This document shows positions 1-64,000 of a stretch of 64,000 nt of DNA, piece after piece. Both the position numbers and the translations under genes were made by a program. The number at the start of each line of letters is the position of its first letter. Position 1 is the first letter of the stretch. This DNA comes from Comamonas sp. (GTDB lineage: Bacteria > Pseudomonadota > Gammaproteobacteria > Burkholderiales > Burkholderiaceae_C), in NCBI GenBank assembly GCA_015478895.1, contig JADMKK010000021.1, positions 1-64,000 on the forward strand, read 5' to 3'. The notes beneath the pieces were generated by a model. That model made no database searches. It was given only the letters and a program-made list of their open reading frames with translations, and was not told where the DNA came from.

Positions 1-169
1 TTGACTGCCTGGGTTCGGCAAGACTGTCCTGAGACAAGCAAATCGATAGTGGGTATCTCTGGGGCGTTTGAGCCCTGTGCAATACCGGCAAAAACTTGGT
101 CTAGCCGCATAAAACCAGTCCAAGTTTTTATCCGCATCCCCGGCGGGTCAGATTTGCGTGGAAATTAAC
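1..169 (-). mobile_element. Probable terminus of an IS21-family insertion sequence (partial)
   Basis: Read on the minus strand, the segment begins at 169 with TGTTAATTTCCACGCAAATC followed by TGACCCGCC. I recall this as the style of terminal repeat of several proteobacterial IS21-like elements, which start with TG. Internal inverted copies of an AAAACTTGG/CCAAGTTTT motif lie near 90-130, consistent with the repeated binding sites at IS21 ends. No transposase gene is visible; istA and istB would lie left of the window. The assignment rests on remembered end sequences and was not checked. Confidence 0.35.
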
Positions 170-548
170 AGTCCGTTGGCAAAAACTCTCAGCGGCTCAT
201 AGAGTCGTTCTTCGACCAGCTCTTGAAAAAACACCGTGTCTATAGCGCATAGGCGTGCCTGGAGCTTATGGAAGATAGGCATTGCGATTGAGGGCTTAGG
301 AGTGGTTCCGTTGTGAGATCAGGCGTCCTGACAGCGGACGCTCGCAATGGACTGCTTTTGGCCGCTTGCACCAGTTCGTTCTTGTCACAGATAGCAGTCA
401 TTCGGGTCGCGTGTTGTCCCAACCCGAACGACCGCTGTCAGGATGCGTGTCGAGTTCACACTGTCGGCCAGAAGCAGTCAGCCATCAATCGAGTTTTGGC
501 GTCTGCTTCCAAATCGACAGCAGCCTTGCATTTATATTGCATCCGCAA
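170..548. other. Gene-free stretch downstream of the arsenic operon
   Basis: No convincing gene is seen. On the minus strand a short open stretch (about 250-155) reads into the putative IS end, as a truncated gene would, but it is too short to identify. Around 335-470 there are imperfect repeats of a 'CGGACG/CGAACGACCGCTGTCAGG' type, similar in style to the sequence at 3120-3300 on the other side of the operon. I take these to be decayed intergenic repeats. Confidence 0.4.
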
Positions 549-1688
549 TCAAATCGATGCTTGATTCACGCGCTTCGATAGCTCCGCTGCGGTCTCTTTG
601 CGCTCGCTGTAGCGGTCCACCAAGTAAGGGGAAACATCACGCGTAAGTAGCGTGAACTTCACCAGTTCTTCCATCACATCGACGATACGGTCGTAGTAGC
701 TGGAAGGCTTCATGCGGTTGTCATCCCCAAACTCCATAAAGGCTTTGGCAACGGAAGACTGGTTGGGAATAGTCAGCATACGCATCCAGCGACCCAAGAT
801 ACGCATTTGGTTCACCGCATTGAAGGACTGCGAGCCACCACAGACTTGCATCACAGCCAGCGTTTTTCCCTGCGTGGGTCGAATAGCACCTTCGGACAGT
901 GGTAGCCAGTCAATTTGCGTTTTCATCACGCCTGTCATAGCACCGTGGCGCTCAGGTGAACACCACACCATACCTTCGCTCCACAGCGTCAACTCACGCA
1001 ATTCCTTCACCTTGGGGTGGTTTACCGATGTGTCATCGACCAAAGGCAGTCCCGTGGGATTGAAGACTTTGACCTCAGCACCCAATGCTTGGAGCAGGCG
1101 GGCAGATTCTTCCACCACCAAACGGCTGAATGAACGCTCACGCAAGGAGCCATAGAGCAACAGAATGCGCGGCGCATGGGTGCTGCGCAGCGGTGCTCTG
1201 AGTTCAGCCACATCCGTCATCCGAAATGACTCGGCAGCCAGTGCAGGAAAGGCATCTGTCTGCGGCCCTATGTTTGAGGTCTTTCTTTCTTCAACCACTT
1301 CACCATCCTCTTTGGTGAATGGGCCAATTTGCGCATTCGGTAGGATGTCCAGCACGGCTTCCGAAGGGCGGCACAAGCGAACGCCCAGTGGCGTTACTAC
1401 TATCGGGCGATTCATCAAGATAGGGTGCTCTGCCACAAAGTCGAACAATTGCTCATCTGTCCATTTGGCGTTGCCCAAATCCAGCGCGTCATAGGGCGTA
1501 CCTTTTTGACGCAACACAGCGCGCACGCCCAGCCCCATGCCTTTGAGCAGCGCCTTCAACTCGGTGCGGTTAGGAGGTGTTTTCAGGTACTCAATGATGT
1601 TGGGCTCAACCCCGCTTTGGCGAATCATGGCCAAGGTATTGCGAGACGTTCCACAGTTCGGGTTGTGATAGATGGTGATGGAAGACAT
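549..1688 (-). CDS. arsC/arsH: Fused arsenate reductase (ArsC) - ArsH flavoprotein
   Basis: This 379-residue protein joins two arsenic enzymes. Residues 1 to about 136 are a complete glutaredoxin-coupled ArsC: catalytic Cys12 in NPNCGTSR, and Arg60, Arg94 and Arg107 at the numbers known for plasmid R773 ArsC, which reduces arsenate to arsenite. Residues about 144-379 are an ArsH domain, an NADPH-dependent FMN reductase reported to oxidise trivalent organoarsenicals. It shows the FMN-loop motif [10 protein letters not shown] (179-188) and [10 protein letters not shown] (244-253). The linker is only about 8-10 residues and Met157 lies near the ArsH start, so the fusion may have arisen by loss of an arsC stop codon. 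It is the last gene of arsR-acr3-arsCH and starts 3 bases after the acr3 stop. Both domains look intact. The family calls are secure; that the product works as one polypeptide is inferred. Confidence 0.93.
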
Positions 1689-1691
1689 AAG

Positions 1692-2705
1692 TTACTTTTC
1701 TGCGGGACGCCAAGCATTCACCATGGCGACCAAAGAGAGCATGACGGGCACTTCCACCAGCACACCGACAACGGTGGCGAGTGCAGCGCCGGAATTCAAG
1801 CCGAACAAAGAGATAGCAACAGCTACAGCCAGCTCAAAAAAGTTGGAGGTGCCAATCAGGCAGGCTGGGCCAGCGATGTTGTGCGGCAGCTTCATTTGCC
1901 GCGCCAGCCACCAACTCAAGAAGAAGATGCCGTAGGTTTGAAGTACCAAGGGAACCGCAATCAAGCCAATGACCAAGGGCTTGTCGATGATGGTTTGCGC
2001 TTGAAAACCAAAAAGCAGCACGACGGTTGCAATCAGACCAACCACCGACCAAGGCTTGAGTGCTGCGACAAAGTTGCCAATTGCTTGTGTGGATTTGCGT
2101 GCCAGAAAGCTGCGAGTGAGAAGCCCTGCAATCAACGGCAACACGACATACAGCACCGTGGACAGCACCAAGGTTTCCCAAGGCACAGTGACGTTAGTCA
2201 CGCCCAGTAGGAAAGCTGCGATAGGGGCGAATGCCACCACCATCACCAAGTCGTTAATAGAGACCTGCACCAAGGTGTAGTTGGCATCACCTTTGACCAA
2301 CTGGCTCCACACAAACACCATTGCAGTGCAAGGGGCAACGCCCAACAAAATCATGCCCGCGATGTATTCGCTGGCCGAGGTTGGGTCTACCAAAGGCGCA
2401 AAGATGTACTCAAAGAACAGAACTCCCAGCGCAGCCATGGTGAAGGGCTTGAGAAGCCAGTTGATGACCAGTGTCAGCATCAGCCCTTGGGGCTTCTTGC
2501 GAACGTCTTTGACTGCTGCCCAGTCAATCTGAATCATCATTGGGTAAATCATGACCCAGATGAAGATGGCAACGACCAAATTCACCTGCGCATACTCCAT
2601 CCCTGCCACCCACTCAAACGCAGATGGCATCAGCAGCCCAAGCACTACCCCGGCAGCAATTCCCAAGGCAACCCACACGGTGAGAAAGCGTTCAAACACA
2701 CCCAT
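1692..2705 (-). CDS. acr3: Arsenite efflux permease, Acr3 family
   Basis: A 337-residue inner-membrane protein with about ten hydrophobic segments, the usual size and topology of Acr3 (bile/arsenite/riboflavin transporter superfamily), which exports As(III). The conserved transport cysteine is seen in [12 protein letters not shown] (Cys126), and the late conserved helix motif [14 protein letters not shown] is present near residues 288-301. It is the middle gene of the arsenic operon: its ATG follows the arsR stop by two bases, and arsC/arsH follows immediately. It would export the arsenite made by the ArsC domain. Family assignment is firm. It is Acr3, not the unrelated ArsB antiporter, although annotators sometimes use arsB for both. 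Confidence 0.95.
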
Positions 2706-2707
2706 GT

Positions 2708-3058
2708 TTAGCTCTCTTGGCTGGTGGACTTAGTGGTGGGCGGACAGCACACCACACCTGCTTGACCGCAATTGGAACCAGCACAGCAGTTCTCTGTGAG
2801 ATAGCCAAGAAGCGCATTCATCTCGTCATAGGCCGCCCGATAAAACAGGTTGCGACCCACACGCTCTTGGCTAACCAAATCTGCTGCCATTAGTTCTTTG
2901 AGGTGAAATGACAGCGCCGTGGAAGGTATGCCAAGCTGTTCCGCGATTTCTGATGGGGTTCGTCCCTCTGCACCAGCAGCCACTAAGGCTCGGAAAACTT
3001 GCAAGCGCACAGAGTGAGCCAGTGCAGCCAAAGCTTTGACAACGTGTTCTTGATTCAT
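2708..3058 (-). CDS. arsR: ArsR-family arsenic-responsive repressor
   Basis: A 116-residue winged-helix repressor. Residues about 8-80 form the ArsR fold with the recognition helix around [11 protein letters not shown] (46-56). There is no CxC-type metal site in the DNA-binding helix. Instead five cysteines cluster at the C-terminus (Cys91, 92, 97, 104, 105), resembling the Acidithiobacillus-type ArsR in which C-terminal cysteines bind As(III). It heads the operon with acr3 and arsC/arsH, and arsenite binding would release it from DNA. A perfect inverted repeat sits directly before the ATG and is the likely operator. No Shine-Dalgarno sequence fits between operator and ATG, so the message may be leaderless. 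Confidence 0.93.
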
Positions 3059-3059
3059 T

Positions 3060-3085
3060 ATTCAATAATAGCTGAATTATTGAAT
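3060..3085. promoter_or_regulatory. ArsR operator and probable arsR promoter
   Basis: A perfect inverted repeat with 10-base arms (ATTCAATAAT and ATTATTGAAT) and the 6-base spacer AGCTGA. It ends one base before the arsR start codon. A TATTAT hexamer on the minus strand (3070-3065) is a candidate -10 box that would put the transcript start at or next to the ATG. Repressor binding would occlude this promoter. Confidence 0.75.
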
Positions 3086-3692
3086 TAATACATTCCACAC
3101 TGACTCATTTCAACGCTATTTGGGCGCAAAGCGGACTTAAGCTCACAAGGAGCGAAGGGCTGCTATGGGTCGTCAGGACCAGTTCGCAGCTTATGAAAGC
3201 TGCCGTTCAGGTTGTCTGGCGCACTGCGTCCAGCGAGTTTCCGGTTTGAGGCGTACAGCGGACGTCTTGTCAGACAGCGGGTCAACGTCTGGTGTCAGCG
3301 GCAGCGGCCACAGGCTTGCCAAAGCTCAGCGGCGGTAATCAGCCTGAAGCTGCTATTTAGCCTGCTTCCCACTGGTACAACTTTTCTTTTAAATATCCAT
3401 TTGAATATATCAAATATATTTGATATGCAAATATCAGCATTGTTTAAAATGAGTATGCGCTTGTGTTGCACAGCGCAACCAGTAGCCTGTCGTTGATCGG
3501 CCGCTTCTCTCGCTCGACGTCCTGAGCTTCCCTCCGTTTTGTGCACCTGATTTGATCAGGTCGTTTGCTCGCGCATGCGTTTTGAACGCTTGTGCGGCGT
3601 AGCCGTGCCTGTCAATTTGAGGTCGTGAGCCTTGGGGAAGTACTGGGCAGCACAGGGCACCTCTTTCCCACTTTTCCCTTTTGGAGTTTTCT
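3086..3692. other. Intergenic region between arsR and the 3693-6081 block
   Basis: No convincing gene is seen. The part near arsR (3120-3330) holds decayed imperfect repeats of the 'GCTGCCGTTCAGG' style. The middle (3380-3450) is strongly AT-rich and contains a perfect palindrome. The last 150 bases form a GC-rich leader before the first gene of the block and share short motifs (TTTGTGCAC, TTTTGAA, GCGGCGT, GCCTGT) with the leader at 4703-4788. Confidence 0.5.
3407..3426. repeat. 20-bp perfect palindrome in AT-rich DNA, possible operator
   Basis: ATATCAAATATATTTGATAT is its own reverse complement. It lies inside an AT-rich island about 270 bases upstream of the gene at 3693. Such a site could bind a dimeric regulator of that block; no regulator gene is recognisable nearby. 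Function is inferred only from symmetry. Confidence 0.4.
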
Positions 3693-4040
3693 ATGACTGA
3701 TACAGGTCAGGCCGCTGCATGCCCGAACGATTCTTCTCCTGCTGCTCATGACAAGGCGGCTGCTGGTACGCCCTTGTTTGCTTTGGGCCAGTTATTAGCG
3801 ACACCTGGGGCATTGGAGCTTCTGGAAACCCATGAACTGACAGCACTGCCGTTTGTGCTGCGCCATGTGTCCGGCGATTGGGGTGATATATGTGCCGAAG
3901 ACAGGCAAAGTAATGCTGACGCTTTGCAGTACGGCTACAGGCTGATGTCGGTGTATGTGATTTCCCAATCAGAACGCTTATGGATCATCACGGAAGCTGA
4001 TCGCAGTAGCACCACGCTGTTGTTGCCCGAGGAGTACTGA
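3693..4040 (+). CDS. Conserved hypothetical protein of the kind found on mobile elements
   Basis: A 115-residue soluble protein of unknown function. The C-terminal half has a conserved-looking block: RHVSGDWGDICAEDRQSN, then GYRLMSVYV, then LWIITEADRSSTTLLLPE. From memory, similar proteins are common on plasmids and integrative conjugative elements of beta- and gammaproteobacteria, sometimes mislabelled as a restriction subunit; no methylase motif is visible. ATG 3693 is chosen because GGAG lies 6 bases upstream; an upstream in-frame TTG at 3681 would place that Shine-Dalgarno inside the gene. The stop codon shares its A with the next ATG (TGATG), which implies translational coupling. Confidence 0.75.
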   Translation: MTDTGQAAACPNDSSPAAHDKAAAGTPLFALGQLLATPGALELLETHELTALPFVLRHVSGDWGDICAEDRQSNADALQYGYRLMSVYVISQSERLWIITEADRSSTTLLLPEEY

Positions 4041-4663
4041 TGCTGGGGCGGCACTTTGTGGTGCACTCGCAGCTGAGTGTTGGCCGCTCAGGTGCAATGG
4101 CCTATCAAAACAAGCTGCTGCTGCGCCAGGGCGAGAACGACATGGCTTGTGGGCACCACTGCGTGTTGATGGCTTTGATGCTGTTGGGCCAGGTGTCACG
4201 CAATGCCCTGTATGAAAGCGACCTTGACGCACGCCTGATGGAAGTGAGCGCCATGGGCCAAGCTCTGTACTTCAGCGGCTGTAGCAGCGCAGCCATCAGA
4301 GAGCAGTTTGCACCGTTTTCTGAACAACTGCAGTGCCGCCAACTGCGCCGCAATGTCGAAGCCCGTACAGTGGCCGCACTGGAATCTGACCATGTGTGCG
4401 TGGTGCGGTTTACTTCCCCCAGCTACAGCCATTGGGTGCTGGCAGTGGGTGTGATGTATGCCGATGGCAAGCCACATTCTTTGCTGGTGCTCGACCCCTT
4501 GATGGATGGTGTGCCGCTCACTCCCTGGAATGCCTTACTGGAGCATTGGGGCAGCAAAAAGCTGCGCAACACCAATGCCCGCTGGTCAGAAAAAGCCACC
4601 TTGGACAAGGTGGTGCAAGTCGGTTTGCGTAGCCGCCGTGGCACGGCCATTGCACTGAACTGA
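4040..4663 (+). CDS. Putative C39-like (papain-fold) cysteine peptidase
   Basis: A 207-residue protein with the layout of C39-type papain-fold peptidases: an oxyanion-type Gln30, then Cys37 in MACGHHCVLMAL (compare the family's CGPACLAM), His131 in SHWVLAVG and Asp152 in LLVLDP. That supplies the full Q-C-H-D set in the right order. There is no signal peptide, transmembrane segment or ABC transporter domain, so it is not a complete bacteriocin exporter. It is coupled by a TGATG overlap to the small gene before it and followed by an unrecognised gene, so it may process or regulate one of those products. The fold call comes from motif spacing only. Confidence 0.65.
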   Translation: MLGRHFVVHSQLSVGRSGAMAYQNKLLLRQGENDMACGHHCVLMALMLLGQVSRNALYESDLDARLMEVSAMGQALYFSGCSSAAIREQFAPFSEQLQCRQLRRNVEARTVAALESDHVCVVRFTSPSYSHWVLAVGVMYADGKPHSLLVLDPLMDGVPLTPWNALLEHWGSKKLRNTNARWSEKATLDKVVQVGLRSRRGTAIALN

Positions 4664-4788
4664 GCTTGAGTTTCAGTTTTTCGCTCCCTTTCTTCTGATT
4701 TCCCTTTGTGCACGTTGTGCGCCTGGTGCTTGGCTTTTGAAGCTGCACTCAGGTGCCGTTGCGGCGTGCCTGTTTTGAAAGTTCAACC

Positions 4789-6081
4789 ATGCACCCTTAT
4801 CACCTGAGGTGGTACCGCTACCGGCGTTTGTTGGCTGCGGTGATGGCATTGCCCGCACTGGATGTCTCTACGCCCGTTCCACATGAATTCAGTGGGCAGT
4901 GGCCGTGCTGTTTCAATGGCTGCTCTGAAGCAGGGCGCTATGTACATACCTCCAGGCCATGCATGGAGTTGCAATCGGCCATGGTGCTCGAATTGGTTGA
5001 TGCGGCTTTGCAGGCGGTTGAGCCAATCAGTCAGCGCACAGCCGCGTGGCAGGCATTTGCACGGTGTGCGGTGCCCCAGTTGGGTTTGGGCAGCTTTGCA
5101 CGGCTGGTGGTGCTGTTGCAGCAATACGGGCCTGATGAAGATGCTGAATTGGCCCTTTTGCTGTGGCAAGGTGAAATCACCCAGCAAACATCTGCCATCA
5201 AGGCCGTGCAGCGTCTGCGAAGCATCGTGGCGTTCTTGCAAAGCCAGGGCATCACGGATACAGCCAGTTGGTTGCAGTGGCGGGATTCGGCAGATGCGCA
5301 AGCGGTTGTGCACGGTGCACCGCATCAGGCACCAGAAACGATCAACGCTTTGCTGTGGCACTTGGACAGCGGGCGCTGTGATGTGCCCTGGGTGCTGATG
5401 TTTGCAAGGCGGGTACTCGATCAAGCTCCTGCGCATGGTCACGTCATGCTGGCTATGCAAGAAATGGCAGAAGCCATGAACCTGAGTGCCAAGGCTTTAG
5501 CCAGGCGTATTGCTTGGCATGAGCGGCTGTTTCAAGCATTGGGCGATGTGCCCGACCTACGGCTGGCGTGGTGGCGATGCATGAAGCGCACTTTGCAATC
5601 CCAACTGACCAACGCTACATCGGCCAAACTGCAAGTGCAGGGAGTCAAAGAGCCTTTGCCGCTGTCACTGGCCGTGCACCTGCGCCAGGGGCAACCCATG
5701 CTGACGATTCAGCTGCCCCGTGCGTTTGGTGCAGCACCTGCGTGGCCCAACCTGACCATGGTGCAGCTAAGGCAAGAAGGCTGGGGATCAGGGCTGGGGC
5801 TGCATTTGCTGCTGCAAGGCGAAGGCGTGTTGCCAGCTCAGCTACAGCTGGACATTGCCAAACGCTGGAAAGCAACGCAGCTGCAGCCTCCGGTTTTTGA
5901 GCGCATCAGTGCCACCAAGTGGGAAATCAGCTGCTGTTGGTGCGATGGGCTGTGGAAGCCTTCCTGCATGAACTTAGCTGATGTGAATGACTGGGCTACG
6001 GATACAGCGCTGCAGGTGATGGAATATGTGCAGTTGCTCAAAGGCATGCTAAACGCTCATACGCTAGGTACAGCGACTTGA
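4789..6081 (+). CDS. Hypothetical protein, third gene of the accessory block
   Basis: A 430-residue protein that I do not recognise. The N-terminal part has a cysteine/histidine cluster (Cys40, Cys41, Cys45, His53, Cys58) that could bind metal, and a second CC-W-C motif (ISCCWCDGLW) lies near the C-terminus. The middle is helical, rich in Leu, Ala and Gln, with no membrane segment. The leader upstream resembles the one before the 3693 gene, so it may be separately transcribed rather than simply downstream of the peptidase. An in-frame GTG at 4753 is possible, but that stretch matches the shared leader motif, so ATG 4789 is preferred. Confidence 0.6.
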   Translation: MHPYHLRWYRYRRLLAAVMALPALDVSTPVPHEFSGQWPCCFNGCSEAGRYVHTSRPCMELQSAMVLELVDAALQAVEPISQRTAAWQAFARCAVPQLGLGSFARLVVLLQQYGPDEDAELALLLWQGEITQQTSAIKAVQRLRSIVAFLQSQGITDTASWLQWRDSADAQAVVHGAPHQAPETINALLWHLDSGRCDVPWVLMFARRVLDQAPAHGHVMLAMQEMAEAMNLSAKALARRIAWHERLFQALGDVPDLRLAWWRCMKRTLQSQLTNATSAKLQVQGVKEPLPLSLAVHLRQGQPMLTIQLPRAFGAAPAWPNLTMVQLRQEGWGSGLGLHLLLQGEGVLPAQLQLDIAKRWKATQLQPPVFERISATKWEISCCWCDGLWKPSCMNLADVNDWATDTALQVMEYVQLLKGMLNAHTLGTAT

Positions 6082-6258
6082 CCACCCTATTCCTAAAATG
6101 CGCTCGCGCAGCGGGAACTATGTGGCTGATACGATAGAAGGAGCTAAAAGAACGACCATTTTTTGAACACTTTTTTTGGGTAGCTAGCTGGGTAGCTAGA
6201 GCTAGAAACCTAAAAATGAAATACGCAACCCATTGAAATTAAATGGGTTTATATAACA

Positions 6259-7035
6259 ATGAAAATTGCCACCTGGAACATCAATTCCTTGAACGTTCGT
6301 CTTCCGCAATTGCTCGATTGGCTGCAAACCAACCCAGTGGATGCCATTGGTCTGCAAGAGCTCAAACTCACAGACGAAAAATTCCCTTTCATGGAGCTGG
6401 AGGCCGCAGGCTATCAGGCGGTTTGTCATGGCCAGAAAACTTATAACGGCGTGGCGATTGTGAGTCGCCACCCTGTGAGCGATGTAGTGCGCAATATTCC
6501 GGGTCTGGACGACGAGCAGGCCCGCGTGATTGCCGCCACACTGGAAACGCCCCAAGGCCCTGTGCGCCTGATCAACTGCTACTTTGTCAACGGCCAAGCG
6601 CCTGATTCCGACAAGTTCGTCTACAAACTGCGCTGGCTGGCTGCTCTGGAAGCCTTTGTGAAATCGGAAATGGCGCAGCATTCCAAACTGGTGCTGGTAG
6701 GGGATTTCAACGTAGCTCCGGAAGATCGAGACTCGTTCGACCCTGAAGGGCTGCGTGGCACCATCCACCATACGCCCCAAGAGCGTGCGCACTTTCAAGC
6801 CTTGCTGGACTTGGGCCTGACCGATGCGTTTCGCATGTTTGAGCAGCCCGAGAAAAGCTTTTCCTGGTGGGACTACCGCATGCTGGGTTTCCAGAAAAAC
6901 CGGGGGCTGCGCATTGACCACATTTTGGTCAGCGATGCCATCAAGGCCCAGACCACTGCTTGCACCATTGACCGCGCCCCACGCAAAAACAAGCAGCCCA
7001 GCGACCACGCGCCCGTGGTCGTAACTTTCGGCTAA
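6259..7035 (+). CDS. xth: Exodeoxyribonuclease III
   Basis: A 258-residue AP endonuclease/3'-5' exonuclease of the exonuclease-endonuclease-phosphatase fold, acting in base excision repair. Catalytic residues are in place: Asn7 in ATWNINS, Glu34 in LQELK, Asp149 and Asn151 in VGDFNVAP, Asp220 in RIDHILVSD, and the Asp249-His250 pair in SDHAPVV. Length is normal for XthA. It stands alone, followed by a strong terminator. The start at 6259 gives the family N-terminus, though the Shine-Dalgarno is weak. Confidence 0.96.
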   Translation: MKIATWNINSLNVRLPQLLDWLQTNPVDAIGLQELKLTDEKFPFMELEAAGYQAVCHGQKTYNGVAIVSRHPVSDVVRNIPGLDDEQARVIAATLETPQGPVRLINCYFVNGQAPDSDKFVYKLRWLAALEAFVKSEMAQHSKLVLVGDFNVAPEDRDSFDPEGLRGTIHHTPQERAHFQALLDLGLTDAFRMFEQPEKSFSWWDYRMLGFQKNRGLRIDHILVSDAIKAQTTACTIDRAPRKNKQPSDHAPVVVTFG

Positions 7036-7051
7036 CGCTCCATTTATTTAC

Positions 7052-7076
7052 AGCCGCTGACTCAGCGGCTTTTTTT
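7052..7076 (+). terminator. Rho-independent terminator after xth
   Basis: AGCCGC and GCGGCT arms closed by a TGACTCA loop, followed by a run of six or more T. It ends xth transcription, so the MFS gene needs its own promoter. Confidence 0.85.
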
Positions 7077-7119
7077 GTGCGCCAATGCGCGCTGTGTTTG
7101 TCTGACGACGATTGTTGCT

Positions 7120-8373
7120 GTGCCAAGTTTCCACCCTCTCCACAATGCGGCCTTGCGCCAGCCCGGTTTTTTGTCCTTCTTGAGCGCCCGCATGCTGGGC
7201 GTGTTTGCCCAGCAGATGCAAGCTGTCATCGTGGCTTGGCAGGTGTATGACATCACGCGCGATCCGCTATCACTGGCGTTTGTGGGATTGGCGCAGTTTC
7301 TGCCGATGTTGCTGCTGCTCATTCCAGCAGGTGACTTGGCCGACCGCGTCAGCCGTAAACGCATGTTGGCGGCCAGCTGGAGCGTGGCGGCCGTGTGCTC
7401 GGTGTTGTTACTGTGGCTGAGCACCTTGGGCGAACATGGCGTGGGCGGCATTTATGCAGTGCTGATCTTGTTTGGTTGCAGCCGTGCCTTCACAGGCCCG
7501 GCCATGCAGAGTTTGCTGCCGCAGATCGTGGCGCGTGAACACCTGGCACAGGCCTTGGCGACCAACAGCATGCTCATGCGTACAGCCGCCATTGCAGCCC
7601 CCATGCTCGGCGGCGTGCTGTATGGACTGGGGGGTGGTGAACTGACTTATGCCGTGTGCGCCGTGGCGCTGGCGCTGGGGGTGTTGCTGCTGTGGCGCGT
7701 GCCCGTGCTGTTTGCCGCTCCGCGCCAAGCATTGGAAGGCACGATGTGGCAGCGCGCAGCCGATGGTTTTCGCTTCATTCGCAGCCGTCCGATTGTGCTG
7801 GGCACCATCTCGCTGGACTTGTTTGCCGTGCTGCTGGGCGGCGTGATTGCTTTGCTGCCGGTGTATGCCAAAGAAGTGTTGCATACCGGCCCCGAAGGCC
7901 TGGGCTTGCTGCGTTCATCCATGGCCTGCGGTGAGGTGCTGATGGGCCTGTGGCTCAGCGCCCGCCCGATTCAGCGGCACGTGGGCAAAGTCATGTTTGC
8001 AGCGGTGGCCGTGTTTGGTCTGGCCAATCTGGTGTTTGCGCTGTCGCACTGGTTCTGGTTGTCCATGACCATGCTGCTGGTGGCGGGCGCGGCCGATATG
8101 GTCAGCGTGTACATCCGCTCGGCGCTCGTGCAGTTTTCTACGCCTGACCCTATGCGCGGGCGGGTGAATGCGGTGAACATGCTTTTTATCAGCTCCAGCA
8201 ATGAGCTGGGCGAGTTCCGCGCTGGCACCATGGCGGCGGCTTTGGGCGCAGTCCCAGCAGCGATTGTCGGCAGTGTGTGCACACTGGGTGTGGTGGGACT
8301 GTGGTCGCAATGGTTCAAGCCACTGCGCGATGTGGACCGTCTGGAAGATGCCACACAGCGCGCTGCCGATTAG
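7120..8373 (+). CDS. Major facilitator superfamily transporter (EntS-like exporter group)
   Basis: A 417-residue protein with about twelve transmembrane helices. The MFS signature between helices 2 and 3 is present (GDLADRVSRKRML). The sequence starts PLHNAALRQPGFLSFLSARM and has the general look of the EntS/MFS_3 exporter group; the substrate is unknown. The start is uncertain: in-frame TTG 7075 lies in the xth terminator T-run and is implausible, so GTG 7120 is chosen although no clear ribosome site precedes it. It is not obviously in an operon. Confidence 0.85.
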   Translation: MPSFHPLHNAALRQPGFLSFLSARMLGVFAQQMQAVIVAWQVYDITRDPLSLAFVGLAQFLPMLLLLIPAGDLADRVSRKRMLAASWSVAAVCSVLLLWLSTLGEHGVGGIYAVLILFGCSRAFTGPAMQSLLPQIVAREHLAQALATNSMLMRTAAIAAPMLGGVLYGLGGGELTYAVCAVALALGVLLLWRVPVLFAAPRQALEGTMWQRAADGFRFIRSRPIVLGTISLDLFAVLLGGVIALLPVYAKEVLHTGPEGLGLLRSSMACGEVLMGLWLSARPIQRHVGKVMFAAVAVFGLANLVFALSHWFWLSMTMLLVAGAADMVSVYIRSALVQFSTPDPMRGRVNAVNMLFISSSNELGEFRAGTMAAALGAVPAAIVGSVCTLGVVGLWSQWFKPLRDVDRLEDATQRAAD

Positions 8374-8488
8374 TACAGCGCCACAAAAGTGCTACGAAAA
8401 AGGCCGACAAGACGCATAGTAGAGCCCCTTGGAGCAATCCTTGCTTGCCAAAAATTTCTGCATTTCCTGGAAATAGTGTCTGCTTGCC

Positions 8489-8989
8489 ATGCGCCTTGTG
8501 ATTCGATTTTTTTACCTTGCTGTCGTCAGTTGGAACGTGATGGCCTGTAGCGATTTTCAAGATCGCTTTAAAGGCTATCCCAAGGAAGACACGGTTATTA
8601 ACCTGGAATCGGCCACGTCCAATGAAATTGCCGATGCATTGAGCCGCTTGGCGCACATTGCCGTGGTGGGAGACGACTGGGAGTTCTTGGACCCCGATGA
8701 TCTGTGCACTGTGCATGTGATCGATCAGGCCGCTAACCAGCAATGGCCGCTTCAACTGCGTGGTGCGCAATTTGCGCTGCACCGAGACAGTCACACGCAA
8801 AACTATTACGCCATCATGAAGCATGGCAAGACCCCGGCTTTAGGCCCCGACGGGCAGCCACTGCGACTGTTTGAAACGGCCAGCTACCACGATGTGTTTT
8901 TTGCAGAAGGCTACTTGCAGGCACTGGCAGAAAAATGTGAGTTCCCTCAGTCGCTCAACGCAGCCGCTTCAAGCCCTGCGCCCTCTTGA
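8489..8989 (+). CDS. Putative small lipoprotein
   Basis: A 166-residue protein with a charged-hydrophobic leader (MRLVIRFFYLAVV) and a lipobox ending VMAC at Cys20, so it is probably a lipid-anchored envelope protein. The mature part contains a D-rich stretch (GDDWEFLDPDDLC) and ends in a short Ala/Ser/Pro tail. I do not recognise a family. It lies between the MFS gene and a convergent ddh. Coding appears real because the reading frame, signal and terminator agree, but function is unknown. Confidence 0.7.
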   Translation: MRLVIRFFYLAVVSWNVMACSDFQDRFKGYPKEDTVINLESATSNEIADALSRLAHIAVVGDDWEFLDPDDLCTVHVIDQAANQQWPLQLRGAQFALHRDSHTQNYYAIMKHGKTPALGPDGQPLRLFETASYHDVFFAEGYLQALAEKCEFPQSLNAAASSPAPS

Positions 8990-9054
8990 ATTTCATAGCG
9001 GCCTGCCCTTACTGCATAAGGGGAAACTGCCTTTTTCGACAAAATTATCCAAAC

Positions 9055-9087
9055 AAAAGCCCGCAACTTTTACGCTGCGGGCTTTTG
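9055..9087. terminator. Bidirectional terminator between the lipoprotein gene and ddh
   Basis: AAAAGCCCGCA and TGCGGGCTTTT form a stem around a 10-base loop, with A and T tracts on both sides. It can serve both converging genes. Confidence 0.85.
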
Positions 9088-9112
9088 TCTTTATGCGGCT
9101 GCTGTGAAAGTT

Positions 9113-10111
9113 TTACAGCGCTTCTTTGCGCAGTTGCTCCGCGCTCTTGGCCGACAGCCAGCCGGGGGCCACATCAAACACGGTTTTGGCACCGTACATG
9201 CCCCATTGGTGCATGCGGTGCACCGCGCGGGCATAGGCCACCAGCACGCTGGAGGTGAACTCCGGGTTGCTGTCCAGTTGCAGGCGGTATTCAATCACCT
9301 GCTTGTTCTGGGCCGAGGTGTTGCCGCTGCGGATCACAAAGCCACCGTGGGGCATGGCGCTGTGGTTGGCCTTGAGCTCTTCGGCGCTGATGAAGTTGAC
9401 CGTGGTGTCGTACTCATCAAAGTAGTGGGGCATGGTCACGATGGTGTTGCGCACGGCCTCGGCGCTGGCGCCTTCAGCCAGCACCACATAGCAATGGCGC
9501 TCGTGCTTTTGGCGGGTGCTCAGTTCTGGGCGGGTGCCGCTGCGCACGGCGTCCACGGCGGCTTCCACAGGCAAGGTGTATTGCACACCAGCGGCAACGC
9601 CGGGAATGCGGCGAATGGCATCGGAGTGACCCTGGCTCAGGCCCTTGCCCCAGAAGGTATAGGTTGCGCCATCGGGCAGCAGGGCTTCGCCCATGATGCG
9701 GTTGATGGAGAACATGCCGGGGTCCCAGCCTGCGGAGATCAGCGCCGTGGTGTTGGCCGCTTGGGCGGCGGCGTCGACCGCTGCAAAGTGCTCGGGCACG
9801 CGGGCGTGGGTATCAAAGCTGTCCACCATGCAGAACTTGGCCGCCAGCGCGGGCGACTGCACGGGCAGATCATCCTTGGAGCCACCGCACAGCACCAGCA
9901 CATCAATGCGGTCGGTGTGACTTTCCAGATCGGCCATCGAGAACACCGGCGTGCCTTCAAACAGGGGCTGGAGCTGGCTGGGGTCGCGGCGGGTGTAAAT
10001 GCCAGCCACCACCATGTCAGGGTTCTTGGCTACAGCGTTTTCTACGCCACGGCCCAAATTACCGTAGCCCACCACGCCAATGCGGATGGGGTTTGTGGGG
10101 GTCTTTTCCAT
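9113..10111 (-). CDS. ddh: meso-Diaminopimelate D-dehydrogenase
   Basis: A 332-residue NADPH-dependent enzyme that interconverts L-2-amino-6-oxopimelate (from tetrahydrodipicolinate) and meso-diaminopimelate in one step, a shortcut in lysine and cell-wall synthesis. The Rossmann motif GVVGYGNLGRG is at residues 12-22, and the family's LCGGSKDDLP, VDSFDTHA and SAGWDPGMFSINR blocks are all present. Length is normal. It stands apart from dap genes. The 5' region contains a near-perfect 28-base hairpin, which could regulate it. The enzyme is patchily distributed among bacteria, so lateral acquisition is possible but not shown. Confidence 0.93.
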   Translation of the reverse strand: MEKTPTNPIRIGVVGYGNLGRGVENAVAKNPDMVVAGIYTRRDPSQLQPLFEGTPVFSMADLESHTDRIDVLVLCGGSKDDLPVQSPALAAKFCMVDSFDTHARVPEHFAAVDAAAQAANTTALISAGWDPGMFSINRIMGEALLPDGATYTFWGKGLSQGHSDAIRRIPGVAAGVQYTLPVEAAVDAVRSGTRPELSTRQKHERHCYVVLAEGASAEAVRNTIVTMPHYFDEYDTTVNFISAEELKANHSAMPHGGFVIRSGNTSAQNKQVIEYRLQLDSNPEFTSSVLVAYARAVHRMHQWGMYGAKTVFDVAPGWLSAKSAEQLRKEAL

Positions 10112-10142
10112 AGGGACAGCTTTCCTTTCAGGTCTTCAAACA

Positions 10143-10170
10143 GTGGGGCAGATGCTGGCATCTGCCCCAC
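10143..10170. repeat. Long perfect hairpin upstream of ddh
   Basis: Two 13-base arms, GTGGGGCAGATGC and GCATCTGCCCCAC, are separated by TG only. It lies between the end of the permease gene and the ddh start, 31 bases before the ATG. No T-run follows, so it is more likely an operator, processing site or weak attenuator than a terminator. Confidence 0.5.
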
Positions 10171-10231
10171 CCTCAACTACACAGCAGCGCAAGCTGCTTC
10201 ACCAACAATGCATCGATGGCACCAGCGCAGA

Positions 10232-11149
10232 TTACGCGGCTTGTGCCAAGGGCTGCGCATTCGCGCGGCGGCGGCGCAACTGCAACGCGCCTTCCAGCGC
10301 CAACAGCAACACGCCAGCACCAATGAGCGTGTACATGGGCTCTTGCCCGGGTTGAATACGCTCGCCCATCAGCAAGGCCGCCAACACCAGCAACAGCGGC
10401 TCTACATACGACATCAACCCAAACAGCCCCAGCGGCAATAGCCGGCTCGCGGCCATGTACAGCGCCAGCGCCACGGCGCTGATGACACCCAGCACGGGCA
10501 CCATCCAGTGCAGCGCAGGGGTGGCCACAATTGCCGCCCAGCCAGTCACACCTTGCGGAGCATCCACCACCGCAAACCACAGGCACACCGGCAACAGCAA
10601 CAACACATCCAGCCAGTGGCCCGCCAAACTATTGGTCTTGAGCAAGCGGCGCAACACAAAATACGCCGGGTAGCCGATCACGACCAGCCACGTTGACCAC
10701 GCCATGCCGCCTGCGCGCCATAGCTCCCAACCCATACCACATGCTGCCAGCAGCGTAGCCACGGTCTGAAAGGCGCTAAGCCGCTCACCAAACACCAGCC
10801 GCCCCGCCAGCACCATGGCCAGCGGCAACAAGAAGTACCCCAGCGACACCGGCAAGGCGTGGCCGTGCAACGGCGCCCACATGAACAGCCACAGTTGCAC
10901 CCCGGCCAGCGCACTGGAGAGCAACAACATCAACGCAAACGGCCAGTGCTGCGCTACGCGCCGCACAATGGCCGCCACCGCAGCGCCCTGGCCGCTGTAG
11001 AGCAGCCAAGCCGTGGTGAACGGCAGCGTGACCAGCATGCGCCAGCCAAAAATTTGTTCGCCGGTCAGCGGTGCCAGCAAGGGGGCCAGGTAATAAATGC
11101 TGCCAAAAATGCAAGAAGCCACGACCGAAGCCAGCACGCCCTGAAACAT
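10232..11149 (-). CDS. EamA/RarD-type inner-membrane permease
   Basis: A 305-residue protein with about ten transmembrane helices arranged as two EamA repeats, of the drug/metabolite transporter superfamily and most like RarD. The substrate is unknown. Start ATG 11149 is chosen because GGTGGGGGA lies just upstream and the hydrophobic MFQGVLASVV begins there; the in-frame extension upstream is charged and unlike the family. The C-terminus is a short basic tail (LRRRRANAQP). It is co-directional with ddh but separated by 120 bases containing a hairpin. Confidence 0.88.
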   Translation of the reverse strand: MFQGVLASVVASCIFGSIYYLAPLLAPLTGEQIFGWRMLVTLPFTTAWLLYSGQGAAVAAIVRRVAQHWPFALMLLLSSALAGVQLWLFMWAPLHGHALPVSLGYFLLPLAMVLAGRLVFGERLSAFQTVATLLAACGMGWELWRAGGMAWSTWLVVIGYPAYFVLRRLLKTNSLAGHWLDVLLLLPVCLWFAVVDAPQGVTGWAAIVATPALHWMVPVLGVISAVALALYMAASRLLPLGLFGLMSYVEPLLLVLAALLMGERIQPGQEPMYTLIGAGVLLLALEGALQLRRRRANAQPLAQAA

Positions 11150-11344
11150 GAATCCCCCACCCTTCTGATTGCGCTGCACGGGATCGCCCACGCATGCGCC
11201 AAAACGATGCACACCGCGCACCAAACCAGTGATTTTCTGTGATTTCACTACCCCGAGCGCACTTATTTAGACAGTTACTCCACCACCAGCTGCGCACCCC
11301 CTACACTCAGCGGCTTTTCGCCCGCTGCCTCGCCGCCCTTTGCC

Positions 11345-12154
11345 ATGACCGATTTGCCCGACCGTCCCTGCTACACCCACCCGCTGGAAATTCTTTGGCA
11401 GGACGAAGACATGGTCGTGGTCTACAAGCCTGCAGGCTGGCTGGTACACCGCACACCAATTGCACGCCATGAAACGCGCTTTGTGCTGCAAACCCTGCGC
11501 GACCAGATTGGCCAGCACGTCTGGCCCGTGCACCGGCTCGACCAAGGCACCTGCGGCGTGCTGGTGTTTGCGCTGAGCAAGCCAGCCTGCCAGAAGCTGG
11601 CCGCCTGCTTTGTCGACCACACCGCACGCAAGCACTACCTGGCGCTGGCGCGCGGTTGGCTGCCCGACGAAGTTGAGGTGGACTACGCCCTCAAGCCTGA
11701 CGATGCGCCCGAGGACGCGCCTGCCCAGTCCGCGCAAACCACGCTGCGCTGCCTAGCGCACTTAGAGTGGCCCGAGTCTTACGACAAGCGCCATGCCAGC
11801 ACGCGCATCTCGCTGGTGGAAGCCTTGCCCAAAACGGGCCGGCGCCACCAGATTCGCCGCCACCTCAAGCACGAATCCCACCCCATCATTGGCGATGCCA
11901 CGCACGGCAAAGGCCCGCTCAACCGCTGGTGGGCCGAACGCATTGGCCTGCACCGCCTGTGGCTGCACGCGCACGCGCTGGAGATTCCCCACCCGCGCAC
12001 CGGTGAAGTCATGCGCTTTTGCGCCGACTGGCGCCAGCTGGCCCATGTACCCGAGGTGCAGCAATGGCAGCAACTGCTGGCTGTGCCCGGCTGGCAAGCT
12101 ACCGCGCGGGGTTTGCCCGCAAGCTGCGGTCTTCCATTGCCCCAAGCTGTTTGA
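11345..12154 (+). CDS. truC: RluA-family pseudouridine synthase, TruC-like
   Basis: A 269-residue enzyme converting uridine to pseudouridine, most like TruC (tRNA U65). The catalytic motif HRLDQGTCG puts the nucleophilic Asp at residue 66. The N-terminal ILWQDEDMVVVYKPAGWLVH and the later TGRRHQIRRHLKH motif are typical. There is no S4 domain, which favours TruC over RluC/RluD. It stands alone, closed by a shared terminator with the convergent DHH gene. Confidence 0.88.
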   Translation: MTDLPDRPCYTHPLEILWQDEDMVVVYKPAGWLVHRTPIARHETRFVLQTLRDQIGQHVWPVHRLDQGTCGVLVFALSKPACQKLAACFVDHTARKHYLALARGWLPDEVEVDYALKPDDAPEDAPAQSAQTTLRCLAHLEWPESYDKRHASTRISLVEALPKTGRRHQIRRHLKHESHPIIGDATHGKGPLNRWWAERIGLHRLWLHAHALEIPHPRTGEVMRFCADWRQLAHVPEVQQWQQLLAVPGWQATARGLPASCGLPLPQAV

Positions 12155-12193
12155 AACCGCTCTTTAAAAGAGAGTAGCCTGCCCTGATACGCA

Positions 12194-12230
12194 AAGGACT
12201 TCAGATAGATAACCATCTGAAGTCCTTATT
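12194..12230. terminator. Bidirectional terminator between truC and the DHH gene
   Basis: AAGGACTTCAGAT and ATCTGAAGTCCTT pair perfectly around an 8-base loop, followed by a T-rich tail. It lies between convergent genes. Confidence 0.8.
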
Positions 12231-12252
12231 TCATCAAGGCATGCCGCTCTCT

Positions 12253-13248
12253 TTATTTTTTAGGGCGCAGGTATTTACCTTCTTCGTCAAACTCCATCAA
12301 CGGTGCTTTGACAAAGTCGTACGTGGCTTCGCGGTCGGCCTTGAGTTCGCCGCTGAGCAAGTCCAGCAAGCGGTCATTGTCCATCTTGAAGCCGCAGGCC
12401 TGCGCATGGCCACCGCCGCCAAAGCTCTCGGCCAAGGGGATGCAATTGAAGTCGGAACGCGAGCGCAAACCCACTTTGACGCCCTTGGGGCCAGCGTGCC
12501 ACATCAACGCAAAGCTGCCGCCCTGGCGCGCCAGAATATCGCCCACCTGGCTGTGGAACACACCGGGGCTGTTGACCATCAGGCCCTGAAAACCGTTGAA
12601 GACCAGCGGTTGCGCACCGCCTGCAATGTCTGCGCACAGGCTCTGGAATTTTTCGTCCATCGCGCCGCCGCGTGCCATGAAAGCGGCTTCTTGCTCGGGT
12701 GTGAAGGCCGCAATTTCGGCCCAGCGCTCAAAGCTGCGCACTTCCATGTCCAGCGCAGACAGAAACGGTGCGCTCTCGGCAAATTCCCACTTCCAGATGT
12801 CGCGGTCTTCGATGTACTTGATCAGACCCGGCACCGGCTTTTCAGGGTGGAAAAACTCCCAGCCCAAACGCGCGCCAGACTTGTTCATGTCAAAGTGCAC
12901 CACGCCGCAGCGGCACTGGTAGCCGGAGAGTTTTTCGGCCGCGCTTTTGTGGTGATCCAGCACCACCAGCTTGCTGACTTTGGCTTCGATCTCGGCCATC
13001 AACACCGGCTCAAACGCAAAGTCCACCACGTAGACCGCACGACCGTCCAAGTCGCCCAGATCCTCTGCGGTTTGAATTTCGCCATGGTCCAGGCCACGAA
13101 ACTCGGCCTTGTCACCGTAAAACAGCCACGCAGCCAGCGCTGCGCCATAGCCATCAGGGCAGCGGCGGCCGTGGTAGAGGATCAAAGGGCGCACGTCCTC
13201 GAGGGAAGGGTGCACCAGCAATTGCAAGGGGAGGATGGTGTTTTTCAT
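12253..13248 (-). CDS. DHH-superfamily phosphoesterase
   Basis: A 331-residue predicted phosphohydrolase. The DHH signature is VVLDHHKSA (about 96-104); upstream acidic motifs are RRCPDGYGAA (28-37) and YVVDF, and the DHHA1-type glycine-rich motif FGGGGHAQACGF is near the C-terminus. Together these form the usual two-metal centre and substrate loop. The substrate cannot be told; relatives cleave oligonucleotides, cyclic dinucleotides or polyphosphate. Start ATG 13248 is chosen over longer in-frame options because the family begins near MKNTILPL. It diverges from the MgtC-like gene, with about 150 bases between starts. Confidence 0.85.
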   Translation of the reverse strand: MKNTILPLQLLVHPSLEDVRPLILYHGRRCPDGYGAALAAWLFYGDKAEFRGLDHGEIQTAEDLGDLDGRAVYVVDFAFEPVLMAEIEAKVSKLVVLDHHKSAAEKLSGYQCRCGVVHFDMNKSGARLGWEFFHPEKPVPGLIKYIEDRDIWKWEFAESAPFLSALDMEVRSFERWAEIAAFTPEQEAAFMARGGAMDEKFQSLCADIAGGAQPLVFNGFQGLMVNSPGVFHSQVGDILARQGGSFALMWHAGPKGVKVGLRSRSDFNCIPLAESFGGGGHAQACGFKMDNDRLLDLLSGELKADREATYDFVKAPLMEFDEEGKYLRPKK

Positions 13249-13397
13249 GTGCAGGGATTGTCGCTGCTGCAGCGCCCACACGTCACCCATAAGCCTAAAC
13301 GTGGAATTCAGATGACAGTGCGATGCGCTGTCGTGCAGCCCCGGATTTTCATGCGCCGCGCCATCATGCAACTGCAAATGAGATAGCAGGAGCCTTT

Positions 13398-13946
13398 ATG
13401 CAAGATTGGTGGCAGCAAGTCGCGCAAGCCGCGGCGGCAGAATTTTCTGACGTTCCCGACCCGGCGCAGGCCACCCGCATCATCATGCGTTTGACGCTGG
13501 CTGCGCTGCTGGGCGGTTTACTGGGCTGGGAGCGTGAGGCCCACGGTAAGGCCGCAGGCGTGCGCACCCACATGCTGGTGTGCATGGGCTCGGCCATGTT
13601 TGTGATGATTGCCCTGCAAACCGGCGCGCAGGCCAATGAGGCCAGCCGCGTGATTCAGGGCGTGATTGCAGGCATTGGTTTTCTGGGTGCTGGCACCATC
13701 CTCAAAGAAAACAGCAGCGAGCATGCTCTGCCCCAAGTGCGTGGTTTGACCACGGCCGCAGGCATCTGGCTCACCGCCGCCATTGGCGTGGCTGCGGGCT
13801 TGGGAGAGGAAGCCACAGCCCTGCTCAGCGCGGTGCTGGCTTATGGCATTTTGCGGCTGGTGCCCGTGCTACTGGGGCGCAATGACGAAGACCGGCCCTC
13901 TGAACAAGAACAAGAGCGCAAGCCCACGCAGCGCGAGAAAACTTAG
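13398..13946 (+). CDS. MgtC/SapB-family inner-membrane protein
   Basis: A 182-residue membrane protein with four or five helices. The family motif LGGLLGWEREAHGKAAGVRTHMLV is split here as LLGWEREAHGKAAG and VRTHML, and GIGFLGAGTILKE plus VRGLTTAAGIWLTAAIG complete the MgtC core. Relatives are linked to Mg2+ stress and acid survival, but their molecular action is unclear. Start ATG 13398 has AGGAG upstream. No Mg2+ transporter is adjacent. Confidence 0.88.
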   Translation: MQDWWQQVAQAAAAEFSDVPDPAQATRIIMRLTLAALLGGLLGWEREAHGKAAGVRTHMLVCMGSAMFVMIALQTGAQANEASRVIQGVIAGIGFLGAGTILKENSSEHALPQVRGLTTAAGIWLTAAIGVAAGLGEEATALLSAVLAYGILRLVPVLLGRNDEDRPSEQEQERKPTQREKT

Positions 13947-14193
13947 GCGCTCTGGCTCAATCATTCGACTTTGGAATGATTCAATCCCGCCAAATCATGC
14001 CTGCTGCCTTGCAAGCCAAGTTACAAAACCTTTTTAAAACAATCATTTAGAGCAGCCAACCTGACATTTCTTTATTCACAGACAGCGTGAATGGCATTGT
14101 TTCTTCGCTACGAGTTGGCAGAGCAAGTCCCATAATGAATTCATTACTGTTTCCGTGTCTGCCCAGCGTGCCTGGACAGCCACCAAAAGACTG

Positions 14194-15384
14194 ATGAACA
14201 ACGTCAACGACATCACCCCCTATCTGGGGCAATTGCTCAACTTCCGGCATGACATGCACGCCAACCCTGAGCTGCGCTACGAAGAACATCGCACGGCCAA
14301 CCAGGTTGCCGCCTACCTTCAAGCACTGGGCATTCCTGTGCATCGGGGCCTGGGCCAAACAGGCCTGGTCGCCACCATCTACGGCAAGGGCTACAGCAAA
14401 GACAACCCCGGTCGCGCCATCGGCATTCGCGCCGATATGGATGCACTGCCCGTGGCTGAAGCCACGGGCGCAGCCTATGCCAGTTGCGTGCCCGGCAAAA
14501 TGCACGCCTGCGGCCACGACGGCCACACCACCATGCTGTTGGGCGCAGCCACCCTGCTGGCCAAAAACCCTGCTTTCGATGGCACCGTCCACCTGATCTT
14601 CCAACCTGCAGAAGAAGGCGGAGCAGGTGCCAAAGCGATGATGGATGACGGCTTGTTTACGCTGTTCCCGTGCGATGCCATCTTTGCGTTGCACAACTGG
14701 CCTTCCATGCCGCAAGGGCAGATGGCGGTGCGTGTGGGGCCCATCATGGCCTCCACCATGCGTTTTGAAATTCGCGTCAAAGGCAAGGGCGGCCACGCAG
14801 CCATGCCGCACAAGACGCTCGACCCGATTCCTGTCGCCTGCGCCATCGTCAGCCAGTTGCAGACTTTGGTGTCTCGCGGTGTAGACCCGCTGGATTGCGC
14901 CGTGCTGACCATTGGCAAGATTGAAGCGGGCACGGTGGAAAACATCATCCCGGATGAAGCAGCCATCTACGGCACGGTGCGTACCTTGCAAAAGTCCACC
15001 CAGGAATACATGACCCAGGGCTTGCAGCGTATTGCCACCCATGTGGCTGCCGCCCACCTGTGTGAGGCCATTTACATCCACAAGCCTGGCTACCCCAACA
15101 CCACCAATACGGCCCATGAAGCACGCTTTATGGCCGAGGTCATGCAGGAGATGGTGGGCCCGGACAACACCTTCCCTGAAGTGGCACCGGCCATGACTGC
15201 GGAAGACTTTGGTTTCATGCTGGAAGAAGTGCCCGGCGCCTACGGCTGGATTGGCAATGGCAAACATGGACAGCCCGGCGTGGGTCTGCACAATCCCAGC
15301 TATGACTTTAACGACGACAATATCGAACTCGGCTCGCGCTTCTGGGATCGACTGGCGCGTCGCTGGTTTGAACAAGCACGCTGA
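14194..15384 (+). CDS. M20-family amidohydrolase (hippurate hydrolase/IAA-amino acid hydrolase type)
   Basis: A 396-residue zinc/manganese-dependent amidohydrolase that cleaves N-acyl amino acids. The metal ligands are visible: Cys106 and His108 in HACGHDGHTTM, the Glu140-Glu141 pair in FQPAEEGGAG, then LHNWPSMPQG and a late GGHAAMPHK dimerisation-domain motif. The RADMDALP box precedes them. ATG 14194 is preferred; an in-frame GTG at 14155 would add 13 atypical residues. It is followed by a terminator, then a Bug-type binding protein. The substrate is not determined. Confidence 0.9.
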   Translation: MNNVNDITPYLGQLLNFRHDMHANPELRYEEHRTANQVAAYLQALGIPVHRGLGQTGLVATIYGKGYSKDNPGRAIGIRADMDALPVAEATGAAYASCVPGKMHACGHDGHTTMLLGAATLLAKNPAFDGTVHLIFQPAEEGGAGAKAMMDDGLFTLFPCDAIFALHNWPSMPQGQMAVRVGPIMASTMRFEIRVKGKGGHAAMPHKTLDPIPVACAIVSQLQTLVSRGVDPLDCAVLTIGKIEAGTVENIIPDEAAIYGTVRTLQKSTQEYMTQGLQRIATHVAAAHLCEAIYIHKPGYPNTTNTAHEARFMAEVMQEMVGPDNTFPEVAPAMTAEDFGFMLEEVPGAYGWIGNGKHGQPGVGLHNPSYDFNDDNIELGSRFWDRLARRWFEQAR

Positions 15385-15411
15385 GCCAGCGTTGATTGAA
15401 AGTTAGCTTCC

Positions 15412-15438
15412 ACCGCGCCTTGTGCGCGGTTTTTTTTA
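15412..15438 (+). terminator. Rho-independent terminator after the M20 amidohydrolase
   Basis: ACCGCGC and GCGCGGT form a stem followed by eight T. It separates the amidohydrolase from the downstream binding-protein gene. Confidence 0.85.
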
Positions 15439-15453
15439 TTGGGGATCAAGACC

Positions 15454-16449
15454 ATGAACACTGCACGTAACACCCAACTGAGCCGCCGCCGCTTATTGCT
15501 GTCGGGCGCCGCCCTTGCCAGCTGCAGTGTGCCGGGCTGGGCCATGGCGCAGCGCTCATGGCCTTCGCAGCCTCTGCGCTTTATCGTGCCCTACCCTGCA
15601 GGCGGAGTGAACGATGTGGTCGCACGCATGTTTGGCGATGTGCTGGCCAAAATGCTGGGCCAGCCCGTGGTCATCGAAAACAAGCCGGGTGCGGGCGCCA
15701 CCATTGGCATGGGCGAGCTGGCGAAAGCCACTGACAACCACAGCTTTGGCTTTGCCGCGATCAGCCCGCTGACGCTTAACCCCTATTTGATGAAAGTGTC
15801 TTACGACCCCTTGCGCGACATTCAGGCTGTGGCCAGCGTGATGTATGCACCGGTGTATGTCATGGCTACCAGTGCCTTCAAGGGCAAAAGCTTTGCCGAT
15901 GTGTTGGCCCAGGCCAGGACGGCCAAAGGGGTCAGCGTGGCAACATCAGGCTATGGCACGCTGGCGCACATCATGGTCGAGCAGCTTGCGCGCACCACCG
16001 GGGGCAATTTTGTACACGTACCCTACAAAGGCGGCAGCCAGCTCATTACCGATGCTGCGGGGGCGCAGTTTGACTTGCTGCTGGCCAACCCGTTTGCACC
16101 TGTCAATGCTTTGATTGACCAAGGCAAGCTGCGTGTACTGGCCACCACCGGCCCGCAGCGCCCCACCGCTTACCCCCAGGTGGCCACCTTGGGCGAACTG
16201 GGTTTTGACAAGGCGAATCTAACTTCGCTGTTTGGTTTTTATGCACCCAGCAGCATGCCTGCCGAGGTGGTGCAGCGCATGAATAACGCGATCAACCAGA
16301 TTTTGCTCGGTACAGAAATGCAGGAACGCCTGCGCAAACTTGACAATGTGCCCTATGCACTCACCCCAGAAGCTTTTGGCATGCTGATTCGCAAGGACTA
16401 CGCCCTCAATGGCGTGGTGATTGAGCAAGCGGGCATCAAGGCCGAATAG
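15454..16449 (+). CDS. Bug-family (TctC-like) periplasmic solute-binding protein
   Basis: A 331-residue protein with an N-terminal export signal containing SRRRLLL, a possible twin-arginine-like motif, and a cleavage region near WAMAQR. The mature protein begins with the Bug hallmark PLRFIVPYPAGGVNDVVAR and continues with the typical ENKPGAGATIG and VPYKGG motifs. Bug proteins bind carboxylates or amino acids; most are orphans without TctA/TctB membrane partners, and none are seen here. ATG 15454 follows GGGGATC. The list of possible ligands is open. Confidence 0.92.
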   Translation: MNTARNTQLSRRRLLLSGAALASCSVPGWAMAQRSWPSQPLRFIVPYPAGGVNDVVARMFGDVLAKMLGQPVVIENKPGAGATIGMGELAKATDNHSFGFAAISPLTLNPYLMKVSYDPLRDIQAVASVMYAPVYVMATSAFKGKSFADVLAQARTAKGVSVATSGYGTLAHIMVEQLARTTGGNFVHVPYKGGSQLITDAAGAQFDLLLANPFAPVNALIDQGKLRVLATTGPQRPTAYPQVATLGELGFDKANLTSLFGFYAPSSMPAEVVQRMNNAINQILLGTEMQERLRKLDNVPYALTPEAFGMLIRKDYALNGVVIEQAGIKAE

Positions 16450-16506
16450 CACCCTGGTCATCAGGTACCGGGGTGATGGTCACGTTTTCCGTGAAAACTT
16501 CGCCAA

Positions 16507-17451
16507 TTACCAGCGCTTGCGGCCCTTTTTCTTGGCGGCGGCAATGGCTTCCTTGCGCGCAGCGCGCTCCGCATCGGCTACCGCAGCGGCAGCCGCCCAT
16601 TGCTCAAACTCTTGCGGCATTTCCAATGTGATGCGGCCCAGCGCATGGGTGCGGTAATCGGTAATCACGATTTCTGCTGCTTTTTGCGTGTTCACGCGCC
16701 CGCCGCTCATCACGCAACCGCGCTTGCGGCCAATGGCTTCCAGCAGCTCGTCGTCGTGCATGGACTGGATCTTCTCAACACCCAGACCCAGCTTGAAGCG
16801 CTCATCCAGATTCTGCGGATACTGCTTTTGCAAAATCAGCAGCAGCTCCAGTGCCACCAGTTCTTCGTCATAGGCATTGCGCCCCACAGAACCCGAGGCC
16901 GCCAGATTGAAACCGCTTTGCTCAATCGAAATACGCGGCCACAGCATGCCGGGCGTATCCCACAGGTAGAAATCATCGTCCAGCACAATGCGCTGCTCAT
17001 CGCGCGTAACGCCAGCCTCATCCGCCGCTTTGGCCTGCTTTTTTCCGCTCATGGTGTTGATCAGCGTGGACTTGCCCACATTAGGCGCCCCACAGATCAG
17101 CACGCGCATGGGCTTGGCCATGCCGCCGCGATTGGGGGCCAGTTGGCGACACGTCTCTACCAGACGACGCGCGGGCGCCACTTCTTCGGCATCCATCGCA
17201 ATCGCGCGGGTATCGGGCTGGGCGTTGTACCAGTCCAGCCAGATTTGCGTCTTGGCGGGGTCGGCCACGTCTTGCTTGTTGAGCAGCTTCATGCGCGGCT
17301 TGTGGCCCGTCAGCTCCTGCAGCAAGGGGTTAAAGCTGGAGCCGGGAATGCGTGCATCCAGCACCTCAATGACCACGTCAATGTCTTTGACGCGCTCTTC
17401 AATGAGCTTGCGCGTGGAGTTCATGTGACCGGGGAACCATTGGATTGCCAT
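16507..17451 (-). CDS. Circularly permuted GTPase, RbgA/YlqF-like ribosome assembly factor
   Basis: A 314-residue GTPase with motifs in permuted order: G4 NKQD at 58-61, G1 GAPNVGKST at 121-129, then G3 DTPG at 165-168. The N-terminus MAIQWFPGHMNSTRK is the family hallmark. RbgA in Bacillus acts in late 50S assembly. The C-terminus is very basic (KKKGRKRW), fitting rRNA binding. It is divergent from the small membrane-protein gene at 17532. Family is firm; the betaproteobacterial role is inferred. Confidence 0.92.
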   Translation of the reverse strand: MAIQWFPGHMNSTRKLIEERVKDIDVVIEVLDARIPGSSFNPLLQELTGHKPRMKLLNKQDVADPAKTQIWLDWYNAQPDTRAIAMDAEEVAPARRLVETCRQLAPNRGGMAKPMRVLICGAPNVGKSTLINTMSGKKQAKAADEAGVTRDEQRIVLDDDFYLWDTPGMLWPRISIEQSGFNLAASGSVGRNAYDEELVALELLLILQKQYPQNLDERFKLGLGVEKIQSMHDDELLEAIGRKRGCVMSGGRVNTQKAAEIVITDYRTHALGRITLEMPQEFEQWAAAAAVADAERAARKEAIAAAKKKGRKRW

Positions 17452-17531
17452 GGACGTGCTTTCTATTTTGCGGGGGATGCGAGGGCAGCAAGGATAATCG
17501 CAAGCTGTTAACTCGTCCTACTGGCTAGCTC

Positions 17532-17783
17532 ATGTCCTCGCAACGCTCCAAACCTTCCGCCCACCCTTTGAACAACGACATGCTGGTACGCGGCGTCATC
17601 CTGGTGCTGATCGGGCTGGTGCTCATCATTGCGCCGCACTTTATGTCGGCCAGCTCCACCCGCGATCTTTTTGTTCACGCCAACATTCCCGCCTGGTTTG
17701 CCTTAGTGCTGGGCGCGGCTTTCATGGGCCAGTACGGCCTGCGCCAGTACCGAGAAAAAAAGCGCCAGCCGCCTAGAAAATAA
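17532..17783 (+). CDS. Small two-helix membrane protein
   Basis: An 83-residue protein with two hydrophobic segments (about 18-37 and 54-70) separated by a short polar loop, and a basic C-terminus (EKKRQPPRK). No family is recognised. It begins 80 bases from the divergent RbgA-like gene. The even hydrophobic pattern argues for real coding. Confidence 0.65.
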   Translation: MSSQRSKPSAHPLNNDMLVRGVILVLIGLVLIIAPHFMSASSTRDLFVHANIPAWFALVLGAAFMGQYGLRQYREKKRQPPRK

Positions 17784-17896
17784 GCATAAAAAGTGACTCC
17801 AGCCATTGTGCATCAAGGGCATATAGCTATCACTTATGCAGATGGCAAGCGAGGCACCGCCGCTTGCCGCCTTGGAGCGCGGCAGGCTGTTAAGTT

Positions 17897-17953
17897 AAAA
17901 AATTTTTCATAGCTTTATGCCGTTGTTGCACAAGGGCTTGAAGGCTATTTGAC
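17897..17953. repeat. Interspersed intergenic repeat, copy A
   Basis: Contains the core 'ATAGCT...TTGCACAAGGGCTTGAA', shared with the copy at 18915-18975. It overlaps the 3' end of the DUF938 gene. Repeats of this style are, from memory, common in Comamonadaceae genomes. Confidence 0.5.
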
Positions 17954-18583
17954 TGATATTTTTTGAAACACCAAACAGCGATTATTGGCAGGCATCTCAT
18001 GGTCGCCCACCAGTTGCAATCCATGCTGCGCGGCCAGCGCATGCACCGCTTCAAAATCCCGGATCCCACTGTCTGCATCGCGCGCCTTGAGCCAGGCGTC
18101 AAAGTTACGGTTGCTCTCGCTGGTGAACGTGCCGCCATAGTTAAACGGCCCATACACCGCAAACACCGCGCCTTGTGCCAAATGCAGGCCCAGCATTTCG
18201 AACAGCCGCTGCACCAAAGCCCAGTTCACGATGTGCAAAGTGTTGCTGGTAAAGACGGCATCGAAAGCGCCTTCTGCCGTCTCCGGCCAGTTGCCGCTGG
18301 ATAAATCCAGCGCCACGGGCAAACGCAGATTGGGCGATGGAAACTCCGCAAGCCAGGCCGCAATGCCATCGTGCAGCGCAGGCAGCTCACTGGTCTGCCA
18401 GACCAGATGCGGCAAGCGCGGCGCAAAGTACACGCTGTGCTGGCCAGTGCCGGAGCCAATCTCCAGAACATGCGTGCTGTGGGCAAAGGCGTGCTGCAGC
18501 ACATCAAAAATTGGGGCTTGGTTGTTTTCACAAGCAGGGGCAAAGGGGCGCGTCATGTGCAGCATCATGGCACAGCGATTCAT
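17945..18583 (-). CDS. DUF938-family SAM-dependent methyltransferase
   Basis: A 212-residue Rossmann-type methyltransferase of the DUF938 group. Motif I is VLEIGSGTGQHSVYFA, the N-terminal block FAPACENNQAPIFDVL is family-typical, and FNYGGTFTSESNRNFDAWLK is the characteristic late motif. The substrate is unknown. The start could instead be Met10 (MTRPFAP, at 18556), which fits the family's short N-terminus. The 3' end runs into an interspersed repeat. It is the last gene before the integron. Confidence 0.88.
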   Translation of the reverse strand: MNRCAMMLHMTRPFAPACENNQAPIFDVLQHAFAHSTHVLEIGSGTGQHSVYFAPRLPHLVWQTSELPALHDGIAAWLAEFPSPNLRLPVALDLSSGNWPETAEGAFDAVFTSNTLHIVNWALVQRLFEMLGLHLAQGAVFAVYGPFNYGGTFTSESNRNFDAWLKARDADSGIRDFEAVHALAAQHGLQLVGDHEMPANNRCLVFQKISVK

Positions 18584-18771
18584 TGCTTATTTTTGATAGC
18601 TGATTGCCTATACCTCTAATGGCCTAAATGGCTTTTTGATGCATTTTTATGGCATGCACCACAGCCAGTTTTCCGCCACCACCAAGTCACTCAAAACCAC
18701 GCGCAGCACCAAACACCCAGCGATTCAGCGCTTGAATATTCATGGGTTTGAATGAGCGGGAATAAAAGGTA

Positions 18772-18832
18772 GGCTAACGAACGAAAGTAAGCCGCCCGCC
18801 GAAGGCGGGTCGGCTTGACTGCACAGTTAGAC
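18772..18832 (-). other. Integron attC site 2 (end of cassette 2)
   Basis: On the minus strand the site runs from GTCTAAC, a perfect RYYYAAC core, to GTTAGCC. Between them AAGCCG and CGGCTT arms flank a GC-rich stem (ACCCGCC, TTC, GGCGGGC). This is the classic imperfect palindrome recognised by IntI as folded single-stranded DNA. Confidence 0.85.
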
Positions 18833-19064
18833 CCAGAAGCCAAAACGGGAAACCCCAGATTGACGACGAGCGAAAACTGCGAAAAAGCAGTGCGCCACGG
18901 AGGCGACGCACTGCTTGAAAAATGATAGCTACTAGCGCAAGCTGCACAAGGGCTAGAATCCAAAAAGGCTTGAAATAGCGCAAAACTCCAAGGCGAAGCC
19001 CGGCACAAGGCAAAAAACCCAACGGATAACCGCTTGAGAAGGTAAACGCCGGTGAATAAAACAT
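18774..19064 (-). CDS. Doubtful cassette-2 reading frame
   Basis: A 96-codon frame from ATG 19064, 33 bases past the cassette boundary and reading into attC (ending PAFGGRLTFVR), as many cassette frames do. Against it, the centre (LALVQLALVAIIFQ) is translated from a copy of the interspersed repeat, and AVRRLRGALLF is translated from a terminator-like hairpin. There is no recognisable domain. I list it because it is the only frame filling the cassette, but a noncoding cassette seems at least as likely. Confidence 0.3.
   Translation of the reverse strand: MFYSPAFTFSSGYPLGFLPCAGLRLGVLRYFKPFWILALVQLALVAIIFQAVRRLRGALLFRSFRSSSIWGFPFWLLGLTVQSSRPAFGGRLTFVR
18882..18914 (-). terminator. Terminator-like hairpin inside cassette 2
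   Basis: On the minus strand GCAGTGCG pairs with CGCACTGC around a 12-base loop and is followed by five T. This is a Rho-independent terminator form in the direction of cassette transcription. Confidence 0.6.
18915..18975. repeat. Interspersed intergenic repeat, copy C, inside cassette 2
   Basis: Shares 'ATAGCT', 'GCTGCACAAGGGCT' and flanking A/T tracts with copy A at 17897. A weaker relative containing 'TTTTTGATAGCTG' lies at about 18590-18646. Confidence 0.5.
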
Positions 19065-19090
19065 GGGCTAAATAATGCGGGTTTCTAAGC

Positions 19091-19150
19091 GGCTAACGAA
19101 AAAGCTAAGCCGACCGCCGAAGGCTGGTCGGCTTGAGCGCCGGGTTAGTA
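19091..19150 (-). other. Integron attC site 1 (end of cassette 1)
   Basis: On the minus strand TACTAAC begins the site and GTTAGCC ends it. AAGCCGACC and GGTCGGCTT form the inner arms around a GC-rich tip. It directly follows the 19175-19756 gene and is closely similar to attC2, as expected of sites in one chromosomal integron. Confidence 0.85.
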
Positions 19151-19174
19151 ATTAATTCTCCTGAGTCTATTAAT

Positions 19175-19756
19175 TTAGACATATTCTGCAGGAGGCAAAT
19201 CTCCAGACACCATCTGCGGTTTAAAAACAAATACTGACTCATACTGTTTTTTCCTAAGAATTTTTCTGTGTATGGAAAAAACCCAATTAAGGAGTGATGA
19301 GGAAGAATTATATTTGGCAACAATTTTCAACTCTTCAGTTTTAATACCCATAGGACTTCCTCCTTCGTCCGAGTATTTATTTAGATCATGACTATCAAAT
19401 CTGAATAAATGAATTAATTGACCTGGTGCCATTTGTGGTATTTCAACATCGAATATCTCACCAAGTGATTCTCTTGGGTTGTTTCGTCGCAATTCCCCGA
19501 AAATCTCAAATTCAATATTTTCAGCCCTAGAGCCACCGATATTAACAACATAAAATTGAATGAAAATATCTTGAAACCTGGTTTTTAATATTTTTGTTTT
19601 TGATCCATCAATGCCTAGAGGTAGCTCGTATTCATACTCGGGACCAAACCTATTTCTAACTTCATAATAAAATTCCAACATAGGTTTTTTTTGGTTTGAT
19701 ACAACTTGCAAACCAACTCTAATTATTCCTGCTGCTGTAGACCCTGAAATTTCCAT
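19175..19756 (-). CDS. Integron cassette 1 protein of unknown function
   Basis: A 193-residue protein without a recognised domain. It has mixed strand-like stretches (FIQFYVVNIGGSRAENIEFEIFG) and a basic C-terminal part (IHRKILRKKQYES), with no signal peptide or clear membrane helix. It is much more AT-rich than the flanking genes, as expected of acquired cassette DNA. The ATG lies 10 bases after the GTTAGAA core at 19772-19766, the normal cassette layout, and the gene ends shortly before attC1. It would be expressed leftward from a promoter in attI or intI. Function cannot be inferred. Confidence 0.8.
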   Translation of the reverse strand: MEISGSTAAGIIRVGLQVVSNQKKPMLEFYYEVRNRFGPEYEYELPLGIDGSKTKILKTRFQDIFIQFYVVNIGGSRAENIEFEIFGELRRNNPRESLGEIFDVEIPQMAPGQLIHLFRFDSHDLNKYSDEGGSPMGIKTEELKIVAKYNSSSSLLNWVFSIHRKILRKKQYESVFVFKPQMVSGDLPPAEYV

Positions 19757-19765
19757 ATCTCTTTT

Positions 19766-19887
19766 TTCTAACTAGATTTAGGTGAAAGGGATCGTAGTGA
19801 TGCCGACCATCTAATGCAATCACGTTAGTCAGGTTCTATAGGGAAACTGCCAATAGTTAACATTTAGCGCGGTCTAAAAATTGGCGG
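19766..19887 (-). other. attI: Integron attI region with cassette insertion point
   Basis: This 122-base stretch between intI and cassette 1 ends in a GTTAGAA core (19772-19766, minus strand), the junction with the first cassette. Further GTTA-like cores lie at about 19824 and 19856 on the plus strand and could be accessory integrase sites. The cassette promoter is expected here or within intI; no clear -35/-10 pair could be chosen. Confidence 0.65.
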
Positions 19888-20880
19888 ATGGATGCCTCCC
19901 CAACTCCGCCCAAATTGCTCACCCGCCTGCGGGAGCATTTACGTACGCGGCACTACAGCATTCGCACGGAAGAGGCCTATGCCGACTGGGCCAAGCGCTT
20001 TATTCTTTTTCACCACAAGCGCCACCCGCAAGACATGGGCGCGGCAGAGGTGGAGGCTTTTTTGACCCACCTAGCGGTAGATCGGCAGGTGTCTGCATCC
20101 ACGCAAAACCAGGCCAAAGCAGCGTTGCTGTATCTGTATAAGCAGGTGCTGCAGATAGAGCTACCTTGGCTCGATGAAGTAGTGCAAGCCAAGACACCGC
20201 AGCGCTTACCTGTGGTGCTCACCCCCAGCGAGGTGCGCGAGCTGCTACAGCACATGGAGGGTACCCCCAGCCTAATTTGCCACTTGCTTTATGGCACGGG
20301 CATGCGGGTACTGGAAGGGCTGCGCCTGCGCGTAAAAGACATTGAGTTTGAGCGGCGTGAGATTGTGGTGCGTGAAGGCAAAGGAAACAAAGACCGCGTG
20401 ACGGTGCTGCCTGAGAACCTGATTACGCCGCTCAAAGCCCAGCTGCAAAAGGTGCGTGCATTGCACGAAAAGGATGTGCTGGCTGGCTTTGGACGTGTGT
20501 ACTTGCCGCACGCGCTGGCGGTGAAATATCCGGAGGCTGACCGCAGCTGGCCGTGGCAGTGGGTGTTTCCCTCCCCGGTGCGTTCGCAAGATCCACGCCC
20601 AGATGCCCGCACGGGCGAGTTGTTGGAGCGCAGGCACCATGTGCTGCCTACTTCGGTGCAGCGCGCCGTGCGCGATGCGGCCCACCGCGCTGCCATTGTC
20701 AAACCGGTCAGCCCCCACGTGCTGCGCCACTCTTTTGCGACGCATTTGTTGCAAGCGGGATATGACATTCGAACGGTACAAGAGCTGCTGGGCCATGCTG
20801 ATGTCAGCACCACCATGATTTACACCCACGTGATGAACAAAGGCGGGCGCGGCATTTTGAGCCCGCTGGATGCGCTGTAA
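19888..20880 (+). CDS. intI: Integron integrase (IntI), chromosomal type
   Basis: A 330-residue tyrosine recombinase that inserts and excises gene cassettes between attI and attC. Catalytic residues are Arg140 (GTGMRVLEGLRLR), His277 and Arg280 (SPHVLRHSFATHLL), His303 (LLGHADVS) and Tyr312 (MIYTHV); the last four match IntI1 numbering as I recall it. The IntI-specific insertion is present at about 195-230 (LPHALAVKYPEADRSWPWQW). The gene is intact and points away from the cassettes, the normal arrangement. No clear LexA box was seen upstream. A terminator follows. Identification is firm. Confidence 0.96.
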   Translation: MDASPTPPKLLTRLREHLRTRHYSIRTEEAYADWAKRFILFHHKRHPQDMGAAEVEAFLTHLAVDRQVSASTQNQAKAALLYLYKQVLQIELPWLDEVVQAKTPQRLPVVLTPSEVRELLQHMEGTPSLICHLLYGTGMRVLEGLRLRVKDIEFERREIVVREGKGNKDRVTVLPENLITPLKAQLQKVRALHEKDVLAGFGRVYLPHALAVKYPEADRSWPWQWVFPSPVRSQDPRPDARTGELLERRHHVLPTSVQRAVRDAAHRAAIVKPVSPHVLRHSFATHLLQAGYDIRTVQELLGHADVSTTMIYTHVMNKGGRGILSPLDAL

Positions 20881-20926
20881 AAGCGTGCAACCGCAAAACT
20901 GCCAAACCATAGAACGCAGCCACAAA

Positions 20927-20950
20927 AAAACCGCCCGAAGGCGGTTTTGC
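20927..20950. terminator. Bidirectional terminator between intI and fumA
   Basis: AAAACCGCC and GGCGGTTTT pair around the tetraloop CGAA, with A and T tracts on either side. It serves the convergent intI and class I fumarase genes. Confidence 0.85.
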
Positions 20951-20977
20951 TTTTACGCGGAAAGCTGGAGCAGGGGC

Positions 20978-22531
20978 TTACGCGCCCGCTACGCTGATGC
21001 CCTTGAACTCACCGGTCGCAATCTTTTCCTTCCAGACCGCTGGGCCAGTGATGTGGGCGCTGGTGCCGCCCGAGTCCACGGCCACAGTCACGGGCATGTC
21101 GACCACGTCAAATTCGTAAATGGCTTCCATGCCCAGGTCTTCAAAGCCCACCACCTTGGCGTGCTTGATGGCCTTGGAGACCAGGTAGGCAGCGCCGCCC
21201 ACGGCCATCAGGTAGGCGCTTTGGTGCTTTTTGATGGCTTCGATGGCAACAGGGCCGCGCTCGGACTTGCCGATCATGGAGATCAAACCCGTTTCGGCCA
21301 GCATCATCTCGGTGAACTTGTCCATGCGGGTGGCGGTAGTGGGGCCGGCGGGGCCAACGGCTTCGTCACGCACAGGATCGACCGGGCCGACGTAGTAAAT
21401 CACGCGGTTGGTGAAGTCCACGGGCAGCTTTTCGCCCTTGGCCAGCATGTCTTGAATGCGCTTGTGGGCGGCGTCACGGCCTGTCAGCATCTTGCCATTG
21501 AGCAAGATGGTGTCGCCGGGCTTCCAGCTGGCGACTTCTTCCTTGGTCAGGGTGTTGAGATCGACACGCTTGGACTTGTTGTAGTCGGGTGCCCAGTCGA
21601 TCTTGGGCCAGGTATCCAGCGATGGTGGGTCCAGGTACACGGGGCCGCTGCCGTCCATCACAAAGTGGGCGTGGCGGGTGGCGGCGCAGTTGGGGATCAT
21701 GGCCACGGGCTTGCTGGCCGCGTGCGTGGGGTACATGTTGATCTTGACGTCCAGCACCGTGGTCAGGCCGCCCAGGCCTTGGGCGCCAATGCCCAAGGCA
21801 TTGATTTTTTCGAACAGCTCCAGGCGCAGCTTTTCCACGTCATCCAGCTCGGCACCGCTGGCAGCTTTTTGCTGCAGCTCGTACATGTTCAAGTCTTCCA
21901 TCAGGCTTTCTTTGGCCAGCAAGACGGCTTTTTCTGCCGTGCCACCAATGCCGATGCCGATCATGCCGGGTGGGCACCAGCCTGCGCCCATTTCTGGGAT
22001 GGTCTTCAAAACCCAGTCCACGATGGAATCGCTGGGGTTCATCATGATCATCTTGGACTTGTTCTCAGAGCCGCCGCCCTTGGCCGCCACGGTCACTTCC
22101 ACGGTGTTGCCGGGCACTATCTGCACGTTGATGACGGCAGGCGTGTTGTCCTTGGTGTTCTTGCGCTTGAAGTGCGGATCAGCCACCACGGAGGCGCGCA
22201 GCGTGTTGTCGGGGTGGTTATAGCCACGGCGCACGCCTTCGTTGATGGCGTCTTCCAGGCCCATGGTGAAGCCGTCCCACTTCACATCCATGCCTACCTT
22301 CAGAAACACGTTGACGATGCCGGTGTCCTGGCAGATGGGGCGCTGGCCGGTGGCGCTCATCTTGGAGTTGGTCAGGATTTGCGCCATCGCATCCTTGGCC
22401 GCAGGGCTTTGCTCACGCTCATAGGCGCGGGCCAGGTGCTGGATGAAATCCGGCGTGTGGTAGTAGCTGATGTACTGGAGGGCACCTGCGACGGAGTCGA
22501 TCAGGTCCTGCTGACGGATGGAGGTGGTCAT
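20978..22531 (-). CDS. fumA: Fumarate hydratase class I (iron-sulfur)
   Basis: A 517-residue [4Fe-4S] fumarase converting fumarate to malate in the TCA cycle. Cluster-binding cysteines fit the conserved motifs RPICQDTG (Cys67), GAGWCPPGM and IPNCAATRH. The C-terminal domain has the VGPAGPTTATRMD and DSGGTSAHITG signatures. Length matches the single-chain class I form (about 505-550). It is divergent from fumC across a 264-base region with a Fur-like box. This enzyme needs iron and is oxygen-labile, so it is the form expected when iron is plentiful. Confidence 0.95.
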   Translation of the reverse strand: MTTSIRQQDLIDSVAGALQYISYYHTPDFIQHLARAYEREQSPAAKDAMAQILTNSKMSATGQRPICQDTGIVNVFLKVGMDVKWDGFTMGLEDAINEGVRRGYNHPDNTLRASVVADPHFKRKNTKDNTPAVINVQIVPGNTVEVTVAAKGGGSENKSKMIMMNPSDSIVDWVLKTIPEMGAGWCPPGMIGIGIGGTAEKAVLLAKESLMEDLNMYELQQKAASGAELDDVEKLRLELFEKINALGIGAQGLGGLTTVLDVKINMYPTHAASKPVAMIPNCAATRHAHFVMDGSGPVYLDPPSLDTWPKIDWAPDYNKSKRVDLNTLTKEEVASWKPGDTILLNGKMLTGRDAAHKRIQDMLAKGEKLPVDFTNRVIYYVGPVDPVRDEAVGPAGPTTATRMDKFTEMMLAETGLISMIGKSERGPVAIEAIKKHQSAYLMAVGGAAYLVSKAIKHAKVVGFEDLGMEAIYEFDVVDMPVTVAVDSGGTSAHITGPAVWKEKIATGEFKGISVAGA

Positions 22532-22674
22532 CGTGGAGCTTCTCTCGGTAGTTATGGCGCCGGGTTGCGCGCAGAAAATCTGTTCGATTATCGGCGCTTC
22601 TTCGCGGGTGGGCGAGGCAAAAGCCTACAAGTCTTATAGAGGACTGCTTCACACCGAGCTGGCTATCGCGGTTA

Positions 22675-22691
22675 TTGAGAATGACTCTCAA
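22675..22691. promoter_or_regulatory. Candidate Fur box in the fumA-fumC intergenic region
   Basis: TTGAGAATGACTCTCAA is a 17-base imperfect palindrome with 6-base arms resembling the 7-1-7 Fur core (TGAnAAT-n-ATTnTCA). It lies 105 bases before fumC and 144 before fumA. Fur repression of the iron-independent fumC is known in Pseudomonas; here it is inferred. Confidence 0.5.
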
Positions 22692-22795
22692 AGACTGCGC
22701 TACGATGCTCCATCTTTCACCCATGCGGCGAAAACTTCAGGCAGCCAGACTTTGTCCAGCAACCCACGCCGCACCTGCCCCTCTGGAGCTTTGCC

Positions 22796-24187
22796 ATGTC
22801 TGATACGCGCATTGAAAAAGATACTTTTGGCCCGATTGCCGTGCCTGCCCACCAGCTTTGGGGCGCACAAACCCAGCGTTCATTACAGAACTTTGATATC
22901 AGCGGTGAAAAGCAGCCACAAGAAATGATCTTTGCGCTGGCCCAGGTGAAGAAAGCCAGCGCCACGGTGAACTGCGCGCTGGGCTTGCTGGAACGGGCCA
23001 AAGCCGATGCCATTAACACCGCTGCTGATGAAGTGCTGGCAGGTCAACACCCCGATGAGTTCCCGCTGGTGGTGTGGCAAACCGGCTCGGGCACGCAAAC
23101 CAATATGAATGTGAACGAGGTGCTGGCCAACCGGGCCAGCGAAATCCTTGGTGGTGAGCGCGGCGGAGGCCGACGCATTCACCCCAATGACGATGTGAAC
23201 AAAAGCCAGTCCAGCAACGACGTGTTCCCCACCGCCATGCATGTGGCAGCAGTAACCGCCATGGAGACAAAGCTGCTGCCTGCTATCGCCACGCTGCGCG
23301 CTACGTTACACGCCAAGAGTGAAGCGTTTGCCGATATCGTCAAAATTGGCCGCACGCATTTGCAAGATGCAACGCCCTTGACGTTGGGCCAAGAAATCTC
23401 CGGCTGGGTTGCGCAACTGGCGCACGGCGAAAAGCACATTCGCGCTGCAATGCCGCATTTGTATGAATTGGCCCTGGGCGGCACCGCTGTTGGCACGGGA
23501 CTGAACGCGCCCAGGGACTATGCAGAAGGTGTTGCTACGGAGCTTGAAAAACTGACGGGTTATCCGTTTGTGACATCGCCCAACAAATTTGAATCGTTGG
23601 CCAGTTGCGATGCACTGGTGCACGCGCACGGCGCACTCAAAACGCTGGCAGCCAGCTTGATGAAGATTGCCAACGATGTGCGCTGGTTGGCCAGCGGCCC
23701 ACGCAGCGGCCTGGGCGAAATCAGCATTCCGGAAAACGAACCTGGCTCATCGATCATGCCGGGCAAGGTCAACCCCACGCAGTCCGAAGCCGTCACCATG
23801 CTGTGCGCGCAAGTCTTTGGCAATGATGTGGCCATCAACTTTGGTGGTGCATCGGGCAACTTTGAGTTGAATGTGTTTCGCCCCATGATTGCGCACAACT
23901 TCTTGCAAAGCGTGCGTTTGCTGGCCGATGGCATGGTGAGCTTTAACGACCACTGCGCTGTGGGGATCGAGCCCAACCGCGCACGCATTGATGAACTGGT
24001 CGGCCGCTCGCTGATGCTGGTCACCGCGCTGAACCCCCACATTGGCTACGACAAGGCAGCCTTTATCGCCAAAAAAGCGCACCAAGAAGGCAGCAGCTTG
24101 CGCGATGCTGCCATTGCCAGCGGCCATGTGACGGGCGAGCAGTTTGATGCGTGGGTGGTGGCCGGGCAGATGGTGGGCAATTTATAA
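22796..24187 (+). CDS. fumC: Fumarate hydratase class II
   Basis: A 463-residue iron-free fumarase of the aspartase/fumarase superfamily. Catalytic His188 sits in [10 protein letters not shown], and the superfamily signature [11 protein letters not shown] is at residues 317-327 with the catalytic serine loop. [15 protein letters not shown] (95-109) is the first conserved region. TGGAGC lies upstream of the ATG. It provides an iron- and oxygen-tolerant backup for the class I enzyme transcribed the other way. The C-terminal [15 protein letters not shown] is standard. Confidence 0.97.
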
Positions 24188-24213
24188 GCAGATGGCAGCA
24201 GTGGGCACCGTAT

Positions 24214-25968
24214 TTATGGTGCTTGGTAGATGATTTGCCCCTCTTTGAGTGTCTGGATGACACGAATATCCTTGATCGCCATGGGATCAACGGTAAGCGG
24301 GTTGTTATCCAAAATCACCATATCGGCCAATTTTCCAACCTCTAGCGAGCCCTTCGTGGCGTGCTCACCATACTGCTCGGCAGCCCACAATGTCATGGCT
24401 TTGAGGCCCTCCAGCGCGGTAATGCGCTGGTCCGGGCCAATGGGCGCGCCACCTCGCGAAATCCGATTGACAGCGGACCACAGCATAAACATCTGGTCCA
24501 GCGGCGCAACCACCGCGTCCGTGTGGTTGGTTGGGCGCAAGCCCGCATCAATCGCATCGCGCATGGGACTGATGTACATGGCCTGCGCCTCGCCACGGTT
24601 TTTAATGTGGGCTTGGGCAAAGTAATAGGTGTGCAGTGTGTAGAAGGAAGGGCGAATTTTGTACTTTACAAACTGCCCGATCTGGTCTTTGCGCGCGAAT
24701 TGCGCGTGGATGGCAGTCACATGGCGCTGCTTGCCGAGGTCGGGGGCCGCAGCAAATTCATGCGCTGTGAGCAGGGAATCAATCGCTGCATCGCCATTGA
24801 CGTGAAAGAGCACCGGCACATCCAAGTCATACACTTGCTTGAGGGCTTGGTTGATCACCGCCTGCGAAGCAATCAACTGTCCCTTCCAATCCTTTTCACC
24901 GCCCGGCCCGCCTGTGAGGTAAGGGGTAGTAAACGCGGCGGTTCGGCCTTGCGGTGAGCCGTCGATGGTGATTTTGACCCCGCCAATTTTCACCCGCTGC
25001 TGGTACTGCCCCCAGCTTGCAACCGGAAACTGGGTGAGGGTATTTTGCAGATCGGTAATGAACGGGTAGGCAACCACATCAATGCTGTTGGCCCCGGCAG
25101 CGGCTGCGCGGTAAATGGTTTGCAACGAGCTCAGGTGCGTCGCTCCCTCTTGCGCCGTGGTGATGCCCGCTTGGGCGTACATCTGGTGTGCGGCCTTGGT
25201 GCCGTCAATCTCTTGCTGCGGTGTCAGCGGCGCGGCTTTTTCAAATACGGGCAAGAAAGCCGTTTCCATAATCAAGCCATAAGGCTCATTCGTCCCAGGC
25301 TTGCGCACGATGACGCCGCCATCGGGGGTTTTGGTGTCAGCACCAATGCCGTAGAACTTTTGTGCCAAGGTGTTGAGCACCGTGCCGTGCATCGAGACGT
25401 GATCCACGCGCACCGGGTGGTTCGGGAAAGCGCGATCGAGATCGTCCCGATTGAGCAAACGCCCCTCGGGCATCACGCTATCGTCATAGCCGTAGCCCAT
25501 GATCATTTCGCCAGGGGCAATCTTGCGCTCTATAGCGAACTGTTTTAGTGCCGCAATGATGCTGGGGACATCTTGACCTGGCCCTGCCGGTGGGGCGTAC
25601 AACTTAGCCTGATTGGCCACCGAAAGCGCATTGATGTAATGGCTGTGGGCATCAATAAAGCTGGGCATCAGCGTTTTTCCGCCAAGATTGACCACCTGGG
25701 TATGGGCCCCTTTGTGGTTTTTTTCGATGTCTGATTGCGGGCCGATTGCCAGAATTTTCCCATCCCGAATGGCCAGTGCCTGGGCGCTAGGCTGTGCGTC
25801 GTTGAGGGTAACGATATCGCCGCCCAGATAAATCATTTGCGCAGCGCCTGAAGGTAAGGCCGACGCTACCGAAAATGGCGCTTGCTGCTGCTGCGCCACC
25901 GTATTGCATCCAGCCAGTGCGGCAGCGGCCAAACCACCGATCAGCACGCGGGGAATCATCAATCTCAT
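24214..25968 (-). CDS. YtcJ-type amidohydrolase lipoprotein
   Basis: A 584-residue amidohydrolase-3 family protein. It starts with a lipoprotein signal (lipobox LAGC, Cys21), so it is exported and lipid-anchored, unusual for a family often found in the cytoplasm. The metal HxH motif is in SFIDAHSHYINAL; ITIDGSPQGRTAAFT, VLFHVNGDAAIDSLL and RPTNHTDAVVAP mark the rest of the YtcJ barrel. The C-terminus GSLEVGKLADMVILDNNP is the family's closing strand motif. The substrate is unknown. It points towards the fumC end and is probably monocistronic. Confidence 0.88.
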   Translation of the reverse strand: MRLMIPRVLIGGLAAAALAGCNTVAQQQQAPFSVASALPSGAAQMIYLGGDIVTLNDAQPSAQALAIRDGKILAIGPQSDIEKNHKGAHTQVVNLGGKTLMPSFIDAHSHYINALSVANQAKLYAPPAGPGQDVPSIIAALKQFAIERKIAPGEMIMGYGYDDSVMPEGRLLNRDDLDRAFPNHPVRVDHVSMHGTVLNTLAQKFYGIGADTKTPDGGVIVRKPGTNEPYGLIMETAFLPVFEKAAPLTPQQEIDGTKAAHQMYAQAGITTAQEGATHLSSLQTIYRAAAAGANSIDVVAYPFITDLQNTLTQFPVASWGQYQQRVKIGGVKITIDGSPQGRTAAFTTPYLTGGPGGEKDWKGQLIASQAVINQALKQVYDLDVPVLFHVNGDAAIDSLLTAHEFAAAPDLGKQRHVTAIHAQFARKDQIGQFVKYKIRPSFYTLHTYYFAQAHIKNRGEAQAMYISPMRDAIDAGLRPTNHTDAVVAPLDQMFMLWSAVNRISRGGAPIGPDQRITALEGLKAMTLWAAEQYGEHATKGSLEVGKLADMVILDNNPLTVDPMAIKDIRVIQTLKEGQIIYQAP

Positions 25969-26089
25969 GGGTGTCTCCTGTTTTTAATATGGTCCAAGCA
26001 ATCTGCCAGCCAGCCAGGGTATACCAAAGCAGACACCCATAAAGCCAAACATCCCAAGCCAGATTGCCCAGCCTTGGGGTGTTCCCACA

Positions 26090-26125
26090 AAAAAACCGCT
26101 GCGACTTGCGTCCAGCGGTTTTTTG
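26090..26125 (-). terminator. Terminator after the DUF4149-like gene
   Basis: AAAAAACCGCTG and CAGCGGTTTTTT form a 12-base stem around an 11-base loop. It closes the leftward transcript that contains greA and the membrane gene, and could work in both directions. Confidence 0.85.
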
Positions 26126-26138
26126 TTGGCCTTGAAGA

Positions 26139-26573
26139 TCAGGCGCGCTTGCGAAAATTGAGCAAGCTACGCAGCGTCAGCAACGCACACAGCCAGTGCA
26201 GCACCATGAGTACCAGCACTTGCGCCATCAAAAGCAGCGATGCTGACTTCACCCACCACTGCGGCAAAACGCCATAGTTAAGCAGGATCGCCGTCACCAA
26301 GCCGCCCAGAACAAAAATAAGCAGAGCACCTTGCCCCCATGCTTCCTGGGTTTCCGCATGTTTTCGTTTGGAAAGCATGAGCAGGCCTAGGCAAGCTGCT
26401 ATGGAAATCCAAGTTTGCCATTGCGCAAGCTGCGCCAAATGGATGCGCAACTCGTGCCAATAGGGCACCGTGACAATCAGAACGGGGGCGGACAAGGTGC
26501 TCAAGCTGGCCGTCAAAAACCAGATGCTGGCCAAAGCCAGTGGCACTTTGATGGAAGCCTTGCCTTCAGCCAT
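26139..26573 (-). CDS. Four-helix membrane protein, DUF4149-like
   Basis: A 144-residue protein with four hydrophobic helices. The second-helix region AQWQTWISIAACLGLLMLS resembles the DUF4149 pattern, and the position right after greA is where a DUF4149 gene is common in Burkholderiales. Function is unknown. It starts 14 bases after greA and is probably co-transcribed with it. Similarity is partial, so the family name is tentative. Confidence 0.7.
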   Translation of the reverse strand: MAEGKASIKVPLALASIWFLTASLSTLSAPVLIVTVPYWHELRIHLAQLAQWQTWISIAACLGLLMLSKRKHAETQEAWGQGALLIFVLGGLVTAILLNYGVLPQWWVKSASLLLMAQVLVLMVLHWLCALLTLRSLLNFRKRA

Positions 26574-26587
26574 CCTGAACGCTGCTT

Positions 26588-27064
26588 TTAGACGTACTTG
26601 ACCGCGACGATTTCCAGACGGCGCTCACCACCGGGGGCAAACACCACAGCGGTGTCGCCCTCTTCCTTGCCAATCAAGGCACGGGCAATCGGGCTGGAAA
26701 TATTGACCAAACCCAGCTTGATATCGGCTTCGTCTTCGCCCACGATCTGGTAGGTGACAGCAGCGCCAGTGTCTTCATCTTCCAGCTCCACCGTCGCGCC
26801 AAATACCACGCGACCACCGGCATCTACGTCCGTGGGATCGATGATCTGGGCTGCAGACAGCTTGCTTTCGACTTCTTGAATACGGCCTTCGATAAAACCT
26901 TGACGGTCTTTGGCGGCTTCGTATTCGGCGTTTTCGCTCAAGTCACCTTGGGCGCGCGCTTCAGCAATCGCCTGGATGATGGCGGGGCGCTCGACGGTCT
27001 TGAGGTTGTGCAGCTCGGCCTTGAGTTTTTCCGAGCCACGCTTGGTAATTGGGATGGTTGCCAT
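26588..27064 (-). CDS. greA: Transcription elongation factor GreA
   Basis: A 158-residue cleavage factor that rescues backtracked RNA polymerase. The N-terminal coiled coil carries the catalytic acidic tip in [20 protein letters not shown] (family DLSENAEY motif), and the C-terminal domain ends with [21 protein letters not shown] 27064 has GGAGAAAC upstream; the longer in-frame extension reads Cys-rich noise. Next to carB, as in many Burkholderiales, but a hairpin lies between them. Confidence 0.97.
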
Positions 27065-27174
27065 GATTGTTTCTCCACATACGGCTGGGCGTACACGCGC
27101 ACTTTGCGCAGTTGCGCCACAGGGGCATGTCCAGAGTGCCACAACAACGTGGCTGTTTGGGACGCCCCAAAAGC

Positions 27175-27207
27175 AAACCGCCGCGCAGTGTGCCGCGCGG
27201 CGGTTTT
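27175..27207. terminator. Strong GC hairpin between carB and greA
   Basis: AAACCGCCGCGC pairs with GCGCGGCGGTTT around an 8-base loop. A short T tract follows on the plus strand and a mixed TTTGCTTTT tail on the minus strand. It probably ends or weakens carAB readthrough into greA. Confidence 0.65.
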
Positions 27208-27274
27208 CCTAGGTTTAGGGTGGATTATGCCGCTTTTAAGGCGGCATTCCTTGCGTAAAACCCGATGGTTTGGC

Positions 27275-30200
27275 TTAACTTGCCAGCATTGCGTGCAACT
27301 CTTGCACGGAATACACATCAAGGTTATTGCGCATGGCCTTCATACCTTCCACGGCCGCTTCCGCGCCGAAGATGGTGGTGAAGGTGGTCACACGTGCCAG
27401 CAAAGCGCTGGTACGGATCTGGCGCGAGTCGGCAATCGCGTTGCGGCGCTCTTCCACGGTGTTGATGACCAGGGCGATGTCGCCGTTCTTGATCATGTCC
27501 ACGATGTGGGGGCGGCCTTCGGTGACCTTGTTGACGGTTTGCGCTTGCAGGCCGGCTTCGGTCAACGCAGCCGCCGTGCCGCGCGTGGCGCAGAGGGTGT
27601 AACCCATGGCGGCCAATTCCTTGGCCACGGCCACGGCGCGCGCCTTGTCGTTGTTCTTCACGGACAGGAAAACCTTGCCCGACTCGGGCAGGTTCACACC
27701 TGCGCCCATCTGGCTCTTGACAAACGCTTCGCCAAAGGTTTTGCCCACGCCCATGACTTCACCGGTGGACTTCATCTCTGGGCCGAGGATAGTGTCCACA
27801 CCGGGGAACTTCACGAACGGGAACACGGCTTCCTTGACGCTGAAGTAAGGCGGTGTCACTTCCTTGGTCACACCTTGCGACGCCAGCGATTGCCCGGCCA
27901 TGCAGCGCGCTGCCACCTTGGCCAGTTGCACGCCGGTGGCCTTCGAAACAAAAGGCACGGTACGCGAAGCGCGGGGGTTGACTTCCAGCACGTAGATCAC
28001 GTCCTGACCGTCCACTTCCTTGATGGCGAACTGCACGTTCATCAGGCCCACCACGCTCAGGCCTTCGGCCATGGCAGCGGTCTGGCGCTTGATTTCGGCC
28101 ACAGTTTCGGCCTTCAGGTAGTAAGGCGGCAGCGAGCAGGCCGAGTCACCAGAGTGCACGCCCGCTTGTTCGATGTGTTCCATCACGCCGCCGATGTAGA
28201 CCGCGCCGGTGTGGTCGCGCACACAGTCCACATCGCACTCGATGGCGTTGGACAGGAAGTGGTCCAGCAGCACGGGGGAGTCATTGCTCACCTTGACCGC
28301 TTCGCGCATGTAGCGTTCCAGATCACGCTGCTCGTGCACGATTTCCATCGCGCGGCCGCCCAGCACGTAGGAAGGGCGCACCACCAGTGGGTAACCCAGC
28401 GCCGCTGCTTTTTCCAAAGCTTCAGGCTCGGTACGCGCAGTCGCGTTCGGTGGCTGACGCAGACCCAGCGTATGCAACATTTGCTGGAAGCGCTCACGGT
28501 CTTCAGCGGCGTCGATCATGTCAGGCGTCGTGCCGATGATCTTCACGCCTTCTGCTTCCAGACCCAAAGCCAGCTTCAACGGTGTCTGACCGCCGTACTG
28601 CACGATCACGCCTTCAGGCTGCTCAATGGCCACGATTTCCAGCACGTCTTCCAGCGTCAACGGCTCGAAGTACAGACGGTCAGAGGTGTCGTAGTCGGTC
28701 GAAACCGTTTCGGGGTTGCAGTTGACCATGATGGTTTCGTACCCGTCTTCGCGCATGGCCATGGCGGCGTGCACGCAGCAGTAGTCAAACTCGATACCCT
28801 GGCCAATGCGGTTCGGGCCACCGCCCAGCACCATGATCTTTTTCTTGTCGGTAGGCGCTGCTTCGCACTCTTCATCGTACGTGGAATACATGTACGCAGT
28901 GTTCGAGGCGAACTCAGCCGCGCAAGTGTCCACGCGCTTGAACACAGGGCGTACCTTCAAGGCCTTGCGCGCTTCACGTACGGCCTTGTCAGTGGTCTTG
29001 AGCAGCTTGGCCAAGCGGCGATCCGAGAAGCCCTTTTGCTTCAGGGCGCGCAGCGTGGCTTCGTCCAGCGAGGCCAGTGCATCGGCGCCCTTGGCTTCGG
29101 CCACTTGATCCAGCTCCAATTCGATCTTGATGATCTCTTCAATCTGCACCAGGAACCACTTGTCGATCTTGGTGATGTTGTGGACTTCGTCCAGCGTCCA
29201 GCCTGCAGCGAATGCATCGCCCACATACCAGATACGGTCAGGACCGGGCTCGCCCAGTTCCTTTTCCAGGATTTCACGGTCCTGGGTTTTTTCGTTCATG
29301 CCGTCCACGCCCACTTCCAGACCGCGCAGGGCTTTCTGGAACGATTCCTGGAAAGTGCGGCCCATGGCCATCACTTCACCCACCGACTTCATCTGGGTCG
29401 TCAGGCGGTTGTCGGCGGTTGGGAATTTCTCGAACGCAAAACGCGGGATCTTGGTGACCACGTAGTCAATCGAAGGCTCAAACGACGCAGGGGTTGTGCC
29501 GCCCGTGATGTCGTTCTTGAGTTCGTCCAGCGTAAAGCCCACAGCCAGCTTGGCTGCGATCTTGGCGATCGGAAAGCCGGTGGCCTTGGAAGCCAGCGCC
29601 GACGAGCGCGACACGCGCGGGTTCATCTCAATGACGATCATGCGACCGTCTACGGGGTTCACCGAGAACTGCACGTTGGAGCCGCCGGTGTCCACACCAA
29701 TTTCACGCAGCACTGCCAGCGAGGCATTGCGCATGATCTGGTATTCCTTGTCGGTCAACGTCTGGGCCGGGGCCACGGTGATGGAGTCACCTGTGTGCAC
29801 ACCCATGGGGTCCAGATTCTCAATGGAGCAGACGATGATGCAGTTGTCCGCGGTGTCGCGCACCACTTCCATCTCGTACTCTTTCCAGCCCAGCAGCGAT
29901 TCTTCGATCAAGAGTTCGTTGGTAGGCGAAGCTTCCAGACCGCGCTTGCAGATCGTTTCGAACTCTTCCGAGTTGTAGGCAATACCACCGCCCGTGCCGC
30001 CCAGCGTGAAGCTGGGGCGAATGACAGTGGGGAAGCCCATTTCCTTTTGCACAGCCCAGGCTTCGTCCATCGTGTGAGCGATGCCGGAGCGGGCAGAACC
30101 CAGACCAATCTTGGTCATGGCGTCCTTGAACTTCAGGCGGTCTTCGGCCTTGTCAATGGCTTCAGGCTTGGCGCCAATCAGCTCCACGTTGTACTTGTCC

Positions 30201-30523
30201 AGCACGCCATGCTTCCACAGGTCCAGCGCGCAGTTCAGCGCGGTCTGGCCACCCATGGTGGGCAAGATCGCATCAGGGCGCTCCTTGGCAATGATCTTTT
30301 CGACCGTTTGCCAGGTGATGGGCTCGATGTAGGTGACGTCGGCCGTGGCCGGGTCGGTCATGATCGTCGCGGGGTTGCTGTTGATCAAAATGACTTTGAA
30401 GCCCTCTTCGCGCAGGGCCTTGCAGGCTTGCACGCCGGAGTAGTCAAACTCACAGGCCTGGCCAATCACGATGGGGCCGGCGCCAATGATCAGGATGCTT
30501 TTGAGGTCGATGCGCTTTGGCAT
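27275..30523 (-). CDS. carB: Carbamoyl-phosphate synthase large subunit
   Basis: A 1082-residue enzyme making carbamoyl phosphate from bicarbonate, ammonia and two ATP, for arginine and pyrimidine synthesis. The two homologous ATP-grasp halves are clear: [22 protein letters not shown] near the start, and [20 protein letters not shown] about 570 residues in. Each has the [20 protein letters not shown] and [34 protein letters not shown] motifs. The C-terminal MGS-like allosteric domain begins near 945. Its start shares one base with the carA stop. Complete and normal in length. Confidence 0.98.
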
Positions 30524-31686
30524 TATTTCTTCTCCATCAGCGCGGTGAAGCGGTCAAACAGGTAGGCAATATCATGGGGGCCGGGCGAAGCCTCGGGGTG
30601 GCCCTGGAAGCAGAAGGCGGGCACATCGGTGCGCTCCACCCCTTGCAGCGTGCCGTCAAACAGGCTGACGTGCGTGGCGCGCAAGTTGGCGGGCAAGGTG
30701 TCCATTTCGACCGCAAAACCGTGGTTCTGACTGGTGATGCTGACGCGGCCGGTGTCCAAGTCCTTCACAGGGTGGTTGGCACCGTGGTGGCTGTTTTGCA
30801 TCTTGAAGGTCTTGGCACCCGAGGCCAGCGCCATGATCTGGTGGCCCAGGCAAATACCAAACAACGGCACCTTGGCAGCCATGATGGCTTGCGCAGCGGC
30901 AATCGCGTAGTCGCAAGGCGCTGGGTCACCAGGGCCGTTGGACAGGAACACGCCATCGGGGTTCATGGCCAGCACGTCCTTGGCGGGCGTCTGGGCAGGC
31001 ACCACGGTGAGCTTGCAACCGCGTTCGGCCAGCATGCGCAGGATGTTGCTCTTGACACCGTAGTCATAGGCCACCACGTGGAACTTGGGGGCTGTTTGCT
31101 GGCCATAGCCTTCGCCCAGCTTCCACTCAGTTTCAGTCCACTCGTAAGACTTGGCCGTGGTCACTTCCTTGGCCAGGTCCAAGCCTTTCATCGCAGGTGC
31201 CGCTTTGGCAGCAGCCAGTGCTTCGTCAATGCGTGCTTGTGTCACTTCTTCGCCCGCAGCCAGCCCGACGATGGCACCGTTTTGCGCACCTTGGTCGCGC
31301 AGCAAACGGGTCAGCTTGCGGGTATCGACGTTGGCAATCGCAACGGTGTTGTTACGCACCAGGTATTGCGACAGGGTTTCGCTCTTGCGGAAGTTGCTGG
31401 CTAGCAAAGGCAGGTTTTTGATGATCAGGCCAGCAGCAAAAACTTTGTCCGCCTCAATATCTTCGACATTGACACCGTAGTTGCCAATGTGAGGATAAGT
31501 GAGCGTGACGATCTGCTGGCAATAGCTGGGATCCGTGAGGATTTCTTGATAGCCCGTCATCGCAGTGTTGAACACCACTTCACCGACGGTAGTGCCTTGC
31601 GCACCAATCGAATTGCCAACAAAGACCGTGCCGTCTGCGAGCGCCAAGATGGCGGATGGGAAGCTTCCCTGAAGAGACAAAAGCAC
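30523..31686 (-). CDS. carA: Carbamoyl-phosphate synthase small subunit
   Basis: A 387-residue class I glutamine amidotransferase subunit that feeds ammonia to CarB. Nucleophile Cys279 is in [10 protein letters not shown], and the His363/Glu365 pair is in [10 protein letters not shown]. The N-terminal CPSase domain shows [17 protein letters not shown]. Translation starts at GTG 31686, preceded by CCGGAGAA. Overlaps carB by one base, so the pair is tightly coupled. Confidence 0.97.
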
Positions 31687-31819
31687 TGGATTCTCCGGTT
31701 TTAAGTACGGTTACGCCCAGCGCAGCCGGGACGTAGCGTCACACGGCAAAAATGCTTGTCTGCAGAGGTGGCGAGGAAGCGTTCGCTAGGCGTAAGGAAA
31801 TAATGCTGAAAAGCCTCCC

Positions 31820-31825
31820 ATTATA
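31820..31825 (-). promoter_or_regulatory. Candidate -10 box for carAB
   Basis: A perfect TATAAT on the minus strand, preceded by GGA, lies 134 bases before the carA start. No good -35 element sits at 16-18 bases, so this would be an extended -10 or activator-dependent promoter. No ArgR or PyrR-type leader could be recognised. Confidence 0.35.
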
Positions 31826-31872
31826 TCCACCTTGAAAGCAAGCCCTTCTCAATCCCCCTGTGAGCAACTACT

Positions 31873-32643
31873 TCACTTCAGTGCCGAAAGCGCACTCGCG
31901 TGCAAACAGATAGCAGCTGCAGCGCCCACATTCAGCGACTCTTCTCCGCCAGGCTGGGCAATCCGAACGTGTTGCGCGGCCAAGGCCTCCACCGCCTCTC
32001 CAACGCCCTGGCCCTCATGTCCCATAGCCCAGGCACAAGGCCACGGCAAGCTGGTTTCATGAATCAAATCGCCTCGGTGGGAGCTGGTCACCAACAACGG
32101 CAAATTCAGTGCTGATAAGGTTTCAGGCTCTACGCCCTCTACCAAATGCAAAGCGAAATGCGCGCCCATACCGGCACGCAGTACCTTCTGACTCCACAGC
32201 GCCGCAGTCCCCTTCATGGCAATGACTTGCTGAAATCCGAAGGCCGAAGCCGAGCGCAAAATTGATCCAACATTGCCCGCATCTTGCACACGATCCAGCA
32301 CCACAGCTGCCGCGCCGGGCAATAGCTCCACATCAGCCGCCCAAGGCAGGATGTAGCCCATGCGCGCTGGAGACTCCAACCCACTGATATCGGCAAACAA
32401 GGCATCGTCTAACACTACGACTTTAGTAGCTACTTGTCCCCATTCCACGGGGGCTTGAGGCCAAAAAGACTTAGAAAACACTGCAATTTTAGGTTGCAGT
32501 CCGCGTGTCAGCGCTGCACGGCAAAGGTGATCGCCCTCTAACCAGACATAACCCAATTTGCGGTACATCCCGCTTTCTCGCGAAAGTCGACGAAGTTCTT
32601 TAACAAACGCGTTATCGCGCGAGCTGATTTCTGTGATGTTCAT
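31873..32643 (-). CDS. SpoU/TrmH-family RNA 2'-O-methyltransferase
   Basis: A 256-residue SPOUT methyltransferase. The three family motifs are present: [22 protein letters not shown] (motif 1), [10 protein letters not shown] (motif 2) and [18 protein letters not shown] (motif 3, the trefoil-knot SAM site). The N-terminal part ([13 protein letters not shown]) is a substrate-binding extension as in the TsnR/RlmB group. The exact rRNA or tRNA target is not determined. ATGA overlap with rnhB; it is the last gene of the long leftward train. Confidence 0.9.
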
Positions 32644-33299
32644 GCCGTAGCGGCTGCAGCCTTTTGGGCTGCAAATCTGTGAATAACATGGGTCACCGGC
32701 GCAAAAGTGCGGCGGTGTTCGGGCGTCGCGCCCAATGTGTTGAGTGCTTGCAGGTGCGCAGCCGTGCCATAACCTTTGTGCGCTGCAAAACCGTAATCAG
32801 GATAAGCACGATCAAATGCTTCGCACCAGCGGTCGCGATGGACTTTGGCCAAGATGGAGGCAGCGGAAATGGCTTGCACCTTGGCATCGCCTTTGACAAT
32901 GGCTTCTGCATGCATTTCAAGCAAGGGAATGCGGTTGCCATCGACCTGAACCAAAGCAGGTTTAAGGCGCAGACCATTCACGGCACGCTGCATCGCCAAC
33001 ATCGTTGCTTGCAAGATGTTCAACCGATCGATTTCTTCGACGGAAGCCTCGGCTATCGAGAAGCACAAAGCCTTGGCACGGATCTCGTCAAACAACTTTT
33101 CGCGGCGCAGAGCTGTCAGCTTTTTTGAATCGGCCAAGCCTGCAATCGGATTGAGATCATCCAAGATGACGGCAGCAGCTACCACCGGGCCTGCGAGCGG
33201 GCCACGCCCTGCTTCATCAACCCCAGCAATCAAACCTGGTGCATGCCATTGCAGGCAAACTTGCTCAGGCTCAACGAGAGAGGACTTTTTGGATGGCAT
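32640..33299 (-). CDS. rnhB: Ribonuclease HII
   Basis: A 219-residue type 2 RNase H removing RNA from RNA-DNA hybrids and single ribonucleotides from DNA. The metal site begins with [33 protein letters not shown] and VDGNRIPLL follow, and [13 protein letters not shown] is the conserved C-terminal block. ATG 33299 (MPSKKSS) is chosen over a farther in-frame start. It overlaps the lpxB end by 29 bases. The lpxB-rnhB order is common in proteobacteria. Confidence 0.95.
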
Positions 33300-34440
33300 G
33301 GGCTGACAAGGAGGGAGTGTCTCTACGTAAGCTGTCGTGCAGCTCAGCAAAACGTTGTTCGATCACACGCACTTTGGCGCGTGCGTGTTCACTGTGATCC
33401 AGCCACTGCGCCACGGCATCAGCCAGCGCGCGTGGCGAGGCTTGATCTTGCAGCAGTTCTGGCACTACAAAGTCCGAACACAAAATATTGGGCAAGCCGA
33501 CCCATGGCTGCAATTGCTTGCGCTGCATGAGGCGGTAGCTAAAAGGGTGCATGTTGTACGAGACCACCATGGGGCGCTTGAACAAAGCGGCCTCCAAGGT
33601 GGCCGTACCGCTGGCAATCAAGGTGCAATCGCATGCAGCCAGCACATCGTGCGACTGTCCGGGAACAATTTGAAGCCAATCCGCTACGCCCAGCTCATGC
33701 GACAGAGCCATCAGCTTGTCGTGCAAGGCCGGCACCGCAGGCAGTACGACTTGCAGATCAGGAAATTCTTGCTTGAGCAGCGCCGCTGCTTGCATAAAAG
33801 GTTTGGCAATGTATTGCACTTCTGCACGGCGGCTGCCTGGCAACAGTGCAAGTACAGGACGCTCTTGGGAGAGACCCAAACGCGCACGCGCAGCTGCGCG
33901 GTCTGGCTCCATCGGAATGACTTGCGCCAAGGGGTGGCCGACATAAGTCGCAGCAATATCGTGCTGGGCAAGCAAATCTGGCTCAAACGGAAACAGGCAC
34001 AGCACATGATCGGCCGCCGCACGAATTTTGTTTACTCGCTCAGGCCGCCAAGCCCAAATGGACGGACACACAAAGTGCACGGTCTTGATACCTGCGGCAC
34101 GCAGGTCACGCTCCAACCCCAAATTGAAGTCCGGCGCATCAACACCGACAAACACGTCGGGAGGCGTTTGCAGTAGTTTGTTGCGCAACTGTTTGCGGAT
34201 GGAAACGATGTCCCACAAACGCATGAGCACTTCCAAGCTGTAGCCGTGCACGGCCAAGCGCTCGCTAGGCCACAAAGCATCAAAACCTCGTTGCGCCATA
34301 TGCAAGCCACCAATCCCTGAGCTACGCAGCTCAGGCCACTGATGTTGCAGCCCATCCAAAAGCAAACCGGCGAGTAAGTCTCCTGACGTCTCGCCGGCCA
34401 CCATGGCAACGCGGGGTTGCTGAATCTCTAAAGAAGACAT
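33271..34440 (-). CDS. lpxB: Lipid-A-disaccharide synthase
   Basis: A 389-residue inverting glycosyltransferase joining UDP-2,3-diacylglucosamine with lipid X to make the tetra-acyl disaccharide of lipid A. The N-terminal [13 protein letters not shown], the APDFNLG and [12 protein letters not shown] motifs and the later [11 protein letters not shown] are diagnostic. It is a peripheral membrane enzyme. It starts 4 bases after lpxA. ATG 34440 (MSSLEIQQ) is preferred to an in-frame TTG five codons upstream. Confidence 0.96.
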
Positions 34441-34444
34441 GGAT

Positions 34445-35236
34445 TTATCGAGCAATACCCCGAGTAGAAGAAGCTAGAAAAGATTGCATCAGTGCGATAT
34501 CTTGTTGAGCCTGCGGAATCTCGCTGGACAATGCGCCTATCGCTTGCAGAGCAGCTTCCAGAGTCAGGCCTTGGCGGTACAACAACCGATGCATTTGCTT
34601 GACCGCTTTCAGTCGCTCTGGAGTAAAACCACGGCGACGCAAACCTTCAAGATTAAAACCACGCACAGCCAACGGATTGCCTTCAATCATCATGAAAGGC
34701 GGGACATCTTGCGCGACGCGGCTGGCAAAACCAGCCATAGCATGCGCGCCAATTTTGACAAACTGGTGCACACCGGTCAGACCACCCAAGATGACCCAGT
34801 CACCCAGACGTACGTGCCCTGCCAAAGTGGCGTTATTGGCCAAAATGGTGTGATTACCCACCGCACAGTCATGCGCAATGTGCACATAGGCCATGACCCA
34901 GTTGTCATTGCCTACACAAGTCATGCCTTCATCTTGGCTGGTGCCAGTATTGAAAGTGCAAAACTCGCGAATCGTGTTGCGATCCCCAATCACCAATTGC
35001 GTAGGCTCACCCGCATACTTTTTGTCCTGCGGTTGTGCTCCCAAAGAGGCGAACTGGAAGATGTAGTTATCCATGCCAATCGTCGTGCGTCCTTCAATCA
35101 CACAATGCGGGCCAACTTGTGTGCCCGCGCCAATCGTTACATGCTCGCCAATGATGCTGTAGGCCCCAACAGACACAGAAGGGTGCACTTGTGCACCCTC
35201 GTGAATGATGGCCGTTGGGTGAATTTTCCCGCTCAT
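34445..35236 (-). CDS. lpxA: UDP-N-acetylglucosamine O-acyltransferase
   Basis: A 263-residue enzyme for the first step of lipid A synthesis. It is built of hexapeptide repeats forming a left-handed beta-helix ([17 protein letters not shown] and onward), with the catalytic His in [13 protein letters not shown] and a helical C-terminus ([15 protein letters not shown]). Its ATG shares a base with the fabZ stop (TAATG). Confidence 0.97.
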
Positions 35237-35688
35237 TACGCCTGCTTATCTGGACCCACGTAACGCATGGTGCACATCAGCTCAGCTTCACAAGCGACTT
35301 CGTCACCCACGCGTGCCACACCCTTGAACTTCCAGATACCACCACGTACACGGTCGATTGAAGCCTCCAAGATCAGCTGATCGCCAGGCTCTACAGGACG
35401 CTTAAAACGTGCGGAATCAATACCTACGAAGTAGTAGATATTGTTTTCATCGGGCACCTGCCCCATCGCATCAAATGCCAGCAAACCTGCAGCCTGGGCC
35501 AGCGCTTCCAGCATCAGCACTCCGGGCATGACAGGACGACCGGGGAAGTGACCTTGAAAAAATGGCTCGTTAAAAGTAACGTTTTTAACGGCACGAATGA
35601 GCTTGTTGCTCTCAAGTTCAATGACACGATCTACCAGCAAGAAGGGGTAGCGATGTGGCAGTTGCTTGAGAATTGCGTGAATATCCAT
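35236..35688 (-). CDS. fabZ: 3-Hydroxyacyl-ACP dehydratase FabZ
   Basis: A 150-residue hotdog-fold dehydratase of fatty acid elongation, which competes with LpxA/LpxD for hydroxyacyl-ACP. [11 protein letters not shown] is at the N-terminus; the catalytic His is in [13 protein letters not shown] and the catalytic Glu in [13 protein letters not shown] 35688 shares a base with the lpxD stop (TAATG). Longer in-frame starts read into lpxD and are rejected. Confidence 0.97.
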
Positions 35689-36689
35689 TATGAATTTCCG
35701 TTGTTGCTGTGGTGCGCTTCCAGCGCCTTCTCCAGCTTTTTGATGCGCTCTCGGAGCGTATGCAATTGCTTTAAAGATGCAGCATTTTTTTCCCATTGCT
35801 CATTGGTCTGCAATGGAAAAATCCCAGTGTACAAGCCGGGCTGATGGATAGAACGCGTCACCATAGAGGTGGGCGATATGCTGGTTCCATCAGCAATGCT
35901 CAAGTGTCCCAAAATATTGGCCGCTCCTCCAATAGAGCAGCTACGACCAATGTGGGCGCTACCTGCAATGCCTGCGTTACCAGCAATTACAGAATGAGCC
36001 CCAACATGCACGTTATGTGCGATTTGGACAAGATTATCGATCTTCACGCCATCTTCAATGATCGTGTCGTCCAGTGCCCCCCTGTCAATACAGGTGTTAG
36101 CACCAATTTCAACATCATTTCCAATACGTACCCGACCCAGTTGCTCGATTTTGACCCAAGCATCGTTTTCATTCGCGAAACCAAAACCATCGGCCCCAAT
36201 GACAACTCCAGGGTGTAATAAACAACGCTCACCAATCTCACATTCATCTGCAATGGTAATGCGCGAGGTGAGCACTGTACCTGAGCCAATTTTGACTCCA
36301 GCGCCGATGACACATTGAGGCCCAACATAAGCGCTAGATGCTATTTCGGCGCTGGAGTCAATCACTGCAGAAGGATGAATTCCAGACGATGGACCGCCTT
36401 GCTGCTTCGATTTCCAAAACTGCGTCAACTTTGCAAAGTACACATAGGGGTTGGAAACAATGATGCAAGGACCACGAAGCTGGGCGGCTTCCCGCAGCGC
36501 CGGTGCTACAACGACACAGGCCGCCTTGGAGGCGGCCATCTGAGATACATATCGAGGGTTGCTGAGAAAACTGATTGACCGAAAGTCTGCCGTTTCCAAT
36601 GGAGATATCCGAGAAATTTCAGTTTCCCGACATCCTCCAACTAACTCCCCCCCTAAGACCTCAAGAATTTGTCCAATTTGAACAATCAC
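35688..36689 (-). CDS. lpxD: UDP-3-O-acylglucosamine N-acyltransferase
   Basis: A 333-residue acyltransferase for the third step of lipid A synthesis. An N-terminal uridine-binding domain (about 1-100) precedes hexapeptide repeats; the catalytic His lies in [19 protein letters not shown]. The C-terminal helix ([18 protein letters not shown]) matches the family's trimer helix. Translation starts at GTG 36689; AAGG lies upstream. It is AT-rich compared with lpxB and rnhB. Confidence 0.96.
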
Positions 36690-36705
36690 TCAAATGCCTT
36701 GGTAT

Positions 36706-37215
36706 TTATTTGCCAGACCCATTCAAAGCTTTGATAACTTTGTCTGTGATGTCATGTTTAGGATTAACGTAAACAGCTTCTTGCAAAATTACATCGTACT
36801 TCTCAGTCTCTGCAACTTGTTGCACTACTTTGTTCGCATTTTCCAAAACACGAGCTAACTCTTCGTTCTTACGAACGTTCAAATCTTCTTGAAACTCTCT
36901 GCTTTTGCGCTGGAAATCACGATCTTGATCTACCAAATCACGCTGCTTCGCAATACGTTGGCTTTCAGAAAGTGTTGGAGCATCTCGCTCAAAAGCATCA
37001 GAGGCACTTTTCAGGGATTTGCCAATAGCCATTAAATCGCGTTCTCTTTTTGAGAACTCTTGCTCCAATTTTCCTTGTGCAGCTTTTGCAGAGTTCGCTT
37101 CACGAAAGATTCGATCTGTATTTACAAAGCCTGCTTTGAACTCTTGCGCATACGCAGTAAGAGTCAGGCTACCCAGCAACGCAGAAACTGCCAGTGTACG
37201 AAACATGTTTTTCAT
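36706..37215 (-). CDS. skp: Periplasmic chaperone OmpH/Skp
   Basis: A 169-residue Skp-family chaperone for outer-membrane proteins. There is a signal peptide to about Ala23 (SLTLTAYAQ); the mature start FKAGFVNTDRIFREANSAKAA is typical, then a long charged coiled coil (about 45-135) forms the tentacle arms, ending with INPKHDITDKVIKAL-like VNPKHDITDKV. It shares a base with the bamA stop, and its position bamA-skp-lpxD is conserved. Confidence 0.95.
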   Translation of the reverse strand: MKNMFRTLAVSALLGSLTLTAYAQEFKAGFVNTDRIFREANSAKAAQGKLEQEFSKRERDLMAIGKSLKSASDAFERDAPTLSESQRIAKQRDLVDQDRDFQRKSREFQEDLNVRKNEELARVLENANKVVQQVAETEKYDVILQEAVYVNPKHDITDKVIKALNGSGK

Positions 37216-39578
37216 CAGAATGACGTTCCAATTTGAAATTGAAGCTTTTGCAACTCATCACCAGCCTTCTTACGAATGGGGTTAGCCCACGCAAGACGTA
37301 GTGGCCCTAAAGGAGAAATCCAACTTAAGCCTATACCTGCCGAAGCACGCATTTCGTTGGCTCTAACTGGGTCATTCTCCCCAAATACATTACCGACATC
37401 AACAAAAGTGAACCAGCGTAGTGTCTTATCGTTGCCAGCGCCTGGGAAAGGAGCAATTAACTCAAAGTTAACTACGGCTTTTTTCGTTCCGCCCAAGTAA
37501 GAATAGCTACCTGGGGCATATTCTTGCTCAACACCATTTAAACCAATGTAACGGTTCGAACGAGGACCTAGGCTTCCTTGTTCGAATCCACGCACAGAGC
37601 CCAAACCTCCAGCATAGAAGTTCTTGAAGATAGGATAATCCTTACCGCCCAAGCCTTGTCCCCAACCCAGTTCGGCATTCATCGCAAAAGTGATCGCTTT
37701 GGTAACTGGCAGATACTGCTGAAACTGATAATTGGCCTGGACATATTTCATATCACCAGCCGCAGACCACTCTGCATTAAAGCGCTGATAACGGCCAGAA
37801 TTAGGTGCAAGCGCACTATCTCGAGAATCACGCCCCCAACCTAGAGTAAAGGGAATCCCAGTATTACTCTTGTCCGTATAAGGCTTGTACTGAGCTGGCA
37901 TATAAACGCCGCTATCAATAGTTGTTTGCTCAACTCCCAGGCCGAAATAGACTGTGTCAACTTCGCTAAATGGTACTCCAAAACGTACCGAAGCACCCTT
38001 GGATACGATTTTATATAAATCTTCTGCGTTTACTAGATTGTCATCTACATAAATATCGCCAGAATATGGCCGCGAGGTTCGGTAGTGAGCATCCAGCGTC
38101 CGTGAAATGCCATCCTGCGTAAAATATGGATCTGTTGTGTTAACAACAATAGTTCTATTGAACTTACTGGTATTAACATCTAAACCCAAATAGTTTCCAG
38201 AACCGAAAGCATTTTCCTGCTTAATACCAAAACTAAGAGACACCTTCTCTGCACTGGAAAAACCAGCACCCAAGGTTATAGCACCTGTTGGTTTCTCTTT
38301 AACGTTAACGATTAAATCAATCTGATCCGGCGAACCTGGAACTTCTTGCGTATCTACATCTACCTCAGTAAAGAAGCCCAAGCGGTCTACTCGATCTCTC
38401 GAGAGCTTAATTTTATCTCCATCATACCAAGACGACTCGAACTGTCGAAATTCTCGTCGAATTACTTCATCTCGCGTGCGATCATTGCCAGCCACTTGAA
38501 TTCTTCGCACATAAGCTCTACGAGATGTTTCGGATTGAATGGTGAAATCCACACGATTATTGACACGATCAATCTCAGGAATGACTTCAACTTTAGCAAA
38601 TGCAAAGCCAAATTTGCTAAAGTGATCGGAGAAAGCCTTCGTTGTCTCTGCTACCAAGTCGGCGTTATAAGGCTGTCCAGGACGGATTTTTACCAAGGAT
38701 TTAAATTCTTCTTCGCGATTTAAATAATTACCTTGCAACTCGACACCGGCAACAACAAATCTTTCCCCCTCATGAATATTCACAACCAGCGAAATTTTTT
38801 GTTTATCAGGAGAAATTGCAACTTGTGTAGAGTCAATCCTGAAATCTAAATAACCGCGCTGCAGATAATAAGAACGCAATGATTCCAAATCAGCATTGAG
38901 CTTACTGCGAGCATAACGATCTGACTTGGTATACCAACTCAGCCACCCACCTGTATCCTGATCGAATTGCTTTTTCAGTGTAGATTCGCTAAAGGCTTTA
39001 TTACCGACAATCCGAATATCGTTAATTTTCGCAGCATCGCCTTCAGTGACTGAAAACGTTAAATTGACGCGATTGCGCTCTATTGGAGTGACAGTGGTCA
39101 CCACTTCAGCGCCATACAAGCTTCGATTGATATATTGACGCTTGAGCTCCTGCTCAGCGCGATCAGCCAGTGCCTTGTCAAAAGGCCTTCCTTCAGCTAG
39201 ACCGACATCGCGCATTGCTTTTTGTAAGGCCGTCTTGTCAAATTCTTTAGTGCCAACGAAATCTACATCTGCAATGGTTGGACGCTCTTCAACCACAACA
39301 ACAAGCACGTTGCCATTGGCTTCCAAGCGCACATCCTTGAAAAGACCCAAAGCGAACAATGAGCGAATTGCAGCAGCACCCTTATCGTCGTTGTAGTCAT
39401 CTCCAACCCGCAAAGGCATAGAGGCAAACACAGTACCTGCTTCAACACGCTGCAAGCCCTCTACACGAATATCCTGCACTTTAAAAGGCTCTAAAGCCCA
39501 GGCAGCGTGAGCCACGCAAAGCATGGCGGCCACAGCAGTTGCAGTACGAGCGCCAAATCGATTAAACGGGAATTTCAT
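37215..39578 (-). CDS. bamA: Outer-membrane protein assembly factor BamA
   Basis: A 787-residue Omp85 protein, the core of the BAM complex. It has a signal peptide ending AHAAWA (about 28), five POTRA domains to about residue 430, and a 16-strand barrel. The lid-loop motif SVRGFEQG is present, and the chain ends with Phe (FQIGTSF) as barrels do. Length is normal. The coding DNA is notably AT-rich (37% G+C in bases 38101-38160) although the gene is core. Follows rseP after 38 bases. Confidence 0.97.
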   Translation of the reverse strand: MKFPFNRFGARTATAVAAMLCVAHAAWALEPFKVQDIRVEGLQRVEAGTVFASMPLRVGDDYNDDKGAAAIRSLFALGLFKDVRLEANGNVLVVVVEERPTIADVDFVGTKEFDKTALQKAMRDVGLAEGRPFDKALADRAEQELKRQYINRSLYGAEVVTTVTPIERNRVNLTFSVTEGDAAKINDIRIVGNKAFSESTLKKQFDQDTGGWLSWYTKSDRYARSKLNADLESLRSYYLQRGYLDFRIDSTQVAISPDKQKISLVVNIHEGERFVVAGVELQGNYLNREEEFKSLVKIRPGQPYNADLVAETTKAFSDHFSKFGFAFAKVEVIPEIDRVNNRVDFTIQSETSRRAYVRRIQVAGNDRTRDEVIRREFRQFESSWYDGDKIKLSRDRVDRLGFFTEVDVDTQEVPGSPDQIDLIVNVKEKPTGAITLGAGFSSAEKVSLSFGIKQENAFGSGNYLGLDVNTSKFNRTIVVNTTDPYFTQDGISRTLDAHYRTSRPYSGDIYVDDNLVNAEDLYKIVSKGASVRFGVPFSEVDTVYFGLGVEQTTIDSGVYMPAQYKPYTDKSNTGIPFTLGWGRDSRDSALAPNSGRYQRFNAEWSAAGDMKYVQANYQFQQYLPVTKAITFAMNAELGWGQGLGGKDYPIFKNFYAGGLGSVRGFEQGSLGPRSNRYIGLNGVEQEYAPGSYSYLGGTKKAVVNFELIAPFPGAGNDKTLRWFTFVDVGNVFGENDPVRANEMRASAGIGLSWISPLGPLRLAWANPIRKKAGDELQKLQFQIGTSF

Positions 39579-39616
39579 GAGTCAAGCTGATGCCTGCACT
39601 AAGGTGCGGCTGTGAG

Positions 39617-40963
39617 TTAGCCCCAGATGCGGCTGATATCGTTAAAAAAAGCAATGGACATCATTACAAGCAATACACAGATGCCCAGTCGCTGCAGACG
39701 TTCCATCCACGCCTCATTCACGGGATGTCCTGTGACACCTTCCCAAAGATAATACATCAGGTGCCCGCCATCCAACATAGGAAGCGGAAGCAGATTTAGC
39801 ACTCCCAAGCTTACGCTAATCAAGGCCAAAAACAATAAGTATTGCAGCCACCCCATGCTAGCCGACTTCCCAGCATAGTCAGCAATAGTCAATGGGCCGC
39901 TAAGGTTCTTCAAAGACACATCCCCGATGATCATTTGCCCGATCATCTGAAGACTCATCGCTGAAATCTCCCAAGTTTTAGTCAATCCTGCGCCTACACC
40001 TTCAAGCAAGCCTTTACGCACTGTCACCAATTCAGGCAAATCACCTATGTAGGCACCAACCCGACCGACTTGACCTTCTCTAGTGTCTTCCATACGCGGA
40101 GTAAGAGACAGCCTCAAGGGGTGCCCCATACGTTCGATGCGCCATAATTGCTCACCTCCAGCGCGGATCAAAGCGCGCAACTGAGCGCCATCTTTTACAT
40201 GGATTCCGTTCACCTCCAGAACGATATCGCCAGGCTTTAAACCTGACTCATGCGCAGGCATACCAGCCATTACTTCACCTATCACCGGCTTTGTCCAAGG
40301 CTGCGTAATGCCAATTTTGGCAAGCATGGATGCATCGACTTCAGAGGCAGAAAAGTTCGAAAGAGGGAGCAATAGCTGGCGCTGCTCGCTTCCGTCTTGG
40401 CTAGATACGGTTAAGGTGACGTCTCTTTTTTGCAATACGGCTTGCGTCAAGCTCCAGCGCATTGTTTCAAAAGAAACTACGGGCCGGGGTGCATCTGGTT
40501 GCAGCTGGATCTCATGCACCCACTCGCCACCTTCGATACCCGCTTGCGCTGCCAGTGAGTGACTAGAAGGAGCTGACAAAATGGCTTTAGGCTCTTGCAA
40601 TCCAATCCAGTTGACCACGCTATATAAAAAAACAGCCAGCAATAAATTAGCCAAAGGACCTGCGATCACAATCGCAGCTCTTTTGCGCAGCGGTTGTTGA
40701 TTAAACGCTCTGTGCAGCTCTTCCGATGGAACGTCGCTTTCTCGCTCATCGAGCATGCGTACATACCCTCCGATAGGCAGCGCAGCAATGACAAACTCTG
40801 TTTCCGAATTTCGCCCTTTCCAGCGAAGTAACGGCTTTCCTATCCCAATGGAAAAGCGCAACACCTTGACGCCGCACGCCACAGCCACTCGATAGTGCCC
40901 ATATTCATGAATGGCAATCAGAACACCCAAGGCAACGATGAAAGCGATCACAGTCAGCATCAA
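39617..40963 (-). CDS. rseP: Site-2 intramembrane zinc protease RseP
   Basis: A 448-residue S2P protease that cleaves anti-sigma factor RseA and clears signal peptides. The zinc motif HEYGH (19-23) lies in the first helix. Two PDZ domains follow (about 115-210 and 215-300, with GLKPGDIVLEVNG), and the third metal ligand is in LPLPMLDGGHLMYYL. Length is normal. Between dxr and bamA, its conserved place. Confidence 0.96.
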   Translation of the reverse strand: MMLTVIAFIVALGVLIAIHEYGHYRVAVACGVKVLRFSIGIGKPLLRWKGRNSETEFVIAALPIGGYVRMLDERESDVPSEELHRAFNQQPLRKRAAIVIAGPLANLLLAVFLYSVVNWIGLQEPKAILSAPSSHSLAAQAGIEGGEWVHEIQLQPDAPRPVVSFETMRWSLTQAVLQKRDVTLTVSSQDGSEQRQLLLPLSNFSASEVDASMLAKIGITQPWTKPVIGEVMAGMPAHESGLKPGDIVLEVNGIHVKDGAQLRALIRAGGEQLWRIERMGHPLRLSLTPRMEDTREGQVGRVGAYIGDLPELVTVRKGLLEGVGAGLTKTWEISAMSLQMIGQMIIGDVSLKNLSGPLTIADYAGKSASMGWLQYLLFLALISVSLGVLNLLPLPMLDGGHLMYYLWEGVTGHPVNEAWMERLQRLGICVLLVMMSIAFFNDISRIWG

Positions 40964-40994
40964 GCCTCATCCTTTCGCAGGTAGCGCCCACGGA

Positions 40995-42176
40995 TTACAC
41001 GGAAAATTTTTCAAGGTGCGCACCAGCTATGCTTCGCGCTTCATCATCTAAGGCTAATAGCTCTTCCAAAGAATTAGGCTTCGTCGGTACCAAAGCCTCC
41101 AGCGTCGCCAAATTGACGGCATGAATGCGATCAAACCTTAACTGCCCCATCAAGAAAGCAGCAACTGCAACTTCATTCGCAGCATTCAAGACTGCGGTAG
41201 TCCCTTCTGGCGCATTTAAGGCCTGCCACGATAAATGAAGCCCCGGAAAGCGGCACGCATCCGCCTCTTCGAAAGTAAGACCTGCCAACGTAGTGAAATC
41301 CAAGGGAGCCACTCCGCTTTCTATACGTTCAGGCCACGCCATTCCACAGGCAATGGGCACGCGCATATCTGGCGTTCCTAGCTGAGCAAGAATCGACGCA
41401 TCCTTAAACTGCACCATAGAATGAATGATTTGCTGAGGATGAATGACTACCTTGATTTTTTCCGGCTTCACATCAAACAACCAGCGCGCTTCAATCACCT
41501 CCAAAGCCTTGTTCATCATGGTTGCCGAGTCCACAGAAATTTTTCGACCCATTGAAAAATTCGGGTGATTGCAAGCCTGTGCCGGGGTAATTTCAGACAA
41601 CGTGGCGGGATCTCTTTGCCGAAATGGCCCTCCTGAAGCAGTTAATAGCAAGCTATCAATGCGTTCATTCCATGTCGCCCGATCTTCGGGGAGGCACTGA
41701 AAAATCGCCGAATGCTCACTATCAATAGGTAGCAAGGTACACGCATTGGCTCGCACAGTCTCCATAAACAATGCCCCGCCCACTACCAGCGCTTCCTTGT
41801 TCGCTAACAGTAGACGCTTGCCAGCCTTGGCGGCTGCAAGACAAGGCGACAGCCCTGCAGCGCCCACAATTGCCCCCATCACCGCATCGACTTGAGGATG
41901 AGAAGCTATATCTTCTAGAGCACCCCGCCCTTTCAGTACTTGGGTTTGCAGGCTATTTGCCTCTAATGCATCTTTCAACAATAACGCATGTGGCTCACTG
42001 GCCATAACTGCGTAGCGTGGTTGAAATTCAGCACATTGCGCGAGCATGAGTTCAACCTGGGTCGCAGCACTCAAAGCAAAAACTTCAAACTGTGTCGCAT
42101 TGCGACGAATGACGTCCAGCGTATTGGTACCAATAGAGCCCGTAGAGCCCAAAACCGTTAGTCGTTGTTTCATCAC
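40995..42176 (-). CDS. dxr: 1-Deoxy-D-xylulose 5-phosphate reductoisomerase
   Basis: A 393-residue NADPH-dependent enzyme for the first committed step of the MEP isoprenoid pathway. The nucleotide motif LGSTGSIGTNTLDVIRR is N-terminal; LLPIDSEHSAIFQCL and TASGGPFR contain substrate and metal ligands, and GRKISVDSATMMNKALEVIEA is diagnostic. ATGA overlap with cdsA. Confidence 0.97.
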   Translation of the reverse strand: MMKQRLTVLGSTGSIGTNTLDVIRRNATQFEVFALSAATQVELMLAQCAEFQPRYAVMASEPHALLLKDALEANSLQTQVLKGRGALEDIASHPQVDAVMGAIVGAAGLSPCLAAAKAGKRLLLANKEALVVGGALFMETVRANACTLLPIDSEHSAIFQCLPEDRATWNERIDSLLLTASGGPFRQRDPATLSEITPAQACNHPNFSMGRKISVDSATMMNKALEVIEARWLFDVKPEKIKVVIHPQQIIHSMVQFKDASILAQLGTPDMRVPIACGMAWPERIESGVAPLDFTTLAGLTFEEADACRFPGLHLSWQALNAPEGTTAVLNAANEVAVAAFLMGQLRFDRIHAVNLATLEALVPTKPNSLEELLALDDEARSIAGAHLEKFSV

Positions 42177-43024
42177 TGCACCATTGAAGTCAGCATCATG
42201 GCCAAAGGCAAAGTCGGCAGCAATGCATCAATACGATCCAATATTCCGCCGTGTCCTGGCAACAACTGACTGCTATCTTTAGCGCCAGCACTTCTTTTGA
42301 TCAACGATTCCACCAAGTCACCGATCACACTCATTGCGGCCATGAATAAAGCAGCGATCAAAAGAATCCACCAACCTTGTTGAAAAATTCTGGAATAAAA
42401 ACTTGGAATTAGCGCGAACTGCAACCAATCCATCCATACCCAAACAAAAGCGACAACGACCACCCCGCAGGCGCCACCCCAAGCGCCTTCCCAGCTTTTT
42501 CCCGGACTGATCGCTGGCGCAAGTTTTACTTTGGTAAAGCGCAACCCAAAAGCACGACCTGTAAAGTAGGCAAAAACGTCAGCCACCCAAACCAAAGCCA
42601 GAATCGATAAAAGAAAATTAACGCCTATCTGGCGGGCCTGCACCATGGCTAAGCCTGCTGCCCATAAGGCAAATAAACCGCCAAACCATCGCAGCGGCAA
42701 AGGAATCTTGCCCCAAGCACCCACTCCAGTTTTTATCAGTAAAGCACTCCCCAGCACCCAAAAAGCGCCGGTCACGGTCCACAGCAACTGGAAGGAATGT
42801 GCGAGACCACCCAACTGCCACGTTGCAATTCCAGCCACGAACATCAAACCAGCTGTTGCGATAGAAGCAAGCTGGCTCAATTTATTGAGCCGCCCCCACT
42901 CCCATGCACCCGCCGTCATCATGGCAAGCACAATGCAGCTAAAAATTAAAGTATTAGAAGAAAAAAGTGCTGGCAGCAAAACTGCTAGCAACACCAGAGC
43001 GGTAATAACACGCTGCTTAAGCAT
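42173..43024 (-). CDS. cdsA: Phosphatidate cytidylyltransferase
   Basis: A 283-residue membrane enzyme making CDP-diacylglycerol. About eight helices are seen; the C-terminal family signature is intact, as SVIGDLVESLIKRSAGAKDS followed by LPGHGGILDRIDAL. Located between uppS (15-base gap) and dxr (4-base overlap). Confidence 0.96.
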   Translation of the reverse strand: MLKQRVITALVLLAVLLPALFSSNTLIFSCIVLAMMTAGAWEWGRLNKLSQLASIATAGLMFVAGIATWQLGGLAHSFQLLWTVTGAFWVLGSALLIKTGVGAWGKIPLPLRWFGGLFALWAAGLAMVQARQIGVNFLLSILALVWVADVFAYFTGRAFGLRFTKVKLAPAISPGKSWEGAWGGACGVVVVAFVWVWMDWLQFALIPSFYSRIFQQGWWILLIAALFMAAMSVIGDLVESLIKRSAGAKDSSQLLPGHGGILDRIDALLPTLPLAMMLTSMVQ

Positions 43025-43039
43025 GGGAAAGTACTCCCC

Positions 43040-43771
43040 TCAAACCGACACCTGACTACCAGATAACGATTTCAATTGTTCAGAAGTTTTACCAAAACGA
43101 CGCTCGCGCCTTGCGTAGTCGGCCATCGCTTGATCGAGTTCAGTCGAACTGAAATCAGGCCACAAAGCAGGAGTGAAATACAGCTCCGCGTAAGCGGCCT
43201 GCCAAAGCAAAAAGTTGCTGATCCGGTATTCACCTCCAGTGCGAATAATCAGGTCAGGATCAGAAACATGGGCCATACCCATTGCTGCATGCAAACTACT
43301 TTCCGTAATGGGCTCACCCTTTGCCGCAAGACTGGAAGCAGCTTGAACAATGTCCCAGCGACCACCGTAGTTAAAGCAGATATTGAGTATTAAGTTGCGA
43401 TTGTTCGCTGTCAGCACTTCAGCTTCGTCAAAACCTGCCTGAACCTTTCCAGACAGGCCCTTTCGCTCACCAACGAAATGCAGGCGAACCCCTTCGGCAT
43501 GGAGGCTCGGCACTTCACGGGCCAGCACAACCGCCAACAGGTGCATTAGTCCAGAGACTTCCTCTGCAGGCCGATTCCAGTTTTCCGAAGAAAAAGCAAA
43601 TAAGGTCAACACACGCACGCCACGGAACATGGCATGACTGACGCATTTACGCAATGCATCGACACCCTTTTTATGCCCACCCAATCTCGGCAAGAAACGT
43701 TTGCTGGCCCAGCGCCCATTGCCATCCATGACAATGGCAATGTGCCGGGGAATTGCAGTGGATTTGCTCAT
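43040..43771 (-). CDS. uppS: Undecaprenyl diphosphate synthase
   Basis: A 243-residue cis-prenyltransferase making the C55 lipid carrier for peptidoglycan and LPS. HIAIVMDGNGRWAS holds the catalytic Asp, followed by GHKKGVDALR; the C-terminal motifs DLIIRTGGEYRISNFLLWQ and AYAELYFTP are complete. ATG 43771 is chosen because the longer frame reads through the frr-uppS gap. Confidence 0.97.
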   Translation of the reverse strand: MSKSTAIPRHIAIVMDGNGRWASKRFLPRLGGHKKGVDALRKCVSHAMFRGVRVLTLFAFSSENWNRPAEEVSGLMHLLAVVLAREVPSLHAEGVRLHFVGERKGLSGKVQAGFDEAEVLTANNRNLILNICFNYGGRWDIVQAASSLAAKGEPITESSLHAAMGMAHVSDPDLIIRTGGEYRISNFLLWQAAYAELYFTPALWPDFSSTELDQAMADYARRERRFGKTSEQLKSLSGSQVSV

Positions 43772-43796
43772 ATCAATACCCCGCTGCCAGCAATCA

Positions 43797-44357
43797 TCAC
43801 ACCGCCAAAATTTCTTGCTCTTTCGAAGCCACCAAGGCGTCGATATCCGCAATGTGCTTATCGGTCAGCTTTTGAATTTCAGCTTCAGAGCGTTTTTGAT
43901 CGTCTTCAGACACTTCCTTATCCTTGACGAGACGCTTTACTGCTTCATTCGCATCACGGCGCAGATTGCGCACTGCAATCTTGGAAGCTTCGCTTTCATG
44001 GCGCGCCAACTTGGTCATCTCTTTGCGACGTTCTTCACTCATAGGAGGCATAGGAACGCGAATCACGTCGCCCATGGACGCCGGATTCAAACCCAAATCG
44101 CTTTCGCGAATCGCCTTCTCTACCTTAGCGAACATATTTTTCTCCCAAGGCTGCACGCTTAACGTACGTGAGTCCAGAAGGGATACGTTTGCCACTTGGG
44201 ACAATGCCACCATGGAGCCGTAATACTCCACCTGGATAACATCCAGCAGTTGGGGACTAGGGCGACCTGTGCGGATGCGCGAAAGGCTATTTTTTAAAGC
44301 CTCGATGGATTGACCCATCTTGGTTTCTGCAGTTTTTTTGATCTCAGCAATCGTCAT
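43797..44357 (-). CDS. frr: Ribosome recycling factor
   Basis: A 186-residue factor that splits post-termination ribosomes with EF-G. Three-helix-bundle sequence with the conserved [24 protein letters not shown] region (interior broken by family variation), and [15 protein letters not shown] and [14 protein letters not shown] blocks. ATG 44357 has AGAGGT upstream. Follows pyrH, as in most bacteria, with a hairpin between them. Confidence 0.97.
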
Positions 44358-44380
44358 ATCTTTTACCTCTGAAAGCAAAT

Positions 44381-44408
44381 GGCCTTCCGTGTTCACACAA
44401 GGAAGGCC
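44381..44408. repeat. Hairpin between pyrH and frr
   Basis: GGCCTTCC and GGAAGGCC pair perfectly around a 12-base loop, 24 bases before the frr start. No T-run follows, so it may adjust frr expression or RNA stability rather than stop transcription. Confidence 0.5.
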
Positions 44409-44427
44409 TTCCATCGCTTAGAACTAA

Positions 44428-45150
44428 TTAGGCGTATACCAGTGTGCCCTCATCGTCACCCATTACAACGCGCAGCAAAGCGCCAGGCTTGACGATAGAG
44501 AATACGCGGATAGGCAGCTTTTGATCGCGGCACAGCGCAAAAGCTGTTGCATCCATGATGCCAAGATTACGACCAATAGCCTCATCAAAAGCCAACTTGG
44601 TGTAACGGGTTGCTGAAGGGTCCTTCATAGGGTCAGCGGTGTAGACACCGTCCACTTTCGTGGCCTTCAACACTACTTCAGCACCGATTTCAGCACCGCG
44701 CAAGGCAGCGGCCGTATCTGTCGTGAAAAAGGGGTTGCCAGTTCCAGCTGCAAAAACAACTACCTTACCCTCTTCAAGGTATTGCAGTGCTTTGGGTCGA
44801 ACGTAGGGCTCCACTACCTGCTCAATAGCGATAGCAGACATTACACGAGCCGTTAGCCCTTGCTTGTCCATGGCATCAGCCAATGCCAAAGCGTTCATCA
44901 CTGTGGCCAACATCCCCATGTAGTCGGCAGTTGCTCGATCCATACCAACCGAGCCACCTGCCACCCCACGGAAAATATTGCCCCCACCGATGACCACCGC
45001 CACTTGCACACCGATTTTTGAGACTTCCGCGATCTCACCCACCATTCGTTCAATGGTGGCACGGTTGATGCCAAATTGGTCATCCCCCATAAGCGCTTCA
45101 CCAGACAGCTTGAGCAAAATCCTCTTATGGGCTGGTTGGGGCTGTGTCAT
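44428..45150 (-). CDS. pyrH: UMP kinase
   Basis: A 240-residue amino-acid-kinase-fold enzyme making UDP from [18 protein letters not shown] is the N-terminal phosphate-binding region; [25 protein letters not shown] and [17 protein letters not shown] are diagnostic. ATG 45150 has CCGGAGAA upstream. The tsf-pyrH-frr order is conserved. Confidence 0.97.
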
Positions 45151-45210
45151 GGGATTCTCCGGTGTCAATAAGTAGAAAATGAAAGCAGGGACAAAAACAG
45201 GCAGTACGGG

Positions 45211-46104
45211 TTAAGCGCCCTTAGCAGCTGCCATCTGTGCAGCTACTTCAGCAGCGAAGTCGTCTACCTTCTTCTCAATGCCTTCACCCACTACGTACAA
45301 CGTGAAACTTTTCACAGTTGTATTAGCAGCCTTGAGCATTTGCGCCACAGTTTGCTTGCCATCAGCGGCTTTCACAAACACTTGGTCAGCCAGAGAAACT
45401 TCCTTCAGATACTTCTGCACGGAGCCTTCCACCATCTTGCCGACGATTTCGGCAGGCTTGCCCGATTCAGCAGCCTTGGCAGAAGCAACAGCACGCTCTT
45501 TTTCGATCAACTCTGCAGGAACGTCTGCAGAAGTCAGTGCAACAGGCTTCATAGCCGCGACGTGCATGGCGACATCCTTCGCGGCAGTAGCGTCACCTTC
45601 AAATTCAACAACCACACCAATGCGCGAACCGTGCAGGTAAGCAGCCAGGTTCGAACCATTGAAAGCCTTGAAGCGACGGAAAGACATGTTCTCTCCGATC
45701 TTACCGATCAGGCCCTTGCGCACGTCTTCCAAAGTGGGGCCGAAACCATCTTGCTCGTAAGCCAAAGCGCTCAGTGCTTCCACGTCGGCAGGATTGTGCT
45801 CAGCAATCAGCTTGGCAGCAGCATCAGCCAGCGCCAAGAAGCTATCGTTCTTGGATACGAAGTCGGTTTCGCTGTTCACTTCGACCAAAGCACCATTATT
45901 GCCATTGATGAAGGAAGCCACTACGCCTTCAGCCGTCACGCGAGCAGCGGCTTTGCCAGCCTTAGTGCCCAACTTCACGCGCAGCAACTCTTCCGCCTTG
46001 GCCAAATCGCCATCAGCCTCTGTCAGAGCCTTCTTGCATTCCATCATGGGCGCGTCGGTCTTCGCGCGCAGTTCAGCCACCAGCTTTGCGGTAATTACAG
46101 CCAT
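45211..46104 (-). CDS. tsf: Elongation factor Ts
   Basis: A 297-residue nucleotide exchange factor for EF-Tu. The N-terminal UBA-like domain [19 protein letters not shown], the exchange motif [10 protein letters not shown] (TDFV), and the dimerisation regions are present. Expressed with rpsB, but a hairpin terminator lies between them, so its level may be lower than S2. Confidence 0.97.
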
Positions 46105-46149
46105 CTTGATTCTCCGTATTCAGTTCAATTCGTTACAGGATTTCAGCTT

Positions 46150-46184
46150 AAAAAAAGGGGGCTACCTAGAGCCCCGCTTTTTTA
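46150..46184 (-). terminator. Intercistronic terminator/attenuator between rpsB and tsf
   Basis: On the minus strand GGGGCT and AGCCCC pair around a short loop and are followed by seven T; the plus strand has six T as well. In the rpsB-tsf operon this would cause partial termination. Confidence 0.75.
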
Positions 46185-46209
46185 TCGCGACACGTCGCGC
46201 AGCCAGGTC

Positions 46210-46962
46210 TTAGGCAGCGGATTCGTCTACTTCGACGAATTCGTCAGAGCCTTCACCTGCAGCAACCTTAGCGACGTCATTCAGACGGGCTTCGCGCCCT
46301 TCCAAAATAGCGTCTGCCATTGCACGAACGTACAAAGCAACAGCCTTGGCCGAGTCATCGTTGCCAGGAATCACGTAGTCAATGCCTTCAGGATTGTGGT
46401 TGGTGTCCACAACACCGATCAATGGGATGCCCAGCTTCTTTGCTTCGGAAATAGCAATCTTGTGGTAGCCAACGTCAACCACAAAGATAGCGTCAGGCAA
46501 GGCAGCCATATCTTGGATACCACCAATGTCTTTTTCCAGCTTTTCCAGTTCGCGAGCGAACATCAGCTGCTCCTTCTTGGACATAGCTTCCAGACCAGCT
46601 TCTTGCTGAACCTTCATGTCCTTGAGGCGCTTGATCGAAGTCTTAACGGTCTTGAAGTTGGTCAGCATACCGCCCAACCAGCGCTGGTCCACATAAGGAA
46701 CGCCAGCGCGCTGAGCTTGCTCGGCCACCAGATCACGGGCTTGGCGCTTGGTACCCACCATCAACACATTGCCACCGTTAGAAGCCAGTTGCTTGGCAAA
46801 CTTCTGAGCGTCCTGCAGCATGGGCAGGGACTTTTCCAAGTTGATGATGTGAATCTTGTTGCGATGACCAAAGATGAACGGAGCCATCTTGGGGTTCCAG
46901 AAACGTGTTTGGTGACCGAAGTGAACACCGGCTTCCAGCATTTCGCGCATAGTAACGGACAT
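46210..46962 (-). CDS. rpsB: 30S ribosomal protein S2
   Basis: A 250-residue S2 protein. [22 protein letters not shown] is the hallmark N-terminus, followed by [14 protein letters not shown], then [12 protein letters not shown] and [27 protein letters not shown] split over the conserved core. ATG 46962 follows GGAGAAAA. A minus-strand TAAAAT at 47110-47105 is a possible -10, giving a long leader that could allow S2 autoregulation. Confidence 0.97.
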
Positions 46963-47280
46963 AATTTTCTCCAAAAGGTTAGGTCTTAAATACAGCTCGA
47001 TTTTGCTAGCCAAGGGCTAGCAACACCTTGAGGGAGCTGATTTGCGATTAACTTTGCAGCGCCTTGCCAAGGACTTGACAAGCAGCAAACTGCAAAGCCG
47101 AAAGATTTTAGCACAGCTGCGCGCAAGCAAACAGCAAAGCGATATCGGCCCAGCACGTCGTGGAGCACACGGAGTCCATGTGGCATTTGCTGAAGCCTGC
47201 ATAAATCTTTGCAAACTGGCTGTCAACCGTGCACACAAGCAGGTCAAAATCGTGGGCTCAAGAATTGCGCATTCAAAGCC

Positions 47281-48537
47281 ATGAACATTGCCATCGTGGG
47301 AGCCGGGACATCTGGCATCTCCACAGCCTTGGAACTTGCCCGTGACGGGCACCAAGTCACCGTTTACGAACAACACAACGCCACCGCCGAGGATGCAAGC
47401 TTTGCTCCTGGAGGCTGGCTTTCGCCTTGCGCACTCCAAACACTTTCCGTACCAGGCGGCGGAATGCCGCTTCAACGACTGCTGCGCAACCCCCACCTGC
47501 TTCAAGGCTCCACACTGATTGGTGGGCAAACTTGGCGCTGGTTACGCCAATGGAAGAAACGGGAAAAGCAAGCCTCCAAACAACTCAACCGTCAACTCGC
47601 TTGCGATCTGCAAAATTTAGCCGCTTACAGTCAAAGCTTGCGCTGGCAAGACAGTGAGGACGCAGCTATAAGCGCTGAGCTCAAGGCAGGCCATCTCGTC
47701 ATTTTAAGAACTCCGCAAGATTGCGTTTTCTGGAAAGAACGGCTTGAGAGTCTGCAGCACCAAGGTGTGCCTTGCTCCCTGGTAACTGCTGAGCAATGCC
47801 AGCAACTGGAGCCCGGCTTAGGGCAAGAGCTGCCCATCGCAGGGGCGCTCCATTTTCCCAGCGGGGAATCCATTAACCCCAGGCTCTGGACGCAACAGTT
47901 GCGCACGCAAGCCCAAGCTCTGGGCGTCAATATTCACCCCGGCGTGCGTGTTGATGCTGTGCAAAACCACCCATTGGGCCTAAAAATCCAAGGCCGCATG
48001 TATTTGCACGACAGCATCGTGCTTTGCACAGGTGCCCACCAAGATTTACTGCAACACATTGGCATCCAACTACCGTCCTTGGCAATAGCTGGCTACAGCG
48101 TGACAGCCCCGGTGCGAGATGCGCTGCTTGCCCCGCGCTCATCCGTGATGGACTGGGCGCAGCAAACCACGATCAGCCGCATGGGACAACGCGTACGCAT
48201 TACGGCCGGGGCAGAGCTCAATAGCGCCGCAGACACCCCACAACAACAGCCCACATTGCAGCGTATGTACAACCTGCTCAATGACTGGTTCCCAGGTGGG
48301 GTGCAACTTTCCTCGCCCCAACTACAGATTTGGAAAGGCACTCGACTGCTGCTGCCAGACGGATTGCCTGCCGTCGGCCCCAGTCCGCACCCCAACATCT
48401 GGCTGAACACGGCACATGGCAGCCATGGCATTGCCTTAGCTGCTGGTTGCGCTCGCGCCTTGGCTGACATGCTTAGCCACAAGGAAACAGCGATCGACAT
48501 GGGGGCATTCCACCCCCATCGCTTTCAGCACAATTAG
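47281..48537 (+). CDS. DadA-like FAD-dependent amino acid dehydrogenase
   Basis: A 418-residue DAO-family flavoprotein. The FAD motif IAIVGAGTSGISTALELARDG is at the N-terminus (Gly7-Gly12 core), FAPGGWLSP resembles the DadA substrate loop, and the C-terminal GSHGIALAAGCARALADML closes the FAD site. D-amino acid dehydrogenases pass electrons to the respiratory chain; the substrate here is inferred. It diverges from rpsB. ATG 47281 directly begins the Rossmann strand. Confidence 0.85.
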   Translation: MNIAIVGAGTSGISTALELARDGHQVTVYEQHNATAEDASFAPGGWLSPCALQTLSVPGGGMPLQRLLRNPHLLQGSTLIGGQTWRWLRQWKKREKQASKQLNRQLACDLQNLAAYSQSLRWQDSEDAAISAELKAGHLVILRTPQDCVFWKERLESLQHQGVPCSLVTAEQCQQLEPGLGQELPIAGALHFPSGESINPRLWTQQLRTQAQALGVNIHPGVRVDAVQNHPLGLKIQGRMYLHDSIVLCTGAHQDLLQHIGIQLPSLAIAGYSVTAPVRDALLAPRSSVMDWAQQTTISRMGQRVRITAGAELNSAADTPQQQPTLQRMYNLLNDWFPGGVQLSSPQLQIWKGTRLLLPDGLPAVGPSPHPNIWLNTAHGSHGIALAAGCARALADMLSHKETAIDMGAFHPHRFQHN

Positions 48538-48570
48538 CAGCCACGCATTCAATAACTACCGCGCAAAAAA

Positions 48571-48650
48571 AGAGCAGCTAGCCGTTATCAAACAAAGACT
48601 TCAGATACTTTTTCCTTTGAAGCTCTTATTTAACAACGGCTAACTGCTCT
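48571..48650. terminator. Large nested inverted repeat between convergent dadA-like gene and rnr
   Basis: Outer arms AGAGCAGCTAGCCGTT and AACGGCTAACTGCTCT (16 bases, one mismatch) enclose an inner pair (AAGACTTCA with TGAAGCTCTT, one bulge). A long cruciform-like bidirectional terminator is the simplest reading. Confidence 0.6.
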
Positions 48651-48676
48651 CTTATTAAAAGCAAGTTGCGCCTTGG

Positions 48677-50974
48677 TTAGCGGCGTGATTTACTCTTTTT
48701 GCCTACAGGCTTTGCCGTCGGTTTGGATACGGGCGCGCTGGCGCTATCGGTCTTCACCGCACGCCCTCGTCCACGAAAGCCATCCTGTCCTTTAGCAACA
48801 ACACGCGAAGAGACGCTTGCATCATCTCCCGCCAGGCCTGCGACCTCCTGCTGCTTACCCCTACGTGAGTTTTCGCGGTCGCGATCTCGACGCCCGCTGC
48901 GCGGTGGTACCGCATCTACCTCGTCCTGCACAATGCGGAAATCGATCTTGCGAGCATCCAGATCTACACGAGCAACCTGCACTTGCAGGCGTGCCCCAAT
49001 GCCGTAGCGCACTCCAGAACGCTCACCGCGCAACTCTTGGCGCTGCTCGTCAAACTTGAAGTAATCACCACCCAGCTCGGTGATATGCACCAGGCCCTCG
49101 ACATACATCGCGTCCAGCGTGACGAAAATGCCGAAATTGGTGACGGATGAGACCGTGCCGGCAAACTCTTCACCCAAGAAGTCGCGCATATATTTGCACT
49201 TGAGCCAGGCTTCCACATCGCGACTGGCTTCATCGGCACGGCGCTCATTGGCGCTGCAATGCAAGCCCGCCGCCTCCCATGCCGTCATCTCCGACTGTGC
49301 CGCTTTGCTCAATGGTTTGATCTGAGGCTCTGCCACACGCTTGGCCAAGCGCTTGGCCATTTTTTCCTGCGCCTCACCCGGCATAGGCAGTTTGGGCAGT
49401 TTGTACTTGGCGTCATTCAAGATGGACTTGATCACGCGGTGCACCAGCAAATCAGGATAGCGACGAATGGGGCTCGTGAAATGCGTATACGCATCAAACG
49501 ACAAGCCGAAATGCCCACCGTTATCCGGCATATACATGGCCTGCATCATGGTGCGCAGCAGCATGGTGTGAATTTGCTGCGAATCAGGACGGTCCTTGGT
49601 GGCAGCCGCAATCGCTGCAAACTCCGCCGTTTTGGGCGAGTCACTGACTGACATCTGAATGCCGGTTGCCTTGAGGTAACCGCGCAGCAGATCAATTTTT
49701 TCTGCCGAAGGCTTGTCGTGCACCCGAAACAAGGCCGCGCGACCGTTTTGCTCAATGAAATCTGCCGCGCACACATTGGCAGCCAGCATGCACTCTTCAA
49801 TCAAACGATGGGCGTCGTTGCGCGTGCGCGGGACGATTTTCTCGATGCGGCCATTGTCATCGCACACGATTTGTGTCTCTACCGTATCAAAATCCACTGC
49901 GCCCCGCGCTTGGCGCGCTTGCAGCAAAGACTGGAACGCACCGTGCAGGTTCAGCAGATCAGGCACACGCTCTTTGCGCTGCGTGGCTTCTGCCCCCCGC
50001 GTATTGGACAAAATCGCCGCGACTTCGGTGTACGTAAAGCGCGCATGGCTGTGCATGACACCAGGGTAAAACTGGTAAGCATGCACATCGCCAGTGGCCG
50101 TCACCAGCATGTCGCAGACCATGCATAGTCGATCCACATCAGGGTTCAGCGAACATAAGCCGTTCGACAACTTCTCCGGCAGCATGGGAATCACGCGGCG
50201 CGGGAAGTAGACGCTGGTAGCGCGCTCATAGGCATCGATATCGATGGCATTGCCGTTTTGCACATAGTGGCTTACATCGGCAATCGCCACCAAGACGCGC
50301 CAACCCTTGCTGCGCCCCACTTTTGCAGGCTCGCAATACACGGCATCGTCAAAGTCGCGAGCGTCCTCGCCATCGATCGTACACAGCGGCACGTCGCGCA
50401 AATCTATACGACCCTTGCGATCCTTGGCCATTACTTTCTCTGGCAGCGCCTTGGCAGCTTGCAAGCACGCATCCGAAAAAATGTGCGGCACACCGTATTT
50501 GCGCACGGCAATTTCAATTTCCATACCGGGGTCATCCATTTCCCCCAGCACTTCCACAATGCGCCCTACGGGCTGCCCGAATAAGGCTGGTGCCTCGGTC
50601 AACTCCACGACAACCACTTGCCCCGTTTTAGCTTCGGCGATGGCACCTTGAGGCACCAAAACGTCATGTCCGTAGCGCTTATCTTCGGGCGCAACCAACC
50701 ACACGCCGCTTTCTTGCAACAAACGGCCAATCAGCGTTTTGGTGGAGCGCTCGACAATCTCCACAATATGCCCTTCAGGGCGACCCCGGCGGTCTTGGCG
50801 CACAATATGCACTCGCACGCGATCCTTGTGCAGCACGGCGCGCATCTCATTGGCCGGAATGTAAATATCAGGTCCAGCATCGTCACGAATGACAAAGCCA
50901 TGTCCGTCTCGATGCCCCTGTACAACCCCTTCAAGCTCTTGAAGTGAAGTGCGTGCGTTAGTGCGAGGATCCAT
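48677..50974 (-). CDS. rnr: Ribonuclease R
   Basis: A 765-residue 3'-5' exoribonuclease that degrades structured RNA. Cold-shock domains come first, then the RNB catalytic domain with DGEDARDFDDAVY, and an S1 domain near 640-720 (GTVSSVTNFGIFVTLD). The C-terminal tail is Lys/Arg/Ser-rich. ATG 50974 is chosen because the upstream in-frame extension is the antisense of tRNA-Leu. The result lacks the N-terminal helix-turn-helix extension of E. coli RNase R. No Shine-Dalgarno precedes the ATG. Confidence 0.94.
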   Translation of the reverse strand: MDPRTNARTSLQELEGVVQGHRDGHGFVIRDDAGPDIYIPANEMRAVLHKDRVRVHIVRQDRRGRPEGHIVEIVERSTKTLIGRLLQESGVWLVAPEDKRYGHDVLVPQGAIAEAKTGQVVVVELTEAPALFGQPVGRIVEVLGEMDDPGMEIEIAVRKYGVPHIFSDACLQAAKALPEKVMAKDRKGRIDLRDVPLCTIDGEDARDFDDAVYCEPAKVGRSKGWRVLVAIADVSHYVQNGNAIDIDAYERATSVYFPRRVIPMLPEKLSNGLCSLNPDVDRLCMVCDMLVTATGDVHAYQFYPGVMHSHARFTYTEVAAILSNTRGAEATQRKERVPDLLNLHGAFQSLLQARQARGAVDFDTVETQIVCDDNGRIEKIVPRTRNDAHRLIEECMLAANVCAADFIEQNGRAALFRVHDKPSAEKIDLLRGYLKATGIQMSVSDSPKTAEFAAIAAATKDRPDSQQIHTMLLRTMMQAMYMPDNGGHFGLSFDAYTHFTSPIRRYPDLLVHRVIKSILNDAKYKLPKLPMPGEAQEKMAKRLAKRVAEPQIKPLSKAAQSEMTAWEAAGLHCSANERRADEASRDVEAWLKCKYMRDFLGEEFAGTVSSVTNFGIFVTLDAMYVEGLVHITELGGDYFKFDEQRQELRGERSGVRYGIGARLQVQVARVDLDARKIDFRIVQDEVDAVPPRSGRRDRDRENSRRGKQQEVAGLAGDDASVSSRVVAKGQDGFRGRGRAVKTDSASAPVSKPTAKPVGKKSKSRR

Positions 50975-50982
50975 TTTTTTGC

Positions 50983-50990
50983 TATACAAT
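50983..50990. promoter_or_regulatory. Symmetrical -10 region between rnr and the tRNA-Leu cluster
   Basis: TATACAAT lies 19 bases before the first tRNA and reads TTGTATA on the other strand, 9 bases before the rnr ATG. It could serve as -10 box in both directions. TTAGTG at 50959-50964 is a weak -35 for the tRNA direction. Confidence 0.35.
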
Positions 50991-51008
50991 CTAAATCTTT
51001 CCTGAAAA

Positions 51009-51093
<85 letters not shown>

Positions 51094-51235
51094 AGTTTAA
51101 CGACAACTGCTTGCAGTCATCGCAAAACAAAAAGTTCATGAATTACCAAATGAACGGTTTATTTAAAAGTAAACTACTCTTTTAAGCGAAATATGAGATT
51201 TACCAATCAACCTTAACAGGTTTTGGTAAGTATCA

Positions 51236-51320
<85 letters not shown>

Positions 51321-51403
51321 AAAATTTGAGAAGCTTGCTTAGCAAGCTTCAACCAAAAGTACATTGCGAGTGCTACCACACTCTTTAAATACAATGCTCT
51401 TTT

Positions 51404-51488
<85 letters not shown>

Positions 51489-51569
51489 AAATTTGTTCGG
51501 CATATTGTTTATGCCACGAAATTAGATTGCTGAGTGCTACCTCGCTCCTTGAAAAAGCAATGTAACTTT

Positions 51570-51654
<85 letters not shown>

Positions 51655-51661
51655 AACACAC

Positions 51662-51694
51662 AAGCCGTTGCAATCAAATGCATCGGCTTTTTTG
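51662..51694 (+). terminator. Terminator of the tRNA-Leu cluster
   Basis: AAGCCG and CGGCTT, extended by TGCA/TGCA pairs, close a short loop and are followed by a T-run. Confidence 0.85.
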
Positions 51695-51726
51695 TCGTTC
51701 TGCATTTTTACTTCCTATGCCTCACA

Positions 51727-51761
51727 ACAAAAAAGCCAGCACCTGTAAAAGTACTGGCTTG
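51727..51761 (-). terminator. Terminator of the DUF349 gene
   Basis: On the minus strand AAGCCAG pairs with CTGGCTT and is followed by six T. It lies 44 bases after the stop codon. Confidence 0.85.
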
Positions 51762-51804
51762 TTATCAGACTAACCAAGTAGTGTAAAACTACTTGGCACT
51801 TCAA

Positions 51805-54357
51805 TCACTTGCGTAGCAAAGGCTTCAATACATTTTGCAAACGACGGGCTTGTGCATCGGTATGGGCAGATGCCAGCACTGTCGCCACATCCTGCACCCA
51901 TGTCTGCTCTGGCCCAGGCGCATTACGCTGCGTGAGCAACTGCAATTGCAACATACGGCGGGCAGACATGTGCTCCGCAGGTGTCGCGGTATCAGCAGCA
52001 ATTTCCAATCGCAGCAGCGCTACAGCCACTTCACCCGCAACAGGGCCTGCCACAGCTTGCGACCAAGCATTACGCACTTGCGCAGTCACCTTGGAGCCCA
52101 ACTCCTGGGTTGAAGGTAAAGCGTGCGCATCACGCTTGCTCCATGCGGCTACCAACTTGTTCACAGCCTCACCGTGCGCTTGCGACGCCAGCTTGCGCAA
52201 AGCAAATTGAGCCCCTTCCAGCGCATCACGCTGGACACGAAAAGCCATATCACCCAAACGCGGCCCGCGCTCTGTGCGTTCCGGACGCGCAGGTCGGGCA
52301 TCTCTCCGTAATGCATTACGTCCATCACGGTCACGCAGGGCACTTATAGGCGCAGAGTCTTTCTTCACCCCAGGGCGGTCATCACCGCGTACTGCGACCA
52401 CGGGGCGATCCAGTTTCACAGACACTGGTGTCACCTCAGCATCCTCTTCGGGCGGTGTATTTGCTTCAGCAGAGGGCGTTGGCTGAATGCGCACTGCCTG
52501 CTCCAGAGCGTCCATAGCAGCACGAATTTGCTGCACATCACCCGAAGCATTAGCGGCTTGCAAAACCTTGGAGGCTTCAACCACAGCACGCTCGTGCGCA
52601 GGCAAATCTTCCAGAGAAGGAGCACGGCCCCGCTCTGCGCCTTTGCGGTTGAATGCCTCATCCAAAGGTTTGCGGAAGGCATCCCACAACTTTTGTTCAT
52701 GCTTGCGATCCAAAGGCACGCCTTGCGCCTCAGCTTGCCAACGCTGCTGCAGCGCCTTTACAGCATCAATGCGCAAAGAAGGAGCGTCTGCGAGAGACTG
52801 CGCTTCATCGATCATCGCGTGACGGCGATCAAGGCTAGCTTTTTGCGCTGCCACCAAAGGCGCCTCAGCCAAGGTCATAGCCTGCTTCCAGGCTGATTGC
52901 AACTCCGCGTAAACCTTTTCGCCCACATGACCGCTATCACGCCAGCGTTCGGAAAATTGACGCAATGCGCGCGATACGCCCTTTAAATCTTGCGATTCAA
53001 TGTTGGCTGCCACCCAAGCCTTGACTTCTTCAATCAGCGCTAAACGCGAAGCCTTGTGCTGATTCGACTCAGCACGTACACGCTCCAGCCAAGCTTCCAC
53101 TTGTTTATAAGCCGTGTTACATGCCTCATCAAACTTTTTCCACAGTGAGTGGTTGGGCACAGCCCCTTGGTCTGCCTGCTTCCATTGCTCACGCAATTGA
53201 CGCAAAGTTTCTTGAAGCTTGCGACCACCCAATGCTTGGCCATCAGGACGGTTGAGTAGAGACTCCGCCTTGACCACCAATTCTTCGCGCTGGCGATCCA
53301 CACTTTTGGGCTGCCAGCCTTGCGCATCACCTGCAGCGAGCAATTGCTCATGTACTTGCCGTGCCAGCGCATCATCCAACCAGCGACCTTGCTGCTTGAG
53401 TACAGCACGCAATGCGGCAATGGTTTCTGTTTTTTGATCCGCAGTAGCTTCTGCCAAAGCCTTCAGTGCTGGCTGCACGCTCTGCAGTGCAAGCAGCTGT
53501 TTTTGCGCGGTATCAGGCTTGGCTGCCTTGACCACCACAGTCTTGATGGGAGCGGCAGCCGCTGCCAGTTCCGAAGGCAAGCCTCGCCCTACTCGAATCT
53601 CATCCGCCCATACAGGCACAGGGGGCAATTCTGCGTCCCCGCTCTGAGCCGCAGCTTGAGCCAGCGCCAGCGCTGATTGAAAAGCATCCCATACCACCAA
53701 CAATTGAGCGCGAGAACTATCGAGTTGCTGGGGGAAGCGCTCATTCACGCTGGCCCAGCTTGTGTCATTTGTAAGTTCTGCAGCTTGCGCTTGCCAATGT
53801 GCCACATCGCCACGCAGGCCTTCAATTGAAGCAGCAGCATCACGCCACGGCTTGGTCGATAACACTTCGATACGCTGCGCCAACAAAACTGCAGCTTCGC
53901 GTTGCACCTGTACGCGATGTTGCAAGTCTTCGATCCTCTTGACGCGCTCAGTCAGCTGCACTTTCAAGATAGATAGTGGCTCGCGCGATAGGGGGGCACC
54001 TGCCCTTGCCGCATCACGCTGCCACGCTACGGCATCTGCCACATTCACCGTGGAGGCAGCCATCAAAGTTTGAGCTTTATTTGCCCATTCCACCCCAATG
54101 ACTTCTTGGTCTTTCGTACGGCGGATTTCATCCATGCGCTCCCGCACAGCACGGGCTGCACTCTTGTCGCGGATGCTCAACTCTTTAAAGACCTCTTGCA
54201 GTTGTTCATTATTCGGCTGGGCAGCCAGCCAATCACGAATGCGCGCAGCACGTTCGCCAGGAGTTGCGGCCGAAAACGCACCGCCAGTCAGAGCATCCAA
54301 CGGATGTACTTCAGTGTTCTTAGCTGGAGACGGGTTCATTTCAGGTGCGTCGGACAT
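51805..54357 (-). CDS. DUF349-repeat protein
   Basis: An 850-residue, strongly helical cytoplasmic protein rich in Ala, Gln, Arg and Trp. DUF349-type repeat motifs are seen as LREQWKQADQG, FSERWRDSGHV and LQQRWQAEAQG, spaced along the middle of the chain. The N-terminus is acidic/proline-rich and there is a basic linker around 690-740 (LDRPVVAVRGDDRPGV and following). DUF349 proteins have no settled biochemical role. ATG 54357 is chosen; upstream in-frame sequence is not protein-like. Monocistronic, with its own terminator. Confidence 0.85.
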   Translation of the reverse strand: MSDAPEMNPSPAKNTEVHPLDALTGGAFSAATPGERAARIRDWLAAQPNNEQLQEVFKELSIRDKSAARAVRERMDEIRRTKDQEVIGVEWANKAQTLMAASTVNVADAVAWQRDAARAGAPLSREPLSILKVQLTERVKRIEDLQHRVQVQREAAVLLAQRIEVLSTKPWRDAAASIEGLRGDVAHWQAQAAELTNDTSWASVNERFPQQLDSSRAQLLVVWDAFQSALALAQAAAQSGDAELPPVPVWADEIRVGRGLPSELAAAAAPIKTVVVKAAKPDTAQKQLLALQSVQPALKALAEATADQKTETIAALRAVLKQQGRWLDDALARQVHEQLLAAGDAQGWQPKSVDRQREELVVKAESLLNRPDGQALGGRKLQETLRQLREQWKQADQGAVPNHSLWKKFDEACNTAYKQVEAWLERVRAESNQHKASRLALIEEVKAWVAANIESQDLKGVSRALRQFSERWRDSGHVGEKVYAELQSAWKQAMTLAEAPLVAAQKASLDRRHAMIDEAQSLADAPSLRIDAVKALQQRWQAEAQGVPLDRKHEQKLWDAFRKPLDEAFNRKGAERGRAPSLEDLPAHERAVVEASKVLQAANASGDVQQIRAAMDALEQAVRIQPTPSAEANTPPEEDAEVTPVSVKLDRPVVAVRGDDRPGVKKDSAPISALRDRDGRNALRRDARPARPERTERGPRLGDMAFRVQRDALEGAQFALRKLASQAHGEAVNKLVAAWSKRDAHALPSTQELGSKVTAQVRNAWSQAVAGPVAGEVAVALLRLEIAADTATPAEHMSARRMLQLQLLTQRNAPGPEQTWVQDVATVLASAHTDAQARRLQNVLKPLLRK

Positions 54358-54856
54358 GTTTGCTGCAAAAAATAATGGGGAACATGAAAAAAGTTTGGCC
54401 TTGCTGGCAAGCCAGTCAAAGCTGTACTGGTGGAACCAATTGCATAGGCCTGCACGGCTCCGGAAGCCGCTATTTTCGCCGCTAATTGAAAACACCCCAA
54501 ACCACACAGGAACGAAATGTTGAACATGGCAACAAAGTGCTGATCAAAGCTCTCGAATTTTTTTGAATTTCAAGGCTTGTAAAAGTGGAAATGATCACAT
54601 TGACGCAATTGAGATAGTTGCTATCCGCAACTCCACTTCGAAAAACAGGCAATTGGCCATCTATGACAATGAGAAAGCGATTTAAAAATCTTATTCATAG
54701 TATTTTTTCATTAAAGAATTAGAAATTTTTAGCGCCACAAGTTACAAATTCCTGAGGGATAGACCACCTGCTGGCTCCTCTATATCGCGCCTTCATATCT
54801 GTAAATAAAAACAGTTTCGATATTACGTAAAAATCTATTTATTAAAATCTTTAGTA

Positions 54857-54886
54857 TTGACTAGTAATTTAGACAGCTTTTAGAAT
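54857..54886 (+). promoter_or_regulatory. Promoter-like -35/-10 pair
   Basis: TTGACT (54857-54862) and TAGAAT (54881-54886) are separated by 18 bases. The predicted transcript would begin just before the terminator at 54892. Confidence 0.4.
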
Positions 54887-54891
54887 TACTT

Positions 54892-54916
54892 AGCCCTAGT
54901 CCATAGGGCTTTTTTG
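54892..54916 (+). terminator. Rho-independent terminator in the intergenic region
   Basis: AGCCCTA and TAGGGCT form a 7-base stem around GTCCA and are followed by six T. It does not follow any rightward gene. Confidence 0.75.
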
Positions 54917-54944
54917 ACGCTGCCCTACTGGTTTACCCTAAACC

Positions 54945-54982
54945 CTCTATCTCGACCCTTGGCGCAGGGTATCGATATAGAG
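54945..54982. repeat. Imperfect hairpin before the transglycosylase gene
   Basis: CTCTAT-TCGA-CCC arms on the left pair with GGG-TCGA-ATAGAG on the right around a small loop, with bulges. It lies 83 bases upstream of the ATG at 55065 and could be an operator or leader structure. Confidence 0.4.
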
Positions 54983-55064
54983 TCGACAGCGCCCACCTTA
55001 GGTTGATGTTGCATGGATGTCTTCACACGGCTGCCATGCCTGATACCTCGAGAAAGGATCCGCC

Positions 55065-55916
55065 ATGATGAAGCCAAGAAACTGGGTTGCACCGGTACGC
55101 ACATTTGCGTCCGATGTCACTGAGGGTTTTCTTGAAATTACCCACAACAGTTTTGCCTTGTTAGGCTTGACTGTGGCCTTTGCAGCAATCGCTCTACTCA
55201 GCCAGCCCGAATGGCGCTCTAAGGGAGAGGTTCAACTGCGTACTTGGCTCCAGGAACGTCATGTCGCTGTAGTCGGCTTTACCCCGGAACCGGCAGCCAT
55301 TGAACGCTCGACAGCCACCAACCCCAAAGAACTACCTAAAGAGCAAGCATCCGTTGCCTATTGGATCAGCAAAAAATATCGCGTCGCTCCTGAGCCTATT
55401 GCCGCCCTAGTGGCGGAGGCCTACATTCAAGGCGAGCGACAGCGTATGGATCCGACATTGATCCTTGCGGTCATGGCGGTTGAATCGAGCTTTAATCCGT
55501 TTGCACAAAGCTCGGTCGGCGCGCAAGGCCTGATGCAAGTCATGACTCGTGTGCATACTGAAAAATACCAAAGCTTTGGCGGCAACCATGCTGCTTTTGA
55601 CCCGGTCAGCAACATGCGCGTGGGTGCTGCCATCCTGAAGGAGTACATCGACCTCACAGGTTCTGTAGAAGGCGGTCTGAAGTACTACGTAGGTGCTGCC
55701 AATCTTGCCAGCGACGGGGGATATGGTGCCAAAGTACTTGCTGAGCACCAACGCTTGCGGCAGATTGCGGGAAAAAATACACCTACCACGACAATTAAGC
55801 GCGCTTTGATTGCCAAGCGCCAGATCACACCCACTGCCAATGAGACCGAACGAGAAGCCGTGGCAGCAACAACTGTTAAAGACGAAACTCAAGTCGCTTT
55901 GAACTCCAATTTGTAA
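55065..55916 (+). CDS. Membrane-anchored lytic transglycosylase (SLT family)
   Basis: A 283-residue peptidoglycan-cleaving enzyme. A single N-terminal transmembrane segment (about 29-46) anchors it without a cleavage site. The Slt domain spans about 115-245: catalytic Glu140 in AVMAVESSFNPFAQSSVGAQ, followed by GLMQVM and the GAAILKEYI region, with YVGAANLASDGGYGAKVL near the end. The C-terminal 30 residues are a low-complexity tail. GAAAGGATCC provides the ribosome site. Confidence 0.9.
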   Translation: MMKPRNWVAPVRTFASDVTEGFLEITHNSFALLGLTVAFAAIALLSQPEWRSKGEVQLRTWLQERHVAVVGFTPEPAAIERSTATNPKELPKEQASVAYWISKKYRVAPEPIAALVAEAYIQGERQRMDPTLILAVMAVESSFNPFAQSSVGAQGLMQVMTRVHTEKYQSFGGNHAAFDPVSNMRVGAAILKEYIDLTGSVEGGLKYYVGAANLASDGGYGAKVLAEHQRLRQIAGKNTPTTTIKRALIAKRQITPTANETEREAVAATTVKDETQVALNSNL

Positions 55917-56015
55917 ACAACGTATTTCCACAGCGCAAGCAATTGCTATGGCCTTGTTGCCTTGCAATGCTTGCGCTTCGTTGTTTCTGGGGCCTGCGCG
56001 CTGGGCTACACTTGC

Positions 56016-56203
56016 AGGGTACGCAACTGGCGATAGGTGCTCCGGATTTCTCCGGCCCAGCACTGACGTGGAATCGCTGCAAAAGGCCTTTAAATCGCCT
56101 TACGCCAACCACCGGGGAGCGTACCGCCCAGACTGATCGGGCGTCTTAGCCGTTCGCCTGGGCAGCCCTTGTTTACAAGGGAATTCAAGTTCACAGGACT
56201 GCC
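56016..56203 (+). promoter_or_regulatory. ZTP (ZMP/pfl) riboswitch controlling glyA
   Basis: The pfl-motif core is complete: GGGTACGCAACTGGCGA (56017-56033) with AGGTG, then CCACCGGGGAGCGTACC (56109-56125), a short hairpin, and CGCCTGGGCA (56155-56164), the ZTP-binding 3' motif. GGTACGC and GCGTACC pair. A loop insert of about 70 bases separates the two halves, longer than in the textbook examples. Downstream, GGCAG (56161-56165) can pair with CTGCC (56199-56203), which abuts the AGGA ribosome site of glyA, so control may act on translation. ZTP signals low 10-formyl-folate, and GlyA makes one-carbon units, so the pairing is logical. Confidence 0.9.
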
Positions 56204-56208
56204 AAACC

Positions 56209-57453
56209 ATGTTCCAACGCAACAATACCGTCGAAATCGTCGATCCCGAAGTCTTTGCCGCCATCCAAGCCGAAGACCAGCGCCAGCAAGACCACATCGA
56301 GCTGATCGCCAGCGAGAACTACTGCTCGCCTGCTGTGATGCAAGCCCAAGGCTCCCAGCTGACCAATAAGTACGCCGAAGGCTACCCCGGCAAGCGCTAC
56401 TACGGCGGCTGCGAGCACGTGGACGTGGTCGAGCAGCTGGCGATTGACCGTATCAAGGCCATCTTTGGCGCTGAAGCGGCCAACGTGCAACCCAACTCCG
56501 GCTCGCAGGCCAACCAAGCCGTGCTGATGGCCTTTGCCAAGCCCGGCGACACAATCCTGGGCATGAGTCTGGCCGAAGGCGGTCACCTGACCCACGGCAT
56601 GGCACTGAACATGTCGGGCAAGTGGTTCAACGCCATCTCTTACGGTTTGGATGCCAACGAAGCCATCGACTACGACAAGATGGAAGCACTGGCGCGCGAG
56701 CACAAGCCCCGCATCATCATTGCCGGCGCATCGGCCTACGCCCTGCACATCGACTTTGAGCGCTTTGCAAAAATAGCCAAAGAAGTCGGCGCCATTTTGT
56801 GGGTGGACATGGCCCACTACGCCGGCCTGATTGCCGCAGGCGTCTACCCTAACCCCGTGCCCCACGCTGACGTGGTCACCACCACCACACACAAGAGCCT
56901 GCGCGGCCCCCGCGGCGGCGTAATCTTGATGAAGGCCGAACACGAAAAAGCCCTAAACAGCGCCATCTTCCCCGGCCTGCAAGGCGGCCCGCTGATGCAC
57001 GTGATTGCCGGCAAGGCCGTAGCGTTCAAAGAAGCCATGTCCCCGGAGTTCAAGGCCTACCAAGAACAAGTGGTGAAAAACGCCGAGGTTATGGCCGACA
57101 CATTGACTGAGCGCGGTCTGCGCATCGTCTCTGGCCGCACAGAGAGCCACGTCATGCTGGTCGATTTGCGCGCCAAGGACATCACTGGCAAGGCAGCAGA
57201 AGCGGCACTAGGTGCTGCGCACATCACCATCAACAAGAACGCCATCCCGAACGACCCGGAAAAGCCATTCGTGACCAGCGGCATTCGCGTGGGCACACCG
57301 GCCATGACCACCCGTGGTTTCAAGGAAGAAGAAACCCGCATCACCGCCAACCTGGTGGCCGACGTGCTGGAAAACCCGACGGACGAAGCCAACTTGGCCC
57401 GCGTGCGCGAGCAAGTGGCTGCATTGACTGCGCGCTTCCCTGTTTACAAGTAA
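56209..57453 (+). CDS. glyA: Serine hydroxymethyltransferase
   Basis: A 414-residue PLP enzyme converting serine and tetrahydrofolate to glycine and methylene-THF, the main source of one-carbon units. The PLP lysine is Lys229 in [15 protein letters not shown], the same number as in E. coli. [31 protein letters not shown] and [13 protein letters not shown] are intact. The ATG lies 11 bases after AGGA and behind a ZTP riboswitch. Confidence 0.98.
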
Positions 57454-57507
57454 TTGCACAATGCCAGCGTTAAGCGCTGGTTGCGCAGCAAGCCTGTAAT
57501 ACTGATC

Positions 57508-57541
57508 AATGCCAGTCCGCTTCATGCTGACTGGCATTTTT
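57508..57541 (+). terminator. Terminator of glyA
   Basis: AATGCCAGTC and GACTGGCATT form a perfect 10-base stem with an 11-base loop and a T-run. Confidence 0.88.
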
Positions 57542-57583
57542 CATGGGGGTTGTGAGGGATCTTCATCCATTGAGCCAGACTGA

Positions 57584-57741
57584 ACACCTGGGACACCGAG
57601 AACCAATGGCATGGTTGAGCGATTCAATGGCCGCAGTCAGCGTTGCAAAGCAAAATGCTGATGCAAGCTATGAAGCAGTAGTCCCCATTGCCTCCTGAAC
57701 GGTTCAATAAGCGCCCCGATGATCGTGCGGGATGCGACAAC
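57584..57741 (+). pseudogene. Remnant of an IS481-family transposase
   Basis: Short pieces in shifting frames match the C-terminal part of IS481-type transposases in order: TPRTNGMVERFNGR at about 57593-57634, then QSKMLMQAMKQ (about 57649-57681), then PPERFNKRPDDRAGCDN (about 57691-57741). Between them are frameshifts, a TAG stop and a deletion of most of the region after NGR. The NGMVERFNG catalytic-region and RPxxRxGCD tail motifs are characteristic. No inverted repeats were found, so the element is long dead. Confidence 0.75.
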
Positions 57742-57763
57742 TATCTACAAAATGCTGCTCAAT

Positions 57764-57994
57764 TCAGAGGCTCAAGTCCATGCCGAGGGTGCCGGCGAGA
57801 AAGAAGGTCAATAGCAACACGGTCAGGAGCGCCAGTACGAAAGCGGCAGCCGCCTTGCCGCTGGCGCGTAGCAGGGAACGCGTATCTGCGCCCTTCTTTT
57901 TGCCTTGGTCGTAATGCCACTTGATGGCAAAGAACATGCAGGTTCCAAAGATGAGAACCTTGAACGTTATAAAGACTACCGGAACCCAATCCAT
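57764..57994 (-). CDS. Small two-helix membrane protein
   Basis: A 76-residue protein with hydrophobic segments at about 4-23 and 49-71, and a basic cytoplasmic loop between them (KWHYDQGKKKGADTR). No family is recognised. TTAGGTA lies before the ATG at a usable distance. It sits between an IS remnant and the repair operon. The regular charge and hydrophobicity pattern supports coding. Confidence 0.7.
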   Translation of the reverse strand: MDWVPVVFITFKVLIFGTCMFFAIKWHYDQGKKKGADTRSLLRASGKAAAAFVLALLTVLLLTFFLAGTLGMDLSL

Positions 57995-58437
57995 CGCTAT
58001 TACCTAACGCTATCTATTGTGAGGACGACAGCTTCCTCAAGACGCTGCTTCAGCAGCTTCATTTAGTGTTCGATCCATCGTTGAAGCTAATTTCGATCAT
58101 ACGCCGACCATTACACGGCATGGTGCTGCCATTCAAATCCCTCTGAACGTTGCGGCAGGCTCCTGATGAGGGCAACAAGCTAACGTCAGCAGCGCTACCG
58201 CTCTATAAACGGGAAGACGTACAGATATTGATCCACAGCTGCGCCTTGACATACCTCAGCAACAGGTTAGTTCAAAAAACAGGCTAAACAGCACAGCGCC
58301 TGTCACCGCCAATAGCGACTCAATATGCAAGGTAAGCACCAGGTATCGGGTCAAACGCGGCAATCCCTGACGCAATACCACAAACGGCATTTGGACAATG
58401 CAGCGCAAGGCAACCAACGTGCCCCAGCCATTTACCT
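57995..58437. other. Intergenic region before the repair operon
   Basis: No gene is seen in these 443 bases. TTGACA at 58246-58251 could be a -35 element, but no matching -10 box at 16-18 bases was found. No repeat or RNA gene was recognised. Confidence 0.4.
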
Positions 58438-59472
58438 ATGCCAGATCTCATTGCGCTCACTGACCGAGGCCTGTACTGCCAGGCGGGCGATTTTTATATC
58501 GATGCCTGGAAGCCTGTGCATCGCACCTTTGTGACCCACGGGCATGCCGACCACGCTCACGCGGGCATGGGCGAGTACTGGTGCGCGCAGGAAAGCGCAC
58601 CCATCTTGCAGTGGCGCCTGGGCGAGCAAAACTACCGCTATTTGCAATACGGGCAGCGCCAGCAGTTTGGCGATGTCATCGTCTCCTTGCACCCTGCTGG
58701 GCACATCCTGGGTTCTGCCCAAGTGCGCGTGGAGCACAAGGGCGAAGTCTGGGTGTTTACCGGCGACTTCAAACGCGACACCGACCCCACCTGCGCGCCC
58801 TATGAAGTGGTGCCGTGTGATGTATTCATCTGCGAAGCGACGTTTGCCTTTCCCATCTACGCCTGGCCGCGCATCGACGATGAAATCGAAAGCTTGGTGC
58901 AATGGGTGGACGCCTGCGGTGCGCAAGGCAAAGCGGCAGTGCTGTATGCCTACAGCTTGGGTAAAGCACAGCGCGTATTAGCGCACTTGCGCGGGCGCTT
59001 GGCGCAGCCGGTGCTGCTGCACGGGGCCATGGTGCGCGGCGTCCATGTGTATCGCCAGGCCGGCGTACCGATGGTGGACGCACAGTCGCTGCTAGAGCTG
59101 CCGCCCGAGACAGATTTTGCCGGGCGCCTGGTGCTGGCACCGCCATCCGCACAAAATTCGGCGTGGATGAAACACCTGCGCGCCTACGAGCATGCGATGG
59201 CCTCGGGCTGGATGCAGGTGCGCGGCAACCGCAGGCGGCGCAATGTGCAGCGCGGTTTTGTGATTTCAGACCACGTGGATTGGCGCTCACTCATCTCCAC
59301 TATTCAGGAAACCGGCGCGCGGCGTGTGCTGGCAACGCATGGCAACACGGATTTGCTGATCCCCTATCTGCGCGATGTGCTGGGCCTGGAGGCTGACCGG
59401 CTACGCACGGCCTACGGCGATGAGGAATTACAGGAAAGCGTGCAAGAAGCTACCGAGGCACCCGGCGCATGA
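58438..59472 (+). CDS. Ligase-associated DNA exonuclease (metallo-beta-lactamase fold)
   Basis: A 344-residue MBL/beta-CASP-like nuclease. The metal motif THGHADHAHAGM gives His34, His36, Asp38 and His39; LHPAGHILGSAQV and FTGDFKRDTDP supply the next ligands, and DHVDWRSLISTI comes near the end. This family is the Exo partner of the bacterial Lhr-Lig-Exo-PE cluster. It overlaps the ligase gene by 4 bases (ATGA), and is the first gene of that operon here. Confidence 0.92.
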   Translation: MPDLIALTDRGLYCQAGDFYIDAWKPVHRTFVTHGHADHAHAGMGEYWCAQESAPILQWRLGEQNYRYLQYGQRQQFGDVIVSLHPAGHILGSAQVRVEHKGEVWVFTGDFKRDTDPTCAPYEVVPCDVFICEATFAFPIYAWPRIDDEIESLVQWVDACGAQGKAAVLYAYSLGKAQRVLAHLRGRLAQPVLLHGAMVRGVHVYRQAGVPMVDAQSLLELPPETDFAGRLVLAPPSAQNSAWMKHLRAYEHAMASGWMQVRGNRRRRNVQRGFVISDHVDWRSLISTIQETGARRVLATHGNTDLLIPYLRDVLGLEADRLRTAYGDEELQESVQEATEAPGA

Positions 59473-61133
59473 ACCAGTTTGCCCTGCTCTACCAGCAACT
59501 TGATCAGGCCGCAGGCACCAAAGCCCGCGAAGAGGCTTTGCGCACCTACTTTGCCAGCGTGGACGCCGCGCAGGCCAGCTGGGCCATCTTTGTGCTCTCG
59601 GGCGGCAAGATCAATACGGGCAAAAACCGCATCGCCAGCACCACACAACTGCGTGCCTGGCTGGGCGATCTGGTGCAGCTGCCTGACTGGATGGTGGACG
59701 ACTGCTACCGCCAAGTCGGTGATCTGGGCGAGACGCTAGCGCTGCTGGTCGAAGCCCACCGGGGCCAGGTGCCACAGCCTCAGCCCAGCCCCAGCGCATC
59801 GCTTGCGTGGCAGATCCCCACCAGCGACAGCTCGCTGCTGACGTGGATTGAAGACTTTTTGCTGCCACTGGTGCAAGAGCCTGAAGCCGTGCGCCAGCAG
59901 GCCATTCAGGCTGCCTGGATGCAGCTCGATGCCTGGCCCCGCTTTGTATTTAACAAGTTGCTCACGGGCTCGCTGCGCGTGGGCGTGTCCAAGCGCATGC
60001 TGCAAACCAGCCTGGCACCGCTGGCTGGAGTCACCGTAGCCGATATGGCGCACCGGCTGATTGGCGAATGGCTGCCCGCGCCCGCCTCGTACGAGGCCTT
60101 GATGCACCCAGACACCAGCGCCCAGGCCCTGAACAAGCCCTACCCTTTTTATCTATCCTCCCCGCTGCAAGAAGCGCCCGAAGTGCTGGGGGCACCGGCG
60201 GACTGGCTGGTGGAGTGGAAATGGGATGGCATCCGCGTGCAACTGATCCGCCGGGCCGGGCAAACGCCGTATCTGTGGTCACGCGGCGAAGAGCGCCTTG
60301 ATGGCCGCTTTCCTGAGCTGGAAGCGCAGGCCCTGCAACTGCCGCTTGGTGTGGTGCTTGATGGCGAATTGCTGGCCTGGGACATGGAACGCACCGTGCC
60401 GCGCCCGTTTGTAGCGCTGCAAAAACGCATTCAAAAACGCATGCCCAGCGCCAAGCTGCGCCAGGAAGTGCCGGTGCACATCCTCGTCTATGACTTGTTG
60501 GAGCTGCAGGACCAGGACTGGCGCAGCCGCCCCTTGCGGGAGCGCCGCCAAGCTTTGGCGCAATTGCTGCACGACGCAGGCTGCGCCAATTTGCAAATCT
60601 CGCCCGAGGTGCCGCTGCCCGACTGGCAGCAGCTCAACACCTTGCGCGACCAGGCGCCGGCCATGAATGCCGAAGGTTTGATGCTCAAGCAGCGCACCTC
60701 GCCCTATCTCGAAGGGCGTAAACGCGGCGCATGGTGGAAGTGGAAGGTGGAGCCCTTTACCATCGACGCCGTGCTCGTCTACGCGCAAAGCGGCAGCGGT
60801 CGGCGCAGCACGCTGCACACCGACTACACCTTCGCGGTATGGAACGATGCTGGCGCGCTGGTGCCCGTAGCCAAGGCCTATTCGGGCTTGACCGATGCGG
60901 AGCTGGCCAAGATGGACAAATGGATTCGCAGCCACACCATTGAGCGTTTTGGCCCGGTGCGTTCGGTGCAGCCGGAAATGGTGTTTGAAATTGCCTTTGA
61001 AGCGGTCAACCGCTCGGGCCGCCACAAGTCGGGCGTAGCGGTGCGCTTTCCACGCATCCTGCGCTGGCGCGATGACAAAAAAGCCGCCGATGCCGATCAC
61101 CTGCAAGCGCTGCTGGCGCTGTGCAAGGACTGA
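59469..61133 (+). CDS. ATP-dependent DNA ligase
   Basis: A 554-residue ligase of the ATP-dependent class, separate from the NAD-dependent housekeeping LigA. An N-terminal helical DNA-binding domain (about 1-210) precedes the nucleotidyltransferase motif KWDG with adenylation Lys251; DGELLAW (motif III), AEGLMLKQRTSPYLEGRKRG (motif IV) and WWKWKVEPF (motif V) follow, then an OB domain. It is co-transcribed with the exonuclease, helicase and phosphoesterase genes. Confidence 0.95.
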   Translation: MNQFALLYQQLDQAAGTKAREEALRTYFASVDAAQASWAIFVLSGGKINTGKNRIASTTQLRAWLGDLVQLPDWMVDDCYRQVGDLGETLALLVEAHRGQVPQPQPSPSASLAWQIPTSDSSLLTWIEDFLLPLVQEPEAVRQQAIQAAWMQLDAWPRFVFNKLLTGSLRVGVSKRMLQTSLAPLAGVTVADMAHRLIGEWLPAPASYEALMHPDTSAQALNKPYPFYLSSPLQEAPEVLGAPADWLVEWKWDGIRVQLIRRAGQTPYLWSRGEERLDGRFPELEAQALQLPLGVVLDGELLAWDMERTVPRPFVALQKRIQKRMPSAKLRQEVPVHILVYDLLELQDQDWRSRPLRERRQALAQLLHDAGCANLQISPEVPLPDWQQLNTLRDQAPAMNAEGLMLKQRTSPYLEGRKRGAWWKWKVEPFTIDAVLVYAQSGSGRRSTLHTDYTFAVWNDAGALVPVAKAYSGLTDAELAKMDKWIRSHTIERFGPVRSVQPEMVFEIAFEAVNRSGRHKSGVAVRFPRILRWRDDKKAADADHLQALLALCKD

Positions 61134-61142
61134 TCGCCGCTT

Positions 61143-63671
61143 ATGCAGCCCCATGCGCCCACACCTCCAACTCGTAAAGCCTGGCAACAGGCACGGGTAC
61201 GCTGGCGGGCCTGGCTGGTAGCACAAGGCGTTCAGCCCGCACGCTTTCAGCAAAGGGCATGGAAAGCGTTTGAAAATGGTCAAAGCGGCTTGATTGCTGC
61301 ACCCACCGGCAGTGGCAAAACGCTCGCAGCCATTGGCGGGCCGCTGCTGCAAGCCATGGCCATGGCAGGTGCTGAGACCGAGCGCCGTGCAGAGCGCGGC
61401 GTGCGCATTTTGTGGATTACGCCACTGCGCGCCCTGGCCAGTGACACCACTAGCCATTTGCTGCGCCCCGTGCAAGCTCTGCTGCCGCACTGGCGCACGG
61501 CCATGCGCACGGGCGACGCCAGCGCCAAAGACCGCGCTGCAGCACAAAAGGGCTTGGCCCAGCTGCTGGTGACCACGCCCGAATCGCTGGCACTGCTTTT
61601 GAGCTCGGAACTGGGCAGCGCCAGTTTTCACACCCTGCACGCAGTGATCGTAGATGAGTGGCATGAACTGCTGCCCAGCAAACGCGGCGTGCTGCTGCAA
61701 CTCAATCTGGCGCGCTTGCGGCTCCTGGCACCGATGGTGCAGGTGTGGGGCTTGTCCGCCACGATTGGCAATTTGCAGGAAGCGCTGCAAGTGCTGGTGC
61801 GCGAACGCAGCACCGCGCAAACCACCATCGTGCAAGACACGCGCAGCAAAGCTTTTGATTTAAAGGCCTTGCTGCCCCCGGAATCGGTGCGCTTGCCGTG
61901 GGCCGGGCACTTGGGCCTGGCCAACATTGCCCAAGTGCTGCAGCAGGTACTGGCCACGCAAAGCTGCATCATTTTTACCAACACGCGCGCGCAGGCGGAG
62001 CTGTGGTTTACGGCACTGTCCTCGATCTGGCCGCTGGATTTGGCCACGCTGTCCATTCACCATGGCTCGCTCGACCACGCCATGCGCCTGCACGTTGAAG
62101 ACGGCCTGCGCCAGCAGCGCATGCGCTGTGTGGTGGCCACCAGCAGCCTGGATTTGGGCGTGGACTTTCCTGCAGTGGACTTGGTAATCCAGGTCGGAGG
62201 CGCGCATTCGGTGGCGCGTCTGGTACAGCGCGCAGGCCGCGCCAGGCACCGCCCCGGTGTGCCCGTGCACATCACCACCGTTGCTACGCAGGCTATGGAC
62301 TTGTGCGAATTTGCCGCCACGCGCGAGCTGGCCCAAGCCCAGCAATTCGAAAGCAGCCCACCGCTGCGCCTGTGTCTGGATGTGCTGAGCCAGCACGCCA
62401 TGTCCATGTCGCTCGCTGGCGGCTTTACCGGCAATGCGTTGCTGCAAGAGGTGCGCAGCACCGCAGCCTTCGCCGATTTACCAGATTCGCAATGGCAAGC
62501 AGTGCTGGATTTTTTGCAGCATGGTGGTCAGGCTTTGGATGCTTACCCGCAATATCGGCGTCTGGCGCGCGATGGCATGCAGCGCTATGTCCCTGCGGAT
62601 GCCAAAGTGGCCTGCAGGCACCGCATGGCCATCGGCACGATTGCAGAACAAAGCCTGGTCAACGTGCAATTTCTGCGCGGTGCACGGCTGGGCAGTGTCG
62701 AAGAGGGTTTCATCACCAAGCTGTCGCCGGGCGATGTGTTCAATTTTGCGGGCCGCAGTCTGGAGTTGTTCCGCGTCGAGAACCTCACCGCATGGGTGCG
62801 TAAATCCTCCAAACCAGGTACCAGAACGCCTGCGTGGACGGGCGGTTTTCTGCCGTTTTCCAACCCCGTAGGCCAGCGCATGAAGTCGCTGCTGGCAGCC
62901 ACGCACCATACGCCCGATGCCCCAAAAGTGCCCGAGATGGCGCACTTGCAGCCTTTGATTGCGCTACAAGCCACGCGCAGCCATGTGCCGCACCACACTG
63001 AACTACTGGTGGAAATCATCAACACCGCCCCGGCCCGCAGCCGCAAGGCACGCGAGGCGTCGACCGGTGTGGCCTGGTTTATCTACCCATTTGCAGGGCG
63101 GGTGGTACACGAAGGGCTGGCGCTGCTGCTGGCGCACCGCTTGGCACAGCAGCAAGCCAATACCTTTTCCTGGGCGTGCAACCATATGGGGCTGATGCTG
63201 GTGCCCGCCGTGGCAGTGGATGCGCATGCGCTGAACTGGCCCGCGTTACTTGGTAGTGAACATCTGGCCGAGGATCTGGCCGCTGCCGTCAATTTCAGCG
63301 AAATAGCACGGCGGCGTTTTCGTGAGATTGCACAGATCGCGGGCTTGCTCAACGCACGCATTCCGGGCATGAGTTTCAACACGCGCCAGTTGCAGGTGTC
63401 TGCGGGCCTGCTGTTTGATGTGCTGAGCAAATACGACCCCGAGCATGTGCTGCTGCACGCCGCCCGGCGCGAGGCTATGGAGCAGGACTTGCACCTGCCC
63501 GATCTGCAAGCGCTGCTGGCGCAACTTTCGGCGCAAACCGTGGTGCTCCAGCACCCGGATCAACACACACCGTTTTCGTTTGGCCTGTGGGCCGAATCCA
63601 TGCGCGGCCAGTTGAGCAATGAAAGCTGGACCGACCGCATCCGCCGCATGGCGCAAAAAATGGAAGGGTAA
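61143..63671 (+). CDS. Ligase-associated Lhr-type DEXH helicase
   Basis: An 842-residue superfamily 2 helicase of the Lhr-core type. Walker A APTGSGKT is at 53-60, motif II is DEWH, motif III reads GLSATIGN, and motif VI is VQRAGRARHRPG. The C-terminal half has the winged-helix and Lhr-specific domains (FIYPFAGR, RRRFREIAQIAGLL). Lhr enzymes unwind RNA-DNA or DNA with 3'-5' polarity. Nine bases after the ligase. Confidence 0.94.
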   Translation: MQPHAPTPPTRKAWQQARVRWRAWLVAQGVQPARFQQRAWKAFENGQSGLIAAPTGSGKTLAAIGGPLLQAMAMAGAETERRAERGVRILWITPLRALASDTTSHLLRPVQALLPHWRTAMRTGDASAKDRAAAQKGLAQLLVTTPESLALLLSSELGSASFHTLHAVIVDEWHELLPSKRGVLLQLNLARLRLLAPMVQVWGLSATIGNLQEALQVLVRERSTAQTTIVQDTRSKAFDLKALLPPESVRLPWAGHLGLANIAQVLQQVLATQSCIIFTNTRAQAELWFTALSSIWPLDLATLSIHHGSLDHAMRLHVEDGLRQQRMRCVVATSSLDLGVDFPAVDLVIQVGGAHSVARLVQRAGRARHRPGVPVHITTVATQAMDLCEFAATRELAQAQQFESSPPLRLCLDVLSQHAMSMSLAGGFTGNALLQEVRSTAAFADLPDSQWQAVLDFLQHGGQALDAYPQYRRLARDGMQRYVPADAKVACRHRMAIGTIAEQSLVNVQFLRGARLGSVEEGFITKLSPGDVFNFAGRSLELFRVENLTAWVRKSSKPGTRTPAWTGGFLPFSNPVGQRMKSLLAATHHTPDAPKVPEMAHLQPLIALQATRSHVPHHTELLVEIINTAPARSRKAREASTGVAWFIYPFAGRVVHEGLALLLAHRLAQQQANTFSWACNHMGLMLVPAVAVDAHALNWPALLGSEHLAEDLAAAVNFSEIARRRFREIAQIAGLLNARIPGMSFNTRQLQVSAGLLFDVLSKYDPEHVLLHAARREAMEQDLHLPDLQALLAQLSAQTVVLQHPDQHTPFSFGLWAESMRGQLSNESWTDRIRRMAQKMEG

Positions 63672-63677
63672 GGCTCG

Positions 63678-64000
63678 GTGCTGGACATCCATCTCGGCCC
63701 CTTGCACCTGCAAGCCTGGCCCCAGCGCGCGCTGTACTGGCCCGCACAAGACTGCGTGCTGATTGCCGATCTGCACCTGGGCAAGGCCGATACATTGCGC
63801 CAATTTGGCATTGCCGTGCCCCAGCAGGTGCAGCGCAGTGATTTGCTGCGGCTGGATGACTTGCTTGCCACTTTGCAGCCCCAGCGCTGCCTGATCTTGG
63901 GGGATTTGGTGCATGGCCGCATTGTCGGTCCGGAGACGGCAGAGGCCTGGAATGCGCTGCTGCAAGCGCACCCGGCCACCCGCTTTGAGCTGATTCTGGG
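63678..64000 (+). CDS. Ligase-associated metallophosphoesterase PdeM (partial)
   Basis: The first 107 codons of a calcineurin-like phosphoesterase, cut by the window edge. IADLHLGKADTLRQFG and LILGDLVHGR are the first two metal-binding motifs, at about residues 34-49 and 76-85. GTG 63678 begins 6 bases after the helicase stop. It completes the four-gene set of exonuclease, ligase, helicase and phosphoesterase. Confidence 0.9.
   Translation, partial: MLDIHLGPLHLQAWPQRALYWPAQDCVLIADLHLGKADTLRQFGIAVPQQVQRSDLLRLDDLLATLQPQRCLILGDLVHGRIVGPETAEAWNALLQAHPATRFELIL

Follow-up and report, generated by a model that had tools for sequence, protein, structure and literature searches.

An eroded chromosomal integron next to fumA in a congener of Comamonas denitrificans, with a DUF1010/gcuF cassette that is probably kept translatable

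The window, a 64,000-nucleotide stretch of contig JADMKK010000021.1 from a Comamonas genome (GCA_015478895.1), carries an old, sedentary chromosomal integron beside the class I fumarase gene fumA, in a species congeneric with Comamonas denitrificans. As integrons of this type go it is unremarkable, and its decay at one constant locus can be clearly traced: the array is eroded to two cassettes and a truncated third, while the integrase is conserved. The unexpected part of this integron is its second cassette, which belongs to the DUF1010/gcuF family. The whole is best explained as a chromosomal integron with an eroded array in which a DUF1010/gcuF cassette has been kept translatable, a reading to which we give roughly three chances in four.

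The integrase gene intI occupies positions 19888..20880 of the + strand and encodes 330 residues. Its product scores 469.1 bits against the integron integrase model TIGR02249 (cut-off 265), and residues 10-329 align to VchIntIA (2a3v) with an E-value of 2e-82. In this alignment, the residues that we take to be catalytic correspond to R140, K165, H277, R280, H303, and Y312 of IntI, and the stretch that marks IntI proteins is present ahead of HxxR. The original prediction of an intact integrase with all catalytic residues and the IntI-specific insertion is thereby borne out. IntI is the sole strong integrase match in the genome, the three others being partial (E 9e-8 to 5e-17). Between the window and C. 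denitrificans, IntI differs by 0.083, 0.015, and 0.416 at codon positions 1, 2, and 3, which indicates strong purifying selection. The enzyme is probably catalytically active.

In a tree of 93 IntI sequences, the window and C. denitrificans fall within a Comamonadaceae clade of ten (support 100/100). The class 1 integrases, from L179 and several genomes of the genus, form a separate clade, and the node uniting the two has a support of 86/19. The window integron shares with class 1 integrons the IntI family and the logic of the attC sites, but its integrase sits in another clade and, compared with L179's class 1 enzyme, shows only 51% identity over 290 residues. It is therefore not a class 1 integron, and the predicted kinship with the source of clinical class 1 integrons finds no specific support. 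The connection to clinical integrons runs via cassette 2, not via the integrase.

Two attC sites adjoin intI on the array (-) strand, one ending cassette 1 (19088..19153) and one ending cassette 2 (18769..18835). A covariance model (R2) built from 16 attC sites of relatives, with the window sites left out, finds both, at 64.8 bits (E 1.2e-14) for cassette 1 and 76.5 bits (E 9e-18) for cassette 2. This check had been named beforehand, and both sites pass it. On the + strand, the same places score only 13.9 and 18.2 bits, respectively. As single-stranded DNA of the - strand, one of the two sites folds 4.1 and the other 3.3 standard deviations more stably than shuffled sequence. They had been described as near-identical, which is somewhat strong for 84% identity over 43 nt, gap-free. 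A covariance model that includes the window sites was used to score 150 of 1291 first-look candidates from the 3.2-Mb genome and gives no additional attC, and Rfam at its gathering threshold gives no match at the integron.

The attI region (19772..19887, - strand) lies next to intI. Among 11 regions upstream of IntI, nine, the window included, align as far as AGTTAG and diverge thereafter; of the other two, one is cut at AGT and one, from G047, does not align. From the end of the alignment, the crossover within the core GTTAG falls at 19771/19772, and the attI-like region of the original prediction is thus well founded, as are the order and orientation given there for IntI, attI, and attC. Eight different first-cassette starts occur among the nine loci, judged on at least 5 bases shown. 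IntI would recombine folded attC sites with attI, and cassettes would enter at 19771/19772 and be read away from attI on the - strand. A LexA box and a Pc promoter in attI were considered and rejected, their counts being at or below chance, with none between 19757 and 19888.

Cassette 1 (19097..19771, - strand, 675 bp), delimited by its GTT core sites, is inserted at attI. Its ORF (19175..19756, - strand, 193 residues) has no Pfam or NCBIfam match and no match in plasmids or viral contigs, and its single-sequence fold is poor (pLDDT 42.7). Beyond the attC of cassette 2, positions 18694..18778 on the - strand match the cassette-2 family (nhmmer E 1.1e-6) at model positions 1-102, with up to 90% identity over 42 nt to other arrays. 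Since the match covers the first 102 positions of the family, a third cassette was formerly there; what is left is the 5' end of a DUF1010/gcuF-type cassette with no attC. This remnant, the identity of cassette 2, and the fumA neighbourhood are features that the original prediction did not contain.

The integron starts just past a hairpin (20921..20948) that follows fumA (20978..22531, - strand), and on its other side it is flanked by a DUF938 gene (17945..18583, - strand). FumA is present in 51 of the 53 genomes of the genus, with 55 matches; the loci compared here are the best 30 of these 55, our own included, with 1.5-kb flanks. Of the 29 loci from relatives (L202-L230), 23 have a blastn match to the hairpin. 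Among the best 30 matches, four genomes, those of the window (G000), G047, G039, and G030, have IntI and FumA in tail-to-tail orientation with about 100 bp between them. Decayed forms occur at the fumA locus of three more: a frameshifted IntI in G013, an 86-residue IntI stump with attI in G028 (L205), and two attC-like sites without IntI in G011 (L213). In G012 (L229), fumA is followed by a glyoxalase-family gene and then by DUF938, with no integron; DUF938 also lies beyond fumA, partly covered, in G022 (L202), and neither locus has IntI there. The locus thus varies between species of the genus, and the four neighbouring pairs and three decay forms point to a fixed, inherited chromosomal position. 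Counting against this, the closest IntI, that of C. denitrificans (G009, 96% identical), is not beside fumA, and the FumA of that species is 85% identical. With the TIGR02249 integrase, the attC sites of the leave-out model, attI, and the fumA locus in place, the call of a small chromosomal integron holds. In the available passages of the published literature on DUF1010, gcuF, and Comamonadaceae integrons, neither the fumA locus nor the stop avoidance reported below is described.

The closest known systems are the chromosomal integrons of Comamonadaceae such as C. denitrificans, Simplicispira, Lampropedia, Giesbergeria, and C. badia (L053-L056, L058). Their integrases are 82-96% identical to that of the window, and they share its attC type and, where readable, its attI core. 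DUF1010 cassettes occur in L053, L055, and L058, as in the window. However, they have 8 (L053), 10 (L054), 14 (L055), 4 (L056), and 12 (L058) attC sites on the array strand, against two in the window, and, unlike in the window, no fumA was found beside their IntI.

The integron had been called possibly active or eroded, and each half of that statement finds partial support. Purifying selection on IntI and the differing first-cassette starts speak for activity; the two attC sites in the genome, the truncated third cassette, and the broken or missing IntI of relatives speak for erosion. An integron that is dead altogether, its IntI no longer acting and its two cassettes mere leftovers, would agree with the truncation of the third cassette, the presence of only two attC sites in the genome, the decayed state of this locus in congeneric species, and the frameshift in cassette 2. 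It is poorly reconciled with an integrase that is intact and strongly purified by selection, and with a conserved attI followed by different first cassettes at different loci, and we regard it as unlikely. An eroded array with a conserved integrase is the reading that we retain.

Cassette 2 (18778..19096, - strand) is 319 bp long, ends in a short attC, and contains a segment of DUF1010 homology (18781..18975, - strand) that scores 108.9 bits against Pfam DUF1010 (cut-off 25). Of 72,556 plasmid records, 1837 have a match to it, and in 1787 of these the match spans 80% or more of the query. For 1835 records the best match lies in the 60-80% identity band, mostly at 75% among the matches listed. 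On plasmid CP034254 the order is integrase, dfrA12, DUF1010, aadA2, qacEdelta1, and sul1, presumably the dfrA12-gcuF-aadA2 array. Plasmid LC623924 has a copy 89.4% identical to cassette 2, and between blaIMP-1 and ere(A) it carries six such cassettes in a row, of which one is shorter.

Among chromosomes, DUF1010/gcuF matches were found in 29 of 399 genomes of the family (our own included), which represent 14 of 141 genera; for G306, G075, and G247, three of these genomes, the match is no longer than an attC. Outside the family, none of 366 genomes of the class sample has the cassette. In the sample of the order (349 genomes, about 339 of other families by listed kinship), two matches lie outside the family, one to most of the cassette at 74% (G1158, of another family of the order) and one to the attC only (G1003). 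In addition, the gcuF copy of L179 falls within the diversity of the Comamonadaceae copies, its nearest relative being that of G187 (88.9%), and a close relative of gcuF1 in Acidovorax sp. JS42 (87%) is already in print in the available text of PMC3375312. Our attC model of Comamonadaceae chromosomes, applied to L179, gives 78.6 bits for gcuF, 71.3 for aadA2, and 19.1 for dfrA12. In the part of Ghaly et al. 2021 (PMC8352920) at hand, aadA2 is listed under Xanthomonadales; our aadA2 score comes from the Comamonadaceae model alone and cannot be weighed against that assignment. These results suggest that the DUF1010/gcuF family is at home in Comamonadaceae integrons, and that it would have been supplied from there to mobile class 1 integrons.

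As far as the available passages describe it, the class 1 gcuF/DUF1010 cassette resembles the window copy in its length of 319 bp, in an ORF that runs into the attC, in attC type, and in sequence, with about 75% nucleotide identity over 91%. The window copy differs in its chromosomal location, in an attC of 61 nt, and in a -1 indel that shifts the ATG ORF out of the DUF1010 frame.

Of the 190 distinct nhmmer rows for the family, those used comprise 49 copies of full length, 17 of middle length, and 13 short ones, the other 111 being attC-only or partial. The DUF1010 frame is open end to end in 45 of the 49 full-length copies. An ATG ORF also runs to the attC in 45 of the 49 and does not in four, and 30 of those 45 ORFs terminate at the R' core TAG. 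No in-frame stop occurs in the 43 copies compared codon by codon. Between nearest neighbours among these 43, stop gains in the DUF1010 frame number 0 against 23.8 expected, and 16-24 against 24-32 in the other five frames, counted over related sequences uncorrected for phylogeny and with an expectation that assumes random placement, under which control-frame gains are 9-41% below expected. Three of the 43 have inserted bases outside the reference columns; in the 40 indel-free copies, the gains are 0 against 23.0, and 15-23 against 22-31 in the other frames. The shorter variants behave alike. Seven of the 17 middle copies have a frame anchor, and six of these seven are open to the attC; of the ten unanchored ones, eight have the frame of the R' TAG open right from their 5' end (seven with an early ATG) and two do not. 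Among the short copies, 12 of 13 are anchored, all 12 keep the frame to the attC, and 11 of the 12 have an upstream ATG.

The amino acids, in turn, are nearly free. Over 41 DUF1010 sequences, the differences at codon positions 1, 2, and 3 are 0.285, 0.276, and 0.278, and with matched mutations the ratio of observed to expected changes is 1.02 for synonymous and 1.00 for missense ones. Nevertheless, pN/pS of close pairs is 0.61 in the DUF1010 frame, below the 0.69-0.88 of the control frames, so that weak selection on the amino acids is present; for mid-range pairs, the values are 0.76 and 0.76-0.87. The avoidance of stops together with nearly free amino acids means that the frame is kept, and the peptide hardly. 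A candidate description of DUF1010 as a non-coding element, based on its lack of codon-position bias, was set aside as too strong, given the stop-gain test and the shorter variants.

DUF1010/gcuF might instead encode a genuine small protein that evolves fast, perhaps under diversifying selection, and whose frame stays open because the protein is needed. A frame open end to end in nearly all full-length copies and mostly retained in the shorter variants would be expected of such a protein, and the lowered pN/pS of close pairs and a dN/dS that rises from 0.58 through 0.71 to 0.82 from close to distant pairs point the same way. On the other hand, the flat codon-position profile differs from that of IntI (0.235, 0.157, and 0.489 over all pairs, a figure that includes the row L137, read on the wrong strand, and from which our pairwise statements are independent), missense and synonymous changes occur at the expected rates, and three copies that have left the DUF1010 frame (the window, L180_8014, and L150) are still open to the R' TAG. 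We consider this protein unlikely.

These three copies belong to a small group with a particular attC. The attC of cassette 2 in the window is 61 nt long, one above most copies, and five full-length copies share this length. In two of them (L055_1527 and L151) the DUF1010 frame overruns the R' TAG. The other three, from the window, a plasmid (L180_8014), and G439 (L150), have different -1 indels, end at the R' TAG, and have a changed peptide. In the window copy, the ATG ORF (18774..19064, - strand) has 96 codons and stops at the R' core TAG; it starts in the DUF1010 frame and departs from it at the -1 indel. The window copy therefore belongs to the family by descent, with its frame changed. 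Among the other full-length copies, 6 of 44 have indels in the reading frame. The -1 indels may serve to align the ATG frame with the R' TAG, which three of five copies, a small number, can only suggest. No further copies with a 61-nt attC were found in viral contigs, and nine genomes from G439's genus added none to the one already known.

A different kind of explanation places the selected feature in the nucleic acid: the cassette core would be a structured RNA or single-stranded DNA element, and its open frames a by-product of base composition. Without the attC, the core has an alifold energy of -72.4, against -45.3 (sd 3.5) for 30 column shuffles, and cassette 2 contains, in its middle, a copy of a dispersed hairpin repeat (18919..18958). 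But in RNAalifold on alignment A2 only 3 of 29 pairs have two-sided changes, with a covariation term of -1.46, and a structured element leaves unexplained why the DUF1010 frame alone has zero stop gains. We hold this explanation to be improbable.

The repeat itself is not confined to the cassette. Its pattern has 56 matches in the window genome, counted on both strands and with at least one site counted twice, and 18 in G047; it has none in the 367 other genomes of the class sample, in which a reversed control pattern also has none. In the family sample, the repeat occurs in 23 of 150 genomes. Taking these 150 as a subset of the 399, according to their handles, it is found in 10 of the 12 genomes that have the cassette and in 13 of the 138 that do not (Fisher p 5e-8), where some of the low counts may fall inside cassettes.

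Returning to a frame that is kept for its translatability, the following mechanism can be envisaged. The family's frame spans nearly the whole cassette, often stopping at the TAG of the attC core, and selection keeps it open with little regard to the amino acids. The most probable reason is that ribosomes would have to pass through the cassette if downstream cassettes are to be spared silencing by polarity. That translation through the cassette, with avoidance of polarity, is the selected role has somewhat less than an even chance in our judgement. We put forward more tentatively the fuller proposal that DUF1010/gcuF is a translatable spacer, indifferent as to its peptide, that lets ribosomes and transcription flow on to the downstream cassettes.

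A related cassette has been studied in a class 1 setting. In the available text of Hocquet et al. 2012 (PMC3375312), a gcuF1 cassette of 319 bp lies upstream of blaOXA-28 and is expressed as a fusion protein with it, so that translation runs from such a cassette into the next gene. The same text reports that gcuF1 changes the transcription, translation, and secretion of the enzyme, of which less is made, and that the cassette is excised by IntI1 upon SOS induction. Our search of the literature returned no paper on polarity with Rho. The gene-less cassettes of Vibrio superintegrons, as described in the available part of PMC11014356, offer a parallel, their value likewise lying perhaps not in an encoded protein; unlike them, the DUF1010 cassette retains an open frame. 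The reduction of the next cassette's expression by gcuF1, as given in the available text of PMC3375312, speaks against an aiding role.

Through cassette 2, a 'hypothetical protein' that is very common in mobile integrons is linked to one bacterial family. If the proposed role of its open frame is true, some cassettes would be retained for their translatability and not for their product, which offers a testable idea on the expression of integron arrays.

Within the genus, integrases that group with class 1 in the IntI tree occur in five relatives, G047, G040, G049, G020 and G048, and share 52–56% identity with the window IntI (19888–20880, plus strand). G047 (loci L136 and L145) carries a native integrase together with the class 1-type enzyme. 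Cassettes of the DUF1010 type, the family of integron cassette 2 (18778–19096, minus strand), form a tandem run of six, five full-length and one shorter, at positions 7429–9295 of the IncP plasmid LC623924, where the run is flanked by blaIMP-1 and ere(A).

The hairpin repeat with a copy inside cassette 2 (18919–18958) is dispersed genome-wide. Its pattern, AGCT(4)GCNCTT(7)AAGNGCTAGA, has 56 matches in the window's genome, with both strands counted and at least one site counted twice, and among the samples searched the repeat is confined to part of the family. Elsewhere in the window lie four consecutive tRNA-Leu (CAG) genes (51009–51654) and a ZMP/ZTP riboswitch (56013–56170; 43.5 bits).

FumA, the class I fumarase encoded beside the integron (20978–22531, minus strand), has two equally scoring matches in the related genome G010 (C1:37830 and C1:502236). 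Between the window and Comamonas denitrificans, IntI is 96% identical, whereas FumA is only 85% identical, and the IntI locus of C. denitrificans is not the same as that of the window. Therefore, the histories of the integrase and its host are discordant.
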